Shown here piece after piece: positions 1-64,000 of a stretch of DNA of 64,000 nucleotides. The stretch lies in assembly GCA_024684515.1 (NCBI GenBank), contig JAIKWS010000035.1, positions 42,178-106,177 on the forward strand, given 5' to 3'. The translations under genes and the position numbers were made by a program. This stretch comes from Prevotella sp. GTDB taxonomy: Bacteria; Bacteroidota; Bacteroidia; Bacteroidales; Bacteroidaceae. Under the pieces are notes generated by a model. It was not told the origin of the DNA. It searched no databases and worked only from the letters and a program-made list of their open reading frames with translations. Position 1 is the first letter of the stretch. Each line of letters starts with the position of its first letter.

Positions 1-1
1 G

Positions 2-2557
2 CAGGTGATGAAGAATGGTACTGCCCTCTATGGTGCCAAGGCTGCCAATGGCGTACTGATTATCAAGACCAAGCGTAACAAGTCGATGGCGACAAAGATC
101 GACGTCACCATCAACGGACGCTATGAGCTGGTTCCCAGGATGCCTCAGATGATGAATGCCGATGACTATCGTCTCTATTCCACCGAGCTGCTCGCTGGCA
201 AGACCAATCCTATCATGCTGGGCAAGATGAAGTATCTCAACAGCGATCCTTCCTACTACTATTATAACCAGTATCACAATGAGACGGACTGGACGGACGA
301 GATCTACAAGAATGCCTTCTCCCAGAACTATGGCATCAACGTCCAGGGTGGCGACGATGCTGCGTCCTACAACCTCTCCGTAGGTTATTCCTTAGGCAAC
401 AGCACCCTTCGCAAGAACGACTATTCCCGTTTCAATATGCGTCTGAACAGTGATATCGTCATCAGTCGTCGTCTGAACGTTCGCTTCGATGCCTCTTATA
501 GTGATGTGGACCGTTCGCTGCGTGATGATGGAGCCCCTGCAGAGCCGCTTTCAACTGTCATTACCTCTCCTGGCTTTATCGCCCAGGCCAAGGCTCCTTT
601 CCTCTCGCCTTATGCCTTTGATAAGTTTGGCAATGTCAGTCATTACCTGGCTGAGGCTGACGATTATCTGGAGGGAAAGTTCCAGGGACGTGGACGACTG
701 GCCAATCCTGTCAGCATCCTGCAGTATGGCGATGGCAAGAACCGCAACTCCTTCGGCAACCGTCTCATCATGTTTTCCATCACTCCCAAGTATGAGTTCA
801 GCCGTTATCTCTCCTTGCAAGAGCATTTCACACTTGGACTGGTGAATACCAATGAGAACTACTATCTGCCTATCAATGGTGTGCCAACCTTCATCGTCGA
901 TGGACTGGACGAGGGTACCACCCTTCAGAATATCGCCCAGAGCCAGTCGGCCCGTCAGACGGCCATACAGAGCGATACCCGTCTGATATGGAATGTGAAG
1001 CTTCCTTCTCAGGTATCAAAACTCAAGGTTCAGGCTGGCGTACGCTATCTGAGCAGTGAGTACAAGCTCACCTCCCAGCAGGGTTATAACAGTGGTAACG
1101 ACAAGACTCCCAATATGTCGTCGTCACTGCGGTTCAAGAGTACGGGTGGTGCTGACGACAAGACTCGTGAGCTCGCATGGTATGCTCTGGCCGACTATGC
1201 CTATTCTGATCGTTTCTATGTCAATGCCGGCCTGTCGGCACAGGCCTCGTCTCGTTTTGGTGACGATGCCTCCGGACTGAAGCTGTTTGATAAGGTGTGG
1301 GGATTGTTCCCCAGTATCGAGGGTGCCTGGGTGCTCTCCAACGAGCACTGGCTCTCTGGCGTGAAGGGTATTGACTACCTGCGACTGAATCTGGGCTTTG
1401 ACGTCACGGGCAATGACGATATCGACTATACGGCTTCCCGTTCCTATTTCATTGCCAAACGTATGCTTGGCGAGACGGCTAGCAGCAAGATTATTGGCAA
1501 TATTGGCAATACCGACCTGCAGTGGGAGAGCACACGGAGACTGACTGCCGGTATCACCGGCAATTTCCTCTCCAACCGTCTTGGTGTACGTCTGAACGTG
1601 TTCAAGAGCTGGACATCCAATCTGCTGGCTCTACGACAGCTGGCCTATACCAGTGGCCTGCTGCAGAACTGGAGCAACGATGGCAAGTTGGAGAACGTGG
1701 GCTTTGACGTCAGTATCAATGCCAAGCTGCTGGCACTGAAGAATTTCGCATGGGAGCTGGGAGCTTCTGCCGGACATTATAAGAATGAGGTCACAGCCCT
1801 TTCGGACAACGATCGTTCTATCCAGACGGATATCTACGGTGCTACCATTCTCACGCAGGTTGGCCAGCCCGTCGGTGTCTTCTATGGCTACAAGACCGAT
1901 GGCGTCTATGCCACCACAGCACAGGCACAGGCCGATGGCCACTATCTGCTCAAGCAGAATGGTGATCGCCAGTATTTCGAGGCTGGTGACATGCGTTTCG
2001 TGGATGTCGACAGCAGCACACCGGGACTCATCGATGAGCAGGACCGTACCATCATCGGTGATCCCAATCCAGACTTCTACGGCAATATCTTCACCACGCT
2101 CAACTATAAGAATCTGTCGTTGCAAGCCGTGATGAACTATTCGATTGGAGGCGATGTGTACAACTACCAGCGTTCTCTGCTCGAAGGGGGAAGCATGTTC
2201 TTCAACCAGACTACGGCCATGCAGAACCGCTGGAATACAGAGGGACAGCAGACCGACATCCCACGTGTGGCCTATACCGATCCTATGGGCAACTCCCGTT
2301 TCAGCGACCGTTGGATTGAAGACGGTTCCTACCTACGCCTGGCCAATGTCACTCTGTCGTGGCATCTGCCCATACAGAGCACCTATCTGCAGGGCATCAC
2401 CATCTGGGGATCGGCACAGAACCTCTTCACACTCACACACTATCTGGGTAGCGATCCCGATTGTGCCATGTCCTCGGCTATCCTTGCTCAGGGCATCGAC
2501 AGGGGACTGCTGGCAGCAGGACGTAGCTTCTCACTGGGTGTGAATATCAACCTGTAA
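2..2557 (+). CDS. SusC/RagA-like TonB-dependent outer-membrane receptor (5' truncated by window edge)
   Basis: Begins in the plug domain (GTALYGAKAANGVLIIKTKR), followed by a long beta-barrel and C-terminal TonB-receptor sequence; directly followed by SusD. Confidence 0.93.
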   Translation, partial: QVMKNGTALYGAKAANGVLIIKTKRNKSMATKIDVTINGRYELVPRMPQMMNADDYRLYSTELLAGKTNPIMLGKMKYLNSDPSYYYYNQYHNETDWTDEIYKNAFSQNYGINVQGGDDAASYNLSVGYSLGNSTLRKNDYSRFNMRLNSDIVISRRLNVRFDASYSDVDRSLRDDGAPAEPLSTVITSPGFIAQAKAPFLSPYAFDKFGNVSHYLAEADDYLEGKFQGRGRLANPVSILQYGDGKNRNSFGNRLIMFSITPKYEFSRYLSLQEHFTLGLVNTNENYYLPINGVPTFIVDGLDEGTTLQNIAQSQSARQTAIQSDTRLIWNVKLPSQVSKLKVQAGVRYLSSEYKLTSQQGYNSGNDKTPNMSSSLRFKSTGGADDKTRELAWYALADYAYSDRFYVNAGLSAQASSRFGDDASGLKLFDKVWGLFPSIEGAWVLSNEHWLSGVKGIDYLRLNLGFDVTGNDDIDYTASRSYFIAKRMLGETASSKIIGNIGNTDLQWESTRRLTAGITGNFLSNRLGVRLNVFKSWTSNLLALRQLAYTSGLLQNWSNDGKLENVGFDVSINAKLLALKNFAWELGASAGHYKNEVTALSDNDRSIQTDIYGATILTQVGQPVGVFYGYKTDGVYATTAQAQADGHYLLKQNGDRQYFEAGDMRFVDVDSSTPGLIDEQDRTIIGDPNPDFYGNIFTTLNYKNLSLQAVMNYSIGGDVYNYQRSLLEGGSMFFNQTTAMQNRWNTEGQQTDIPRVAYTDPMGNSRFSDRWIEDGSYLRLANVTLSWHLPIQSTYLQGITIWGSAQNLFTLTHYLGSDPDCAMSSAILAQGIDRGLLAAGRSFSLGVNINL

Positions 2558-2605
2558 GCTCCTCACTTGGACAGAACTCAATTGAAACAGAAAAAGAACA
2601 GTAAT

Positions 2606-4345
2606 ATGAAAATGAATAGAACAAACAGAAAGTCCAAGACCTTACTTGCTGGACTTGGAGCTATCATATTCCCTGTTACATTCGTAGGAGCTGGCATGCT
2701 CTTCACGGCTTGTTCCGACATGCTCGACACTACGTCCGAACTGGTGGAATTTGCCGAGGACAACACGCTTGACCATCCTACCGACTCCGTATACAGCGTG
2801 CTGGGCATCGTCAATCGCATGCAGATCATTGCCGACCGCACTGTACTGTTGGGCGAGGTGCGTAGCGACCTCGTGGAGACCACCGAGGCGGCTACTGCCG
2901 ACATGAAGCGACTGGCTGCCTTCGACTTCTCGCAGCCCAATAAGTACAACCAGGTGAGCGACTACTATGCCGTCATCAACAACTGCAACTACTACCTCGC
3001 CAATGTCGATTCGGCACTGCAACGTCGTGGACGCCAGCTCTTCAAGTACGAGTATGCTGCCGTGAAGGCTTTCCGTGCCTGGGCTTACCTGGAGCTGGTG
3101 AAGAACTATGGACAGGTGCCCTTTGTCACACAACCTGTGCTGACAGAGCGAGAGGCAGAGGATGCTCGGCAGGGACAGCGGGCCACCATCAGCGAGGTCT
3201 GCGACTACTTCATTGCCGACCTCACCCCCTATGCTCTCGTCGACCTGCCTCAGTATGGTACTATAGGCAGCTACAGCTCGCAGTATTTCTTCATACCTAT
3301 GCGTGCACTGCTGGGGGACCTCTGTCTCTGGGCGGGGCACTATACGGAGGCAGCACGGTGGTACAACAGTTATCTGAATGACGAGAAACAGCCTGTGGAG
3401 CAGAACCCCAGCAACCGCATCCGCTGGACCAGTGTCACCGACTTCCAGCGTCCCAGTGATGCCTATAGCGTACAGTCGACACGTGAGTACCTCAGCTTCA
3501 TTCCTATGGAGGAACGAGTGTTCGACGGTACAGTCAGTGAACTGCCGAATATCTTCCAGTCGACACAGGAGAACAACTACTTCTACCAGCTGACACCATC
3601 TGCCGGCATGCGTCGTCTCTCTGCTAGCCAGATTTATTGCATGGAGTACAAGACAGAGACAACCACCGACACGGTCTATGTACCACGAACAGGGCTCACC
3701 GAGGACCTACTGGTGGGAGACTTGCGTCTCTATTCGAATTTCAGACAGACGGCTGTTGGTGGACAGGATGAGTATTCTGAGTACAACACACTCAGGCAGA
3801 CGATGCAGAAGCTTAGCACCACGAGGGTGCTCACCTATCGCAGCCCTATCATCTACCTGCGCTATGCCGAGGCTCTCAATCGTGCCGGCTATCCCCAGTC
3901 GGCAATGTGCATACTGAAGCATGGCCTCTGTGACGATAATGCCCACGAGTATATCGACAGTCTGGAAAGGGTGGCGGCTGGAAGCCTCATCAGTTTCGAT
4001 GCAACATTGTTTACCAAAGAGACGACACTGGGCATACACTCACGTGGTGCTGGCGATGCCAACTGCAATGCCTACTACTCGCTACCTATGCCCGACCATC
4101 AGCTTGCCAGCCGGCAGGACACCATCAACTATCAGATACCACTGGTGGAAGACCTCATCGTCAACGAGCTTGCACTGGAGGGTGCCTTCGAGGGCTATCG
4201 CTTCCACGACCTGATGAGGGTGGCACTGAGACGTGGCGATCCTGCCTATCTTGCCGATCCCATCAGTCGTAGAGGAGCTGACCAGGATGGACAGTTGCGT
4301 GCTCTGCTCATGGATACCAACAACTGGTACCTGCCATTGCAGTGA
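2606..4345 (+). CDS. SusD/RagB-like nutrient-binding outer-membrane lipoprotein
   Basis: Lipobox-like LFTACSD, SusD features (AFRAWAYLELVKNYGQVPF, RYAEALNRAG, EGAFEGYRFHDLMR); start likely ATG 2606 rather than 2567. Confidence 0.93.
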   Translation: MKMNRTNRKSKTLLAGLGAIIFPVTFVGAGMLFTACSDMLDTTSELVEFAEDNTLDHPTDSVYSVLGIVNRMQIIADRTVLLGEVRSDLVETTEAATADMKRLAAFDFSQPNKYNQVSDYYAVINNCNYYLANVDSALQRRGRQLFKYEYAAVKAFRAWAYLELVKNYGQVPFVTQPVLTEREAEDARQGQRATISEVCDYFIADLTPYALVDLPQYGTIGSYSSQYFFIPMRALLGDLCLWAGHYTEAARWYNSYLNDEKQPVEQNPSNRIRWTSVTDFQRPSDAYSVQSTREYLSFIPMEERVFDGTVSELPNIFQSTQENNYFYQLTPSAGMRRLSASQIYCMEYKTETTTDTVYVPRTGLTEDLLVGDLRLYSNFRQTAVGGQDEYSEYNTLRQTMQKLSTTRVLTYRSPIIYLRYAEALNRAGYPQSAMCILKHGLCDDNAHEYIDSLERVAAGSLISFDATLFTKETTLGIHSRGAGDANCNAYYSLPMPDHQLASRQDTINYQIPLVEDLIVNELALEGAFEGYRFHDLMRVALRRGDPAYLADPISRRGADQDGQLRALLMDTNNWYLPLQ

Positions 4346-4388
4346 CCCGGGTGGGGGACGGTTGTCGTTTCCTGTACTCAAAACAAAC

Positions 4389-4417
4389 AAATGCAGTCAG
4401 CAATGGCTGCATTTTTT
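4389..4417 (+). terminator. Intrinsic terminator downstream of susD
   Basis: AAATGCAG-N10-CTGCATTT followed by T-run. Confidence 0.7.
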
Positions 4418-4718
4418 GTTGCTATAAGATACAAAAGGGATGCAAAAAACGGAAAAAACAGGAAAAAAGTGGCAGATTATACAAATACGAAAAGAATAGA
4501 AACATTTCATCAAGCCAAAATGGGAAAAAGTGCGTAATTTTGCATCGTCAATAGGAAAATAGCGTTTTTCTTCATAAGATCAAGACATATAAAGGTTATT
4601 AGTTAGTAGTTAGTTATCGTTAGTTATGGTAAAACTAATCGTTGGCGGATTCCTGTATGAGAATATCGGGTCCGCCTTTTTTGTGTGCACGACATGAGTG
4701 TTGGTCTAACGGATGTTT

Positions 4719-4806
4719 TCCGCCCTGCCTAGGAACAAAATATTCCCACCTTGGGAATATTTTGTTCCCAGCCTGGGAAGAAATTATTCCCACCTTGGGA
4801 ATACAT
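4719..4806. repeat. Array of 22-bp-period palindromes (TTCCCA-N3-TGGGAA cores)
   Basis: TTCCCA starts at 4743, 4765, 4787 (exact 22-bp spacing), degenerate unit at ~4721; 4732-4768 is a perfect 17-bp-arm hairpin with 3-nt loop. Confidence 0.85.
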
Positions 4807-4901
4807 TTTTCGTAAGATTCCCAAGTCTGACGGAAGAAAACCAACCTCTGCTAGATAGTAACTCTTTCTGACAATAATACAACTGCTAAGCATTTTTCAT
4901 C

Positions 4902-4934
4902 CATAGGCCTACCATAGACCTACCATAGACCTTC
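4902..4934. repeat. 11-bp tandem repeat (CATAGRCCTAC) x3
   Basis: CATAGGCCTAC CATAGACCTAC CATAGACCTTC. Confidence 0.8.
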
Positions 4935-5137
4935 CTCTGTCGATGATGACGAAGGCAGATTTCGTCCAGTTTCTTAGAGGTGATAAAATCAGGAAAAATT
5001 GTCTGTTTTTTCTCTAAGATTAGCCTTTTTGATACCCTCCAAGGTTGGTTGTCCTGTAAAGGCAAGAAGTCCAAGAAAGGAAAGAAGCGGCAGTGGAGGG
5101 ACTGGACAAGGGTGGGGTGGGGTGGGTGATTGGAAAT

Positions 5138-5170
5138 AAAAGGAGCAACACCGTACGATGCTGCTCCCTT
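5138..5170 (-). terminator. Probable terminator of the GH115 gene
   Basis: GGAGCA...TGCTCC imperfect palindrome flanked by A/T runs just downstream of the stop. Confidence 0.45.
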
Positions 5171-5217
5171 TATGATGCCTGCTGTTTGCAAGTGAATGTA
5201 TGCTGTGCTTGCTGCCG

Positions 5218-7677
5218 CTATCTGGTTTGTTCAACAGCAGACTCGTCCATAAACAGATGGGAGGGAAGATAGCCTCCGAAGTCAACGACAATCTTCTCGA
5301 AGACGATGCCTGGATGCTTCGGACAGATGGTCAGCGTATGCACATCGGCCTTGCCTACCGGCACTTCCACCACCTTCTCGACAATACGACGGGCTACGGC
5401 AGGATAGAACTCGCTGTACATGTAGGGCTGGCGATCGACCAGCGTCTTGTTGAAGTTGATGGTCTGTGGTTCTGAGCCATCGAGGCTGACGGTATACTCA
5501 TGTCCTCCGATATTGAGGAAGTCGAGTGTCGACTTGACCACCACATGCACTTTCACCCGTGCCGGAGCATCGTTTGGCAGACGGAACTGGTAGCTGAGCG
5601 AGGCACCATCGACGGGCTGCGTATAGGGTGTCAGTGCCACGGCACTGCGTGTGCGGCCATAATAGGGATAGACCGTCCACTGTGTGCCCTCAGGAGCGAT
5701 GGCACTGGCATAGTGCTCGGCCTCCATAGCTACATAGCCATTGCTGGGCTGGAAGAGCCAGCCTCCTTGTTGCCCTGCTTTCACCTGTTTGGTGGCTGGC
5801 ATCATGTCGCGTGGGAAGTCATCATTCCACTGTCTATAGCCTATGTGCTTCTGTGTCATCATGCCATCCCACTTGCCACCGGCAATGTCCTTGTTGTACT
5901 GGCGACAGAGCAGTGAGTCGCGACGGAAGCACTGTGCTACTCGCTGTGCCCACGCATTGGCATCAGGATTGCCTTTGCTGGCCAGGTAGCGGTTCATGGC
6001 CTGGGCATAGTACATATCGTAGAGGTTGGCCATGCCCTGTACTGGGAAGAGGATAATCTGCCGATAGAAGTCACGAGCCTCGGCAGGTATGTCGTCGAAG
6101 AGACGTAGTGCCCTCAGTTCAAGCCGCTGATAGGCATCAGCCACCTGTTGCCACTCGCCAGTCTCCACATTGTAGGTGCTGGCATCGAGCATCTCGGGGG
6201 TGACACGTGCCATGTACTGGCAGTTCTGGTTGTAGATGTCTGCAGCCTCCTCAGCGATGGCCTTGCTAAAGACGTCGCTGAAGAAGTGCTGTGTGTGCTG
6301 AGTGACATTCTGCTGGTTGTACTCCTTTGGGTTCCATGCCATGTCCATGAATAGCTGTATGGGATATTCCATTGGCTTGAGATCACCCACGTTGAGTATC
6401 CACATGCGGTGGATGCCGAAGTCGTAAGCCAGCGAGAGCTGTTCGAACATCTGCTGTGTCTGTGTGACGTTGAGCCACTTTGAGTTGCGTGGTGCTCCTA
6501 CATAGTCGACGTGGTAGTAGATGCCCCATCCACCCTTGTGCAGTCGCTCCTCAGCATTGGGCACTCGACGGATGTCGCCCCAGTTGTCATCGCTGATGAG
6601 TACGATGACATCGTCAGGCACACGGAAGCCGGCATCGTAGTAGTCCTGCACCTCCTTGTAGAGTGCCCACACCTGTGTAGTCTTGTTGGCCGGCTTTCCA
6701 GTGACCTGCTTGATAATCTTGCGCTGGTTGCTGATGATCCGCTCCATGAGTCCTGTGTCAGTCTTGTCGCCCATAGCCTCATCGCCATCGCCACGCATGC
6801 CAATGGTCACGATATCCTCGGTGCCCTTCATGCGTTCTATTCCCTCTCTGAAGAACTGGTCGAGCTTCTGCTGGTTTGTCTGATAGTTCCATGCTCCCCA
6901 CTTGTTGCGGTTGCGTGCATACTCCTGATGGTTGCGTGCCATAGGCTCGTGATGGCTGGTTCCCATGATGATGCCCATGCGGTCGGCCGTCTTGCTGTTC
7001 TCTGGGTCGTCGGCATAGAAAGCCCATGACCACATGGCAGGCCACATCATGTTGCCCTTCAGGCGGAGGATGAGCTCGAAGACCTTCTCGTAGAAGCGAT
7101 GATCGCCATAGTTGGTGCCGAAGGTATTCTTCACCCATGACGTGAGACAAGGAGCCTCATCGTTGAGGAAGATACCACGGAACTCGACGGCAGGCTCTCC
7201 ATCGGTAAAGCAGCCCTGTTTGACATAGGCTTGAGAGTGCTTCTCGACAGGCACGTCTGCCCACCAGTACCACGGTGAGACACCCAGCTGCCGGCTGAGC
7301 TCATAGATGCCGTAGATGGTGCCACGACGGTCGCTGCCGGCGATGACTACTTGTCCGTCGATGGTGGTAATGAGGAACTTCTCTCGCATGCCCTTCAGCC
7401 CTGGCAGCTGTCCCTGTTTCACCATGCGGTCGATCTCGGCATTCCTGCCAATGGTGCCCACGAGGATCGCTGCCTCGTGGCCAATCGTCTTCTGCATATC
7501 ACTACGCAGGTTGCCGATGGCAATCAGCACACCCTCATAATCCTGCTCGCTATAGCTGATGGCACCTTGCTTCAACGGCACGGCACCGTCCTGAGGTGTG
7601 AAGGACACAAAAGGCTCTGCCGCCTGCATAGTCAGTACGCAGACGGAGAGCAATAATATTATTCTGAATCGTTTCAT
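5218..7677 (-). CDS. GH115 family glycoside hydrolase (xylan alpha-1,2-glucuronidase)
   Basis: Signal peptide; SDRRGTIYGIYELSRQLGVSPWYWWADVPV, FLNDEAPCLTSW, LRLKGNMMWPAMW, GMRGDGDEAM are typical GH115 stretches. Confidence 0.92.
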   Translation of the reverse strand: MKRFRIILLLSVCVLTMQAAEPFVSFTPQDGAVPLKQGAISYSEQDYEGVLIAIGNLRSDMQKTIGHEAAILVGTIGRNAEIDRMVKQGQLPGLKGMREKFLITTIDGQVVIAGSDRRGTIYGIYELSRQLGVSPWYWWADVPVEKHSQAYVKQGCFTDGEPAVEFRGIFLNDEAPCLTSWVKNTFGTNYGDHRFYEKVFELILRLKGNMMWPAMWSWAFYADDPENSKTADRMGIIMGTSHHEPMARNHQEYARNRNKWGAWNYQTNQQKLDQFFREGIERMKGTEDIVTIGMRGDGDEAMGDKTDTGLMERIISNQRKIIKQVTGKPANKTTQVWALYKEVQDYYDAGFRVPDDVIVLISDDNWGDIRRVPNAEERLHKGGWGIYYHVDYVGAPRNSKWLNVTQTQQMFEQLSLAYDFGIHRMWILNVGDLKPMEYPIQLFMDMAWNPKEYNQQNVTQHTQHFFSDVFSKAIAEEAADIYNQNCQYMARVTPEMLDASTYNVETGEWQQVADAYQRLELRALRLFDDIPAEARDFYRQIILFPVQGMANLYDMYYAQAMNRYLASKGNPDANAWAQRVAQCFRRDSLLCRQYNKDIAGGKWDGMMTQKHIGYRQWNDDFPRDMMPATKQVKAGQQGGWLFQPSNGYVAMEAEHYASAIAPEGTQWTVYPYYGRTRSAVALTPYTQPVDGASLSYQFRLPNDAPARVKVHVVVKSTLDFLNIGGHEYTVSLDGSEPQTINFNKTLVDRQPYMYSEFYPAVARRIVEKVVEVPVGKADVHTLTICPKHPGIVFEKIVVDFGGYLPSHLFMDESAVEQTR

Positions 7678-7723
7678 TCGTTATGGTCTTTGAAAAAGGT
7701 TTGTGATAGTAGTTGGGAAAGGA

Positions 7724-11754
<4,031 letters not shown>

Positions 11755-11800
11755 GTTAATATTGGAAAATTATGTCATTCTTTTCGCTGCAAAATTACAC

Positions 11801-11829
11801 AAAAAACGCCGAACACGTGTTCGGCGTTG
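11801..11829 (-). terminator. Intrinsic terminator between GH97 and GH43 genes
   Basis: Perfect 24-bp palindrome AACGCCGAACACGTGTTCGGCGTT (11805-11828) followed by T-run on the - strand. Confidence 0.8.
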
Positions 11830-11852
11830 TACCAGATTATATCGTAAATGTA

Positions 11853-13802
11853 TCATTTCGCATCGCTCACCACGACAAAAGCACCATTCTCCGGAATTTC
11901 CACTTTCAAGGTCGAACGTTTCACCTTTTGCACCTTCTGACTACCCACCAGTTTGGCATCATCGCTATAGTAGTCAACGGTGGTCACATCGGCAGGCAGA
12001 GTGACGGTGGTCTTCACCGTTTCCTTCTGACCATTGATGCCTGCGACGTACCATTTGCTGCCTGCCCTACGAGCAATGATGGCATATTTGCCGGGATAGC
12101 CGTCGATGAAGCGTACCTCGTCCCAGGTGGTGGGTACATCCTTCATGAACTGTATGGCCCAGTCGGGAGCATCGTCCAGATTGTTGGGGGCGAGTGCAAA
12201 ATGCTGCACGCTGCTCTGGAAGAGAACGGCCGTTGCCAGTGCAAAGACATCACTCGTGCGTCGTGTGGTGCCATGTTGGTTGTCCTTGCCATAGTGCTTG
12301 TTGAGGGTAGAACCTCCAAAGTCCATCGACCCCACCACATTGCGAATGAAGGTATGTGTGCAGGCATTGCGGGCTTCAGCATCGCAGGCACCCTGTCCGA
12401 AATGCAGGTTCTCGCTGGCCAGTACGGCTTCGCTGGCCACATAGTTGGGGTACATGCGTTCCCATCCTCGGGGCAGTGTACATCCGTGGAAGATGACCTG
12501 GAGCCCGAAATCGTTGGCATCGGTGAGAATGTCCTCATAGAGCTGCATCATGGCTTGCTTGTCGCCACCGAAGAAGTCAACCTTGATACCCAGTATGCCG
12601 TTCTGCTGCATCCATGCCATCTCCTGCCGGCGTACAGCACTACGGTCTAGCTTATGGCGAGGTCCCTGCGGGGCATCATTCCACGCACCGTTGCTGTTGT
12701 ACCAGAGGAAGAGTCCTACACCCTTCGACTGTGCATAACGTGAGAGCTCTGCCATACGGTCGTAGCCTATCTGTGTATCCCATAGGGCATCGACAAGCAC
12801 CGAGCGATAGCCCATCGCTGCCGAGAAATCGATATAGCGCTTCTGTTCATCGAAGTTGCAGCTGCCATCCATACCGATGATCCACGACCACGATCCCTTG
12901 CCATAGGTATAGTCGCGAGAGGCCTTGTACTTTGGCTGCACCAGGTCGTTGGCTACGGTGCTTTCTACGATTGGAGCTAAGGTGTTGCCTAGGGTAATAG
13001 TACGCCATGGTGTCAGTGCCGGCAAACTGACGGCAGCCGAGGTCGACCCCACGCCATTCAGCTCGGCAGGCAGGGGGAATCCAATCTGATAGCTGGCACC
13101 ACCCGTGTTCTGCAGTCGGCAGCCCACATAGTTGCCATCGGTGCCCGTCTCGCTGATGAGCAGCCAGCCAGAGGCCTCGTGAAACAGGCATGGGAAGGTG
13201 AAGCCGGCACCCCATCCGTTCTTGCCCATCTCCTCGTCGTATCCATAGCCTGTCTCGTAGCTGGGAGCCGTACGGGCAAAGCCTGTCATAGGCCGCATCT
13301 GCGGACAGAGAAACGTAGTCGTACCGTCGGGCAAGACAAATCCCGTAGCCTCCTCCTCGATGACGCCAGCCAGCGTCTGTCCCTTCGCGTAGACCTTATA
13401 GCGGAAGGCTACATCGCGATTGGACACACGGAAGATGATGTCGAGGGCTTGCTTGTCCTGCTGATTGAAATGGCAGGTAGCCTCGGTGGCCGTGTAGGAG
13501 ATATGGCTTTGTTTCCACGTCTTCAGTTCATACTGGTCGCTGACGGTCTTAACGTCGCAGTTCTTCAGCGTGAGTCCCTGCGTGAGGTCGGCAAAGTTGG
13601 TCTTCAGGCCCAGTGGCGATGGCTTCAGGAAGGTTGTCCCCTCGAGCATCACCTGATAGGTGGGCCGTCCCTGCTCGTCGTTGACTACTACAACAATCTT
13701 TCCGTCAGGACTGCTGAATCGCTGTTCTGCTGCCTGTGCCGGCTGTGTGGTGATGGCTGCCAACAGCAGGGCCATCGATGTGAATAGGTGTTGGATTTTC
13801 AT
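11853..13802 (-). CDS. GH97 family glycoside hydrolase
   Basis: RFSSPDGKIVVVVN N-terminal sandwich, (beta/alpha)8 stretch GMDGSCNFDEQKRYIDFSAAMGYRSVLVDALWD, GILGIKVDFFGGDKQ, YPNYVASEAVLASE. Confidence 0.9.
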   Translation of the reverse strand: MKIQHLFTSMALLLAAITTQPAQAAEQRFSSPDGKIVVVVNDEQGRPTYQVMLEGTTFLKPSPLGLKTNFADLTQGLTLKNCDVKTVSDQYELKTWKQSHISYTATEATCHFNQQDKQALDIIFRVSNRDVAFRYKVYAKGQTLAGVIEEEATGFVLPDGTTTFLCPQMRPMTGFARTAPSYETGYGYDEEMGKNGWGAGFTFPCLFHEASGWLLISETGTDGNYVGCRLQNTGGASYQIGFPLPAELNGVGSTSAAVSLPALTPWRTITLGNTLAPIVESTVANDLVQPKYKASRDYTYGKGSWSWIIGMDGSCNFDEQKRYIDFSAAMGYRSVLVDALWDTQIGYDRMAELSRYAQSKGVGLFLWYNSNGAWNDAPQGPRHKLDRSAVRRQEMAWMQQNGILGIKVDFFGGDKQAMMQLYEDILTDANDFGLQVIFHGCTLPRGWERMYPNYVASEAVLASENLHFGQGACDAEARNACTHTFIRNVVGSMDFGGSTLNKHYGKDNQHGTTRRTSDVFALATAVLFQSSVQHFALAPNNLDDAPDWAIQFMKDVPTTWDEVRFIDGYPGKYAIIARRAGSKWYVAGINGQKETVKTTVTLPADVTTVDYYSDDAKLVGSQKVQKVKRSTLKVEIPENGAFVVVSDAK

Positions 13803-13803
13803 A

Positions 13804-16302
13804 TCATCTGTTCATTTCATTAGTAATCTTATAGGTTCCTCCAGCCTTGGTCTTCAGGTCGTATTCATAGACCTTTCTCAATGGGAGCATGCTGAAATCC
13901 TGCAGTTCTGCGGAGTGCAGGGGCTCTCTGATCTGTGCCGGCTCCAGCAGGGGATTGGGACAGTTGCCCGTTGCCGGCTGCAAGCCACTACCCTTGAGTG
14001 GCCAGTAGGAACGCAGACGCAGGGTGCCTCCGATGGTAGAACGTATGACGGCACGCTCGATGGCATTATCGTCCCAGTCGATGGCCACCTCGAAGCCTCC
14101 ACGCGTGCGAAGCCCCGTCACCTCACCCTCGTCCCAGCTGTCAGGCAGAGCCGGCAACAGGTGTACGGCACCATCGTGGCTCTGCACCAGCATCTCGCAG
14201 ATGCCTGCCGAAACGCCAAAGTTGCCATCTATCTGGAAGGGAGGATGAGCGTCAAACAGATTGGGGTAGGTACGTCCGTCGGGATAGTCACGGGCCTTGG
14301 AGTCGTCGGGCAATAGGTGTAGCATGTTCTTGATGATCTGGAAGGCATGATTGCCATCGAGCATGCGTGCCCAGAAATTGGTCTTCCACCCCAGGCTCCA
14401 TCCTGTGGCCTTGTCGCCACGCTGCTGCAGGGTGTTGGCAGCTGCCGTGAAGAGGTCAGGATGCGTATAGGGAGAAATCTGGTTCGATGGATAGAGGCCA
14501 TAGAGATGGCTGATGTGGCGATGCTCATCCTTCGGATCGTCGGCATCGATAAGCCACTCCTGCAGCTGTCCGTAGCGTCCTATCTGCATGGGAGGCAACT
14601 GGGCTGTCATCGTCTTCAGACGTGCAATGTCCGAGCCATCCTTGCCCAGTATCTCTGCTGCCTTGAGTGTGGCTGTCAGCACGTCGAAGGCTATCTGATT
14701 GTCCATCGTCGATCCTGCTGTGACGTTCGTGCCCTTACCTCTGGGGCCGTGCTCGGGCGATACGGTGGGCACCGTCATCAGCCATCCTGCCGCCTGCTTC
14801 ACCTCACCATCGGCAGGATAGGTCTGCATATAGTCGGCCAGGAAGTCAGCAGCACCTTTCAGAATGTCGTAATGGTCGGCCAGGAACTGACGGTCGCCGG
14901 TATAGAGATAGTGCTGCCAGATATGTGTTGTGAGCCAGGAACCACCAGTGGGGAACATCCCCCAGGGTGTGCCGTCGACAGGTCCTGCGATGCGCCATAG
15001 GTCAGTATTGTGATGGGCCACCCATCCACGACAGCCATACATGTCTGTGGCTGTCCTGACGCCTGTCTGGCTGAGGTCACGTATCATATCGAACAACGGA
15101 TGCTGGGTTTCCATCAGATTGCCTACGGTGGCGGGCCAGTAGTTCATCTCAGCATTGATATTGATGGTATATTTCGAATCCCAGGGGGCATTCAGCTTGT
15201 CGTTCCATATGCCTTGCAGGTTGGCAGGCTGTCCTCCTGGCTGTGAGGAGCAGATGAGCAGGTAGCGGCCATACTGCATCATCAGCGACACCAATTCAAG
15301 GTCGGTGCCACCGCTACTGGCAAAGGCCTCCACACGCTTGTCCGTCTCCAGTTCCGACTGATCGGTGTCGGGCAAATCCAGCGTCACACGGTTGTACTGT
15401 GCACGGTATTTCTTCAGATGGGCATTGAGCAACTGCTTATAGGACTTGCGCTTGAGCGAGGCCAGTGTCTGTTTGTTCTTCTGATCAGCATCGCCACTGA
15501 CGTCGTGATAGTTGACAAAATTGGTGGCTGCCACGATATAGAGGGTGGCTATGGTGGCATCAGTGACGCGCAGTGCCTGATTGTCGACACTCACCTTGCC
15601 ATCGGCCTCTACCAGCACTTTGCAGTCGGCCGTCAGCCCTGCCTTGATGCCTTCGTGATCGGCACCCTCGATGGTGGCAGAGAGCATATTGACCTGACCA
15701 TTGCCCCCTTTGGCAACCACAGGAATCACCTTGCTCTTCAGCTGACTGTCGAAGCCAATGCCAAACGACAGCGCACGTTTCTGATCGGCCTCCAGCCGCA
15801 CGACGATGACATTATCGGCCAACGAGGCAAAGACCGTACGTTCGTACTCGACACCATGATACTTATACTCGGTGGTAGCGGTGGCATCGCCTAGGTTGAG
15901 CTCGCGACGATAGTCGCTGACATGATCGTGCCCCAGCGTCAGTTTCAGGCTGCCCAGCGGCAGATAGCGCATGCCGTGAGGACCCTTCACGAAGTGCTGG
16001 TCGAGGAGCTTGGCTGCCTCGCCCTCCTTGCCCTCGAAGATCAGCCGTCGTACCTCTGGCAGGTAGCTCTTTGCCTCTGCGACATTATTATCATGTGGAG
16101 AGCCAGTCCAGAAGGTCTCTTCGTTCAACTGTATTTCCTCAATCTGCGTACCACCATAGACCATAGCCCCCAGATGGGAGTTGCCTACAGGCAGGGCTTC
16201 CAGCCAGTGGGCAGCAGGATGACTGTACCAGAGCTTATGTTCCTGTGCTCCCAGTGTCAGGGTAAGGCCCAGCAGGGCCATCATCAATAGTTGCTTTTTC
16301 AT
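13804..16302 (-). CDS. GH95 family glycoside hydrolase (alpha-fucosidase/alpha-galactosidase)
   Basis: LWYSHPAAHWLEALPVGNSHLGAMVYGG, NEETFWTGSPHDNN, PANLQGIWNDKLNAPWDSKYTININAEMNYWPA, FQIDGNFGVSAGICEMLVQSH. Confidence 0.94.
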   Translation of the reverse strand: MKKQLLMMALLGLTLTLGAQEHKLWYSHPAAHWLEALPVGNSHLGAMVYGGTQIEEIQLNEETFWTGSPHDNNVAEAKSYLPEVRRLIFEGKEGEAAKLLDQHFVKGPHGMRYLPLGSLKLTLGHDHVSDYRRELNLGDATATTEYKYHGVEYERTVFASLADNVIVVRLEADQKRALSFGIGFDSQLKSKVIPVVAKGGNGQVNMLSATIEGADHEGIKAGLTADCKVLVEADGKVSVDNQALRVTDATIATLYIVAATNFVNYHDVSGDADQKNKQTLASLKRKSYKQLLNAHLKKYRAQYNRVTLDLPDTDQSELETDKRVEAFASSGGTDLELVSLMMQYGRYLLICSSQPGGQPANLQGIWNDKLNAPWDSKYTININAEMNYWPATVGNLMETQHPLFDMIRDLSQTGVRTATDMYGCRGWVAHHNTDLWRIAGPVDGTPWGMFPTGGSWLTTHIWQHYLYTGDRQFLADHYDILKGAADFLADYMQTYPADGEVKQAAGWLMTVPTVSPEHGPRGKGTNVTAGSTMDNQIAFDVLTATLKAAEILGKDGSDIARLKTMTAQLPPMQIGRYGQLQEWLIDADDPKDEHRHISHLYGLYPSNQISPYTHPDLFTAAANTLQQRGDKATGWSLGWKTNFWARMLDGNHAFQIIKNMLHLLPDDSKARDYPDGRTYPNLFDAHPPFQIDGNFGVSAGICEMLVQSHDGAVHLLPALPDSWDEGEVTGLRTRGGFEVAIDWDDNAIERAVIRSTIGGTLRLRSYWPLKGSGLQPATGNCPNPLLEPAQIREPLHSAELQDFSMLPLRKVYEYDLKTKAGGTYKITNEMNR

Positions 16303-16311
16303 CGTAAGTTG

Positions 16312-19300
16312 TTAGTTGGTTTTGAATATTTTCCTGGTACGTCCGTCAGGTGTACGAACGATGTTCAATCCCGGCTTCAGCTGTTGTTGCTGTCGTCCTG
16401 CGGCATCATAGATGATGGTCGTCTGCTGTCCGTCGGCAGTCATCAGTTCTATGCCCGTAGGCACCATACTGTTGACGCGGCACTCCAGCAGCAGGAACTC
16501 ATGATAGCCACCCGTTGAGGTCTGGTCGTTGAACTGGATGACGTACTTTCCCTTTTCGCTGATGGTGAACTCAAGCTCTCGCTGTATGGCCTTCGAGACG
16601 TCGGCCGCTGTGCTGCCACCGGCATTGGGTGCAGCGGTGACGACAGCCGAGCTGGCTACGGCACTACCCGTCTGGGCGTTGACCACCAGAGCCTTGTACT
16701 TGGGACTCTCCTTCCATGCTGCCATCGCATAGGTCAGCTTGTAGTCGCCAGGCTCTAGTGTCAGTGGATAGGCACTCTGACGACCATACTCCGTCTTTGA
16801 GTTACGCCAGTAGAGGCCCTTGCCCTGATAGCCGCTGAAGCCGCTCATCACGCGTGCTCCCTGTCCATAATTGTTAGGATATTCGTGCACCTCGTTGTTC
16901 TCCTGGGTGCATCGCCATCCTGGAGGTATGGTGCCGGCATCGACGGTGTTCAGGTCGAGCTTGTATACCGACGACATATCTGCAAACACGGGTAGCAGCG
17001 TCACGTTGTCGTTGGGCATGACAAATGTTACCTTACCCTCATCGTTCAGGGCTATGGTCTTCTCCATCGTGTAGAATACCGAGTTCACCACTCGCAACTG
17101 CTTCAGCTGATGGCCAGCCTTGGGCTCGATGGTCAGGGTGATGGTGTCGCCCTCTGCGGCTTCGCTCTTGTCGGCAATGACGGTTCCCTGTTCCGTCTCG
17201 CGTACATTAATAAAATATTTCATGGGAGCCACGTCGGCAGGACGATAGCTCACCTGGTCGATATACATGGGCAGGGCTCCAGCATTGGTGATGACCAGGT
17301 TGTTCTTGCCCTCCTGCAGCGTTGCCTCTACCTGTGCCCATCCCCAGCTGTTGTAGGCCGTCTGCTTGCAGCTCACCGTCTGCTTCTGGCCGTTGACGGT
17401 GATGGCCATGTTGCCACTCTTCGTGTTGCAGGTATAGCGGACGCTGATGATATAGTCGCCTGTCTGTGCAGCCTTCAGCGACAGCTGGTGACGCAACGAG
17501 CCGCTGGTGCTGGTGCCCATGTCCATGAAGCCGTTGCCAGCCTGTCCACGCACCTTGTTATAGGTGCCGCCATTCTGTCCGTAGGGATCGGTGACGCAGG
17601 CCTTGATGTTCTTGAAGTCCATATCCTCGGCCTCGATGAGTATCTCGCCACGCCATGCTGCCGGCTGCTGCGGTGCCGTCAGTGGTGTGCTGCTCAGCAC
17701 GTCGGTGCTGCGGTCACTGGCTGTACCTGTGCAGCTGATGCTCACATCGACGCCACCGAGATGCTTCACCGTCAGTGTGTAGGTCTTGCCGTCTGCATCA
17801 TACTGAGCCGAAGCACTGCCTGTGGCCGTGGCATGCTTGGTCATCGTATAGGTGGGTTCTTGCATGACACCCTTGATGGTGATGATGTCCTGTCGCTGAG
17901 TTGTCGTATCGTTACGATAGTTGTTCAGATAGAAGTCGAGATGGTCAGCATACTCACGCACCACACCACTCGACAGCTTCGAGAAGTTCAGTTCCAGCGT
18001 GTCGCAGGTGTTGTACTGCAGGGGGATGACGGCAGATGCCGATGTCTTCTTGTTCAGATAGCTATAGGGGGTATAGGCCACGAGCTGGTTGCGATAGCGG
18101 TTGACGTAGAGGTCGCCTGTCGACACCTCAGGATACTGGCTATTGAAGTCGGCAGTCTTCTTGGCTGTCGTGCTCCATCGTGATCCGTAGGCCGATTTCT
18201 TCACCTGAACGGGAATCTGCTTCGCCACGTCATCATAGAGCCCGATCACCATCGGAATGGTGCCATAGCGGCCCGTAGACTTAAAATAGCAGTGATTGTC
18301 CATCCACTGGCCGTTGCCCACATTGAAGGGGTCTGTCTGCTTGTACAGACCATCGTAGAGCGAGCCCCACGTGGCATATCGCTCTTCATCGTTGCCACTG
18401 TTCACATCGTTCACCACCACAATCTTCGTCTTTTCCACTACCTCCTCGCGGCTGGGGATATACATCGTGCCGTCAAGGATCTTGCGGAACATGTCCATCC
18501 ACACTCCGTTCATATTGGCAAAACGCTGCCAGTTCCTGCGAGTATAGCCGTCGACAGTGGTATTGCCCACCTGATGGAAGCACTCCTCACGCCATGTCAG
18601 CTCAGGACCGTCCCACACGGCACCGCCATTGACACACGTCTGCTCCATCACCGTGCCGATGCCTGCAGCACCGGGATATTTCTTGCCGTGATTGCTGCCC
18701 AGCACGATGTCGAGCGACTCGTTCCAGCCACAGTTGTCGTAACGAACACCATAGTTCTTGGTCAGACCAGAAATGAAGGGGCCAAAAGTGACCGATTCAT
18801 TGTTGTAGAAACACGAACTGGTGGTATACTTATAGAGGAAGAGCATCGACTCGGGATAGTCCTTGCAGGCACGCAGGAAGTCCTTGTTACGCTTCATCTC
18901 GCCAATGGGATTCAGACCGTGACTCCAGATGTTGCCACAGAACGATACGGTGAGGAAACCACCATAGCGATGTGACATCTCCACTAGCTGGGCAAACAGT
19001 GCCCAACGGCTGGTTTGCGTGGCGGAACTCTTGTCACCAGCCTCGTCAAAGCCCCAGAACTGCTCGGCAAAGTTCCAGCCGAGGAAGTTGGGAAACTGCT
19101 TGAAGAAATACTCAAACGTCACCAGGTCGTCGTCCTGGATGTGCGTATGACCACCTGAGGCCGGCTGGCAGGTGAACCACACACCATTGTGCTGGCATAC
19201 CGTGCCCCACGACTTATAGGTCTGGAAGGCATACTGTGGCATCTTGTAGATGTTCTTCTCCGTGTCGTACTGGCACGATAGGCTCAGGTTCATGCATACA

Positions 19301-19485
19301 TAAGGACGGATATCCTCAGGTATCAGGTCGATAATCTTCTGAGGGTCGGCCTTGTACCACACGTCTACGTGTATCAGCCACAGAGGATGCTGGTTGTCGA
19401 TAGGTCTGCGCTGCTGTGCCATCAGTGTTGACGGCATGGTCAGCAAGAACATGAAAAGCAAAATGTTAGTAATGGTTCGTTTCAT
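16312..19485 (-). CDS. GH98 family protein (probable xylan-active endo-glycosidase) with C-terminal CBM-like and sorting-tail sequences
   Basis: HPLWLIHVDVWYKADPQKIIDLIPEDIRPYVCMNLSLS, FLGWNFAEQFWGFDEAGD; PUL context; start at ATG complement 19485 (MKRTITNILLFMF signal). Confidence 0.82.
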   Translation of the reverse strand: MKRTITNILLFMFLLTMPSTLMAQQRRPIDNQHPLWLIHVDVWYKADPQKIIDLIPEDIRPYVCMNLSLSCQYDTEKNIYKMPQYAFQTYKSWGTVCQHNGVWFTCQPASGGHTHIQDDDLVTFEYFFKQFPNFLGWNFAEQFWGFDEAGDKSSATQTSRWALFAQLVEMSHRYGGFLTVSFCGNIWSHGLNPIGEMKRNKDFLRACKDYPESMLFLYKYTTSSCFYNNESVTFGPFISGLTKNYGVRYDNCGWNESLDIVLGSNHGKKYPGAAGIGTVMEQTCVNGGAVWDGPELTWREECFHQVGNTTVDGYTRRNWQRFANMNGVWMDMFRKILDGTMYIPSREEVVEKTKIVVVNDVNSGNDEERYATWGSLYDGLYKQTDPFNVGNGQWMDNHCYFKSTGRYGTIPMVIGLYDDVAKQIPVQVKKSAYGSRWSTTAKKTADFNSQYPEVSTGDLYVNRYRNQLVAYTPYSYLNKKTSASAVIPLQYNTCDTLELNFSKLSSGVVREYADHLDFYLNNYRNDTTTQRQDIITIKGVMQEPTYTMTKHATATGSASAQYDADGKTYTLTVKHLGGVDVSISCTGTASDRSTDVLSSTPLTAPQQPAAWRGEILIEAEDMDFKNIKACVTDPYGQNGGTYNKVRGQAGNGFMDMGTSTSGSLRHQLSLKAAQTGDYIISVRYTCNTKSGNMAITVNGQKQTVSCKQTAYNSWGWAQVEATLQEGKNNLVITNAGALPMYIDQVSYRPADVAPMKYFINVRETEQGTVIADKSEAAEGDTITLTIEPKAGHQLKQLRVVNSVFYTMEKTIALNDEGKVTFVMPNDNVTLLPVFADMSSVYKLDLNTVDAGTIPPGWRCTQENNEVHEYPNNYGQGARVMSGFSGYQGKGLYWRNSKTEYGRQSAYPLTLEPGDYKLTYAMAAWKESPKYKALVVNAQTGSAVASSAVVTAAPNAGGSTAADVSKAIQRELEFTISEKGKYVIQFNDQTSTGGYHEFLLLECRVNSMVPTGIELMTADGQQTTIIYDAAGRQQQQLKPGLNIVRTPDGRTRKIFKTN

Positions 19486-19726
19486 TTTTTTATTAGGTGG
19501 TTGAATTTTCCTGCAAAGGTACAAATTTTTTTCTAATAATCACTTTTCCGCACGTACCAAAGTGTATTTATTATGTTTCGAATTCCTACACAATGGCCAG
19601 CGGTGCAAGTAAGAACGAATCACATCCTTGGATGCCGTTCTCTTTACTATCGTCACAAACCTGCCGAACGCAAGTATCCTCTCCTATTTTGATAAGTCGT
19701 TTTTATGCTATACACAACTTTTTTCT

Positions 19727-19836
19727 CCAGTGCACTCCAGTTTTTTTTCCAGTGCACTCAAAATATTTTTCCAGTGCACTCAAAATTTTTCTACAACGCA
19801 CTCGGGAATTATTTGCTGTGCATTCTAAAAATCACC
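19727..19836. repeat. Array of 22-bp-period units with AGTGCACT palindromic core (5 units, decaying)
   Basis: GTGCACTC-like cores at 19730, 19752, 19774, 19796 (GCACTC), 19818 (GTGCATTC): exact 22-bp spacing. Confidence 0.88.
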
Positions 19837-19872
19837 CCTGCATTCAAAAATCAAATTCGAGTGCAGGGGTGA
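19825..19872 (-). terminator. Intrinsic terminator of the CotH-like gene
   Basis: TCACCCCTGCA (19832-19842) pairs perfectly with TGCAGGGGTGA (19862-19872); T-run follows on the - strand. Confidence 0.75.
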
Positions 19873-19903
19873 GAAGAATAATATTCAGGAACAATCTGCA
19901 GGT

Positions 19904-22210
19904 CTATTTCACATAGATTTTCCTACCGTTTCTGATATAGATGCCTGGCGTGGGATGTGGCACTGGCTGTCCAAGCAGGTTGTAGTAGATGCCATCGCTA
20001 TTTCTGCGGGCCAGTGTGTTCTCGATGTCTAGCCGCTCTGCAGAGGGTATGAGATAGGCACTTCTGACGTTTGCCGTGCTTGTCCAATCGACCTTGAGTG
20101 CATTGAGATGCACGAAATCATCAGGACGCGACACCCCCTCGTTGGTAGGCGATGTCTTCAGGTCGGCCAGTGGGAACTTGATAGCCTGCAAGTCGTGGTC
20201 CCAATAGGGGTCGCTAGATGTAAAGCTGACCATGATCTGCTTCCACGGTCCATGCGCCACAAGTCTGTTGGCAAGGATACGCAGGTTACGGCCAGTTCCT
20301 CGCAGCACGAGGTAGTCGTAGTCAGAGAGATCGGCAAACTGGTTATGGTCAACGTTGCTAAAGCCGGCAATGGTGGTACCTCCCGCAGCCTCGACACCCA
20401 TGTTCCAGTCCACATGCACGCTATGTCCATTGGGCTGTGCATCGGCACCAGTGCTGTCCCACTCCTTGAACATGCTGGCCGTGAGCAGCTCCCATCCATC
20501 GGGCACCTCGAAGTCGTCGATGCCGACGTAGTCCTGAATCTGCTGCAGGACATTGGCTGATCGCACGGGGAAATAGCTATCGAGAAGCCGTTGCCGTTCT
20601 GCCATGAACTGATTGTCGACGGTATAGAGCTCTCCTTTTGACTGCCAGCGATGCACATCGCGACGATAGTCACCCCAGCGTGCTGACTCGGCATAGAGTG
20701 CAGCATGTATGGTATGATAGAGGCTGTCCCAGAGAGTGACTACACTCTGCTCTCCCAGCATCCCGTCGTCGGCCAACAAGACCTTAGCCCGTCGCAGATA
20801 GCGCAAGGCAAAGTCCTCGTTCCTCAGCAGACGATGGAAGATGCCCGTTGGTGAGGCCTTCCCATTATCGACCTCCAGCACATTCTCGTTCTCGCTCTCG
20901 AAGATGACCTCCGAGTCCCAGCACAGGAAGCGGAAGCCCTGGCTGTCAGAACCCCGTCGGCGGATGGCATACCAGTTGTGATGATCCCAGTCGGTATTGC
21001 CTATATACTGGTTGATGATCATATAGTCGATGAAGGCATCGATGTCGAGCAGCGAATCGGACAGCTGCTGATAGGCATCGGCACTGTCGGCAGCACGCGA
21101 CACGGTAGACAGCATCAGCTCCCAGGCATCGAGTGTCCCCTCGCTGGCTTCGATATGATTGCCCCCGTCCTCTTCGATCTTGATGACATCGATGTCACTC
21201 TTCGAACCTCCCAGGTAGGTCTTGCCATACTGGTCGTCCACACGTTCGGCTAGATTGTATACCCCCCAGTACATGCCGTTGATGAAGACGTTGACATAGA
21301 GGGCATTGACGCTGGTGCGGCCTATCTTGCGTTGCATCCGTCGTGCCCACACATCGCGGGTGTACTGTGCCTTCTGCCTGTTGCCGTTGTTCCAGTGCTG
21401 CCAGGAGTTGCCGAAGTGGCACCGCAGCACGAGCTGGTTGAATTTCGTCGGTTCACCTTCGCCAAAGAGGGGGTAGTTGAGTGTCTTGGGACCGTACATC
21501 TCTTTAAACACGAGCCGGAAGGAGTGCTTGGGATTTTTTTCTGCCAGTCGTCCATGGCCACCATGCAGTCGCAGTCCACACGTGGTGGAGAGGTCATAGC
21601 CCTGTGCACCGAACAGTTCAATGCTGGTTGGTCGTGTCCACCCGTGTCCCGTATTGTCGCCCACAGGAGGTCCCGTGAAGATGTAGATGCCTCCACGATC
21701 AGGATCGTTCTCATGACTAAACAGACAATCGCGATAGGTGACGATGCTCAGTGCCGGCAGCGAGGTGAGCCCCTCGAGGATCTTGGGTCGCAGCACCGCA
21801 TCGGAGGTCATCTCTGGATCCATCTCGTAGTCGGCTATCGCTCTTCCTGATATCTGGGTATAGCGACCCCATTCCTTAGGATAGCCCTCCGGTGAGTTGT
21901 CCTGCTGCAGGATATCGGCAGGAAAGAGATAGGTGGCGGTGACGATATCGGTGACGGGCACACCGGCAGCAGCAAAGCCGGCAGCACGCAGGATGGTGGT
22001 GCTGCTGATGGTGAGGGCCTCGGCATAGACAGGGCTGTCGACAGATGGTTCGCTACCATCGAGGGTATAGTGGATGGTGAGCCCGTCGGCATCACTTAAC
22101 GTGAGGGCAAAGGGCTGGTCGTAGAAACCGTGAGGATGACTCAGCTGCAGCTGTGCCCAGAGCAATAGGGGGGACAGCGACGACAAGAATGCATACAGAT
22201 ATCTCTTCAT
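19904..22210 (-). CDS. CotH kinase-like secreted protein with N-terminal chitobiase/beta-hexosaminidase C-terminal-type domain and C-terminal CBM-like domain
   Basis: GLTIHYTLDGSEPSVDSPVY (CHB_HEX_C-like); LRLHGGHGRLAEKNPKHSFRLVF, YWGVYNLAERVDDQYGKTYLGG, DVIKIEEDGG, QYIGNTDWDHHNWYA, RFLCWDSEVIFE (CotH); start at 22210. Confidence 0.85.
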   Translation of the reverse strand: MKRYLYAFLSSLSPLLLWAQLQLSHPHGFYDQPFALTLSDADGLTIHYTLDGSEPSVDSPVYAEALTISSTTILRAAGFAAAGVPVTDIVTATYLFPADILQQDNSPEGYPKEWGRYTQISGRAIADYEMDPEMTSDAVLRPKILEGLTSLPALSIVTYRDCLFSHENDPDRGGIYIFTGPPVGDNTGHGWTRPTSIELFGAQGYDLSTTCGLRLHGGHGRLAEKNPKHSFRLVFKEMYGPKTLNYPLFGEGEPTKFNQLVLRCHFGNSWQHWNNGNRQKAQYTRDVWARRMQRKIGRTSVNALYVNVFINGMYWGVYNLAERVDDQYGKTYLGGSKSDIDVIKIEEDGGNHIEASEGTLDAWELMLSTVSRAADSADAYQQLSDSLLDIDAFIDYMIINQYIGNTDWDHHNWYAIRRRGSDSQGFRFLCWDSEVIFESENENVLEVDNGKASPTGIFHRLLRNEDFALRYLRRAKVLLADDGMLGEQSVVTLWDSLYHTIHAALYAESARWGDYRRDVHRWQSKGELYTVDNQFMAERQRLLDSYFPVRSANVLQQIQDYVGIDDFEVPDGWELLTASMFKEWDSTGADAQPNGHSVHVDWNMGVEAAGGTTIAGFSNVDHNQFADLSDYDYLVLRGTGRNLRILANRLVAHGPWKQIMVSFTSSDPYWDHDLQAIKFPLADLKTSPTNEGVSRPDDFVHLNALKVDWTSTANVRSAYLIPSAERLDIENTLARRNSDGIYYNLLGQPVPHPTPGIYIRNGRKIYVK

Positions 22211-22350
22211 AACGCAATTGATAGCCTGAGGCAAACGCCTCTTGTGGGGTTGTTTGCTGATTTTTCCGGCAAAGTTACGAAAAAAAATCGACAATGATTT
22301 TCTCCTATGTATCAATTACATTCAAAAACCGAACTCTGCAGCCACAAAAA

Positions 22351-22388
22351 GCATACAGAAATCGGGCAAGCATACAGAAAGCGGGCAG
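22351..22388. repeat. 19-bp direct repeat x2 (GCATACAGAAAnCGGGCAn)
   Basis: GCATACAGAAATCGGGCAA at 22351 and GCATACAGAAAGCGGGCAG at 22370. Confidence 0.75.
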
Positions 22389-22413
22389 TCATGCCTAGGA
22401 ACATGCTGCCCGC
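22375..22413 (-). terminator. Probable terminator of the 1265-aa protein gene
   Basis: GCGGGCAG(T)CATG / CATGCTGCCCGC stem (22381-22413), T-containing tail on - strand. Confidence 0.5.
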
Positions 22414-22441
22414 CAGATAGAATCTATGATGAAAGGATGAA

Positions 22442-25400
22442 CTACTTGATAATCACTTTCTCAGTGACGATGGTTCCATCATCCATCAGCTTGCGCAGGA
22501 TGTTGATACCCTTCTGAGCCTTCGACAGCTGACGTCCGTTGAGGTCGTAGAGCTGGATGGCACGAATCTTAGCTGTGGCAGGTGTGGCATCGATACCTAC
22601 GATGAGCTGATCGTAAGCAGACTTGTAGTCAAAGCCTGTGACAGGAGCTGTCAGGTTGATAGCCTTCACCTGGTCGAACATCCACTGTGAGCCAGCACCA
22701 AAGTTCACACCGAAGGTGAGCACACCGTCGGCAACAACGATATTTGCCAGCTCGTGGTCGTGGTGACCGACATACTGTCCGTAGTACTCCAGAGGCGATG
22801 TAGCAGCGAAGTGAACCAGTGAATCCTCAACCTCACCCTCTGCAACAACAGGTGTCTGAGAAGTCTTCACATATACGAAGCCATTGGTGACATCGTCGTC
22901 GGCCCAGCTAGCAGCATCGAGGACAACGGTATAGACACCTACGGGCAGGTCGGTGACGGTCTGCTCGATACGAGCCTCGGCACGATAGGTGGTAAATGCC
23001 ATATCCTCGGCGATACCCTCTACGTTGTAAGGAGTACCACCTCTCCACATGGTAGAGACACCAGGATTGCCGTTCAACACATCCCAACCAGGAACATTCT
23101 CAGGAGAGTAACCAGCACTATAGGCCAGAACATAGGTATTGGGGTTCTTGGCGAAGACCGACATATCATAAGAAGGAACGATCTCCTCGAGGGTCTCCTC
23201 GTTGACCTGGGTCTTGAAGATCTCACAGTCGGCACCCTTAGCCATTTCGGCATAGACGGTGGTAGCGATACGTTTCTTGATGGCATCGGCCAGTGCATCG
23301 TCGTCGGTGAGAGCCCTGTTGGCAGCCACCATGAGTTCGTCATCGTCAGCAATACCCAGTGCTTTCATCGTAGCGGCACCACGACGGATGCGGTCGACGA
23401 GCACCTTCGTACCGGCATCGCCAGTCTCAGAGACGCCCTCAGAGAAGAGCAGCCCAGCCTTCCTGACAACAACCTTCAGCTCGTCGATAGCAGCAGTGAG
23501 CTCGCTTTCGACCTTCAGCACGTCGAAGCTATAGAACAGCTGCCACTCCTCAGCCTCAGGATCGGCGATGGTATCAGCCACATTTCTCCATTCAGAGGTA
23601 CCATTGTACTTGGCAACGGTCTCCTTCACCTGCTTGAACAGGTCGGTGTTGACGAACTTGGTAGCTTTAGCGGGATCGCCGTCAGGCATCTCGTTCTGAC
23701 GAACCACATCGATACCAGCCTTGATCTGGGTGTCATACTCGTCACAGAGCTTGCCGTGTGCCTCGAGGGCAGCAGCCAGCGTCTCCAGGTCGGCAGCAGC
23801 ATTCTTGTAGGCAGAAGGACTGGTGTAGCCTTCCATCTCAGTCTCGTACTTCGTGATGGCATTGTTCAGAGCAGTGAAAGCCTCACCCTCATAACGCTCG
23901 CCGGCATACTTGTCGCGATTGGCCTTTGCAGTCTCCAGGGCAGCAGTGAGCAGGCGGATAAACTCAGCACCTGCCGTATTGGGGAAGTACTGCACCATGA
24001 TATTGCCGATAGCACTGGCATCGCCATATCCGGCAGGGTTGCCACCACCGTCGGCAGTCACCATACGGATGATATAGTTACCAGCAACAGTGACAGGAAC
24101 CACGATGTCGAAACGAGTAGCATTGGCAGACGACTTGAAGTCGGGCTCGATGGCCTTTGTCTCGGCAGCCAGTATCTGCGTCTCGTCGAGCAGGGCACCA
24201 GTGGTGAAGTCGACAGCCGTCTCAGGCAGCACCTGTACGGTGAGCTGGCGAGAAGCACCATTGCCATCCCACTTGGCAGCACCAAGTGTCAGGTGATAGT
24301 TCTTAGCCTTCAGGGCGAGCTTGGCATCGTCCTTCGTGCCATAGAGGGCAACACCCTGTACGGTACGGGTTCCCAGGTAGAGGATATCGGCAGCAAAGCC
24401 ACTCTGGCCGTGCATCAGACGGCAACCAGCACTGCTGTTGGCATCCTGCATGGCATTCTCGGCATCGGCAGTGACTATCCATGATGCTCCGCTGGCAGCA
24501 AAGTCGTCGGTCATCACGGTCTCTTCGACGTCTGTAGGATCGAGCTCCACCTTACCCACATTGATGGTGAACTGGTAGCTACCGAAGTCGTCTTCTACCA
24601 ATGGGGTGTCAGCCATAATCTTGTCGAGCTTCAGGGTGTATTGTCCGGAAGGCAGGTCATCGCCACTACGCAGCAGTGTCACCTCAGATGCGAAGCCCTC
24701 TGCGGGGCTCACGGTCAGCTTCTTGCCATTCAGTGTAGCCTCGAGCTTCGAGCAGTCGGCATTCTTATCGAAGGTGATTTTGAACTCCTTGATACTGTTG
24801 GGCAGGTTGAACGAGCCATCCTCAGGATCGGTAGCAATGACGGTAGGCTTGACGTAGAGATAGGAGTAGGCATCCTCCACATTGGCCACATCCTCATTGC
24901 AGACAGCCACGACCGAGAAGTCGTTGACGTCGCCACCAGGGCCAGAGGTGTAGGTGAGGTGATAGGCAGGATCAGTAGGATTGGTGAACGTCACCTCGAT
25001 CTCGGCATTGTCCTCCATAGCATCCTCAGTAAAGATGTAGAAACGACCATCGGCAAATCCCTCCACAGAGAGCAGGCTCAGGGGCTCGCCGTCCTGTGTG
25101 AGCTTCACGCAGTCGAGTGGGAACATCAGACGGGGCTTGCCGCTAGCTGCCACCAGGTCGGCAATATTGGTGTCGAAGCCAAAGTCGACCTGCACCACAT
25201 CCATATAGAATTCTGACATCACACCATACTTATAGATCTCGAACTTCACATTGTCGAAGAAGTAGTCGACATCATTCTCCTTATCGAGCGAGAGGTTGAA
25301 GGCCACTGACTGCATCGTACCCTCACCCGACTGAGCTGCGGTGATCTCACCCTCCTTGCTGAAGGTCTGCCAGTCGGTGGTGAAGTTGATATTGCCCAGC

Positions 25401-26239
25401 AGTTCATAGTGGATATAGTCGCTGGGTTCACGATGAGCCTGTGTCTCGACAGTAGCATCGCTGCTTGAGCGATAGTCGAAGCTGATGCGGTACTTAGTAC
25501 CCTCGGGCAGTGTCTCTGACGATTTGATCCAGAACTGTGCATCCCAGTTGTTATCAGCGCCGGCAGCCGAGTGCACCTTCGTGCCACGCGAGCCGTCGCG
25601 ACCGATGCCCTCTTCAAATACCGATGGGAAGGGCTCGCCGGCATTCTCCTTCGAATAGAAGCTGCTGGCATCGTCGCCCTCCATGTCGCCATTGGTGATG
25701 ACGCTGGTCCAGCCCACTTGCTGAGCCTTGCCCGAGCGCTCTACCTCCATACTCAGGACGGTAACATTGGACCAGTTGGCACCCTTGATGCAATGCAGAT
25801 GGGCAAAGCCCTTCTCCTTGACCAAGAGCTTCAGGTCGACGATATAGGTATCGCCATCCTGCGAGAAGTACTTCGAACTCCAGCCACCCTTCGTATTATC
25901 AATAAGGTGTGAGTCGGCCTCGTTCTCTGCCCACTGTCCCTCACTGACGTCACGGTTGAGCAGGAAGCGTGGTGTTCCCTCAGAAACGGTGACATACAGT
26001 TTTGAATAAAGTGACAAGTCAGCATAGTTGTTTACTCCAGAATCGCCATAAGGGGTTCCTGACCCCTCGCCGATTACCCACGCGCAACCTGCTTCACCTG
26101 TGGGTTGGGCATCAGCACCCCAACCGTCCCACGTGCAGAACGGCACCTCTTGCAGCGAGATGCGTTCACCTGCATTTGCATTCATCACTCCCAGTGCCGA
26201 TAGCACCAGTGCAACAAGCATCATGTAAGTTTTTCTCAT
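22442..26239 (-). CDS. Large secreted multi-domain carbohydrate-binding-like protein (CBM-like domains, helical FIVAR-like segment, C-terminal sorting tail)
   Basis: Signal peptide; N-term domain shared with CotH protein C-terminus (W-x3-GADAQP, ADLS-Y); CBM4/9-like stretch (NGDMEGDDASSFY... TKYRISFDYRSSSDATVETQAH... YFFDNVKFEIY); tail IQLYDLNGRQLSKAQKGINIL. Confidence 0.7.
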   Translation of the reverse strand: MRKTYMMLVALVLSALGVMNANAGERISLQEVPFCTWDGWGADAQPTGEAGCAWVIGEGSGTPYGDSGVNNYADLSLYSKLYVTVSEGTPRFLLNRDVSEGQWAENEADSHLIDNTKGGWSSKYFSQDGDTYIVDLKLLVKEKGFAHLHCIKGANWSNVTVLSMEVERSGKAQQVGWTSVITNGDMEGDDASSFYSKENAGEPFPSVFEEGIGRDGSRGTKVHSAAGADNNWDAQFWIKSSETLPEGTKYRISFDYRSSSDATVETQAHREPSDYIHYELLGNINFTTDWQTFSKEGEITAAQSGEGTMQSVAFNLSLDKENDVDYFFDNVKFEIYKYGVMSEFYMDVVQVDFGFDTNIADLVAASGKPRLMFPLDCVKLTQDGEPLSLLSVEGFADGRFYIFTEDAMEDNAEIEVTFTNPTDPAYHLTYTSGPGGDVNDFSVVAVCNEDVANVEDAYSYLYVKPTVIATDPEDGSFNLPNSIKEFKITFDKNADCSKLEATLNGKKLTVSPAEGFASEVTLLRSGDDLPSGQYTLKLDKIMADTPLVEDDFGSYQFTINVGKVELDPTDVEETVMTDDFAASGASWIVTADAENAMQDANSSAGCRLMHGQSGFAADILYLGTRTVQGVALYGTKDDAKLALKAKNYHLTLGAAKWDGNGASRQLTVQVLPETAVDFTTGALLDETQILAAETKAIEPDFKSSANATRFDIVVPVTVAGNYIIRMVTADGGGNPAGYGDASAIGNIMVQYFPNTAGAEFIRLLTAALETAKANRDKYAGERYEGEAFTALNNAITKYETEMEGYTSPSAYKNAAADLETLAAALEAHGKLCDEYDTQIKAGIDVVRQNEMPDGDPAKATKFVNTDLFKQVKETVAKYNGTSEWRNVADTIADPEAEEWQLFYSFDVLKVESELTAAIDELKVVVRKAGLLFSEGVSETGDAGTKVLVDRIRRGAATMKALGIADDDELMVAANRALTDDDALADAIKKRIATTVYAEMAKGADCEIFKTQVNEETLEEIVPSYDMSVFAKNPNTYVLAYSAGYSPENVPGWDVLNGNPGVSTMWRGGTPYNVEGIAEDMAFTTYRAEARIEQTVTDLPVGVYTVVLDAASWADDDVTNGFVYVKTSQTPVVAEGEVEDSLVHFAATSPLEYYGQYVGHHDHELANIVVADGVLTFGVNFGAGSQWMFDQVKAINLTAPVTGFDYKSAYDQLIVGIDATPATAKIRAIQLYDLNGRQLSKAQKGINILRKLMDDGTIVTEKVIIK

Positions 26240-26407
26240 GTCGTTAATGTTTTTTGTTAGTAAAAAATTGAGTTGTTTCGATTTCTGAGTGCAAAGTTAC
26301 GGCATTATTTCTGATGCAGAAAATTTCTCCGTTTCTAATACTTTAATTTTTGTATCAATCCGTTTACAGGCTTTTCAGCCACTTTTTGTCATGTCCTATT
26401 TTCTTAA

Positions 26408-29400
26408 TCATACGTATTCTGAGGGGGTCACACCAAACTGTTTGCGGAAGATGGTGGAGAAGTGTGCGAGGTTCGAGAATCCTACGGCATAGGCCACCTG
26501 TGTGACGTTGACTTTCTGCTCCTTCAGCAGTCTTGCCGCCTGTTCCAGACGTATGTTGCGGATAAATTCACTGGCTGATAGTCCTGTCATCTCCTTCATC
26601 TTGCGATGCAGCTGAGTGCGGCTGATGCCCACCTCGCTGCATAGCATCTCCACATTGAAGTCGCTGTCACTGATATTCTTGTTGACCACCTTCATGATAC
26701 GTTCCATCAGCAGTTCGTCGTTGCCCTTCATGTTTATCTTCTCCAGCTTGTCGGTCTGCGTCTGGGCTCCGCTGAACTTGCCCTTCAGGTGCATGCGGTT
26801 CTGGATGAGGCTGTTGATGGTGATGTGCAGCTCCTCCATGTCGAAGGGCTTTGCCAGGAAGGCATCGGCTCCACGTTCCAGTCCCTCCAGTCTGTTGGCG
26901 ACCTCGGCTTTCGACGTCAGCATGATCACCGGCAGGTGGCTGAGATTCATGTTGGTCTTGATCATACGGAGCATGGTGAAGCCATCCATCTCGGGCATCA
27001 TGACGTCCGATACCACCAGGTCGTAGTCGTTGGCCAGCAACTCCTTCAGGCCTTCCCTGCCGTTGGAGCAGATGCCGAACTTGAAATAGCGACTCAGCTC
27101 GGTGGAGATATACTGTGCTATCTCCTGGTCGTCGTCAACGAGCAGCACCTTGTGCTTGCCCGATCCTGTCAGCTCGGTGGTGCCCGATGTCGATGCTGCC
27201 TGTTGCGGGGCCACCTCTTCTATCTCGGTGGGTTTCAGGTGTGCATTCCCCAGTGGCAGTGTGACGATGAACAGCGACCCCCGTTGCCCGTCTCTACGGT
27301 TCTGGGCTACGATGGTGCCATGATGCATGTCTACTATCATCTTGCACAGGTTCAGCCCTATGCCTGTGCCGTCGATATTCAGCTTCCGGGAGTTGGCCCC
27401 CTGATAGAAACGGTCGAAGATATGTTTCAGGCTGTCGGGGTCCAGGCCGGCACCATTGTCAGCCACCGTCATCCGTACTTGTTCTTCGTCCTTGTACAGC
27501 CCGACCAAGACCTCACCGCCGTCATCCGTATATTTGAAGGCATTCGACAGCAGGTTGGTGATGACCTTGTCAAACTGTGTACGGTCCACCCAGGCCTCCA
27601 GCTTCTCCAGCCCCTCGTGCTGGAAGAGGAAGTTGATATGCCGCTCCTGGGCATTGAATTCGAACATCCTGCAGATGCCGTTCACGAAGTGCACCATATC
27701 CGTCGACTGACAGTGCAGGTGCATCTGTTGCTTGTCTATCTTCCTTACGTCCAGAATCTGGTTGACCAGTGCCAGGATGCGTTTCGAGTTGCTCTCGATG
27801 GTTTCAACGGCAGCATTCTTCTCCAGTTTCTTTAGTGCCGAGAGGATGATGGTCAGTGGCGAACGGATGTCGTGGGTGGCATTGATGAGGAATTTCATCT
27901 TCTCCTCGTTCATCTGTTGGTTGGCACGACGACGGAAGGTGAACAGCACGAAGGCCAGCAGTCCGGCACCAACGAGGAAGTAGAGCACATAGGCCAGCTT
28001 GGTGGCATACCAGGGAGCACGGATGGTGACCTTCACCTCTTTCACCGGGGTGTACTCGCCGGCCTGCTCGCCACGCACCTCTATGCGGTAGCTACCTGGC
28101 TGGAGATGGCCTAGGGTGAACTCGTTCTGCCCTTCGGGATTCCTGATCCAGTCACCATCGTTCACCCGGTATTCGAACGACAAGTCCATGGGGTTGTCGA
28201 AATTCAGCTGCGAGAAGGCCATCGTGATGGTATGGTCGAGATAGCTCAGGGTGAAGTGCTCTGTCTCGTCAATGGCACGGTCGGTCACCCTCACGTCATT
28301 GATGACGGTACGGCTGTTCACATATTGGTCTCCCACCCGGAAGCCGGTCATGTGCAGGGGCTCGGCATTTTGCTCGCTCTTCCTGATGTCTGATGGCTTG
28401 AAGACGGTCAGGCCATCGTTTTGTCCGAAGCAGATCATGTCGTCGTCGGTATGCATGCCCACTCCGTAGATATATTCCTTCTGAGTCAGCCCATTGCCGT
28501 TTACGTGGCCGATGAACGTCTTGTCCGTCATCGAATACTGCCAGATGCCCTGTGACGTGGAGCACCAGATATCGCCATCGTTCGACTGCACAATGTAGCA
28601 CACCACCTTGTTCGTCAGCTGGTCGCTGTCCGGGAAACGCATCGTCTTGTTCGTCGTGCGGTCGTAGAGGAAGAGACCCTGATCGGAGCCAATGGCGATG
28701 TTGCCGTCACGGAGCTCACAGACATTATAGCACATCACATCGGGCAGTAGCGACTCCCAGCCGTGGGAGAGGAAACTGTCCGTAGCAGGATCGTAGCACG
28801 ACACACCCGACGAGGTGGCCATCCACAGCTGTCCGTTGCGGTCGATCGACATGCCCATCACCCAGTTGTTGCACAGATGGCCCCTCACGCTGTCCACTTC
28901 GTCGATATGATGGTTGGTCAGCACTTCTGTCTGAGGATTATAGACGCAGAATCCCCGCGAGAAGGTCGAGATGAAGATGTTGCCCCGGTCGTCACTGGTC
29001 ATATCATTGAACTTGTCGCAGTCGAAGCTGACCTTCAGCTGCGAACGTCCCGTCAGCGGGTCGTAGCTGAACAGACCGTCGTCGGTACCCAGCCAGTAGC
29101 GTTGCTGGCGGTCGTGGAAGATGAACTCCACGGCAGGGGGTGCCTGGGGGTGTGCCACCACATGTCCCTGATGGTCAAAGCCGTATACACCTACACCCTG
29201 CACTGTGCACCACACGATGCCATCGCTGCCCTCGCATACCGACGAGATGGTGGACCCCAGGCGGATGCCCTGCAGCTCGAAGTTCCAGCAGCTAAACTGC
29301 ACGGGCTTCTGTGGTACCATCAGGATGCCCTTGCGGTGACAGCCCAGCCACAGGTTGCCATTGCGGTCGAAGAGCATCGCAGTGACCTTGGCAGTGCCCG

Positions 29401-30265
29401 CATCTAAGCCATTGGCATCTATGTTCACGTATTCCAGCCTGGCTGGCTGACCGTCTACGATGCGGAAGAGACCCCAGCCTCGCGAACCTATATATATGTC
29501 ACCATTGGCATGGCTGATGGCACGTGTGAAGATGACATCCCTGCCGGCAACGATGCTCATGTCTGCATGCGTCTTTTCCATCCGGCCATTGCGGAAGCCC
29601 AGGATGCCATGCTGACAGACTATCATGATCTCGTCATCTCGTTCCAGGAAACTCTGTACCACGCCAACCTCCGAGTGGAACACGTGTTCCTCACCGTTCT
29701 CCCGCATCACGATGCTGCCATCGTAGCCACTCATCCACAGACGGCCACGGGAGTCCTCGAAGAAATGTTCCACATAGCTGCCGGCACCCGTACTGCCATT
29801 GGCACGCACCACGTCGTCAGCACCTATCTCATAGACACCATAGCCTCCCGTACCTATCATGATGCTGCCATTGCGCAGCTGCAGCAGACAGTTGATGCGG
29901 GGCACCAGTCCCGATGGGAAAGGGTAGTGGATGAACGACTCGCTGGCGGCATCAAAGCGGTCCAGGCCACGGTTCGTGCCTACCCACAGCCGGCCGTCCT
30001 TGTCGTTCATCAGGCATACCGCCACACTGTTCTGTAGCGATAGACTGTCGGAATCATCATGCAGGAACGACTGGAACTTATAGCCGTCAAAGCGGTTCAG
30101 ACCATAGTCAGTAGCTATCCACAGTGCCCCCTGGCTATCCTGGCACAAGTCTACGATCAGACTGCTGGAGAAGCGGTCGGAAGAAAAAAAGTGACCCATC
30201 GATGCCCGCACAGGCATCGTCATCAGCACACATACGACAAGCAGTAAAATGAGTCTTTGTTTCAT
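26408..30265 (-). CDS. Hybrid two-component system sensor/regulator (HTCS): Reg_prop propellers, Y_Y_Y, histidine kinase, receiver, AraC HTH
   Basis: LWIATDYGLNRFDGYKFQSF repeats; INATHDIRSPLTIILSALKKLE H-box; GTGIGLNLCKMIV; DYDLVVSDVMMPEMDG receiver; AraC-type C-terminus AYAVGFSNLAHFSTIFRKQFGVTPSEYV. Confidence 0.95.
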   Translation of the reverse strand: MKQRLILLLVVCVLMTMPVRASMGHFFSSDRFSSSLIVDLCQDSQGALWIATDYGLNRFDGYKFQSFLHDDSDSLSLQNSVAVCLMNDKDGRLWVGTNRGLDRFDAASESFIHYPFPSGLVPRINCLLQLRNGSIMIGTGGYGVYEIGADDVVRANGSTGAGSYVEHFFEDSRGRLWMSGYDGSIVMRENGEEHVFHSEVGVVQSFLERDDEIMIVCQHGILGFRNGRMEKTHADMSIVAGRDVIFTRAISHANGDIYIGSRGWGLFRIVDGQPARLEYVNIDANGLDAGTAKVTAMLFDRNGNLWLGCHRKGILMVPQKPVQFSCWNFELQGIRLGSTISSVCEGSDGIVWCTVQGVGVYGFDHQGHVVAHPQAPPAVEFIFHDRQQRYWLGTDDGLFSYDPLTGRSQLKVSFDCDKFNDMTSDDRGNIFISTFSRGFCVYNPQTEVLTNHHIDEVDSVRGHLCNNWVMGMSIDRNGQLWMATSSGVSCYDPATDSFLSHGWESLLPDVMCYNVCELRDGNIAIGSDQGLFLYDRTTNKTMRFPDSDQLTNKVVCYIVQSNDGDIWCSTSQGIWQYSMTDKTFIGHVNGNGLTQKEYIYGVGMHTDDDMICFGQNDGLTVFKPSDIRKSEQNAEPLHMTGFRVGDQYVNSRTVINDVRVTDRAIDETEHFTLSYLDHTITMAFSQLNFDNPMDLSFEYRVNDGDWIRNPEGQNEFTLGHLQPGSYRIEVRGEQAGEYTPVKEVKVTIRAPWYATKLAYVLYFLVGAGLLAFVLFTFRRRANQQMNEEKMKFLINATHDIRSPLTIILSALKKLEKNAAVETIESNSKRILALVNQILDVRKIDKQQMHLHCQSTDMVHFVNGICRMFEFNAQERHINFLFQHEGLEKLEAWVDRTQFDKVITNLLSNAFKYTDDGGEVLVGLYKDEEQVRMTVADNGAGLDPDSLKHIFDRFYQGANSRKLNIDGTGIGLNLCKMIVDMHHGTIVAQNRRDGQRGSLFIVTLPLGNAHLKPTEIEEVAPQQAASTSGTTELTGSGKHKVLLVDDDQEIAQYISTELSRYFKFGICSNGREGLKELLANDYDLVVSDVMMPEMDGFTMLRMIKTNMNLSHLPVIMLTSKAEVANRLEGLERGADAFLAKPFDMEELHITINSLIQNRMHLKGKFSGAQTQTDKLEKINMKGNDELLMERIMKVVNKNISDSDFNVEMLCSEVGISRTQLHRKMKEMTGLSASEFIRNIRLEQAARLLKEQKVNVTQVAYAVGFSNLAHFSTIFRKQFGVTPSEYV

Positions 30266-30621
30266 AGCTATGGTAAAACGTTCTTTTTATTTTAATTTTT
30301 GTGCCGCAAAGGTACGAATTATCCAAAGAAGGCACTTTTCTTTATGTTCCATTCATTTTTCTATTCGTAACAATGTTCCATTCTCGTGCGGTTTTCAGCC
30401 TCTTCTGCCTATCCACATGGTCATTATCGCAGCGGCATGGTGTCTCCGTCTTTTTCTTGCTGTTGGCAAAATTGCATGACAAATTTACGAAGATTAATTC
30501 ACTCAAACAAAAGAATTTTGTAAAATATTGTTAAACCATGATTCTTCCCCTGCTGGCTTTGGCTCTGTCGTTATGCCTCCCTCCTCCGGAGCTTCAGGAG
30601 GGTAACCGTGACAATGAGAAG

Positions 30622-30650
30622 CCCCTCGCAAGTCTGGGCTTGTCGAGGGG
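30622..30650. repeat. Hairpin CCCCTCGCAAG...CTTGTCGAGGGG
   Basis: Inverted repeat with one bulged base downstream of the ABC ATPase gene. Confidence 0.5.
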
Positions 30651-30780
30651 TATGCAAACGATTTTGTCTGGCATCAGGGTAGCAACCGGCAGCTTGCAAT
30701 GAGGGTGTCTAGCATGTGGAGTAGCTGGTTAGGGCTGTCCCACGAGCGGTGATGCCCCTGCCCGCACCTCAGGATGGCGG

Positions 30781-31455
30781 TCACATGATGGTATTCTCTA
30801 CCACCTGTCCGTCGAGCAGGTTGATGATGCGTTGTGCACAGGCAGCATCACGTTGCGAGTGTGTCACCATGACCACGGTGGTGCCATCCTGCCAGAGCTG
30901 TGTGAGCAGCTGCATCACCTCGTGGCCGTTCTTCGTGTCTAGGTTGCCCGTGGGCTCGTCAGCGAGTATCAGCTTGGGCCGGCTGACCACTGCCCTGGCG
31001 ATGGCCACACGCTGCTGCTGTCCTCCTGACAGCTGCTGTGGGAAGTGGTGGGCACGATGACTGATGGCCATCCGTTGCAGGATCTCCTGCACCCGTTGTC
31101 TGCGTTCCTTCTTGGGCACGCCAAGATAGCTCAGTGGCAGTTCCACATTCTCCTCTACGTTCAGTTCGTCGATGAGGTTGAAGCTCTGAAAGACAAAGCC
31201 GATCTGTCCCTTGCGCACCTTTGTCCGCTGGCTCTCTCTCAGGCTTCCTACATCCTGTCCGTCAAGCATATAGGTGCCACTGGTGGGATTGTCCAGCAGT
31301 CCGAGGATATTGAGCAGTGTTGACTTGCCACAGCCCGATGGTCCCATGACGGCTACGAACTCACCCTTGTTCACCTCGAGAGACACCCCTCCTAGTGCTA
31401 CGGTCTCCACCTCTTCCGTGCGGAACACCTTCTGAATGTTTTCCAGTTTGATCAT
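30781..31455 (-). CDS. ABC transporter ATP-binding protein (LolD/MacB type)
   Basis: Walker A GPSGCGKST, LSGGQQQRVAIARA, Walker B LILADEPTGNLD. Confidence 0.95.
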   Translation of the reverse strand: MIKLENIQKVFRTEEVETVALGGVSLEVNKGEFVAVMGPSGCGKSTLLNILGLLDNPTSGTYMLDGQDVGSLRESQRTKVRKGQIGFVFQSFNLIDELNVEENVELPLSYLGVPKKERRQRVQEILQRMAISHRAHHFPQQLSGGQQQRVAIARAVVSRPKLILADEPTGNLDTKNGHEVMQLLTQLWQDGTTVVMVTHSQRDAACAQRIINLLDGQVVENTIM

Positions 31456-31477
31456 TGTTCTTTTGCTTGTTATGTTG

Positions 31478-33841
31478 TTATTCGTTCTTCAGATAGTTCA
31501 CCGGATTGCTGTTGGCCAGCTGCCGTGTTTGCAGGTATGCCACGATGGTGATGACAATGCCCACCGCGATGGCCACGGCCACGTGTATGCACCAGGGCAG
31601 GGCTACCTTGTCGGCAAACTGCTGCAAGAGCAGGCTGCTGAAATGCCAGCCGAGCATGACTCCCACGATGATAGAGGGTAGGGCAATGACGGCAATGCTG
31701 CGCAGGAACAGCAGCTGCACCTCTGCCGTCGAGGCTCCCATCACCTTGCGGATGGCCAGCTCGCGGGTACGTCGTTGTACTTCATCGCGGATATAGCCTA
31801 TCAGGCCTGTCAGGGTGATGAGCAGCGATGCCAGACAGCCTATCATGATGAGGTCTCTCGTGTGCTGTGTCTCCTGATAGCTGTCAGCCAGCTCGGTAGC
31901 ATAGGCCTTCACGTTCAGGCTGGCATCAGGATACATCCGGTCGCAGAGCTGTCCTACGGCAGTGATGGCCTCGGGGGTCAGTTGCTGGAACCTGATCATG
32001 ATATAGCTGGCGTAGATGTTGCCATTGACCATCATGGCCGGACGCTCTTCCCTGTCCACCATTGTGCCAATGGTGAAGTTCCTCACCACTCCCGTGATGG
32101 TCAGGGGCACCTCGTCGCCAAACTCGGTGCTCAGCATCGTCATGCCGACGACATCGCTGCAGTGGGTCGTCTCCTGCAGCTTCCTGGCAAAAGCCTCGTC
32201 CACCAGGGCTTCCGGTAGCCATCCCGGATGGTCGAGTGGCGTGAAACCCTTGCCCTGTACCACTGTCAGGCCCAGTGTCTGCAAGATGGTGGGTTCCACG
32301 AAATAGAGACAGGCATAGTTGAAAAGATGCCGTGGGTCTCCGGGCAGCATGACGTTGTTGCCACTCTGGCTCTGCATGGGCAGTGAATTGCAGGTGGCCG
32401 TACTGGTCACGCCAGGCAGCTTCTCAATCTCACGGGCCAGCACGAAGGTGGAGTCCGAGGGGTTGACAATCTCTATATAGGCCACATCCTGATATTCATA
32501 TCCCATGTCTTTGCCGAGCATATAGTCGTACTGGCGGTAGATGGTGCTGAGGATGCTGATGAGCATGGTGCTCAGCACAAACTGGAAGGCAAGCAGCGAC
32601 AGCTTCCAGATGCGTCTGTTCTCACTAAACAGGCGGTAGGCATAGGTGGTGGGGATGCGTGAATAGATATATCCCGGCAACAGTCCGCAGCCGACGACTA
32701 CGATGAGGCACACCACCGTCAGCACGACGATGGTCTGTGCAGAGAACAGGGTGCCCACGCCAACACCCAGCAGTTGTCGTATGAGGTCTTGTCCCAGCCA
32801 CAGCAGCAGCGACATCAGCAGCAGTGCCAGCAACAGCAGGACGACGGCCTCGGCCAGGGTGGTCAGGTAGAATTCTCTCCTGGGGGCTCCCAGCACCTTC
32901 CTGATAGCCACAAGACGTGCCCTGCCCACCAGCGAGCTGATGACCACGAGGATATAGTTCATCACGGCCGTAAAGAGCATCACCACGGCTACCACAGCGA
33001 GGATGGTGCAGGTGGTCTTCACCTGCACGTCCTTCATCCTGCTCTCGTTGACGGGATGCAGCCTGAATGTCACCTGCTCGAAGCCTGCCTTCCTGAGATC
33101 TTCCCAGGGCAGCTGTTCCCTCAGCATGACATCCGTCTCTGCCTCCACTTTCTTCATGTCGCTGTCTGCATGCAGTCTTACAAACGAGTGATAGCGGTCG
33201 TTGCCCAGCAGGTTGCTGGTGCCGTCGTAGGAGAATGTGCCTATCGTCGGCATCGACATGATGATGTCCAGGTCGTAGAAGCTGCCGTTCTCCTCATAGT
33301 CACGGAAGATGCCGCCGATGGTTACTGCCTTGCCGGGTGCGGCCATGAAGCAGAAGGTCTTGCCCACCATCTGGCCACCCATCTTCTCGTTCAGCCGCTG
33401 GCTGATCAGACACTGTCCGCTGGTGCTCAGCATGCCCTTGGCATCGCCCTGCACGATGTCCGTGTGGAAGATGTCGAAGAAACAGGAGTCGGCAAACAGT
33501 GTCTTGCCGAAGCCATAGTGTCGTCCGTCGGCAGTGGTCAGCTGTTCGTGGCTATTGAACATAGTGTATCTTGTGCCCGTCTCGATCTCGGGGATATAGT
33601 GGCACATGGCCGGTATGACCCCTCCTGGCGTGGCATCGTACTCGCTATAGCCCTGTCCACTGCGTTCGAAGCCTTCCGACACCTCGTAGACATGCTCCTT
33701 GTCCACGATGCAGGGGTTGTAGTTGCGTTCCAGCTCTACCTTGGCGATGAGCACCAGGGCCACCGTCAGTCCTATGGCCAGCGAGACGACCTTGATGGCC
33801 GTCCCCTGTCCTCTGGAGAATATATTCCTGAGCAGTTTCAT
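31478..33841 (-). CDS. ABC transporter permease, FtsX/MacB-like
   Basis: MacB periplasmic core plus FtsX C-terminal motif RRTRELAIRKVMGAS; adjacent to ABC ATPase. Confidence 0.88.
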   Translation of the reverse strand: MKLLRNIFSRGQGTAIKVVSLAIGLTVALVLIAKVELERNYNPCIVDKEHVYEVSEGFERSGQGYSEYDATPGGVIPAMCHYIPEIETGTRYTMFNSHEQLTTADGRHYGFGKTLFADSCFFDIFHTDIVQGDAKGMLSTSGQCLISQRLNEKMGGQMVGKTFCFMAAPGKAVTIGGIFRDYEENGSFYDLDIIMSMPTIGTFSYDGTSNLLGNDRYHSFVRLHADSDMKKVEAETDVMLREQLPWEDLRKAGFEQVTFRLHPVNESRMKDVQVKTTCTILAVVAVVMLFTAVMNYILVVISSLVGRARLVAIRKVLGAPRREFYLTTLAEAVVLLLLALLLMSLLLWLGQDLIRQLLGVGVGTLFSAQTIVVLTVVCLIVVVGCGLLPGYIYSRIPTTYAYRLFSENRRIWKLSLLAFQFVLSTMLISILSTIYRQYDYMLGKDMGYEYQDVAYIEIVNPSDSTFVLAREIEKLPGVTSTATCNSLPMQSQSGNNVMLPGDPRHLFNYACLYFVEPTILQTLGLTVVQGKGFTPLDHPGWLPEALVDEAFARKLQETTHCSDVVGMTMLSTEFGDEVPLTITGVVRNFTIGTMVDREERPAMMVNGNIYASYIMIRFQQLTPEAITAVGQLCDRMYPDASLNVKAYATELADSYQETQHTRDLIMIGCLASLLITLTGLIGYIRDEVQRRTRELAIRKVMGASTAEVQLLFLRSIAVIALPSIIVGVMLGWHFSSLLLQQFADKVALPWCIHVAVAIAVGIVITIVAYLQTRQLANSNPVNYLKNE

Positions 33842-33843
33842 AT

Positions 33844-36231
33844 CTATTCGCTTGTTATGCTGTTGACGGGGTTTTCATTGGCCGTACGCCAGCTTTGTAC
33901 GACGATGGTGGTCATCGTGACCAAGGCCACACAGAGCATGGCCAGGGGGAATATCCACCAGTAGATGGGTGTCCGTTCGGCAAAGTTCGACAGCCACTGT
34001 CTGCCGATATGACAGGCCAGTGGTGCTGCCACGGCAAAGCTGACAAGCAGCAGCCAGACATAGCGACGGCACAGCAGCCCGAGTATCTCACCTGCCGTAG
34101 AGCCCATCACCTTGCGGATGCCTATCTCCTTCCTCCGGTACTCAGTCTCGAAGAGAGTCATGCAGAATACACCTATCAGGGTGATTGTCAGGCAGATGAA
34201 CGAGAAGACCATCACCTGGCGGATGAACCGGAACTCCTCCTGGTAGGTCTCCTCCAGCATCTGGTCAACGTATCTCGCATCGGGTTCGTGGGTGGCTCCC
34301 ATCTTCATGCACAGCTCCTTCACCTGCTGCCGCACCTGCTGTTTGTCACAGCCTGGTGCCACTCTGACGTTCATCACCCCAAGGTTGTTGGTCCATCCGT
34401 TGCTCAGGTAGGTCTCCCCATAGATGACGAAGACCAGTGGCAGCTCGTTGTTGTCCATTCGTGTGGAGCCGAAACGCACATTACGGCATACCCCCACCAC
34501 GGGGAGCTCCCCCTCGTTGTCGAGCAGCTTCTGGTCCATCTCCACCCAGTCCCACTGCCTGCGTGCTGCCTCGTTGATGATGTAGCAGTCGCCATCGTGC
34601 TCGTTGAAGTCACGGCCTTCCACTACCTCGATGCCCATGGTGCGCAGGTAGTGCCAGTCCACGGGCATGGCGGTGAACTGCACATAGTGCTTCTCGTCAT
34701 CACGTCCCCATTGCATATAGGCATCCCTGCTGCCCAGTGCAAACTGCGAGTAGGCCACGTCCACGATGCCGGGCTGCTGCAGCAGTTCCATGCGCAGGGC
34801 TTCCTGCTTGTCGAGCAGCTCCCAGGTGTCCACATGCAGGATCTCGTCCTTGGCGAAGCCATAGTCCGAGCTGAAGATATAGCGGCTCTGCAGATAGAGT
34901 ATGCTGATATACACCACCATCACACAGGTGATGACAAACTGCAGGGTGAGCAGTAGCGTGCGCAGCCGTCGGCCTCGTGGCGACAGGCTATAGGCCCCTT
35001 TCAGCACCATCGAGGGCTGGAAGCTGGTGACGTAATAGGCGGGATAGGCACCTGCCGCCATGCCCACTACGACTGCCGCCATGCCGGTGACAGCCAGCAG
35101 CCAGGGATGATCGCCTATACTGATGCTGCCGATGGTCATGCTTCCTATCAACGGCCAGTTCGACAGCAACAGGCAGATGACGATGGCCACGGCATAGGCC
35201 AGCAGTGACGTCAGCACGGCCTCACCGACGATCGACAGCCGGAGCGACCTGCGGGTGCTGCCCAGCACCATGCGGGTGTTGATGCTCTTCAGTCGCATCG
35301 GACTCTCCGCCAGCATGAAATTGATGAAGTTGATGGCTGCCACCAGCAGCACGAGTACACACGCCAGCTGCAAGATCCAGTCCACGGTCCTGTTGCCCTT
35401 GTCATCCTCTGAGCTGACACCCGAGAACCATGTCTCTGACAGTGGTCGCAGCCGTACTTTCACGGTACCCCTGATTTTTTCCGGGTCCCATCTGCCCCTC
35501 ATGCCGTGGTCGATGTATGTCTGATGGAATCTCTCCAGCAGTGGTCCGACGATGGCCTGCTCTATCTCGTCGGTGTCTATCTCTCCGTTCAGCCGCAGAT
35601 AGCACATGTAGTTATAGTTCTGGTAGTTGCCCACTCCCTCGTCTCCCAGTGGGGCGTAGATGCAGTTGTGTATCAGGCAGTTGTCGGGGAAGTCCTCATA
35701 GACCCCCATCACCTGTATGCTGTCCTGTCCCAGTCGCATGCACCGTCCTGCCACCTGTGTGGAGCCGAAGTACTGCATGGCTATCGATGCGGGTATGATC
35801 AGTTGCCTGCGTGTCTCCGGTGTCCAGGTCAGTGTGCCGTCCAACAGTCGCGGTGCCAGGGTGGCCAGTGCCTCGTCGTTGGCATGGTTGCCCTCGAAGG
35901 TGACCTCCGTCATGCCCTTGCTGAAGGTCCAGTTGTTATACCAGCCCTGCATCAGAGCCATGCCCTCCACCTGTGGCAGCTCAGCGAGCAGGTCGGCCAG
36001 GTAGCGGGTCACGTTCGCCTGCCACTTGCTCACGTCCATCATGGCGGGTACCTCCACGCGGTACAGCTCATCGCTGTCCTTCAGGCCACGGTTGTACGAA
36101 TGGTTGTAGGCCACCTGCGTCAGGAAGAGATAGCAGCTGACGAAGGCCACCACCAGCCCCACGAAGTTCAGCAGCGTGGCGGTGGTGAAACGACGGCTCA
36201 TTGACCATAGGTTCTTGAATACGGTTCTCAT
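33844..36231 (-). CDS. ABC transporter permease, FtsX/MacB-like (paralog of the adjacent gene)
   Basis: TEYRRKEIGIRKVMGSTAGEIL FtsX motif; 4-TM layout; tandem with 31478-33841. Confidence 0.88.
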   Translation of the reverse strand: MRTVFKNLWSMSRRFTTATLLNFVGLVVAFVSCYLFLTQVAYNHSYNRGLKDSDELYRVEVPAMMDVSKWQANVTRYLADLLAELPQVEGMALMQGWYNNWTFSKGMTEVTFEGNHANDEALATLAPRLLDGTLTWTPETRRQLIIPASIAMQYFGSTQVAGRCMRLGQDSIQVMGVYEDFPDNCLIHNCIYAPLGDEGVGNYQNYNYMCYLRLNGEIDTDEIEQAIVGPLLERFHQTYIDHGMRGRWDPEKIRGTVKVRLRPLSETWFSGVSSEDDKGNRTVDWILQLACVLVLLVAAINFINFMLAESPMRLKSINTRMVLGSTRRSLRLSIVGEAVLTSLLAYAVAIVICLLLSNWPLIGSMTIGSISIGDHPWLLAVTGMAAVVVGMAAGAYPAYYVTSFQPSMVLKGAYSLSPRGRRLRTLLLTLQFVITCVMVVYISILYLQSRYIFSSDYGFAKDEILHVDTWELLDKQEALRMELLQQPGIVDVAYSQFALGSRDAYMQWGRDDEKHYVQFTAMPVDWHYLRTMGIEVVEGRDFNEHDGDCYIINEAARRQWDWVEMDQKLLDNEGELPVVGVCRNVRFGSTRMDNNELPLVFVIYGETYLSNGWTNNLGVMNVRVAPGCDKQQVRQQVKELCMKMGATHEPDARYVDQMLEETYQEEFRFIRQVMVFSFICLTITLIGVFCMTLFETEYRRKEIGIRKVMGSTAGEILGLLCRRYVWLLLVSFAVAAPLACHIGRQWLSNFAERTPIYWWIFPLAMLCVALVTMTTIVVQSWRTANENPVNSITSE

Positions 36232-36254
36232 GTCGTAAATATTGATGACGACTG

Positions 36255-36286
36255 CAAAGTTACCACATTATTCTATATGTACCAAA
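36255..36286 (-). promoter_or_regulatory. Bacteroidetes-type promoter of the ABC permease operon
   Basis: On - strand TTTG-N20-TAACTTTG, ~25 bp upstream of the start codon. Confidence 0.65.
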
Positions 36287-36311
36287 TGTCTGTGGCCTCG
36301 TCAGGGCAGAA

Positions 36312-36328
36312 TGTCTAAAATTTAGACA
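36312..36328. promoter_or_regulatory. Palindromic putative operator TGTCTAAAATTTAGACA
   Basis: Perfect 8-bp arms around 1 nt, just upstream of the predicted promoter. Confidence 0.5.
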
Positions 36329-36388
36329 CCTCGTTGCATGATTTCTTGACAATGACAGCTTAGGAGCATGATCTCCCGTTCTGATGTC

Positions 36389-36440
36389 TAACCTGAATAA
36401 TTCATAGCACAAAGAAAGACTCTATGAATTATTCAGGTTA
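36389..36440. repeat. Perfect 19-bp inverted repeat (hairpin)
   Basis: TAACCTGAATAATTCATAG (36389-36407), 14-nt loop, CTATGAATTATTCAGGTTA (36422-36440). Confidence 0.9.
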
Positions 36441-36455
36441 AAGTTTCTAATCAAT

Positions 36456-36484
36456 AGTCCGCCCCTTTTGGAGCGGACTTTTTT
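36456..36484 (+). terminator. Orphan intrinsic terminator
   Basis: AGTCCGC...GCGGACT followed by TTTTTT; no annotated + strand gene upstream. Confidence 0.65.
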
Positions 36485-36652
36485 GGAGCGGATGCAGTTG
36501 GAGCACATCGTTTTCCTATTCTTTGCTACTAATTTTTTTTTTTTCTTTTTATACTTCCAATTTTTCCCAAAATAATTGCTCCATCCGCTCCAATAAAATA
36601 ATTTGGAAGATAACACTTTGATAGTTAGTAGAATATGCTGGTTTTTCTTTGA

Positions 36653-36685
36653 CTCACATTTAGCTCACATTTAGCTTACATCAGC
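36653..36685. repeat. 11-bp tandem repeat (CTCACATTTAG) x2 plus degenerate third
   Basis: CTCACATTTAG CTCACATTTAG CTTACATCAGC. Confidence 0.75.
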
Positions 36686-36770
36686 ATACGCTCCATGAAT
36701 CGGCTCCTTCTAGCACCTCATCCACCACAAGCGCTACAAAACAGCTGGCACACCTGCACCCCTCTTTTTT

Positions 36771-36858
36771 TGAGTGCACTCAAAAAATATTTCCAGTGCA
36801 CTCAAAAAATATTTCCAGTGCACTCAAAAAATACTTCCAGTGCACTCAAAAAATATTT
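36771..36858. repeat. Array of four 22-bp units CCAGTGCACTCAAAAAATATTT
   Basis: GTGCACTC at 36774, 36796, 36818, 36840: exact 22-bp spacing, nearly identical units. Confidence 0.95.
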
Positions 36859-37409
36859 CGACCTGTGCGGTTGAAGATTGATACTTGATGAAAAAAATAG
36901 ACTTTTATCATGACCATTGGCATGAAGCTCACTGGCAGATATCACTTTAGCCAGCCGTGCGCTAGCCACGAGTGAAGGACATCGCGTAGCCACGAGTGAA
37001 GGACATCGCGTAGCCACTCCCCTCCCCTCCTCTTAGGGGAGGGGCTAGTGGTGGGGTCTACAAGACTAACTTCCTATCTGCTTGCGGGCCCACAACGAGG
37101 GCGTCTAGCTCAGGATTCCACAGGTGATGGCAAGCAATGTAGGTGTGTAGGGCTAGGTGTAATAGATAGTTCTGCAGACCCCACCCCTGCCCCATTCCCG
37201 AGCAAGCTCGCCGACCCGTAGCCTTTCCCCTAAGAGGAGGGGAGGGGAGTGGCTACGCGATGTCCGTAACTCGAGGCTACGCGATGTCCTTCACTCGTGG
37301 CTAGCGCACGGCTGGTTAAAGCGATATCTGCCAGTGAGCTTCATGCCAATGGTCATGATAAAAGTCTATTTTTTTCATCAAGTATCAATCTTCAACCGCA
37401 CAGGTCGAA
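36857..37409. repeat. Large inverted repeat: 184-bp arms 36857-37040 / 37226-37409 around a 185-bp spacer
   Basis: Arms align end to end without gaps (TTCGACCTGTGCGGTTGAAG...CTCTTAGGGGA versus its reverse complement) with a few mismatches; contains a 24-bp tandem repeat. Confidence 0.93.
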
Positions 37410-37432
37410 CAATTTCTTAAGTTATTCTTGCC

Positions 37433-37548
37433 CAACACCTCATACAATCGCCGGAAATGCCGATAAACAGAGGGTTTTCACATGGGGTGGCCACCCCATG
37501 TGAAATCCTTTGTACAAGGGCATTTGCGGCAATTTGTGTGAGGTGTTG
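37433..37548. repeat. 116-bp imperfect palindrome with 30-bp perfect core
   Basis: Core TTTCACATGGGGTGGCCACCCCATGTGAAA at 37476-37505; outer CAACACCT/AGGTGTTG symmetric about 37490.5. Confidence 0.92.
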
Positions 37549-37672
37549 CCAAAAAAAGTAGTCGAAAATTTTTCGTTTTTTTAGGAAACAAGGTAATAAA
37601 ACTTAACAAACGTAATATCCCCAGCCCCCGCACTATTTCGCTACCGCGAGTGCCCATGATCATTGTCCATAG

Positions 37673-40117
37673 TTATTCGCGATGGTCCTGATAGGTGATT
37701 TTCTGGACTATCTGCCCAGGATCAACAATGGAAAGCGTTAGAACATGCTCATTGACAGACTTGTCGAGGGGTAGCGTCAGGACAAACTCCTTGCGGTTTT
37801 CAAGCACCTGTATCTTCCATTTGCGTCCCCATTCCCTGAAGCGGTTCTCACAGACGGCAGCCTCTCCATGGTCTATGCTGACAGCGAAGCGATTGCTCTG
37901 ATTGGCAGCGACAGGCCACAGGGGTACAACAGAGATGCATAGCGAGATGGAATCGGCATCGTGCGGCAGGGTACTGGCCGGAATGTCGATGTCAATACTG
38001 CCAGTAGCCTGCTGACTCAGTGGTTGTCCCAGCTGCAGGGCTTTCCAGTCGGTTCCTATCCCGTCGAGCAGTCGGAACGGCTCTGAGATGGCTAGCGATG
38101 TGAGGTCAATCTTGTGCCGGAACTGCGGATGGCGCTGGTTGTCAGGCAGTTTGTAGGCATCTGTGGGGCTGTCTGTGTACGCAGGCATCTGATGGTAGAG
38201 GGCGGTATAGCCTGGCGTTATCTCCGGAATCATCTGGTTCCATTTTCCGTCGAGCTGTGTATTGTAGCGGTCCATCAGCTCCTGCAACTGCCGACAGGCA
38301 TCCTGCGACTGCTGTGCAAAGGAGCGGTTGCCCGTCTCGTGGTTTGCCTGTGCATAAAGGAACTTGCGGTTCATCTGATAGGCCGAGAGCACAGCATATC
38401 CCAGCATCTCGAACAGGGCATGTCGAAGCTCAGGAGCCACTTCGCGTTCGATGCCCTCGTAGGCGAAACAGATGTTCTGATAGTCCACGAGCCGCTGCTG
38501 TGCCGTTCCTGTCTGGAATGAGAAGTCAGTATCGTAGAGCTGGCAGTATGCTGTCGAGTCCCATTCCATCTCATAGCCCATGAACTCCGGTTTGCGGTCC
38601 CATGCGAGACGATAGTAGTGGTCGAGGATGAACTGGAAGTCCGTCAGGAACTGCTTTCCGAAGACGCTGGCGAGCCATCGTGGCTGATAGCCGTTGGCAT
38701 TGTCGTAGCTGAACGATGTGAAGTCGTAGGCCATATCCATAAACATCTGTGTCTCTATTTCCATCGGCTTGATATCACCGACATTGAGCAGCCAGTAGCG
38801 GTCTGCCCCGGCCGTATATGCCTTGCGCATCTCCTCGTACATGAGCATGGGTGCCGTGGTTGATAGCCACAGATTGTCGTGTGGCACGCCACAGTAGCTG
38901 AGATGATAGTAGACGCCACTGCCTCCTGTGCGTTGCTGTTCGTGGTGGCTGCTCACCCGTTTCATGTAGCCATAGTTATCGTCGGGCCATACGAGTGTGA
39001 TATCATCGGGCACCCTGAGTCCGGCATCATAGATGTCGAGTGTCTCCTTGTAGGGAACGAAGATCTGCGGTATGCGACAGGCTTTGTCGTGCTTGTATTT
39101 CTCGAGGATGGCCCGTTGCTCAGCCATTACCTTTTCCAATGTCCGTGCACGGTCAGCCGGGTCTGTACTTCCCCTCATGGCTTCGTCGTGCAGTCCCCGC
39201 ATGCCCATAGTATAAATATTGTCGAAGGCAGCTGTCTCCCTGATGCGTCTGTCCAGTTTGTCCAGGATGGTGGCACTATTGGTCTCGTAGTTCCACTCCC
39301 CGTCTCTCTGCTTGTCCCATTCCGATGGTGCCGCATTGTTGAAGAGCAGCGGTTCGCAATGGCTGGTAGTAATCATGATGCCCCATTTGTCGGCCATCTT
39401 CTGACTCTCGGGATGGCTGTAGAAAGCCCCTGTGCAGGTGTGCATAGCAGGAGCCAGCATGTTGCCCCTCAACCGTAGAATCAGCTCGCAGACCCGATCG
39501 TAGGTCTTCGGCCCAATGTCGCCCAACTCCTTCTCGAAGGTGTTGGCAGCCCATGGTTTCATGCCCCAGTCCTCGTCGTTGATGAAGATGCCCCGGTATT
39601 TGACGCTAGGCGAGCAGCTGACATAGTTCTCCTGGTAGTCATAGACCGTGCTGTTGTCCTTGTCGATAGGCACATCAGCAAACCAGTACCATGGACTGAC
39701 ACCAATGGCTTCGCTGACCCGCAGCACGCCATAGGCCAGTCCCCTGGCATCCGATCCAGTGACATAAAGGTTCCTGTCTTCCGTGTCAATGGCATATCGC
39801 TCCCACGATCCCCGCAACTCCCGGTGCCTCTTGGTGTATTTCACCGTACCAATCATAATCCGTGAACCCTTGCCCCGATGGGAACTGCTGACCGGTGGCC
39901 TTATGCCCGACACCCGTTGGATATCGTCAGCCAGAACCTGAGCGATGTGCTTCACCAAGGGAGCATCAGCCTCGGAATAGACTATGACAGCCTTTGTGAG
40001 GTCTACACCCATCTGTCCGACAGCCTCTGCCTCGCTGACAGAATCCATGTTGTCCGTATGTGCCCTCGAGCCCATGCAAAGGCTCAGCAGCAGCAAAATC
40101 ATCACATATCTTTTCAT
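37673..40117 (-). CDS. GH115 family glycoside hydrolase (second paralog)
   Basis: GSDARGLAYGVLRVSEAIGVSPWYWFADVPI, KYRGIFINDEDWGMKPWA, LILRLRGNMLAPAMH, GMRGLHDEAM. Confidence 0.92.
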   Translation of the reverse strand: MKRYVMILLLLSLCMGSRAHTDNMDSVSEAEAVGQMGVDLTKAVIVYSEADAPLVKHIAQVLADDIQRVSGIRPPVSSSHRGKGSRIMIGTVKYTKRHRELRGSWERYAIDTEDRNLYVTGSDARGLAYGVLRVSEAIGVSPWYWFADVPIDKDNSTVYDYQENYVSCSPSVKYRGIFINDEDWGMKPWAANTFEKELGDIGPKTYDRVCELILRLRGNMLAPAMHTCTGAFYSHPESQKMADKWGIMITTSHCEPLLFNNAAPSEWDKQRDGEWNYETNSATILDKLDRRIRETAAFDNIYTMGMRGLHDEAMRGSTDPADRARTLEKVMAEQRAILEKYKHDKACRIPQIFVPYKETLDIYDAGLRVPDDITLVWPDDNYGYMKRVSSHHEQQRTGGSGVYYHLSYCGVPHDNLWLSTTAPMLMYEEMRKAYTAGADRYWLLNVGDIKPMEIETQMFMDMAYDFTSFSYDNANGYQPRWLASVFGKQFLTDFQFILDHYYRLAWDRKPEFMGYEMEWDSTAYCQLYDTDFSFQTGTAQQRLVDYQNICFAYEGIEREVAPELRHALFEMLGYAVLSAYQMNRKFLYAQANHETGNRSFAQQSQDACRQLQELMDRYNTQLDGKWNQMIPEITPGYTALYHQMPAYTDSPTDAYKLPDNQRHPQFRHKIDLTSLAISEPFRLLDGIGTDWKALQLGQPLSQQATGSIDIDIPASTLPHDADSISLCISVVPLWPVAANQSNRFAVSIDHGEAAVCENRFREWGRKWKIQVLENRKEFVLTLPLDKSVNEHVLTLSIVDPGQIVQKITYQDHRE

Positions 40118-40123
40118 TGCTTC

Positions 40124-40870
40124 CTAAAATTTTTGTCTTGTCAGACATGCCAGATAATCGTAGTGCTCACCCTCTGCCACCACCTCAACGTCATATCCGT
40201 TTTCGGCAGCCTTCTCCCTCAGGGTGTCGGCATCAATATAGAGCCAGTCAAAGGGCTCGCCAATGGTGTCCTTATACTGCATCCTGTAGCTCAGTTCCCC
40301 ATAGTAGAGTCCTGTATCGGGATAGTCAATGTTGCCGTTTTCATCCTCGAAGACATAACTGATGTCGGAGGAATCGCAGAGCAGCTGACCATCGGGAGCC
40401 AGGATGTTGTCGAGTAGCAGGAAGAACGCCGGCAGCCGCTGCAGCGTTCCCACCATCCCAATACCGTTCATCAGCATCAGGATGGTGTCGTATTGCAGCC
40501 CACGAGCACCATCGTGCTGTGAACCCAGCCGGAAGAAGTCCTGTTCGTAGGCTTTCATGATGCCACGACAGTTCATTGTCTCGACAGCGAGTGGCGAGAT
40601 GTCGATGGCTGTCACATCCAGTCGCCGCTGCTGCAACACCAGTGCGTGGCAGCCGGCTCCTGCTCCCACGTCAAGAATCCTTCCCCTTGCCATGTCCAGA
40701 GCCCGTTGCTCTATCCTGGGCATCTCGTCGTAGCCCCGAAACAGGGTGTCCACCGGTATCTCGTCCTCGTCAAACATCGGAGAGAACACCCTGAGCCTGT
40801 CGGCAGAGCGGCCCTTCTGTACCATATAGTCGCGAATGGCACTGCCCATGGGGTCCTTGGTCCTATCCAT
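40124..40870 (-). CDS. Class I SAM-dependent methyltransferase
   Basis: GRILDVGAGAGCHALVLQQRRLDVTAIDISPLAVE. Confidence 0.88.
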   Translation of the reverse strand: MDRTKDPMGSAIRDYMVQKGRSADRLRVFSPMFDEDEIPVDTLFRGYDEMPRIEQRALDMARGRILDVGAGAGCHALVLQQRRLDVTAIDISPLAVETMNCRGIMKAYEQDFFRLGSQHDGARGLQYDTILMLMNGIGMVGTLQRLPAFFLLLDNILAPDGQLLCDSSDISYVFEDENGNIDYPDTGLYYGELSYRMQYKDTIGEPFDWLYIDADTLREKAAENGYDVEVVAEGEHYDYLACLTRQKF

Positions 40871-40880
40871 AGCGATGTCT

Positions 40881-41282
40881 CTACTTTTTTATCTCCAGGA
40901 TGCCATCGACATCATGCTCCACGAAGGGTCCCTCCTTGCACTCCAGCAGCACACTGGGCTCCAGGCATTCCAGCCCATGCCACACGTTACTGGCGATGTC
41001 AACACCATAGTTGCCGTCTTGCTGACTAATCACGCACGAGTCTATCATCTCGCCATCGTCATTGTATATCGACACCCTCACCTTGCCCTTTAGTATGACA
41101 AAGGTCTCGGCTTTCGTGGGATGATGGTGCACAGGGATCTTGGTGCCTGGCTCAAGGGCATTGAGAAATCGATGGCACTTGTCATCCAGACTCTGATGGA
41201 AGTTGTAGTTCATCCTCAGACGTGGCGATTGCCTGGCTTGCTCCGACACCCTGCTGAGCAGGCTGTCGTCGATGATTTTCAT
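40881..41282 (-). CDS. WbuC-family cupin-fold metalloprotein
   Basis: RMNYNFHQSLDDKCHRFLNALEPGTKIPVHHHPTKAETFVILKG; VWHGLECLE; start MKIIDDSLL at 41282. Confidence 0.82.
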   Translation of the reverse strand: MKIIDDSLLSRVSEQARQSPRLRMNYNFHQSLDDKCHRFLNALEPGTKIPVHHHPTKAETFVILKGKVRVSIYNDDGEMIDSCVISQQDGNYGVDIASNVWHGLECLEPSVLLECKEGPFVEHDVDGILEIKK

Positions 41283-41417
41283 GTCTTTTCCTGTCATAAA
41301 ATCTAAATATACTTAAAATTGAGCACAAATATACAAAGTTTCAGGGAAAAATTGCTAAATTAGCCGAATCATTTACGAAACTTTATGAAGAAGCTACAAA
41401 TACAAAAGCCGACAGAA

Positions 41418-43328
41418 ATGAAAAGACAGTTCCCATTGTTGCTGCTGATGCTCTTCGCATTCGTGGCTAGTAAGGGTCATGCCGAGTCGAAAGTCTTTGA
41501 GGTGACGAGTCCCGACATGACACTCAGTCCTTATACAGGCATGACTCGTGACCATTGGAAGCAGGCAGCAGAATACCTGCTGAGTACCGCCTTCCAGTAT
41601 GTCAATGACATCAGTCAGCCGTTTGACCTGCCAAAGCAGGAAGGCAAAAGCTATCCCCGCAACGAGAGTGGCATACCCACGGCCCGCATGGAAGCCCTCT
41701 GCCGTACGATGTTCCTGGCAGGACCCTTGCTGAAGGAAAATCCCGACCTCACACTGCATGGTGTGAAGGTAGGCGACTACTATCGTTATCAGATTGCGTC
41801 GTTCCTCGATCCTGACAGTCCTATCTTCCTGCCAGAGAAACGAGGTGGGGGCAATGGCGGACAGAAACTCGTGGAGCTGGGAGGACTAGCCGTATCTCTG
41901 CTGATGGCTCCAGAGGTGTTCTGGCAACCACTGCCACAGGACACTCGCGACAAACTGGCAGCCGTCTTCAAGACCTATGCCGAGGGAGGCACCATCGAGA
42001 TGAACTGGCGATTCTTCAACCAGTGCCTGCTGAGCTTCCTGCACAAAGAGGGCTATCAAGTCAACATGCAGTATATGGAGAGGCTGCTGCATGCCAATCT
42101 GGAAGCCTATGTCGGCGACGGGTGGTATCATGATGCACCGTTGTTCGACTACTACAGCATGTGGGCATTCCAGATGTACGGTCCACTGTGGGCAGAGAGC
42201 TTCGGACGCAAATACTATCCAGCAGAAGCCGAGCAGTTCATGAGTCATCTGGCTGAGATCACCAAGCAATATCCCTATATGTTCGGACGCGACGGCAAGA
42301 TGCAGATGTGGGGACGAAGCATCACCTATCGCATGGGAGCCGCCATACCACTGGCACTCACAGGCTTGCTGCACAGTGACGACATCGACTATGGATGGAT
42401 GCGTCGCATCTGCTCAGGAGCCATCTTGCAGTTTCTTCAGAATCCGGACTTCATAGCCGACGACGGACTTCCCAACCTTGGCTTCTACGACCATTTCGAG
42501 GCCTGTCTGCAAAACTATTCCTGCCGTGGCAGCGTCTTCTGGATGGCCAAGCTGTTCCTTGCACTATACATGCCTGCCGACAATCCCTTCTGGACAGCTC
42601 GCGAGACAGAGGGAGCATGGGCAACGATGCAGAAAAAGGCACCATTCAATGTCTATGCCGAGAAAGCTAGAATCTTGGTTTCTGACCATGCAGAACTGGG
42701 TATGGCCGAATTCCGCAACGTCTTCACACGCAACCGAGGGTTCTACTACGGACTGGAGAACTATAACCGACTGGCCTACAACTCATCGCTTCCCTGGCAG
42801 GCTGACGGGAAGAACGGTGAGGTAGCCATGAGCTACGTGGTAGAAGGTGCTGACGGCAAATGGCTGCAGATAAACAGCTATTACGGTGATGGGCTCCGCA
42901 CCAGTCAGAACGGCAAGAAGAACGAGGAATGGTTCTGTCGTACCGCAGAGATGGAGAACGACACTACGGTGACAATCGGTATGGCAGAGCAGGTCACTGC
43001 CGATGGTGCACTACGTGTAGATACCATCAGGACAAAAGGTCCACGAAAGATTCGTATGGGATACTATGCACTGCCCGAACTCGATATGCCGATAGTGACT
43101 AGCCGGACAAAGATAAAAGGCAAAAAAGCCATCACCATCGACAATGGCCAGTATGCACTGACTACGGTGCTTACCGAAGGATGGGATGCTATAGAAGTGG
43201 TCCGCTGCCACGATCTTCACCCCGAAGCCGACAATAGTGCAGTGGTCAACCTCTGTGCTACCGTCGATGGACAGAAGATACTGAAGTCCCAACTCATCAT
43301 GAAGAAATCAAAGAGACGTAAGCTATAA
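41418..43328 (+). CDS. DUF2264 domain-containing secreted protein
   Basis: Signal peptide MKRQFPLLLLMLFAFVASKGHA; TRDHWKQAAEYLLSTAFQYV, RMEALCRTMFLAGPLL, WRFFNQCLLSFLHKEGY. Confidence 0.82.
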   Translation: MKRQFPLLLLMLFAFVASKGHAESKVFEVTSPDMTLSPYTGMTRDHWKQAAEYLLSTAFQYVNDISQPFDLPKQEGKSYPRNESGIPTARMEALCRTMFLAGPLLKENPDLTLHGVKVGDYYRYQIASFLDPDSPIFLPEKRGGGNGGQKLVELGGLAVSLLMAPEVFWQPLPQDTRDKLAAVFKTYAEGGTIEMNWRFFNQCLLSFLHKEGYQVNMQYMERLLHANLEAYVGDGWYHDAPLFDYYSMWAFQMYGPLWAESFGRKYYPAEAEQFMSHLAEITKQYPYMFGRDGKMQMWGRSITYRMGAAIPLALTGLLHSDDIDYGWMRRICSGAILQFLQNPDFIADDGLPNLGFYDHFEACLQNYSCRGSVFWMAKLFLALYMPADNPFWTARETEGAWATMQKKAPFNVYAEKARILVSDHAELGMAEFRNVFTRNRGFYYGLENYNRLAYNSSLPWQADGKNGEVAMSYVVEGADGKWLQINSYYGDGLRTSQNGKKNEEWFCRTAEMENDTTVTIGMAEQVTADGALRVDTIRTKGPRKIRMGYYALPELDMPIVTSRTKIKGKKAITIDNGQYALTTVLTEGWDAIEVVRCHDLHPEADNSAVVNLCATVDGQKILKSQLIMKKSKRRKL

Positions 43329-43334
43329 GGGGGG

Positions 43335-43412
43335 CAAGTTTCAAGGAGTTTCAAGTTCCATGGGTTTCAAGTTTCAAGGAGTTTCAAGTTTCAAGGAGAA
43401 AGTTCTAAGTTC
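43335..43412. repeat. TTTCAAG-rich direct repeat (33-bp higher-order period)
   Basis: TTTCAAG at 43339, 43349, 43365, 43372, 43382, 43389; 43339/43372 and 43349/43382 spaced 33 bp. Confidence 0.75.
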
Positions 43413-43462
43413 AGTGGCTAGAAATTGCGTGGTTTGTACGCATCTTTAAAGAAAGAAGAGAA

Positions 43463-44497
43463 ATGAACGCCAGCCTACACCGCTCAAAAACGACAACGGC
43501 ACACGTCTGCCTGATGCCCATGCTGCTGTCGCTCCTCGTCGTCGTATGCGGCTGTAAGGACGATGAGAGTCCTCTTCTGGATACTTCACCCATCGTGACA
43601 GTGGTCTATTCTACCGATGGACTCGGAGACCGCTCGTATGTGGACAAGATCTACCAAGGCATCGAAAAAGCCGGACTGGACAACGGCCTGCGCATACAGC
43701 ATCTGATGCCCTATAACCTCGATGAGACATGGAGATACCTGGAGCAGATGCTCATCGAACACGACGATGGCATCCGCAGGCTCTACATCATTGCCGAGAG
43801 TGGCATCGAGGAACAGATGGATTCATTTGCCAGACGTGTCAGTAGCAACGATATGACACAGTTCCTCTTTCTGGAGACCCGCAATACCTTTCCCAACATA
43901 CATACACTCTTCATGCCCCTGTACGGGGTGTGCTATGAGGCAGGAGCACTGGTACAGGCGATGGACGACGTAGACCATGTTGCCATTGTCAAGGGCAACC
44001 CACATACCAAGACACTCGACTATGCCGTGGACGGATTCAAGGATGGCTATGGCAACGAAGCCGACAAGCACATGGAGGTGCTCCACCTGTCGGACGGATA
44101 TGGCGGCTTTGACATGGCCAACGACCTCTATCAGACAGCCTACCAACTGGATATCAACACCGACCTCGTGGTACCCCTCTGTGGAGGCAGTGCACAGGGA
44201 CTGTACAGATATAACCGGGAGTATCCTCTATCGTTCTACACTATCGGACTGGATGCCGACATGTCACCCTATTCGCCACGGGTGCCCTTCTCGTGTGTCA
44301 AGCACATAGACAGGGCTATGGAGGAATGTATCAAGCTATGGAAGGAGAATGCACTGCCCGACCATCTCTCGCTAGGACTGGAAGAGGGATTCACCGAACT
44401 AGTCATCACACCGGGCTATGAACCGAGGCTTGAGTCAAAGCTGAGACAGGTTCACCAGACAGCCATCAGTAAAGAACATGCGTATGAGAAGAAATGA
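43463..44497 (+). CDS. BMP/PnrA-like ligand-binding lipoprotein
   Basis: Lipobox VVVCGCKDDES; VVYSTDGLGDRSYVDKIYQGIEKA, GVCYEAGALVQAM, GFKDGYG; ends 1 nt before the next likely start. Confidence 0.72.
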   Translation: MNASLHRSKTTTAHVCLMPMLLSLLVVVCGCKDDESPLLDTSPIVTVVYSTDGLGDRSYVDKIYQGIEKAGLDNGLRIQHLMPYNLDETWRYLEQMLIEHDDGIRRLYIIAESGIEEQMDSFARRVSSNDMTQFLFLETRNTFPNIHTLFMPLYGVCYEAGALVQAMDDVDHVAIVKGNPHTKTLDYAVDGFKDGYGNEADKHMEVLHLSDGYGGFDMANDLYQTAYQLDINTDLVVPLCGGSAQGLYRYNREYPLSFYTIGLDADMSPYSPRVPFSCVKHIDRAMEECIKLWKENALPDHLSLGLEEGFTELVITPGYEPRLESKLRQVHQTAISKEHAYEKK

Positions 44498-44498
44498 G

Positions 44499-46649
44499 AT
44501 GAACATACGACGGCTCTGTCTGTGGCTGCTGGCACTGCTACTGCTGGCTGCCTGCGGGAAAGATGATGACGAAGGCAAAAACAGATCGGTGACCGAATGG
44601 GAAACCCGAAAGGTAGCCATCATAGCCCCCTACCACCAGAGCCAGGACATACAGAACAGGTTGGAACGAACGGCAAAATGGTTTCAGGACAATTTCGAAG
44701 TTGCACAGAAAAATCTGAAACAGGGTATTAAGTTGGAACTGGAATGGCACGACGAAGAGGCAGAAGACATGAAGGCCCTAGGGCATGAGCTGGCCACCCG
44801 TGAAGACATCGTTGCCGTGATAGGTCCCAAATATTCTGTACAACTGGATGTACTGGCCTCAGAGTATGCCACCTCCGGAAAACCATTGATAGCTCCTGTG
44901 GCATCGGCCGAAGAGGTCATACGCAAATACTCAGCCAGCGAGGCAGGAACCAAGGAAAAGACCCCCTTCCTATGGTCACTCACCGAGACGGATATCTCGC
45001 AGAGCGAAGTACTACTGAGCGTGGTGACAGGTGCAGGTGACAAGCGTATCGCACTGCTCTCGTCGGACGACACCTATGGAAAGACATTCAACGAGTGGAT
45101 ACCCTTCCTGGCACATGAGCTGGACCTGGAACTGGTTGCCAACCTGACCTATCACGACGAGGCCAGCCTGCATAGCGCCATTGCCAAACTGCTGGCCACC
45201 GATGCCGACTACGCCATCTGCGCACTGGCCAATAGCACTGATGTGGTCTATGTGGCACAACAGCGACTGACAGCTGGCGATCAGGCACCCAGGCTCCTCT
45301 TCACCGACAGTTCGATGAATCCCGACCTGATGCACATGGATGAGGTGGGAGAAGGCATAGAGGGAGTCTCCATGTATGCTGACCCCCTCTCGGGATTCCA
45401 ATTGTCGTACAATCAGCGATTCAACGTTCCACCCGACGGCTCGGAAGCACAGTACTACGATGCCCTGATGCTAGTAGGCTTCGCAGCCTTCTACTGCCAG
45501 CACACAGGTGAGACCAACATAAACGAGGCCATACGCATCATCACCTCGCAGACGGATGGCTATCCTGTCAATGCATGGGACAAGATGGGCATGCAACTCT
45601 ATCTCACGTATGTAGAGGATGGCATACTGCCCAACCTGAGAGGAGCTACAGGCAACATCAAATTCGACCAGGAAGCCTTTACCACCGTGCTATATACTGT
45701 ATATGCCCACTGGCTGATACACAACGGTGACGTGGTGACCATCGACTATGCCTCACGCGATGGCAACGGACGCACCACAGCCACAATGGCATCGTGGAAA
45801 TGGAGGGCACAGCAGATGCAGGACGTCTACGACGAGGAGACCACCATTGAATTTGGCAAGGTGACCAGTCAGTGGGCAGTGCTGGTGGCTGGCTCGTACG
45901 GATGGGACAACTATCGCCATCAGACTGATGTGCTGAACATGTATCAGTTGCTGAAGAATTTCGGATGGGACGACGAGCACATCATCCTCATCATGAACGA
46001 TGATATTGCGCACGACCCGAACAACCAGTATACAGGAGAAGTAAGAGCCAGCCCCGATGGTGAGAACCTCTATCACGATGTCGTCGTCGACTACCGTGCT
46101 GACACACTGTCGCATACCGATATCCGCCCCATCCTGCTAGGCCAGCAGAGCAATCATTTACCGCAAGTGGTGCATGCCGACTCAGGCTCCAACCTACTGC
46201 TGTATTGGTCGGGGCACGGCCGGCAGGGATACTTCAGCTGGATGGATAACAAACGAGCCCTCTCTGACGAGCAGTTGCGAGAGACCCTGCAGCAAATGGA
46301 GACCAGCAATGGCTATCGCAAACTGTTGCTCTGCACAGAGCCGTGCTATTCAGCCAGCATGGCAAAGATGACCGAGGGTATCACAGGTGCACTGGCAATA
46401 GCATCGTCAAGCGAGCTGGAGAGCTCGTTTGCCGACAACTATAGCGTGGCACTGAAAATATGGATGAGCGACCGCTTCACCAACAATCTCATCACCTGTC
46501 TGACTGCCAACCCAGCCATGACCTATAAGGAGCTATACAGCTATCTGGTAAGTCATACCATGGGCTCGCACGTACATATATATAATGCCCCTCTGTTTGG
46601 CAATCTGTACCGTGACGACCCGTCCGAATTTTTCGTATATCGTAATTAA
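44499..46649 (+). CDS. Lipoprotein: N-terminal periplasmic-binding (Peripla_BP_6-like) domain fused to C-terminal legumain/GPI8-like C13 cysteine peptidase
   Basis: Lipobox LLLAACGKDDDEG; RKVAIIAPYHQSQD..., VAVIGPKYSVQLDVLASEYATSGKPLIAPVAS; C-term WAVLVAGSYGWDNYRHQTDVLNMYQLLKNFGWDDEHIILIMNDDIAHDPNNQYTGEV, LLLYWSGHGRQGYF, LLCTEPCYSASM. His codon 46215-46217 and Cys codon 46344-46346. Confidence 0.82.
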   Translation: MNIRRLCLWLLALLLLAACGKDDDEGKNRSVTEWETRKVAIIAPYHQSQDIQNRLERTAKWFQDNFEVAQKNLKQGIKLELEWHDEEAEDMKALGHELATREDIVAVIGPKYSVQLDVLASEYATSGKPLIAPVASAEEVIRKYSASEAGTKEKTPFLWSLTETDISQSEVLLSVVTGAGDKRIALLSSDDTYGKTFNEWIPFLAHELDLELVANLTYHDEASLHSAIAKLLATDADYAICALANSTDVVYVAQQRLTAGDQAPRLLFTDSSMNPDLMHMDEVGEGIEGVSMYADPLSGFQLSYNQRFNVPPDGSEAQYYDALMLVGFAAFYCQHTGETNINEAIRIITSQTDGYPVNAWDKMGMQLYLTYVEDGILPNLRGATGNIKFDQEAFTTVLYTVYAHWLIHNGDVVTIDYASRDGNGRTTATMASWKWRAQQMQDVYDEETTIEFGKVTSQWAVLVAGSYGWDNYRHQTDVLNMYQLLKNFGWDDEHIILIMNDDIAHDPNNQYTGEVRASPDGENLYHDVVVDYRADTLSHTDIRPILLGQQSNHLPQVVHADSGSNLLLYWSGHGRQGYFSWMDNKRALSDEQLRETLQQMETSNGYRKLLLCTEPCYSASMAKMTEGITGALAIASSSELESSFADNYSVALKIWMSDRFTNNLITCLTANPAMTYKELYSYLVSHTMGSHVHIYNAPLFGNLYRDDPSEFFVYRN

Positions 46650-46690
46650 CAAAAAGATAGTATCTTATTTAAAACTTAAACAAAACCATT

Positions 46691-48058
46691 ATGAAAAAAC
46701 TAAACTTATTCCTGTACACAGTGTTCGCAGTTGTAGGTATCATGCTGACTGGATGCAGCAGTGACGACAGCGATGAAAAGAGCGAAACTGGGAAAAGCAA
46801 GATCGGCATCGATCTCGACAACGTGAAAGTGGAAATGGGCGAGGTGAAGACACTCACCATCGAAGAAATGGCCGAGAAGATTTACGGACCGCGAGAAGTA
46901 AGCAGCGAAAGTGTGGAAGAATTTCGCAAGGCTGTCTTGAGAAATGCTGATCGCTATGAGCAGAAAGTGGAAAGCCAGTATGGTTCCAATGGTTCAGAAC
47001 CTTCTTACCGGTACTGCAACTTCAATTACTGGAGTGTGGATGCCTTTGGCGAACCTGTCATGCTATCGGGGTGCGTGGCATGGAGCACGATTACCATATT
47101 ATCCCAGACAACAGACCTAAAGCCCGAACGGGTAGCCCTGGCACCTCATTATACGATCTTGTCCAATTCGCAGGCTCCTTCAGAGTCGCTATCCATGGAG
47201 ATGGCAGCACTCGTCGGCGAATGCCTTGTCATTCTACCCGACTATATGGGTTATGGCGTGTCGAAGAACATGGTGCACCCATACCTGAACCACGACCTAT
47301 GTGCCCAGAACTGTGTGGACGCTCTGGATGCTGGCTATAAGACGTTCAAGGAGATGAGCAATGCCGATCTGGATGACAGCTGGAAGCTGTATGTCACGGG
47401 CTGCTCACAGGGAGGGGCTAACGCACTCGCCATTCAGAAGTGGATGGAGATGCATCCCGACTTTGCTGAACGATGGAGATATCAGTATTCCTATTGCGGA
47501 TCAGGACCCTACAGTCCTTCCGTCACCATGAAATGTTATCTGCAAACTAACTATCAGTCGTACCCCTGCACCATCCCCATGGTACTGAACTCGATGAGAT
47601 ATTCCTACCCCGACATCTTGGGACAGTTCAGCGAAGAAGAGTTCTACTCAGACAAATACCTGGCAAAGAAGGCTGAGTTTGATGAGATGCTAGCCGAGAA
47701 AGAGGCTGAATCCGACGATGTCAACGATTTGTTCTTCAAGTACTTCCCATGCGATAAGAGGAAACATGTGAAGCTAAGCGATATTCTGAATCCCAGACTC
47801 TTTGATCCCAGTTCTGACCTGAGCAAGGCACTCTTCGCCTGTCTGGAGAAGAACGATCTGACAAAGGGATGGACACCTACCCATCAAATCAAGCTCTATC
47901 ATAGCAAGGGTGATGAGGTAGTGCCCTACGAGAATGCTACTGCCGTAGTTGAAGCTTTCGGAACAGACAAAGTCGACTTGGCAACAGCTACTTTCAAACT
48001 GGGCCATCTGGCTTCCTGTTTCATGTTCCTGACCACACTGACTTCCGACCTCTGGTAG
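46691..48058 (+). CDS. Alpha/beta-hydrolase lipoprotein (secretory-lipase/esterase-like)
   Basis: Lipobox MLTGCSSDDSDE; LPDYMGYGVSK, nucleophile elbow VTGCSQGGANAL, YHSKGDEVVPYENA. Confidence 0.75.
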   Translation: MKKLNLFLYTVFAVVGIMLTGCSSDDSDEKSETGKSKIGIDLDNVKVEMGEVKTLTIEEMAEKIYGPREVSSESVEEFRKAVLRNADRYEQKVESQYGSNGSEPSYRYCNFNYWSVDAFGEPVMLSGCVAWSTITILSQTTDLKPERVALAPHYTILSNSQAPSESLSMEMAALVGECLVILPDYMGYGVSKNMVHPYLNHDLCAQNCVDALDAGYKTFKEMSNADLDDSWKLYVTGCSQGGANALAIQKWMEMHPDFAERWRYQYSYCGSGPYSPSVTMKCYLQTNYQSYPCTIPMVLNSMRYSYPDILGQFSEEEFYSDKYLAKKAEFDEMLAEKEAESDDVNDLFFKYFPCDKRKHVKLSDILNPRLFDPSSDLSKALFACLEKNDLTKGWTPTHQIKLYHSKGDEVVPYENATAVVEAFGTDKVDLATATFKLGHLASCFMFLTTLTSDLW

Positions 48059-48313
48059 ATTATTCCATCTATGACAACAAGAATAGAGGTTGTACCTGCC
48101 ATCAACAGTGCCACTCAATGAAAACTGTTGACGAAAGAAGCGAGGCATAAAATAAGGACTTTCAATTCAGCCAGGCAGGAGAAAAACTAGTTGGAATTGG
48201 ATTTTTCGACCTGTACAGTCGGAACCAGGTGGCAGATGATGGTGGGGATGGTGTTTTGCCTTTTATATTTCAAGAGAGGTGAACATCGACTCTGTAAGGG
48301 GCAAAACCAGGGA

Positions 48314-51300
48314 CTACATGTCCGTTGGGCCGAAGTATCGCTTCTTCCCGTTCTGAAGATAGATGCCGCCTGTGGGGATATGGTTCAGACGACGGCCTGA
48401 CAGGTCGTAGATAGCCTTGTGCATAGTGTCGTGTGCTGGTGTGCCATGTATGCTAGTTTGCTCATCAGCAGTGATGATGAAATTGTCAAAAGCACAGATG
48501 CGTTCGCCATCCGTGCTGGCATGTACAGTGGCGAAGCCGATTTTCTGTGGTGTCGTGCCGTCGCTTGTAAAGGGGATGGCAATAGTCTGCCAGCAGTCGG
48601 CTAGGGATGGCGACTGCTGTGCGGTGCCGGCATAGACATAGGTAGCGGTGCTGGCATCAGAGCTATAGGCATCGGCAGTGAGGGTATAGTTGCCTTGTGG
48701 CAGCAGGACTTGTTGGTAGAATCCTAAGCTGCTCTCTCCCCATCGCTGGCGTATCCACATAGTCTGGCTGCCCCCGTTGGGGTTCTGCTTCCTGCCGGCA
48801 AAGAATTGTGAGAAGTAGAGGTCGCCGGTCTTGAGGGCATTGAGGTCGTTCTCGTTGCGCATGAGATATTCAACGTTCCAGTTCTCAGGGATGTAGATGG
48901 CACGATCAGCACTGACTCCTGCTCCTGTCATGGGTGTGTAAGAACCTTCCATATTGCCGTTGAGAAACTCCGAAGAGCTCTCGCCAGGGTCAAAAGGGAG
49001 GCCCTGCAATTGGCACACCTCCTTTTGTGTGAGAGCTATGTTGTAGATGCGGAGCTCGTCGATAGTCCCCACATAGTCACCATTGTCGCTGGCAGCATTG
49101 GTATCCCACCATTGTGTGCGTCCCAGATAATTGCGGTGGCAGGTGCCTTCACTACTGATCATGTATGCCTCGTTCCTGTTGTTCATGTCGCTGCCAACGG
49201 CATTCCCGTCGACATAGATGGTGGTGATCCTGGTGCGTGCATCGAAGGTGACGGCAATCCTGTAGGTCGTCCCTGCCTCCAGCTGTGTGCTGGCAGCCGT
49301 CATGGTGGTGGTGCCACCGGCATACTTGATGCCAGCTGCCAGAGTGTTGGCACGCAGGAAGAGCGAGTTGCCACTATCGTAGCCGAAGTCGTAGAGACGT
49401 GGCTGCCTGAGTAGGCTGCGGGGAGTAGCCTCCAGCAGTATGGTATAGCTGCGGAGCGAGTCCATCACGCTAGCAGGTACGATGGCATAGCCATTGGAGG
49501 CGAAGGCGGTAGCGGCATTGGCTGTGAGGTCGAGTTTCCCGTTTGCCTTGGCGCTACCGTGGAGAGTGAGGTCATAGCCATTGCCTGAGGCATCCTTCCT
49601 GTCGTCGAAGGGGTAGTAGGCCAGCAAGTTCTGGGTGATGTCGCGAGGCAGGGCCATGACAGTGAAAGTGCTGCTTCCACCGGAAGTCGATGCCTTTAGC
49701 GACACTTCGGTGGCGGTGCTGGGAGCAGCAAAGGTGCCATCGATGTCGATGATGTCGGGATGGGAACTCTCCCAGGTGATGGCTTTTCCGCCAGCCTTAG
49801 TGGGCAGTACGATGTCAGTCTTTGCCTGGTGGGGCATGCGAATGCTCTCTAGGGCTTTGGCCTCAATCAGTCTTATGATCTCCCATTGTGGCAGACAGCC
49901 CCTTTGCGTTCCTTCATTAGTGGGTATTGCCTTGATGGCCTTGGTATCTATTATCTGGTCGATGAGTCCATTGCGATAGATGGTCAGAGTTTGTCCGTCG
50001 TAGGTCATGGAGAGATTCCAGCTAGTGAGCATGGTTGGCCAGTGGTCGCCATTGGTGCCTTTGCAGTTGGTGGCCCAGTTGTCGCTGGTGTACAGCTGGC
50101 ATTGGCTATTGTAGCGATTGCCGTCAATGGTTACGTAAGGATAGTTGGTACTTTTGTCGAGGCTGTAGGTGATGCCGTTGTCGAGGGTCATCAGCGTGCC
50201 GGCATAGTTGTCTGTATCCATGGTGATGGTGGTGCTGAAACTGAATGCGAGCGATGCCTCGGAATCGGACATCTCAGGAGCCTGCCAGTTGTAGTCGCAC
50301 ATGATGGCGGTGGGATATCCCAGTGGATAGCCTGTGCGCACAAGCCAGTAGTAATAGTCGCCATTCATCCAGCACAGCCGCAGTGGACTGCCCTGACTGT
50401 CAGGCAGCATGAAGGGCCGTATGTTGTTCTTGGTAGAGTTGCTGGTAATCTGTTCCCTGTTGACCACCTTTCCAGCATCGCTTAGTGTGTACTTCCATAT
50501 TTCGTACACCTTGCCGTTGACGCCATTTGTGGGTATGGAGAGATAGATGTTCTTGGGGTTCTGTGGGTCGAGTGCCTCTCCTCCTGAATAGCAGTACTCG
50601 GTATTGGAGAGGTGGAATCGTCCCCCGCCATCAGCAAGATCCGTCAGTCTCCATTTCATTCCTGTCCATTTCGCATAGTAGTACTCATGCTGCGACTTGT
50701 CGCTGTTGATGCGTACCATTGCAATGACGGGGTGTTGGTCGTCGTCGAGTGCTATCTGCCATACCCAGTCGCGGAATCCCTGTGGTGCATCGACAACGGT
50801 ATGAGGATAGCTGTTCTTATACCCTGCAGTCTTGTTGACGGCAAACGGCCCGTCCTTGATGACAGCGAGCTGGTTGCCATTGATATCCTCGAGTGTGGGT
50901 TCTCCTCCTCCATTGATGTTGATGACATTGAAGTATACCCAGTTGGGATTTTCGTTGTCAGGATGACCAGTGGTGTATGTGACGTAGAGCTTGTCCTTGC
51001 CGTTGCTGTAGTATTTGGCATAGGGTCGTGCCCCTGTGCTCTGCACCATCTGATAGGGTCCCCATTCAATCGTCACGTCGTCGTTGTCATCGGGCAGGGA
51101 GAGACGTGCGATGGTGGGATGCCACGAGATGCCTCGCCAGCAGAGATACCAGTGTGTAGGGTCGTCGCTCATGATGAATGGCGAGGGGTAGGTAGTATTG
51201 TTGCGTGTGACAATCTTCTTCTCCTCGCCCAGGCTGGTGATGTCTCCTGCCTTTTTCGACACACGGTAATAGAATGCTGGCTCATCGGTATGCCGGCTGT

Positions 51301-51631
51301 AGATGATTAGTACACGCTGGTCGGGCAGTACCAGGAACGTGGGGTTGTTATGGTCGTCGGGCTGGAAATAGGAGCGCACGAGCACCTCGTTCCTGGCCCC
51401 TGTGATCCAGTTGTACTGCGTGGCCTTGATGTTGCCGTGCACGTCAATATAGCCAATATAGCTCATGTTGATAGTGCCAGCATCGTTCTGGTAGTGCGTG
51501 GCACGTGGATCGGCAAACCAGCACCAGGCACCTTCGTCGGTCATGGTGTGGCCACTATACGTGCCGTCTGCCCACAGAGGGGCACATACGGAGGTGATAA
51601 AGAACAGAGTAAGTTGGAAAAATCTTCTCAT
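48314..51631 (-). CDS. BNR_4 repeat family protein with LamG-like domain and C-terminal sorting tail
   Basis: DEGAWCWFADPRATHYQNDAGTINMSYIGYIDVHGNIKATQYN (BNR_4); LLAYYPFDDRKDASGNGYDLTLHGSA...GTIDELRIYNIALTQKEV (LamG-3-like); IYDLSGRRLNHIPTGGIYLQNGKK tail. Confidence 0.85.
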   Translation of the reverse strand: MRRFFQLTLFFITSVCAPLWADGTYSGHTMTDEGAWCWFADPRATHYQNDAGTINMSYIGYIDVHGNIKATQYNWITGARNEVLVRSYFQPDDHNNPTFLVLPDQRVLIIYSRHTDEPAFYYRVSKKAGDITSLGEEKKIVTRNNTTYPSPFIMSDDPTHWYLCWRGISWHPTIARLSLPDDNDDVTIEWGPYQMVQSTGARPYAKYYSNGKDKLYVTYTTGHPDNENPNWVYFNVININGGGEPTLEDINGNQLAVIKDGPFAVNKTAGYKNSYPHTVVDAPQGFRDWVWQIALDDDQHPVIAMVRINSDKSQHEYYYAKWTGMKWRLTDLADGGGRFHLSNTEYCYSGGEALDPQNPKNIYLSIPTNGVNGKVYEIWKYTLSDAGKVVNREQITSNSTKNNIRPFMLPDSQGSPLRLCWMNGDYYYWLVRTGYPLGYPTAIMCDYNWQAPEMSDSEASLAFSFSTTITMDTDNYAGTLMTLDNGITYSLDKSTNYPYVTIDGNRYNSQCQLYTSDNWATNCKGTNGDHWPTMLTSWNLSMTYDGQTLTIYRNGLIDQIIDTKAIKAIPTNEGTQRGCLPQWEIIRLIEAKALESIRMPHQAKTDIVLPTKAGGKAITWESSHPDIIDIDGTFAAPSTATEVSLKASTSGGSSTFTVMALPRDITQNLLAYYPFDDRKDASGNGYDLTLHGSAKANGKLDLTANAATAFASNGYAIVPASVMDSLRSYTILLEATPRSLLRQPRLYDFGYDSGNSLFLRANTLAAGIKYAGGTTTMTAASTQLEAGTTYRIAVTFDARTRITTIYVDGNAVGSDMNNRNEAYMISSEGTCHRNYLGRTQWWDTNAASDNGDYVGTIDELRIYNIALTQKEVCQLQGLPFDPGESSSEFLNGNMEGSYTPMTGAGVSADRAIYIPENWNVEYLMRNENDLNALKTGDLYFSQFFAGRKQNPNGGSQTMWIRQRWGESSLGFYQQVLLPQGNYTLTADAYSSDASTATYVYAGTAQQSPSLADCWQTIAIPFTSDGTTPQKIGFATVHASTDGERICAFDNFIITADEQTSIHGTPAHDTMHKAIYDLSGRRLNHIPTGGIYLQNGKKRYFGPTDM

Positions 51632-51799
51632 AACGATTTCGTGTTATTGTGATTAGTTTTTTTTGATTATGCAGGTCAGAAGGGCAGCCCTCTCTTTCCC
51701 ATGAAGGACTCTAGCCATTAGTTGTCTGTAACAGCAGATTCTGCCACTTCCACTGAGGGTATATACTTGCGTTTACGACTCTGGTCGCACAAGACATGG

Positions 51800-51830
51800 C
51801 AAAGGTACGAAAAAACAGGCAAAAAACAAA
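51800..51830 (-). promoter_or_regulatory. Bacteroidetes-type promoter upstream of the BNR_4 gene
   Basis: TTTG-N19-TACCTTTG on - strand. Confidence 0.55.
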
Positions 51831-52018
51831 AGAAAAGCCCTTTTTTCTTTCCATTTCCTAGCGCCGGAATTTGCAGCACCCCCAAAATTAGCTTCTACAA
51901 CAGAATTTTTCCTTTCTTGGAAGGTCCTCTTCTCCTCATTGGCTAGGCCAAATGTGCTTCACTGATTCACAATCCACAGCGATTGTTCAGAGCCATGGAT
52001 TGGCAATGGTTGTATGAA

Positions 52019-53506
52019 TTAGCTGCGCCAAAAGGATCGTGTGAACAATGATAGCAGTGTGATGATTTCCAGACGTCCTGCCAACATCAGTATCGACATC
52101 ACCCATTTGCCAAAAGGAGGCAGGAAGTCGAACGATCCCGTGACGCCAGTCACTCCTGCCCCCAGACCATTGTTTGATACGCATGAGAAAGACGAGAAGA
52201 AAGCATCGACGATGGGAAATCCCTGTGCCACCAGTACGACCCCACCAACAACGATAAGCAAGGTGTAGATAAAGATAAATGCCACAATTTCATTGCCCTT
52301 CTCTGCATTCACATGCTGCCCGTTGACACTGACAGATGTCAGCAGTCGCGGACGGACATATTTGCGGACTACGAAGCTGAAATTCCTCATCAGATAGAGC
52401 AGACGGTCTACTTTCGCACCGCCTGTGGTGGACCCTGCACATGCACCCACATACATCATAAAAAAGGTGAGTGTCAGGACCAGTATGCCCCATTCCTCCC
52501 AGTTGCCCGCACTGAACCCCGTGGAGGTCATTGCCGACACGATATGAAACAGCGGGTCGATGGTCACACTCTCCAAGCCTGTGAAATGATGGCCGACAAC
52601 GATTGCAGCCACCATGAGCAGGTAGAACAACGCAATGATGAAGACATAGGTACGGAAGACATCGTTGCGCCAGAACATGCGCCATGACTGTTTCATGGCC
52701 AGGATTATGAGTCCAAAGCTGACGCCACCAATAAACATAAAGACTGTGAGTACAGACTTGAGATAGGCAGAATCGTAGGCTGCGATGCCGTCATTGTGAG
52801 TGGAAAAGCCGCCTGTGGAGATGCATGTCAAGCCGTGGCAGGCACTATCGAAGAAACCGATAGGTCCGCACCACAACAGCAGGATGAGCACCATCGTAAG
52901 CAGGGTGTAGAGCCCCCATAGCAGTTTTGCCGTATGAGATATGCGTGCTGCCAGCTTATCGTGTGTAATGCCGGTGGCCTCTGCATGGAACAGCATCAGG
53001 CTGCCATTGTTGTTGAGAGCAGGAATGAAAGTCAGTGTAAACAGAATGATGCCCAGCCCTCCTATCCACTGTGTGAGCGACCTCCATATCAAGATGCCCA
53101 GACTGCAGCTTTCCACATCGCGTATCACTGTGGCACCTGTCGTCGTAAAGCCGGACATCGCCTCGAAGAATGCCTCATGGATGTTCAGCGGAGTACTACA
53201 GAAGAGGTAGGGCAACATGCCGAATATCGAAAACACGACCCACGCCACAGATGCCAGCAACATGCCATCACGACGTTTGAGTATCTTGCTCTGCGGTCTG
53301 GAGAGGAAATTCAATGCGATGCCTGTTGCCAGCGTCAAAGTCATGACAACGGCAAAAGTCATCCAGTCGGATTCTTTATTGAAGATGCAGACCATCAATG
53401 GCAGCGCCATAAATCCTGCCTCCACCACCATCAGCTGTCCCAGGATTCTCAGTATCATCTGGAAATTGATGGTGGTCCTGCTGCCTTTTGTGAAAATATA
53501 CTTCAT
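52019..53506 (-). CDS. trkH: TrkH-family potassium uptake channel
   Basis: EAMSGFTTTGATVI, TCISTGGFSTHNDG, VSAMTSTGFSAGNW, CVSNNGLGAG filter-like repeats. Confidence 0.93.
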   Translation of the reverse strand: MKYIFTKGSRTTINFQMILRILGQLMVVEAGFMALPLMVCIFNKESDWMTFAVVMTLTLATGIALNFLSRPQSKILKRRDGMLLASVAWVVFSIFGMLPYLFCSTPLNIHEAFFEAMSGFTTTGATVIRDVESCSLGILIWRSLTQWIGGLGIILFTLTFIPALNNNGSLMLFHAEATGITHDKLAARISHTAKLLWGLYTLLTMVLILLLWCGPIGFFDSACHGLTCISTGGFSTHNDGIAAYDSAYLKSVLTVFMFIGGVSFGLIILAMKQSWRMFWRNDVFRTYVFIIALFYLLMVAAIVVGHHFTGLESVTIDPLFHIVSAMTSTGFSAGNWEEWGILVLTLTFFMMYVGACAGSTTGGAKVDRLLYLMRNFSFVVRKYVRPRLLTSVSVNGQHVNAEKGNEIVAFIFIYTLLIVVGGVVLVAQGFPIVDAFFSSFSCVSNNGLGAGVTGVTGSFDFLPPFGKWVMSILMLAGRLEIITLLSLFTRSFWRS

Positions 53507-53584
53507 AACCTTGGATGCCTTTAAGCCTGTTCACACAATGGTGGCGCCAGGTCATACGCCTGCCATCGGTACGACAAGAGCGTT

Positions 53585-54919
53585 TCAGTTAAATAGTTTC
53601 TTTGCTTTTTGTAGTCCTCCCTGCAGGCAAACCACCAGCAGATGGTCGCCAGCCTGCAGCAGTGTCTGCCCCGTCACCAGCTCGCTCTGCCCGTTCCTGA
53701 TCATTCCAGCGAATGTCACCTCATCTGGAATCTTCAGGTCCTTGACGGGGGTAGCCGTAATCTTGGACCCATGCCTTATTTCGAGCCTAACCATTTCCGC
53801 ATCGGGCAGTGCGAGGCATTTTGATGACAGAGATCCCGAGTCGATCATCAGCTGGAACATTGCGTTGGCCATGAGCATTTGCTTGTTGACGACAGCACCA
53901 ATCCTGAACGCTTCTGCCATGTTGAGAAAATGCTGGCGCTCGACGTGTGCTACTGTTTTCCTGATTCCCATGTCATGGGCAGTCAGACAGGCAAGGATAT
54001 TTCCCTCTGAAGTATCAGTGAGTGCCACGAAGGCATCTGCCTTGCCTATCCCCGCCTCCTCCATCACGTCAAACTCACTGGCTTCTCCAACGATGACGTC
54101 ACAGTTGGGACATTTCTGTATCAGCTCTTGGGCACGACTGATGTCACTCTCTATAACCGTGAATCTGAAGGACTTAGGTGCTATGTTCAATGTCATTTCC
54201 ACAATCTTGTCACCACCTGCAATCAGCACACGCTTGATGTCGAAGGGCTTCTTCCCAGTTATCGTAGCCAGCTCCTGTTGCCTTGCTGTCGTTGTCGTTA
54301 CATATAGGATATCGTCAGGTTGCAGCACGCAGTTGCCATTTGGTATCAGGGTCTGGAAATTTCGCCGGATGGCAACGATATGGAAAAACCGTTCCCCTGA
54401 TGACAGTTCACGAAGGCACTTGCCGGCAATAGGAGCATCTGCAGCAAGACGCAGCCCCACCATGATCATCGCTCCATTGTTGAACTCATACCAGTTGCGG
54501 GTCCAGGAATGCTTCAGCGATTCTATAATTCCCTGTGCAAGCAGGTATTCGGGGAAGATGGCTTTGTCCACCCCCATCGTGTTCAGCACCTTCTGGTTAC
54601 GTGGCTCGATATAGTCCTGCCTGTCTACTCTTGCCACCGTCATCTTTGCCCCCATCGACTTGGCAATACCACAGATGACGATGTTGCGCTCAGCAACGTC
54701 GGTGACGGCAATAAACAGCTCGCATCTTTCCAGTTCGGCCTTTCTAAGTGTGGAAAAGGCGGTACCATCGCCTTCTATGGCCATCAGATTGTATTCTGAG
54801 TCCAGTATGGCCAGTTTGGATGGATCTTTGTCGATGATAAAAATGTCCATCTGCTCGCCAGAAAGATATTTAGCCAGATGGGTGCCTACTAGACCTGCTC
54901 CTACAATTGTTATTCTCAT
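53585..54919 (-). CDS. trkA: TrkA potassium transporter regulatory subunit (two TrkA_N/TrkA_C units)
   Basis: MRITIVGAGLVGTHLAKYLSGEQMDIFIIDKD; RVLIAGGDKIVEM; adjacent to trkH. Confidence 0.94.
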   Translation of the reverse strand: MRITIVGAGLVGTHLAKYLSGEQMDIFIIDKDPSKLAILDSEYNLMAIEGDGTAFSTLRKAELERCELFIAVTDVAERNIVICGIAKSMGAKMTVARVDRQDYIEPRNQKVLNTMGVDKAIFPEYLLAQGIIESLKHSWTRNWYEFNNGAMIMVGLRLAADAPIAGKCLRELSSGERFFHIVAIRRNFQTLIPNGNCVLQPDDILYVTTTTARQQELATITGKKPFDIKRVLIAGGDKIVEMTLNIAPKSFRFTVIESDISRAQELIQKCPNCDVIVGEASEFDVMEEAGIGKADAFVALTDTSEGNILACLTAHDMGIRKTVAHVERQHFLNMAEAFRIGAVVNKQMLMANAMFQLMIDSGSLSSKCLALPDAEMVRLEIRHGSKITATPVKDLKIPDEVTFAGMIRNGQSELVTGQTLLQAGDHLLVVCLQGGLQKAKKLFN

Positions 54920-55188
54920 ACTCTAAAGTTTTGCAGCTGTGTTGGATTTTAAATGTTTCTTCCTAAGCAAAGGATCTTCATTCTGTAGTAAAGACGTGTA
55001 TACAGCGATTATGCCGTGTCAGATTGTTCACTCGCCCTGATGCTGCATTGAAAAGATGAGCAAAATCATCAACGACGCGACAAAGGTAAGTATTAAATCT
55101 GAGAAAGCCCAATAATTTTGCATTTTTTTGTATAAGAGATGATTCCCAACCGTCATCGCTTTACGGCTGCCTGCCGTCTGCCCAACAG

Positions 55189-56724
55189 TCAGTTCACAGA
55201 GCCTCCAGCGGCAGGAACCTGTCTGGCGTCGTCAGTCTGTTCCATCACCGGCTGTTCAGCTGGCTGTTCAGCATCATTTGCCGGGTTCGTGGCTTCTACA
55301 GCCCGCTGCAGGCTGTCGTCTCTCATCAGCACGGTGGTGTCACGGGCCTGTTGGAGACTGTCCTTTGGAGTAGCTGGTGCGTATGTGCCGGCTTTCTGGG
55401 CGAGGAAGCGGGCATAGTTCCTACAGGCATACGACGAGATGGCATTGAAGATATTGTTGGCAAAGAGAATGTCTGTGATCTTGTTCTCTTCTACATATGC
55501 CTTCATATTCTTCGTAAAATACCTGAAGTCAACCACATGCACCTCGTCGAACGAGAAGAAGAGGTATCCGGGTATGGCATTTCCGAAGCTGTCCTTGAGA
55601 ATCAGCACCCGCCGTCCGTTCCTCGTCGAGGTGCGCACCTGTGTCAGCTTGGTGTCACTACCCATAAAGGTGCAGTATGCTCCACCGCTGCCGTCCTTGT
55701 AGTGGAAGAAGAAGCTTGACCTGTAGGGTCTTCCCTCGCCCGTCACCTGATAGTCTTCGTTGATGCTGTAGTCAATATATGTCGTCTCATATTCCACGCC
55801 ACGAGGCATGTAGTATACGAAGTCCTCTGGTGCTTTCTTCACCGATATGTCTTTCGAGTATCCGTACATGCTGCCCACATATCTGTGTACGACCTTCCGC
55901 TCGTAGGACGACAAGTCGCAGAAGGGGACTCCCGCAACTTGTGCGAACTTCTGTGCAGCATAATAGGCTCCCAGTGGTGCCCAATGGTGGTCAGTACGCA
56001 AATAGATGTCCTCGCCAGCATGTGCGCTCAGCGGGGTATATATGTCTACTGCCTTCACGTCTGCCGACAGGTGAGCATGTATATTGTCGATAGTGGGACG
56101 TTGTGGACGTGTATGGCCTTGCACCTTCTCAGGGCAATAGAACTCTACAGATGTAGGGATGACCATGCAGTATACGTTGACCTTTGCCCCAAATGTTCTC
56201 TTGTAGAGGTTTGCCGCCTCGGCATAGCCTAGGCCTCCCTTTGCCGACCCCCCGTATGCCATGAGTGCCCGCACGCTGTCACCCTTGCCGACGATGATGA
56301 TGCCAGCATTGGCAATCTTTGCGGTTCCGTCGGCTGTGACATGATGCTCATAGACACCCAGTGTGTCGTTCATGATAGCCACCAAGTCAGGCACGGTGTC
56401 TGCTTCTGCCTCGTTGTCGGCCAGGGGTGTCTCAGCAGCGTGGAAGGTTACGTTGTCGTCGCTTGTCTCTAGCTTCATCCACTGTTTTACCTGCATGCTC
56501 AGCTCCATGAATACGTCGCGATAGGGCTCGCTGTCGCTGAACCATAGCGATACCTCTCTGGTGAACGAGCCTTTCATCAGGCTGTCCAGCGAAAAGTGTG
56601 GGAAGGAGGCTAGCTCACGCTTCTCCAGTTCTGAGAATGTGCTTCGTGGAAAGGCGGTGAAGAGCACCGTCAGTCCCAGCACAAGCGTCGTCATGATGGC
56701 CACATATATCTTATCGCGTACCAT
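55189..56724 (-). CDS. DHHW/AlgJ-AlgX-like protein (O-acetylation associated)
   Basis: YLRTDHHWAPLGAYYAAQKFA; N-terminal TM; neighbours MBOAT. Confidence 0.85.
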   Translation of the reverse strand: MVRDKIYVAIMTTLVLGLTVLFTAFPRSTFSELEKRELASFPHFSLDSLMKGSFTREVSLWFSDSEPYRDVFMELSMQVKQWMKLETSDDNVTFHAAETPLADNEAEADTVPDLVAIMNDTLGVYEHHVTADGTAKIANAGIIIVGKGDSVRALMAYGGSAKGGLGYAEAANLYKRTFGAKVNVYCMVIPTSVEFYCPEKVQGHTRPQRPTIDNIHAHLSADVKAVDIYTPLSAHAGEDIYLRTDHHWAPLGAYYAAQKFAQVAGVPFCDLSSYERKVVHRYVGSMYGYSKDISVKKAPEDFVYYMPRGVEYETTYIDYSINEDYQVTGEGRPYRSSFFFHYKDGSGGAYCTFMGSDTKLTQVRTSTRNGRRVLILKDSFGNAIPGYLFFSFDEVHVVDFRYFTKNMKAYVEENKITDILFANNIFNAISSYACRNYARFLAQKAGTYAPATPKDSLQQARDTTVLMRDDSLQRAVEATNPANDAEQPAEQPVMEQTDDARQVPAAGGSVN

Positions 56725-56758
56725 ATCTTCTCTTTTTGCTTCTTTGTACGTCTGTCTG

Positions 56759-57763
56759 CTACTGCTCTAGATAGCGCTTGTAGTTGTTGGTTATCTGAGG
56801 GTTGTGGGCATGTATCAGATTGTTGCAGAAAACGAGGTCGGTAATCTGCTGTTCTGCCACGTAGTCAATGATATTGTCTGGGAAATACCTGCAGTCTATG
56901 ACATGGATTTCCTCGAACGAGTAGAAGAGGAAGGGCGGCAGTGCATTGCCATAGCTGTCTTTCAGTATCAGTAGCCGTCGTTTGTTTCTTGTTTCCGTCT
57001 GCACTCTCGTCGTGTTCAGGTCGCCCTTCATGAAGGTCAGGTAAGCGGCATTGCTCCCATCGGAATAGCTGTAGAAGAAGTCTGAAGGCTTGAATCCCAG
57101 TGTGTCTGTGGCCACGGCTTTCCCCCCTCGCAGGCTATAGCGTATACTGCTGGTCTGATAGCTGATGTCGCGGGGCTTGTAATACACAAACAGTTCTGGC
57201 GATCTCTTCACGAGCTGGCTGCCGGAGAAACGGTACATCGTGCCTACATAGTTGCGTATGGTGTCAGCATCGTAGTGGCTCAGGTCGCAGAAAGGCACCT
57301 CTGCTGCTCTGGCCAGCTGGCGGGCAGCATAGTAGGCTCCCAACGGAGCCCAATGATGATCAGTACGCGAGTATATGGGCTCGCGGGCATGCTCCAGCAG
57401 CGAGTCGAGCAGTGGCACACCCACCACCCCTTTGTCCAGATGGCCGAGCAGGTTGTCTAGTGCCGAGCGTTCGTCGCCTGTCCACTTACGGGCTGACTCA
57501 GGACAGTACAGTGCCACGGCATTGGGGATGGGCATGCAGTATACTCGCACCTCAGGCTCCAGCAACTGATAGTAGACGTTCACCATCTCTGCATATTTCG
57601 TCCCTTCTGCCTGTGAACCTCCAAAGGGCTCCATAGCCCGGGTCTGATTTCCCAAACCCGATATGATGATGCCTCTGCGTGCCCGTCTGACAGGCTGTGC
57701 CTGCGCATCAGCTATCATCATGATGCACAATATCAGTATGCTGTATCTCAGACTATCTTTCAT
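56759..57763 (-). CDS. Second DHHW/AlgJ-like protein (shorter paralog)
   Basis: YSRTDHHWAPLGAYYAARQLA; DCRYFPDNIIDYVAEQQITDLVFCNNLIHA; start MKDSLRYSIL at 57763. Confidence 0.84.
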   Translation of the reverse strand: MKDSLRYSILILCIMMIADAQAQPVRRARRGIIISGLGNQTRAMEPFGGSQAEGTKYAEMVNVYYQLLEPEVRVYCMPIPNAVALYCPESARKWTGDERSALDNLLGHLDKGVVGVPLLDSLLEHAREPIYSRTDHHWAPLGAYYAARQLARAAEVPFCDLSHYDADTIRNYVGTMYRFSGSQLVKRSPELFVYYKPRDISYQTSSIRYSLRGGKAVATDTLGFKPSDFFYSYSDGSNAAYLTFMKGDLNTTRVQTETRNKRRLLILKDSYGNALPPFLFYSFEEIHVIDCRYFPDNIIDYVAEQQITDLVFCNNLIHAHNPQITNNYKRYLEQ

Positions 57764-57764
57764 T

Positions 57765-59213
57765 TCAGAATCGTGTATAGATGAATGCATTGTTCGTTGC
57801 CCCCACCAGCAATGCCACGCTGAGCAGCAGGATGGCTGCCGAGACGACGGTACGTGCTAGCAGAACTGCCAATGGGGCCCCTACGCCACCCTCTGGCGCT
57901 ATCTTTGTGAACAGATGGCCAAGGCCCCTCCTTACGGGCATGCTTAGTACGATGGCTACTGTCCACAGCCAGAAGTTGTCGGTCACGGCACTCTGCGACA
58001 CAAAGTCGGTGAATTCCTTTCCCTGGCCTACGAAAGAACGGAAGAAGGTTACCATCTGCCCAAAATCGTCAAAGTAGAAAATACCCCATCCCACTACTAC
58101 CAGCAGCATGCTGTAAACATGGAGCAGCAGCCTGGGTATGCGGTCAATGACACGTAGCAGCGTGTACTTTTCTATCATCACAATAAGGCCGAAATACACA
58201 CCCCATATTATGAAGTTCCACGAAGCACCGTGCCACATACCCGTGAGAAACCATACCACAAGAATGTTTACTGCCTGATGCCGGCGGTTGCCGCCCATGG
58301 GTATATAAACGTAGTCGCGAAAGAAGCTGCCCAGCGAGATATGCCAGCGTCGCCAGAACTCTGTGATGCTCCGGCAGCAGTAGGGATGGTTGAAATTCTC
58401 GTTGAAGTGGAAGCCCAGGCAGCGTCCCAAGCCTATAGCCATGTCTGAATAGCCAGAGAAGTCGAAGTATATCTGGAAGGTGAAAGCCAGCACACCCAGC
58501 CAGGCACCTGTGGTGGTAAGATGATTCAGGCCATTCACCAGAAACTGGTCAGAGATCTCCGAAAGCTGATTGGCGAGTATCACCTTTTTGCCCAGACCGA
58601 TGAGAAAACGGTAGATGCCGTCAGCCAGGTCGCCTGCCGACACACGGCGGTCGCCAATCTCGTGGGCCACTGTACCATAGCGCACAATAGGACCGGCGAT
58701 GAGCTGCGGGAACATCGATATATAGAGTAGCAGGTTGACGAAGTTACGCTGCATGGGCGACTGTCTGCGGTAGACATCAATGAGGTAGCTGATACTCTGA
58801 AAAGTGTAGAAGCTGATGCCGATAGGCAGCGAGATGGTAGGCGCCTGCACGCTGATGCCTATGCCCGCTAGCGTCTCGACAAAGAAGCCCAGGTACTTGA
58901 ATGTCCCAAGTATCAGCACGTTGGCTGCCAGTCCGCCGATGAGAGCCCAGCGGCGTGCATCACCCGTCAGGGCACCAATGCCTCGTCCTGCCAGATAGTT
59001 CAGCAGCACACAGAGCAGCATCAGGAAGACGTACACAGGTTCGCCCCAGGCATAGAATATCAGCGAGAAGCATACCAGCACCAGGTTCTTGGCACGGTGG
59101 CTACGCTCTTCTGCTGTCGAGAGGCACGCCTTGTCTACCCACGCACCAAGCAGATAGCTCAGGGCGAAGACTGGCAGAAACACAAAGAGGAAAAACAAAT
59201 CGGAGAAAACCAT
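57765..59213 (-). CDS. MBOAT-family O-acyltransferase (AlgI-like)
   Basis: YCCRSITEFWRRWHISLGSFFRDYVYIPMGGNRR, WFLTGMWHGASWNFIIWG. Confidence 0.95.
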   Translation of the reverse strand: MVFSDLFFLFVFLPVFALSYLLGAWVDKACLSTAEERSHRAKNLVLVCFSLIFYAWGEPVYVFLMLLCVLLNYLAGRGIGALTGDARRWALIGGLAANVLILGTFKYLGFFVETLAGIGISVQAPTISLPIGISFYTFQSISYLIDVYRRQSPMQRNFVNLLLYISMFPQLIAGPIVRYGTVAHEIGDRRVSAGDLADGIYRFLIGLGKKVILANQLSEISDQFLVNGLNHLTTTGAWLGVLAFTFQIYFDFSGYSDMAIGLGRCLGFHFNENFNHPYCCRSITEFWRRWHISLGSFFRDYVYIPMGGNRRHQAVNILVVWFLTGMWHGASWNFIIWGVYFGLIVMIEKYTLLRVIDRIPRLLLHVYSMLLVVVGWGIFYFDDFGQMVTFFRSFVGQGKEFTDFVSQSAVTDNFWLWTVAIVLSMPVRRGLGHLFTKIAPEGGVGAPLAVLLARTVVSAAILLLSVALLVGATNNAFIYTRF

Positions 59214-59231
59214 ACCCTTCCAGTCTTGTCG

Positions 59232-60053
59232 CTATTCTGTCTTCATCATTTCCCTGACGCGTTGCGCCACCAGATAGCCATTGCGCCTAGCCCCTTCCTC
59301 GCTAGTGTGGGTACCATCGTAGGTGTAGCGCTTCTTCACCCGTTCGTCAGTGGCACAGACACAGCCATCATGGTCCATGCGTATCACGGCCAGCTCCATC
59401 TTCCTGCCACAACCCTCTATGATATCACCCGTGCGGCTAATCAGTTCTGCCGTCACTGCCGTACTCTGCAAGGGTGTCAGCAGCAATAACCGGGCATCGG
59501 GGAAAGCTTCCATCAGCAGTTCGCAGTCGTAGCGAACCGCCTCGGCCAGTGTCAGCACCTCGTTCACAGACTTGCTGGCGGCAGGGCCTTCCTGTTGTGT
59601 GAAAGCCTGTGCCACCGTTTTGTCAAAGGCATGAGGGCGCTTCTCGGCAAACCATGCATCGTTGGTACCAGCAGCGACAACAATCAGCTGGGGTGCCGGC
59701 TGACGTCCTTTCTCATGGGCTTCCTTCAGCCTTTCTATCTGATTGTAGACCACATTGTCGTCGCCCAGGACTCCGATGTCCTGCACCAGGTTACGCTTAG
59801 TAGCCGGTGTGTGCGTCCATGTTGCCCCGCTACGTGCATAGCTGCGGCACGAAGCAGGCTGCAGAGCCTCCTTGAACCAGGTGTTCCATCCTCGTGGCTT
59901 TGAGCAGTCGTCACCTCCCAGCCAGGTGTTCGAGTCGCCCAGCACCACAATGTCGAGGGGCTGTCCCAAGGCTGGAAGAGCCAGCGCGAGTAGCAGCGCC
60001 AGCACGGACACGCACCTCATCATTCTACCCGTCATTTTTTGTTTCGTCATCAT
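59232..60053 (-). CDS. SGNH/GDSL-type hydrolase
   Basis: DIVVLGDSNTWLGG; VVAAGTNDAW; YDGTHTSEEGARRNG. Confidence 0.85.
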   Translation of the reverse strand: MMTKQKMTGRMMRCVSVLALLLALALPALGQPLDIVVLGDSNTWLGGDDCSKPRGWNTWFKEALQPASCRSYARSGATWTHTPATKRNLVQDIGVLGDDNVVYNQIERLKEAHEKGRQPAPQLIVVAAGTNDAWFAEKRPHAFDKTVAQAFTQQEGPAASKSVNEVLTLAEAVRYDCELLMEAFPDARLLLLTPLQSTAVTAELISRTGDIIEGCGRKMELAVIRMDHDGCVCATDERVKKRYTYDGTHTSEEGARRNGYLVAQRVREMMKTE

Positions 60054-60173
60054 GATCCTTCGCAGAGAAGTGGCAGTTCGCAGTGGAATCGCCTCTGTGC
60101 ACGATAGTCGTCTGTCGATTAGAAAATCATATCCGCAACTGCCATATCATTGTCTTTTTCCGCAATTTGGCTG

Positions 60174-60205
60174 CAAAATTACAACAATTCGGATAAACCT
60201 CCAAA
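60174..60205 (-). promoter_or_regulatory. Bacteroidetes-type promoter for the SGNH/MBOAT cassette
   Basis: TTTG-N20-TAATTTTG on - strand. Confidence 0.6.
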
Positions 60206-60445
60206 CAAGAAGCTATGTTTTTCACTTCTTCTGCTTATAATCCAGGAGGCGAGGTGTGAAAAACTGCGTTTGGGGGCTCTTTGGGATTTCCTTGAAGTAC
60301 CTTAATGTGGCAAAGTGGCATTGTGGCAAAAAAGGGATCCGCAACCTCATGTGTGCGAGAGATTGCGGATGCGGAGACGTCAGATGGCGGCTGTTCAGAA
60401 GGCGAGCGGGCCGTGGCCCATGCAACCCGTTGTTCCGAGGGCAGT

Positions 60446-60580
60446 CAGAGCCGCATCCTCGTAGGGCAGAACCTGAAGAAGGGCATGGTGCTCAACTCCA
60501 GCATCTGGCTCAAACGCCTCAAGGACAGGATCGTCGCTGCCAAAGACAAAGGCGAACCCGTCTGGATAACCATCCGCTAG
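60446..60580 (+). pseudogene. Possible remnant of a small coding sequence
   Basis: SRILVGQNLKKGMVLNSSIWLKRLKDRIVAAKDKGEPVWITIR reads as protein-like, but upstream sequence in frame does not. Confidence 0.3.
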
Positions 60581-60599
60581 CATGCTGCAGCAAGAGCCG

Positions 60600-61478
60600 T
60601 CATTCCAATCGGAGTGGCGGCTCGAGCGTTATACTTTCCTTGACTTGCGACATGTTGCTGCGCGAAACGGGAATGGCCTCGTGGATGTTCCGCATGCGTA
60701 GCTGCATGGAGCCAGCGGTGGATATTACACGGTCAACCTGACTGATGTTGACGAGAAAGGCACGATGACAACGAACTATCATGGGATAGTCCTGTAGCAT
60801 CTTCTCTATTTGACGGGAAGTGCAACGGATCATGTCACACCTTAGCTGATTGTCATGCCACTGGTAGACCTTTTCATAATTGCCAACAGCCTCGATATAC
60901 AGCAGCTCATGGATCTGTAGCGTTACCGTCTCGCTGGTGCTACCTGTCAGTGTCACTACCGGCGAGACGCCATCATGGTATGCTACTGCCTGCTCCTTTG
61001 CCAAACGCTCGTTCATCGCTTGCAACTCCTCAATCTCGGCCTTCAGGTATCTGTTTCTGTACTTGAATCGCCAGTATAGCCCTATGGCGAACGAACAGAA
61101 TGCGATGATAAGCAGCGTCTCCAGGAAGTTGCTCCACGACAAGCGGTTGCCCTCGTCATGCTGGCTTAGCACAAAGTGGCGATACAGGCATATCATCAGC
61201 GTCTGGAGGGGGGTGTTGATGAGCTGGAACCAAAGATTCCTATGAATGATATAGCTGACACCTCTGTCGTACGTCTGTGGCATCCTGACCACATAGGCCA
61301 TGACCGTCTCTGTAATCAGGCATATCCCCACCCCCAGCATCCATATTGCCAGCAGATGGAGATAGGGCTCCCATTGCCAGTTGCCCATCGGAAAGGGTTT
61401 GAACACGGCTAATGCCAGCACCGTAAATCCAATGCTGATGAAGCGCACACTGAGTGTTTCCTTCCATCCCTTGTTCAT
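60600..61478 (-). CDS. LytTR-family DNA-binding regulator with N-terminal transmembrane segment
   Basis: Four hydrophobic segments then LytTR domain (LLYIEAVGNYEKVYQWHDNQLRCDMIRCTSRQIEKMLQDYPMIVRCHRAFLVNISQVDRV). Confidence 0.88.
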   Translation of the reverse strand: MNKGWKETLSVRFISIGFTVLALAVFKPFPMGNWQWEPYLHLLAIWMLGVGICLITETVMAYVVRMPQTYDRGVSYIIHRNLWFQLINTPLQTLMICLYRHFVLSQHDEGNRLSWSNFLETLLIIAFCSFAIGLYWRFKYRNRYLKAEIEELQAMNERLAKEQAVAYHDGVSPVVTLTGSTSETVTLQIHELLYIEAVGNYEKVYQWHDNQLRCDMIRCTSRQIEKMLQDYPMIVRCHRAFLVNISQVDRVISTAGSMQLRMRNIHEAIPVSRSNMSQVKESITLEPPLRLE

Positions 61479-61597
61479 CGTATCGCTTTTTATGGCTGCA
61501 AAGATACGACTTTATCCGTTCACTTTCTTTTCTTTTTGTTCAAAATTGTTGTTTTTTTCTGCTGTTCGTCACAAATCCATGCTGTATATCCCAGATT

Positions 61598-61629
61598 TTT
61601 GCAGAAAAAGGGAATGCTATGTACCTTTG
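61598..61629 (+). promoter_or_regulatory. Bacteroidetes-type promoter for the barrel-protein gene
   Basis: TTTG (61598-61601)-N20-TACCTTTG (61622-61629). Confidence 0.65.
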
Positions 61630-61713
61630 CAACGACAATCGTCAAAGTGCAGAATCTGATGGAGGACACCAGCTGCATGAAGCCTTTGCATTTTAAGAAC
61701 ATATTAAAAAAAG

Positions 61714-64000
61714 ATGAAAACAACCACAACAAGAATCGCAGCTATACTAGCTGCTGTGATGACAACCATGATGATGTCTGCCCGCACACAGGATGTGGTG
61801 GGAAAGGTGACAAACCAGGATGGCGAACCCCTGGCGTATGTGAATGTCGTTTTGCTCTCACTACCCGATTCCAGCTTCGTGCAAGGAGCGGTGACTGACG
61901 AGGAGGGAGTATTCAGAATCGTGACAGACATAGAGAACGGACTGCTGAAACTCAGCAGCGTTGGCCACGAAACCTTGTATGTGAAAGCATCCAACGGACT
62001 GACCATCCAGCTGAAGGAAGATGCGAAACTACTCGACGAAGTGGTGGTGAAAGGACAGTTGCCCAGAACCCACGCCAAGGGTGATGCCATGCGCACAACT
62101 GTCGAAGGAACCATCCTGGAAAAGGCGGGAACAATCACTGATGCACTATCCAAGATACCATCGCTGGAAGCAGAACGCGACGGTGGGGTGAAAGTCCTGG
62201 GACGTGGTGATGCTCAAGTGTATATCAACGGGCGTCGTGTACAGGACATGAAGGAGCTCTCCCGTTTACGTTCCGACCAAATTCAGCATGTCGATGTCGT
62301 CCAGAATCCTGGTGCCCGCTATGCCGCCTCGGTTAAAGCCGTGGTGCGTATAACGTTGAAAAAAGCACAGGGCGAGGGCTTTAGTTTCCAGGACAATGCC
62401 CAGGGCATGTATCAATATGGTCTTTCAGCGACTAATAATTTCGTGGTAAACTATCGTACTGGGGGCCTGGATGTAACAGGTTCGTTTTGGGTAGGAACTT
62501 ATGGCCATTCGAAAAGTTTCCAGGACAATGACCTTTCTTATTATGCTGGTCCAGACTATATCCTGGCTCGTTCTACCCAGGAATCGAAAAGGAAATGGAA
62601 AGGCCTATCACCACAGCTGCAGGTGAACTATATGGTAGACGAAAATCATAGCTTTGGTGCCTACTATAAATTCGACCGCCAACCAAACAGCGATTTCTAT
62701 AGTTCGTTTTATACAGACAACTATGAAAATGGAATCTATATCGAGCGTTCTGAAAGCCGTATCTGGCAGGACGAAGGTTTCAGTAAACATATCTTCAATG
62801 CCTATTATAATGGTAAAGTCGGGCAGTTAGGTATTGACTTCAATATCGATGGATTTTTCGATGATACGAAGTCGCCTGGCAGTACCTATGAAATAACAAA
62901 GAGTCTGTCTGAAGAGACATCCCGTTCCATTGAGAGTAATACTAATAGTGGTAACAATTTCTGGGCTTCGAAACTCATCATTTCTTATCCTGTTTGGAAG
63001 GGTAACATTTCTCTCGGTGGCGAATACTCCTACAACCATCGTACTGATGCTTACTCGTATACAGCAACGGATTATGTACCAGTAAAGTCTACTGATACAG
63101 AAATTAAAGAAAAGTCTTCCTCTTTTTTCTTAGAGTATGGCCGGCAATTCGGTAAGATATACACCCAGCTTGGACTGCGTTATGAGCATTTGGAGAACGA
63201 CTATTTTAATTTCGGCAAACGCGAGGATGAGGTATGCCGTAACTATGCCGACTGGTTCCCAACGGCTGTTATCAGTGTCCCCCTCGGTAAGTTACAGCTC
63301 TCGCTTTCATACCGTCGTGACATTGAGCGCCCACATTATGGATACTTGACCAGTTCTACCATCTATATTAATCGGTATACCTATCAGAGTGGCAATCCCT
63401 ATCTGCGCCCGACTTACACCCATAGTTTTGTGTTCAATGCTGCCTATCAATGGGCGAACCTGACATTGAACTATGGCCGGGTTAAGGATTTCATGACGAT
63501 GTCTACAGAGCCATTCCCTGGATCAGATGATCCGCTCGTCAGTCTTGTACATAACATCAATAGTGAAGAGGACTTCAATCAGTTTAATATTCAACTTTCT
63601 GCACGCCCTGTAATCGGATGTTGGCATCCGAGATGGAGTGTCCTCACATTACTTCAGGACTATAAGTCACTTACCGCCACAGGATCAAATATTACACTCA
63701 ATCATCCGTTGTTCATTCTCGGATGGCAAAACGACTTCGAACTGCCACACCAATTCCGACTGAATGTCACAGGGCAATGGTCTTCTAAAGGTGACTATAG
63801 CAATTTCCGAGTGACCAAGACACGCCTGTTCACTAGTATCGGGGTACAAAAAGACCTGAACCTGCGCCGACTTGGAACACTCACAATCGACCTCCGTTGC
63901 AGCGATATCTTTAATACCAACAAGACAGCATCGACTATCTATGGCATCCGCGAAATCACCTCAGCCAATCCGGCCCGTCGAACCTTCATACTCGATCTTG
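61714..64000 (+). CDS. Outer-membrane beta-barrel/TonB-receptor-like protein (3' truncated by window edge; absent from supplied ORF track)
   Basis: Manual translation: MKTTTTRIAAILAAVMTTMMMSARTQDVVGKVTNQDGEPLAYVNVVLLSLPDSSFVQGAVTDEEGVFRI (CarboxypepD_reg), DALSKIPSLEAERDGGVKVLGRGDAQVYINGRRV (plug). Confidence 0.85.
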   Translation, partial: MKTTTTRIAAILAAVMTTMMMSARTQDVVGKVTNQDGEPLAYVNVVLLSLPDSSFVQGAVTDEEGVFRIVTDIENGLLKLSSVGHETLYVKASNGLTIQLKEDAKLLDEVVVKGQLPRTHAKGDAMRTTVEGTILEKAGTITDALSKIPSLEAERDGGVKVLGRGDAQVYINGRRVQDMKELSRLRSDQIQHVDVVQNPGARYAASVKAVVRITLKKAQGEGFSFQDNAQGMYQYGLSATNNFVVNYRTGGLDVTGSFWVGTYGHSKSFQDNDLSYYAGPDYILARSTQESKRKWKGLSPQLQVNYMVDENHSFGAYYKFDRQPNSDFYSSFYTDNYENGIYIERSESRIWQDEGFSKHIFNAYYNGKVGQLGIDFNIDGFFDDTKSPGSTYEITKSLSEETSRSIESNTNSGNNFWASKLIISYPVWKGNISLGGEYSYNHRTDAYSYTATDYVPVKSTDTEIKEKSSSFFLEYGRQFGKIYTQLGLRYEHLENDYFNFGKREDEVCRNYADWFPTAVISVPLGKLQLSLSYRRDIERPHYGYLTSSTIYINRYTYQSGNPYLRPTYTHSFVFNAAYQWANLTLNYGRVKDFMTMSTEPFPGSDDPLVSLVHNINSEEDFNQFNIQLSARPVIGCWHPRWSVLTLLQDYKSLTATGSNITLNHPLFILGWQNDFELPHQFRLNVTGQWSSKGDYSNFRVTKTRLFTSIGVQKDLNLRRLGTLTIDLRCSDIFNTNKTASTIYGIREITSANPARRTFILDL

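Follow-up and report, generated by a model that had tools for sequence, protein, structure and literature searches.

Phased 22-bp palindromes in Prevotella: a lineage-restricted, dispersed intergenic repeat with putative protein-binding units

The array of palindromes (TTCCCA-N3-TGGGAA) that lies between a SusD-family gene and a GH115 gene in the window, the 64,000-nucleotide stretch of Prevotella sp. contig JAIKWS010000035.1 analysed here, is a copy of a lineage-restricted, dispersed intergenic repeat of the Prevotella group. It stands far beyond chance. At about even odds (a probability near 0.5), its units are sites for a putative dimeric DNA-binding protein, which would bind them cooperatively along one face of the DNA. 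No description of 22-bp palindromic arrays in Prevotella was found in the open-licence literature.

The sequence-only reading had placed three exact palindromes and a decayed fourth at 22-bp steps, with a perfect 17-bp-arm hairpin at the first of them, and all of these are present (Table 1). A single 22-bp grid holds the four units, and TRF delimits the array as 4732-4801 with a period of 22. In the predicted fold of the array (z = -8.35) the hairpin makes up the main stem. In aligned copies of the element that carries the array (C104, C8, C97 and C124), the place of the decayed unit reads TAGGCAGGG or TAGGCGGGG. The array was also said to sit between convergent genes and outside their terminators; this is borne out for susD, because a terminator-like hairpin precedes the array at 4389-4414. 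The GH115 neighbour has its closest relatives in Prevotella and Prevotellaceae genomes from rumen and gut.

Table 1. Coordinates of the array, its surroundings and two further 22-bp arrays in the window.
Feature	Position	Strand	Basis
Palindromic unit 1, TTCCCA-CCT-TGGGAA = TTCCCACCTTGGGAA	4743..4757		sequence read and pattern search
Palindromic unit 2, TTCCCA-GCC-TGGGAA = TTCCCAGCCTGGGAA	4765..4779		sequence read and pattern search
Palindromic unit 3, TTCCCA-CCT-TGGGAA = TTCCCACCTTGGGAA	4787..4801		sequence read and pattern search; terminator-like score on both strands
Decayed unit on the 22-bp grid, CGCCCTGCCTAGGAA; minus strand TTCCTAGGCAGGGCG	4721..4735		
Perfect 17-bp-arm inverted repeat, centre unit 1, both spacers included	4732..4768		predicted fold
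Remnant of old dispersed non-coding element carrying the array, ~180 bp	4722..4896	-	aligned copies
11-bp tandem repeat (CCATAGACCTA x2.9) adjoining the array	4901..4932		TRF
SusD-family gene, left neighbour (context only)	2567..4345	+	
Terminator-like hairpin 3' of susD (context only)	4389..4414	+	
GH115 gene, right neighbour (context only), convergent with SusD-family gene	5218..7677	-	
Second 22-bp array, core AGTGCACT	19715..19803 (TRF to 19790)		
Third 22-bp array, core AGTGCACT, 4 copies	36773..36859		TRF

The source genome (G000; 3.37 Mb in 140 contigs, 91% complete) was counted by pattern searches and sampled stretches. It holds the unit TTCCCANNNTGGGAA 23 times per strand, where the reversed pattern used as a control gives 0; these units occur mostly in threes at exactly 22 bp, spread over different contigs. 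The pattern of two units at this step has 14 matches, against 0 for its control. The proposal that such arrays exceed what shuffled sequence yields was also upheld: TRF returned 24 arrays of period 21-22 from 1.04 Mb of Prevotellaceae loci unselected for arrays, and 0 from each of three dinucleotide-based shuffles of these loci. A strict palindrome scan over 303 kb of the sister species G203 and G118, away from known arrays, gave zero 21-22-bp palindrome runs; strongly palindromic arrays at 22 bp thus form a few dispersed families and are not a general intergenic background.

Constraint within arrays was compared across G000 and two sister species rich in arrays, G203 and G118. Each array was seeded from a single exact unit, and arrays made up of decayed units only fall outside the count. 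All consecutive exact units in these three genomes (52/52) are exactly 22 bp apart, and at the other offsets between 12 and 40 bp no unit with at least 9 of 12 arm matches was seen. The tightest figures come from the two sister species only. There, neighbours at 22 bp on either side of an exact unit match its arms at 12/12 positions (n=76), 11/12 (n=1) or 10/12 (n=1), and the remainder lie at background (0-7 matches). Within arrays of G203 and G118 the mean pairwise difference is 0.011 in the arms, 0.388 in the centre and 0.173 in the spacer, which makes the spacer about 15-fold more variable than the arms. The corresponding figures for G000 are 0.083, 50.9% and 28.6%; its arms are less strict than those of the sister species, and its old copies use other cores. 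In G203 and G118 the arm sequence itself is fixed and not pairing alone, and arm changes are not compensatory; the RNA covariation term is negligible (+0.28 kcal/mol). The arrays show the constrained half-sites at a helically phased spacing that mark an operator array, and fixed arms and step with a free centre and spacer would be expected of a dimeric binding site held in a fixed helical phase. The centre variation in G203 is partly of C-to-T type (ACG, ACA, ATG), which could reflect mutation-prone hairpin loops or loop damage rather than freedom from selection, and the identity of the arms could alternatively stem from recent copying or gene conversion.

A single unit is present in 69 of 200 congeneric genomes (about one third), with copy numbers peaking at 121 in G203 and 88 in G118. 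Because this distribution is patchy, with the unit absent from the other 131, it is not essential. The two-unit 22-bp pattern was found in 9/36 genomes of the genus and 0/24 others in one sample, and in a second sample, of 293 genomes from Bacteroidales outside the genus, two phased units occurred in none. The identical palindrome recurs across species with different centres and spacers, and the same 12 arm bases stand at dozens of unrelated loci.

The copy in the window forms the core of a non-coding element, about 180-300 bp long, that is old and dispersed; other copies of this element in G000 are C104 (89%), C8 (78%) and C82 (76%), with C97 and C124 weaker. Three further copies (C27, C45 and C123) have a common flank different from that of the window copy, and most G203 arrays lack a flank common to one another. 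At orthologous sites in G203 and G118 the numbers of units are 5/3, 4/1, 3/4 and 3/3, with the arms unchanged; at the 3/3 site the G118 units are identical to those of G203. The array is absent from this last locus in G107, G177, G119 and G112, an observation drawn from few loci, for which the joined-flank DNA search scored two candidates per genome genus-wide. The 4/1 site also differs in its left flank, which matches that beside another array; an insertion or a recombination at the array is therefore possible. At the 3/3 site G182 (L198) and G135 (L204) instead bear a different, TTAAGATATTAAGAG-type short repeat, which suggests an intergenic hot spot.

Other repeats and genes lie close to the arrays. 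Tandem repeats of 11 bp often adjoin them; in the window, two such repeats (4901-4932 and 36653-36681) are close to two 22-bp arrays. An ATGGTAGGTCT-type sequence is also found near the arrays of copies C8 and C104, and in G203 the repeats CAACATACACG and CCTAACATAAG form inverted composite structures with arrays. Arrays occur on five viral contigs, with TTCCCA arrays at L242:5633-5691 and L243:3256-3292; the former contig also bears genes for an integrase and a GH19-type lysin. The C93 unit has a reverse transcriptase gene (RVT_1; L036:3860-5056) 206 bp away. G118 carries a promoter-like dispersed repeat with AAAGAAAAGCATGCTTTCTTTTTGC, ending near TAACTTTGC, which has about 45 matches across the genome and flanks one array (L173:10014-10150).

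The core AGTGCACT makes more 22-bp arrays in the source genome, including two inside the window. The pattern GTGCAC-N16-GTGCAC has 25 exact places there; five stand in tandem in G098 (C29:4195-4310), and scattered matches occur in a few other congeners. The flank AACCGCACAGGTCG is shared by a TTCCCA unit (C93) and by GTGCAC arrays (C68 and the window), which links the two families; it is found at 36850-36880 in the window, L036:3600-3640 and L041:4680-4720. Arrays of period 21-22 reach 23 per Mb in the 1.04 Mb of unselected Prevotellaceae DNA, compared with a combined 8.6 per Mb for the six periods next to them; in other families of the order (261 kb sampled) the density of period 21-22 is 3.8 per Mb. 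In some of the Prevotellaceae arrays the palindromic core is quite another, for example TTTTCT..AGAAAA or GTAATCGC..GCGATTAC. The sequence-only reading had suggested searching related genomes for 22-bp palindrome arrays of varying core; the generalisation holds for 21/22-bp tandem arrays, only some of which are clearly palindromic. Since the global palindrome score of the TRF consensus units is weak for many, the period and not the palindromicity is the group-wide feature. The commonest tandem array in the Prevotellaceae loci L047-L126 has a period of 7 (40 of 205 after overlap removal), and periods 14 and 21 are likewise frequent. The window further contains 24-bp tandem repeats at 36963-37017 and 37251-37303, apparently inverted copies of each other, and a 17-bp tandem repeat, CAAGTTTCAAGGAGTTT, of 3.8 copies at 43335-43398.

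The working unit is a 15-bp palindrome that recurs one to six times in steps of exactly 22 bp, or roughly two turns of B-DNA. If the units are sites for a dimeric protein, each palindrome would be bound by a dimer of a sequence-specific protein which reads the arms and leaves the 3-bp centre and the 7-bp spacer unread. The two-turn step would place adjacent dimers on the same face of the helix, leading to cooperative binding that might coat or bend the intergenic DNA. The number of units shifts through gain or loss of whole 22-bp units, and copies spread alone or within larger non-coding elements. That the sites lie on one DNA face had been proposed from the window alone; the fixed arms and 22-bp step, the lack of an orientation preference and the lack of RNA covariation lend this indirect support. 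From these patterns we infer the protein, its cooperative binding and any effect on genes or on the chromosome. A wider version, rather doubtful, would make the arrays part of a hitherto unrecognised chromosome-wide protein-DNA system, in which a nucleoid-type or silencing protein reads intergenic palindromes two helical turns apart, the 22-bp step is kept but the core (TTCCCA-N3-TGGGAA, AGTGCACT or another) has been swapped between lineages, and phages carry the same arrays.

The strongest competing explanation is that the repeat is mobile and plays no part for the host: a non-autonomous element similar to BrickBuilt or BOX whose palindromes serve only the enzyme that spreads it or have spread recently. 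It is rather unlikely, and would account for the dispersed G000 copies with common flanks, the empty sites in relatives, the G203 composites with 11-bp arrays, the arrays on viral contigs and a layout that is the same as in BrickBuilt. Against it, neither terminal inverted repeats nor target-site duplications were seen in the aligned element copies, flanks are not shared by most G203 arrays, and the IS5-type terminal inverted repeat of BrickBuilt (GAGACCTTTGCA-like, at most 2 mismatches) has only 3 scattered matches near 29 arrays. Less likely again is a functionless satellite, in which replication slippage and quasi-palindrome correction make and homogenise 22-bp palindromic units. Sister species do vary in unit number, and 21-22-bp arrays of many sequences are frequent in Prevotellaceae. 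Homogenisation would even out the spacers too, however, and their unevenness makes it a poor fit; nor does it suit arm bases that recur unchanged at unrelated loci and across species. This alternative is quite improbable.

Position relative to genes bears on a further possibility, that 3' untranslated hairpins end transcription or protect mRNA. All 30 arrays examined (30/30) lie between called genes. Every unit folds, the single-strand fold of the window array is strong, unit 3 is terminator-like by score, and 8/22 distances to gene 3' ends are below 50 bp as against 1/34 for 5' ends; these distances are approximate because the gene calls are crude (longest ORFs). On the other hand, among the 28 arrays with both neighbours called, 11 lie in divergent, 12 in tandem and 5 in convergent regions. 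These classes roughly track the length of each intergenic class and reveal no orientation preference, and the divergent arrays in particular speak against an RNA role, as do arms that are fixed in sequence without compensatory change, a constant 22-bp step of no obvious use in RNA, and Rfam matches at the array that are sub-threshold only. Such a role is very unlikely. A structured RNA was rejected on the near-zero covariation and the sub-threshold Rfam matches, and an array of convergent-gene terminators on the unbiased orientation; the convergent setting of the window array does not extend to the family.

The dispersed intergenic repeats of gut and rumen Bacteroidales are poorly described. 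Fixed arms and a fixed two-turn step, together with a free centre and spacer, are a sign of constraint that can be measured, and by it a binding-site array can be told from an inert satellite. If a dimeric protein does read the units, the array is a ready bait for finding it. Unit number, which differs at the same site, is also a candidate marker for typing strains.

BOX elements of Streptococcus pneumoniae are modular intergenic repeats with a central repeat in variable number. The Prevotella arrays resemble them in this modular layout and variable repeat count and differ in unit length, sequence and phylum. REP/BIME elements with their RAYT (Y1) transposases (PMC2817692, PMC3733652) are likewise high-copy palindromes in intergenic DNA, whereas the Prevotella arrays have a fixed two-turn spacing and no GTAG/CGTC-type tag; the foot of the palindrome carries none, and the unit flanks are A/T-rich and variable. 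The Y1_Tnp domain (PF01797) was not found in the source genome (91% complete) by a search that was positive in 5 control genomes. With both transposase gene and tag missing, a RAYT/REP origin was rejected. In Porphyromonas gingivalis W83, 22-nt tandem direct repeats are mentioned without sequence or places (PMC4596501); they can be compared by that mention only, and are alike in unit length and bacterial order.

The closest known kind is BrickBuilt, a minisatellite/MITE of Porphyromonas, described in P. gingivalis by Klein et al. 2015 (PMC4596501) as 1-22.8 tandem units, always intergenic, that are flanked by a leader and tail in only some of the copies. Both repeats belong to Bacteroidales, are intergenic, occupy about 20 dispersed loci, combine conserved with variable positions within the unit and have bigger leader or tail flanks in part of their copies. 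Both are tandem, with units of 23 nt in BrickBuilt and 22 nt in Prevotella, in a copy number that varies between strains; Prevotella arrays hold one to six units, and the number differs between sister species. The arrays were not filed as a BrickBuilt member because the IS5-type terminal repeats were not found. By comparison with BrickBuilt, the Prevotella unit is exactly 22 and is built on a conserved 15-bp palindrome, and the arrays comprise several unrelated core families with a much wider host range within the group. Compared by layout and terminal repeats rather than by repeat sequence, the Prevotella arrays may work like BrickBuilt.

Follow-up and report, generated by a model that had tools for sequence, protein, structure and literature searches.

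Dispersed intergenic arrays in a Prevotella genome and its relatives keep a 22-bp pitch across unrelated repeat units

Four similar 22-bp units lie between two genes in the window, i.e., the whole 64,000-nt stretch of Prevotella sp. DNA that was analysed, and end at the tip of an inverted repeat. The question raised by this locus is what kind of element the units form, and whether it is their sequence or their spacing that is kept. The array (array 3) and its surroundings contain the following features.

33844..36231, minus strand: MacB/FtsX-type permease gene flanking array 3 on the side away from the MITE, its 5' end 542 bp off
36762..36772, no strand: T-run forming the left border of array 3, CTTTTTTTG
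36773..36859, no strand: array 3, with four AGTGCACT cores spaced 22 bp apart, spacers CAAAAAATATTTCC, T7 on the left, and the MITE tip cutting off the right border
36859..37407, no strand: MITE-like inverted-repeat element of 549 bp adjoining array 3, tips CGACCTGTGCGGTTGAAG and CTTCAACCGCACAGGTCG
37673..40117, minus strand: GH115 gene with its 3' end toward array 3, 813 bp away (about 265 bp discounting the MITE)

TRF places array 3 at 36773-36859 with a period of 22, 4.0 copies, 96% matches, and a score of 167, which is the highest among the arrays of the window. Read directly from the sequence, the AGTGCACT cores start at 36773, 36795, 36817, and 36839; the unit is CCAGTGCACTCAAAAAATATTT, and its 14-nt spacers are AT-rich. 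The near identity of the four units described in the earlier note holds for GTGCACTC, found at 36774, 36796, 36818, and 36840, but unit 1 is preceded by TTTTTTTG rather than CC, and unit 3 has ATACTT instead of ATATTT. The same note was right that the array touches the inverted repeat, as its right end is the last AT spacer and the MITE tip starts there at 36859. Borders formed by a T-run and an A-run also occur at other arrays of the same family (F1, with core AGTGCACT) in this genome. A CRISPR reading of array 3 was rejected because the spacers are not unique and the 14-nt spacers are themselves repeated. The window also holds an intergenic 17-bp tandem repeat, CAAGTTTCAAGGAGTTT, at 43335-43398, which does not belong to the 22-bp class.

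As for the adjoining MITE, this genome contains 138 partial matches to a 566-bp query and 43 to its tip. A 22-bp recurrence is present within 120 bp of 11 of the 34 distinct tips with enough flank, whereas noncoding windows taken at random have one in 9% of cases (binomial p 0.0001). The MITE is a separate dispersed family, and its abutment is an association of two elements, not a single structure. Target preference suffices to explain it, since both the tip flanks (77% AT over the first 12 bases) and the array spacers are AT-rich, and mobile elements are known to insert into REPs as well (PMC3733652, PMC1525189). The MITE copy beside array 3 shows no clear target duplication. Both arms of this copy carry 24-bp tandem repeats TAGCCACGAGTGAAGGACATCGCG, at 36963-37017 and 37251-37303 of the window.

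The core and period of array 3 recur 17 kb away in the window.

19729..19780, no strand: array 2, with three AGTGCACT cores spaced 22 bp apart and diverged spacers, followed in phase by a partial fourth unit, ACGCACTC

Array 3 is the more uniform of the two, array 2 being more diverged, as had been noted earlier. The proposal that both belong to one dispersed family is borne out by the genome, a 3.37-Mb draft of 140 contigs that is 91% complete and Prevotella-like (one segment has 77% DNA identity to a contig of Prevotella sp. UBA2711). The pattern AGTGCACT-N14-AGTGCACT forms 25 pairs at 10 loci, so that the core and period are not unique to one place. These pairs are not due to chance, since the reversed-pattern control gave 0 and about 0.001 occurrences of the 16 fixed bases are expected in the genome. 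A looser search added degenerate members of this type on C25, C36, and C110. The F1 arrays of this genome have no common flanks, with 2 exceptions: the adjacent MITE, and loci L007 and L009, where, immediately next to AGTGCACT arrays located on separate contigs, the right flank of the former matches the left flank of the latter over 401 bp at 97% identity. Thus, one array has been copied along with one flank.

Among 39 relatives, 23 of them of the same genus, none has the exact pattern. At the sites orthologous to pyrI and groEL, no AGTGCACT array is present among the relatives' sequence listed, and gene order is too different for clean empty sites; given this absence, no single array seems essential. 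Many same-genus genomes (L219, L221, L216, L214, and L209) have a conserved GATATTTTTTTGATTTGTTTTAGTAGATTAGTTTTTAAGTAGTTTGTTTTT block, then a hairpin and a T-run, 3' of groEL, with no Rfam match. This block was not seen 3' of groEL in the present genome, where a AGTGCACT array lies instead. In a large genome collection, the pattern has at least 108 matches, with about 60 expected by chance, and therefore only genomes with several arrays or at least 3 units were counted. It recurs in other Bacteroidales, namely, Parabacteroides sp. Marseille-P3160, Prevotellaceae HAN085 and RUG483, as well as RUG14161, UBA2448, Prevotella sp. UBA2711 and UBA2456, RUG10554, and others. Paired cores of this kind are also present on many Omnitrophota contigs, and AGTGCACT-N14-AGTGCACT adjoins transposase genes or remnants of ISNCY_2 type in non-Bacteroidales genomes, Desulfobacteraceae among them (L037, L047, L086, and similar loci).

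The dispersal of the core might suggest that the arrays are selfish or passive REP-like repeats, which are or derive from transposon-end binding sites spread by a transposase now missing or acting in trans; the premise is that several transposon families repeat their end sites about two turns apart. IS21 ends, for instance, have repeated internal transposase sites, L1/L2 and R1/R2 (PMC11208146). ISNCY_2-family remnants in other phyla bear AGTGCACT-N14-AGTGCACT at their ends, some Parabacteroides arrays lie inside a GGGGCTGTC-ended MITE, the L007/L009 array was copied with a flank, and turnover is quick, with sites varying between species. However, the core in common with ISNCY_2 ends was imposed by the search pattern and is not independent, and with so many chance matches in the collection it was set aside as evidence. 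Most arrays of this genome show no common flanks and, by eye, no target duplications, and the several unrelated cores in one genome would need several transposases. The transposase profiles searched in this genome gave nothing above their curated cut-offs: IS21 (NF033546) reached 19.7 bits against a cut-off of 160, and IS3 (NF033516), ISNCY_2 (NF033594), and Y1/RAYT (PF01797) had no match. None of the four was thus retained as the agent, and their absence weakens a transposon-end origin, to the extent that an incomplete genome and a search for four families allow. We consider this origin rather unlikely.

Sequence is not what the arrays of this genome have in common, as the third array of the window illustrates.

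4732..4815, no strand: array 1, 22-bp pitch with a different core, TTCCCACCTTGGGAA; family F2

According to a de novo tandem-repeat scan of its noncoding DNA, the present genome has five sequence-unrelated unit families at period 22: F1 (AGTGCACT), F2 (TTCCC-loop-GGGAA, which includes array 1), F3 (CTCACTCATAGTGAG), F4 (GAACATATGTTC), and F5 (CACGTCGTG). Period 22 is the commonest among its noncoding tandem arrays (17 of 51, with 5 more at 21 and 3 at 44), as well as in 2 same-genus genomes, G016 and G050 (11 of 22 and 4 of 8, respectively). Five further same-genus genomes pooled have 9 of 16 noncoding arrays at period 21-22. Gene calls came from a simple ORF/codon-usage script, and these period counts were made with a better gene caller than the first scan. 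In the noncoding sample of the present genome, whose contigs were selected in part for containing hits from previous searches, exact 8-mers recur at lag 22 with 199 occurrences per 10 kb vs a median of 2.3 at other lags, with harmonics at 44, 66, and 88. The peak is weaker in G016 and G050, which were sampled at even steps. Noncoding palindrome pairs number 31 at distance 22, 24 at 44, and 18 at 66, with a mean of 1.15 elsewhere, and coding DNA has no comparable peak. One 50-kb stretch of E. coli, taken as a control, contains a single array; the samples from other families are small, and the reach of the peak is not readable from them. Intrinsic DNA curvature was tried as a unifying feature and discarded, as the curvature given by a wedge model exceeded shuffles for some arrays, not including array 3 or families F3 and F4.

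The pitch is also held where the spacers between the cores differ. In the Parabacteroides genome (G040), whose regions were picked to hold arrays, 34 of 35 core-to-core distances in the range of 15-29 bp equal 22, about half of these intervals being independent of the search, which imposed one pair per locus; neighbouring spacers show on average 5.7 differences over their 14 positions. All 17 distances in HAN085 equal 22, with spacers differing at 6.8 of 14 positions. Mixed cores keep phase as well, both in RUG10554 (GAGTTAACTC three times, then GAGTGCACTC twice) and at locus L296 of G040 (AGTTAACT-AGTATACT-AGTGCACT-AGTGCACT).

In-phase AGTNNACT cores of G040 have palindromic centres in 53 of 57 cases (GC 42, AT 9, and TA 2, vs AC 2, GT 1, and AG 1), although the AT-centre sites are maybe not all independent, as similar arrays recur; among isolated AGTNNACT sites, 14 of 41 are palindromic. 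The present genome has a larger share of non-palindromic GT centres (9 of 48). A shuffle test of the dyad symmetry of unit consensuses was significant for 4 of 18 arrays of this genome and 0 of 8 in G016, and does not support such symmetry in every family. Dyad symmetry is established for the AGTGCACT family and not for the whole class, and on the same evidence dimer sites are not general.

These observations bear on whether the arrays are neutral minisatellites, that is, functionless products of a replication or repair process that yields duplications of about two helical turns. Copying units keeps their length automatically, and homogenised, species-specific arrays with quick turnover are consistent with such a process. 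It fits less well with a spacing of exactly 22 among units whose spacers are ~45% diverged, with palindromic centres retained through double changes, and with the biased position of the arrays relative to genes. On balance, minisatellites of this kind appear quite improbable.

Regarding that position, arrays lie between divergent genes in 2 of 45 cases vs 89 of 413 intergenic regions, each 100 bp or longer, taken as background (Fisher p 0.005, pooled over the present genome, G016, G050, and G040). They are mostly found 3' of stop codons, and in tandem gene pairs they are usually closer to the 3' end. Selection against repeats in promoters could by itself be sufficient to explain the scarcity in divergent regions.

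A location 3' of genes is also what would be expected if the arrays acted at the RNA level, being transcribed as 3' untranslated regions whose long hairpins terminate transcription or protect mRNA ends. Array 3 folded as RNA has a z of −7.8, and the Parabacteroides arrays are bordered by an A-run and a T-run, like a bidirectional intrinsic terminator. Strong folding is, however, automatic for self-complementary units, the stem positions of F3 vary without matching changes (judged by eye), and a hairpin offers no reason for a fixed 22-bp pitch in unrelated units. The RNA reading is further weakened by the borders in the present genome, which are reversed (T-run, then A-run), so that no U-run follows the hairpin. 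An Rfam search of the window returned no match to a known RNA. We therefore regard an RNA-level role as unlikely.

Taken together, the results show array 3 to be one of a class of dispersed intergenic arrays that have in common not a sequence but a two-turn helical pitch (22 bp, sometimes 21). The class is present in this genome and its relatives, holds its spacing despite spacer divergence, and lies mainly 3' of stop codons. The arrays point to an undescribed DNA-level element close to gene ends, with a putative function there. The explanation we tentatively prefer is that they are REP/BIME-like dispersed arrays acting at the DNA level as phased sites for a putative dimeric protein. Each dyad-symmetric core would be the predicted site at which a DNA-binding protein attaches as a dimer, and a pitch of 22 bp would place successive dimers on one helix face and allow cooperative binding. 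The resulting protein-DNA stretch at gene ends would act in a BIME-like manner, as a boundary, anchor, or supercoil buffer between transcription units, and the number of units may change via slippage or recombination inside the arrays. Phased protein sites are preferred because no other explanation predicts a two-turn pitch common to unrelated units. They are nevertheless given somewhat less than an even chance, because the protein is itself inferred, the symmetry is not general, and a duplication mechanism that prefers certain lengths would give a common period as well.

A broader and more doubtful version is that a genus-wide, possibly order-wide Bacteroidales class is defined by the two-turn pitch, with each species having unit families of its own, and that what reads the geometry at gene ends, as the cores are replaced over time, may be a system that binds DNA or organises the chromosome. 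Should the pitch be under selection, the arrays would be the mark left in the genome by a protein or a topological constraint acting at gene ends; little is known of chromosome organisation in this major group of gut bacteria. If they are mere repeats, they would still explain assembly breaks and mobile-element hotspots and could be used as strain-typing loci.

Plasmid iterons are of about 22 bp, the period seen here. BvgA~P offers a precedent for the geometry, its dimers occupying one face of the DNA at intervals of 22 bp, or two turns (PMC7250471). The arrays resemble such operators in having dyad sites at 22-bp pitch, with clear palindromy in the AGTGCACT family only. They differ in location, as BvgA sites and iterons belong to promoters or origins of replication and the protein bound to them has been identified, whereas the arrays lie at gene ends and their protein is putative. 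The likeness to ISNCY_2-type ends, which carry the AGTGCACT core at 22-bp spacing, is pattern-selected, and in contrast to these ends and those of IS21, array 3 comprises four units and lacks both a transposase gene and a transposon body.

In their putative mode of action the arrays come closest to REP/BIME clusters, and in appearance to BrickBuilt minisatellites. With the former they share short, palindromic, dispersed, intergenic units, often clustered and at gene 3' ends, and the 10 loci with palindromic AGTGCACT are many-copy dispersed intergenic palindromes of this sort. Unlike REP/BIME clusters, they are strictly phased head to tail at 22 bp and bring several unrelated unit sequences together; moreover, no RAYT/Y1 transposase was found in this genome, and the array 3 unit has neither a GTAG nor a CGTC tag. 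BrickBuilt MITEs of Porphyromonas gingivalis consist of 23-nt tandem units in a MITE; they are intergenic, vary in copy number, and have predicted long stem-loops (PMC4596501). The present arrays are likewise intergenic tandem units of about two turns (22 bp) in Bacteroidales, and Parabacteroides arrays within the GGGGCTGTC-ended MITE follow the same plan. However, array 3 and most other arrays of this genome lack a common leader, tail, and terminal inverted repeats, which are present in part of the Parabacteroides arrays; the MITE beside array 3 is separate, and the units share a period while differing in sequence. Each of these two classes has a tested defining feature that the arrays lack (RAYT and the GTAG/CGTC tag for REP/BIME, the common leader and tail for BrickBuilt), and the arrays are filed as dispersed intergenic repeats of a new variety. 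Text searches of a library of open-access papers turned up no account of arrays locked to one period in this way. Besides its 22-bp arrays, G016 contains 5-6 noncoding arrays of period 41 (L232-L251), and 41-nt repeats are also known from the 464/PgRS elements of P. gingivalis (PMC4596501).
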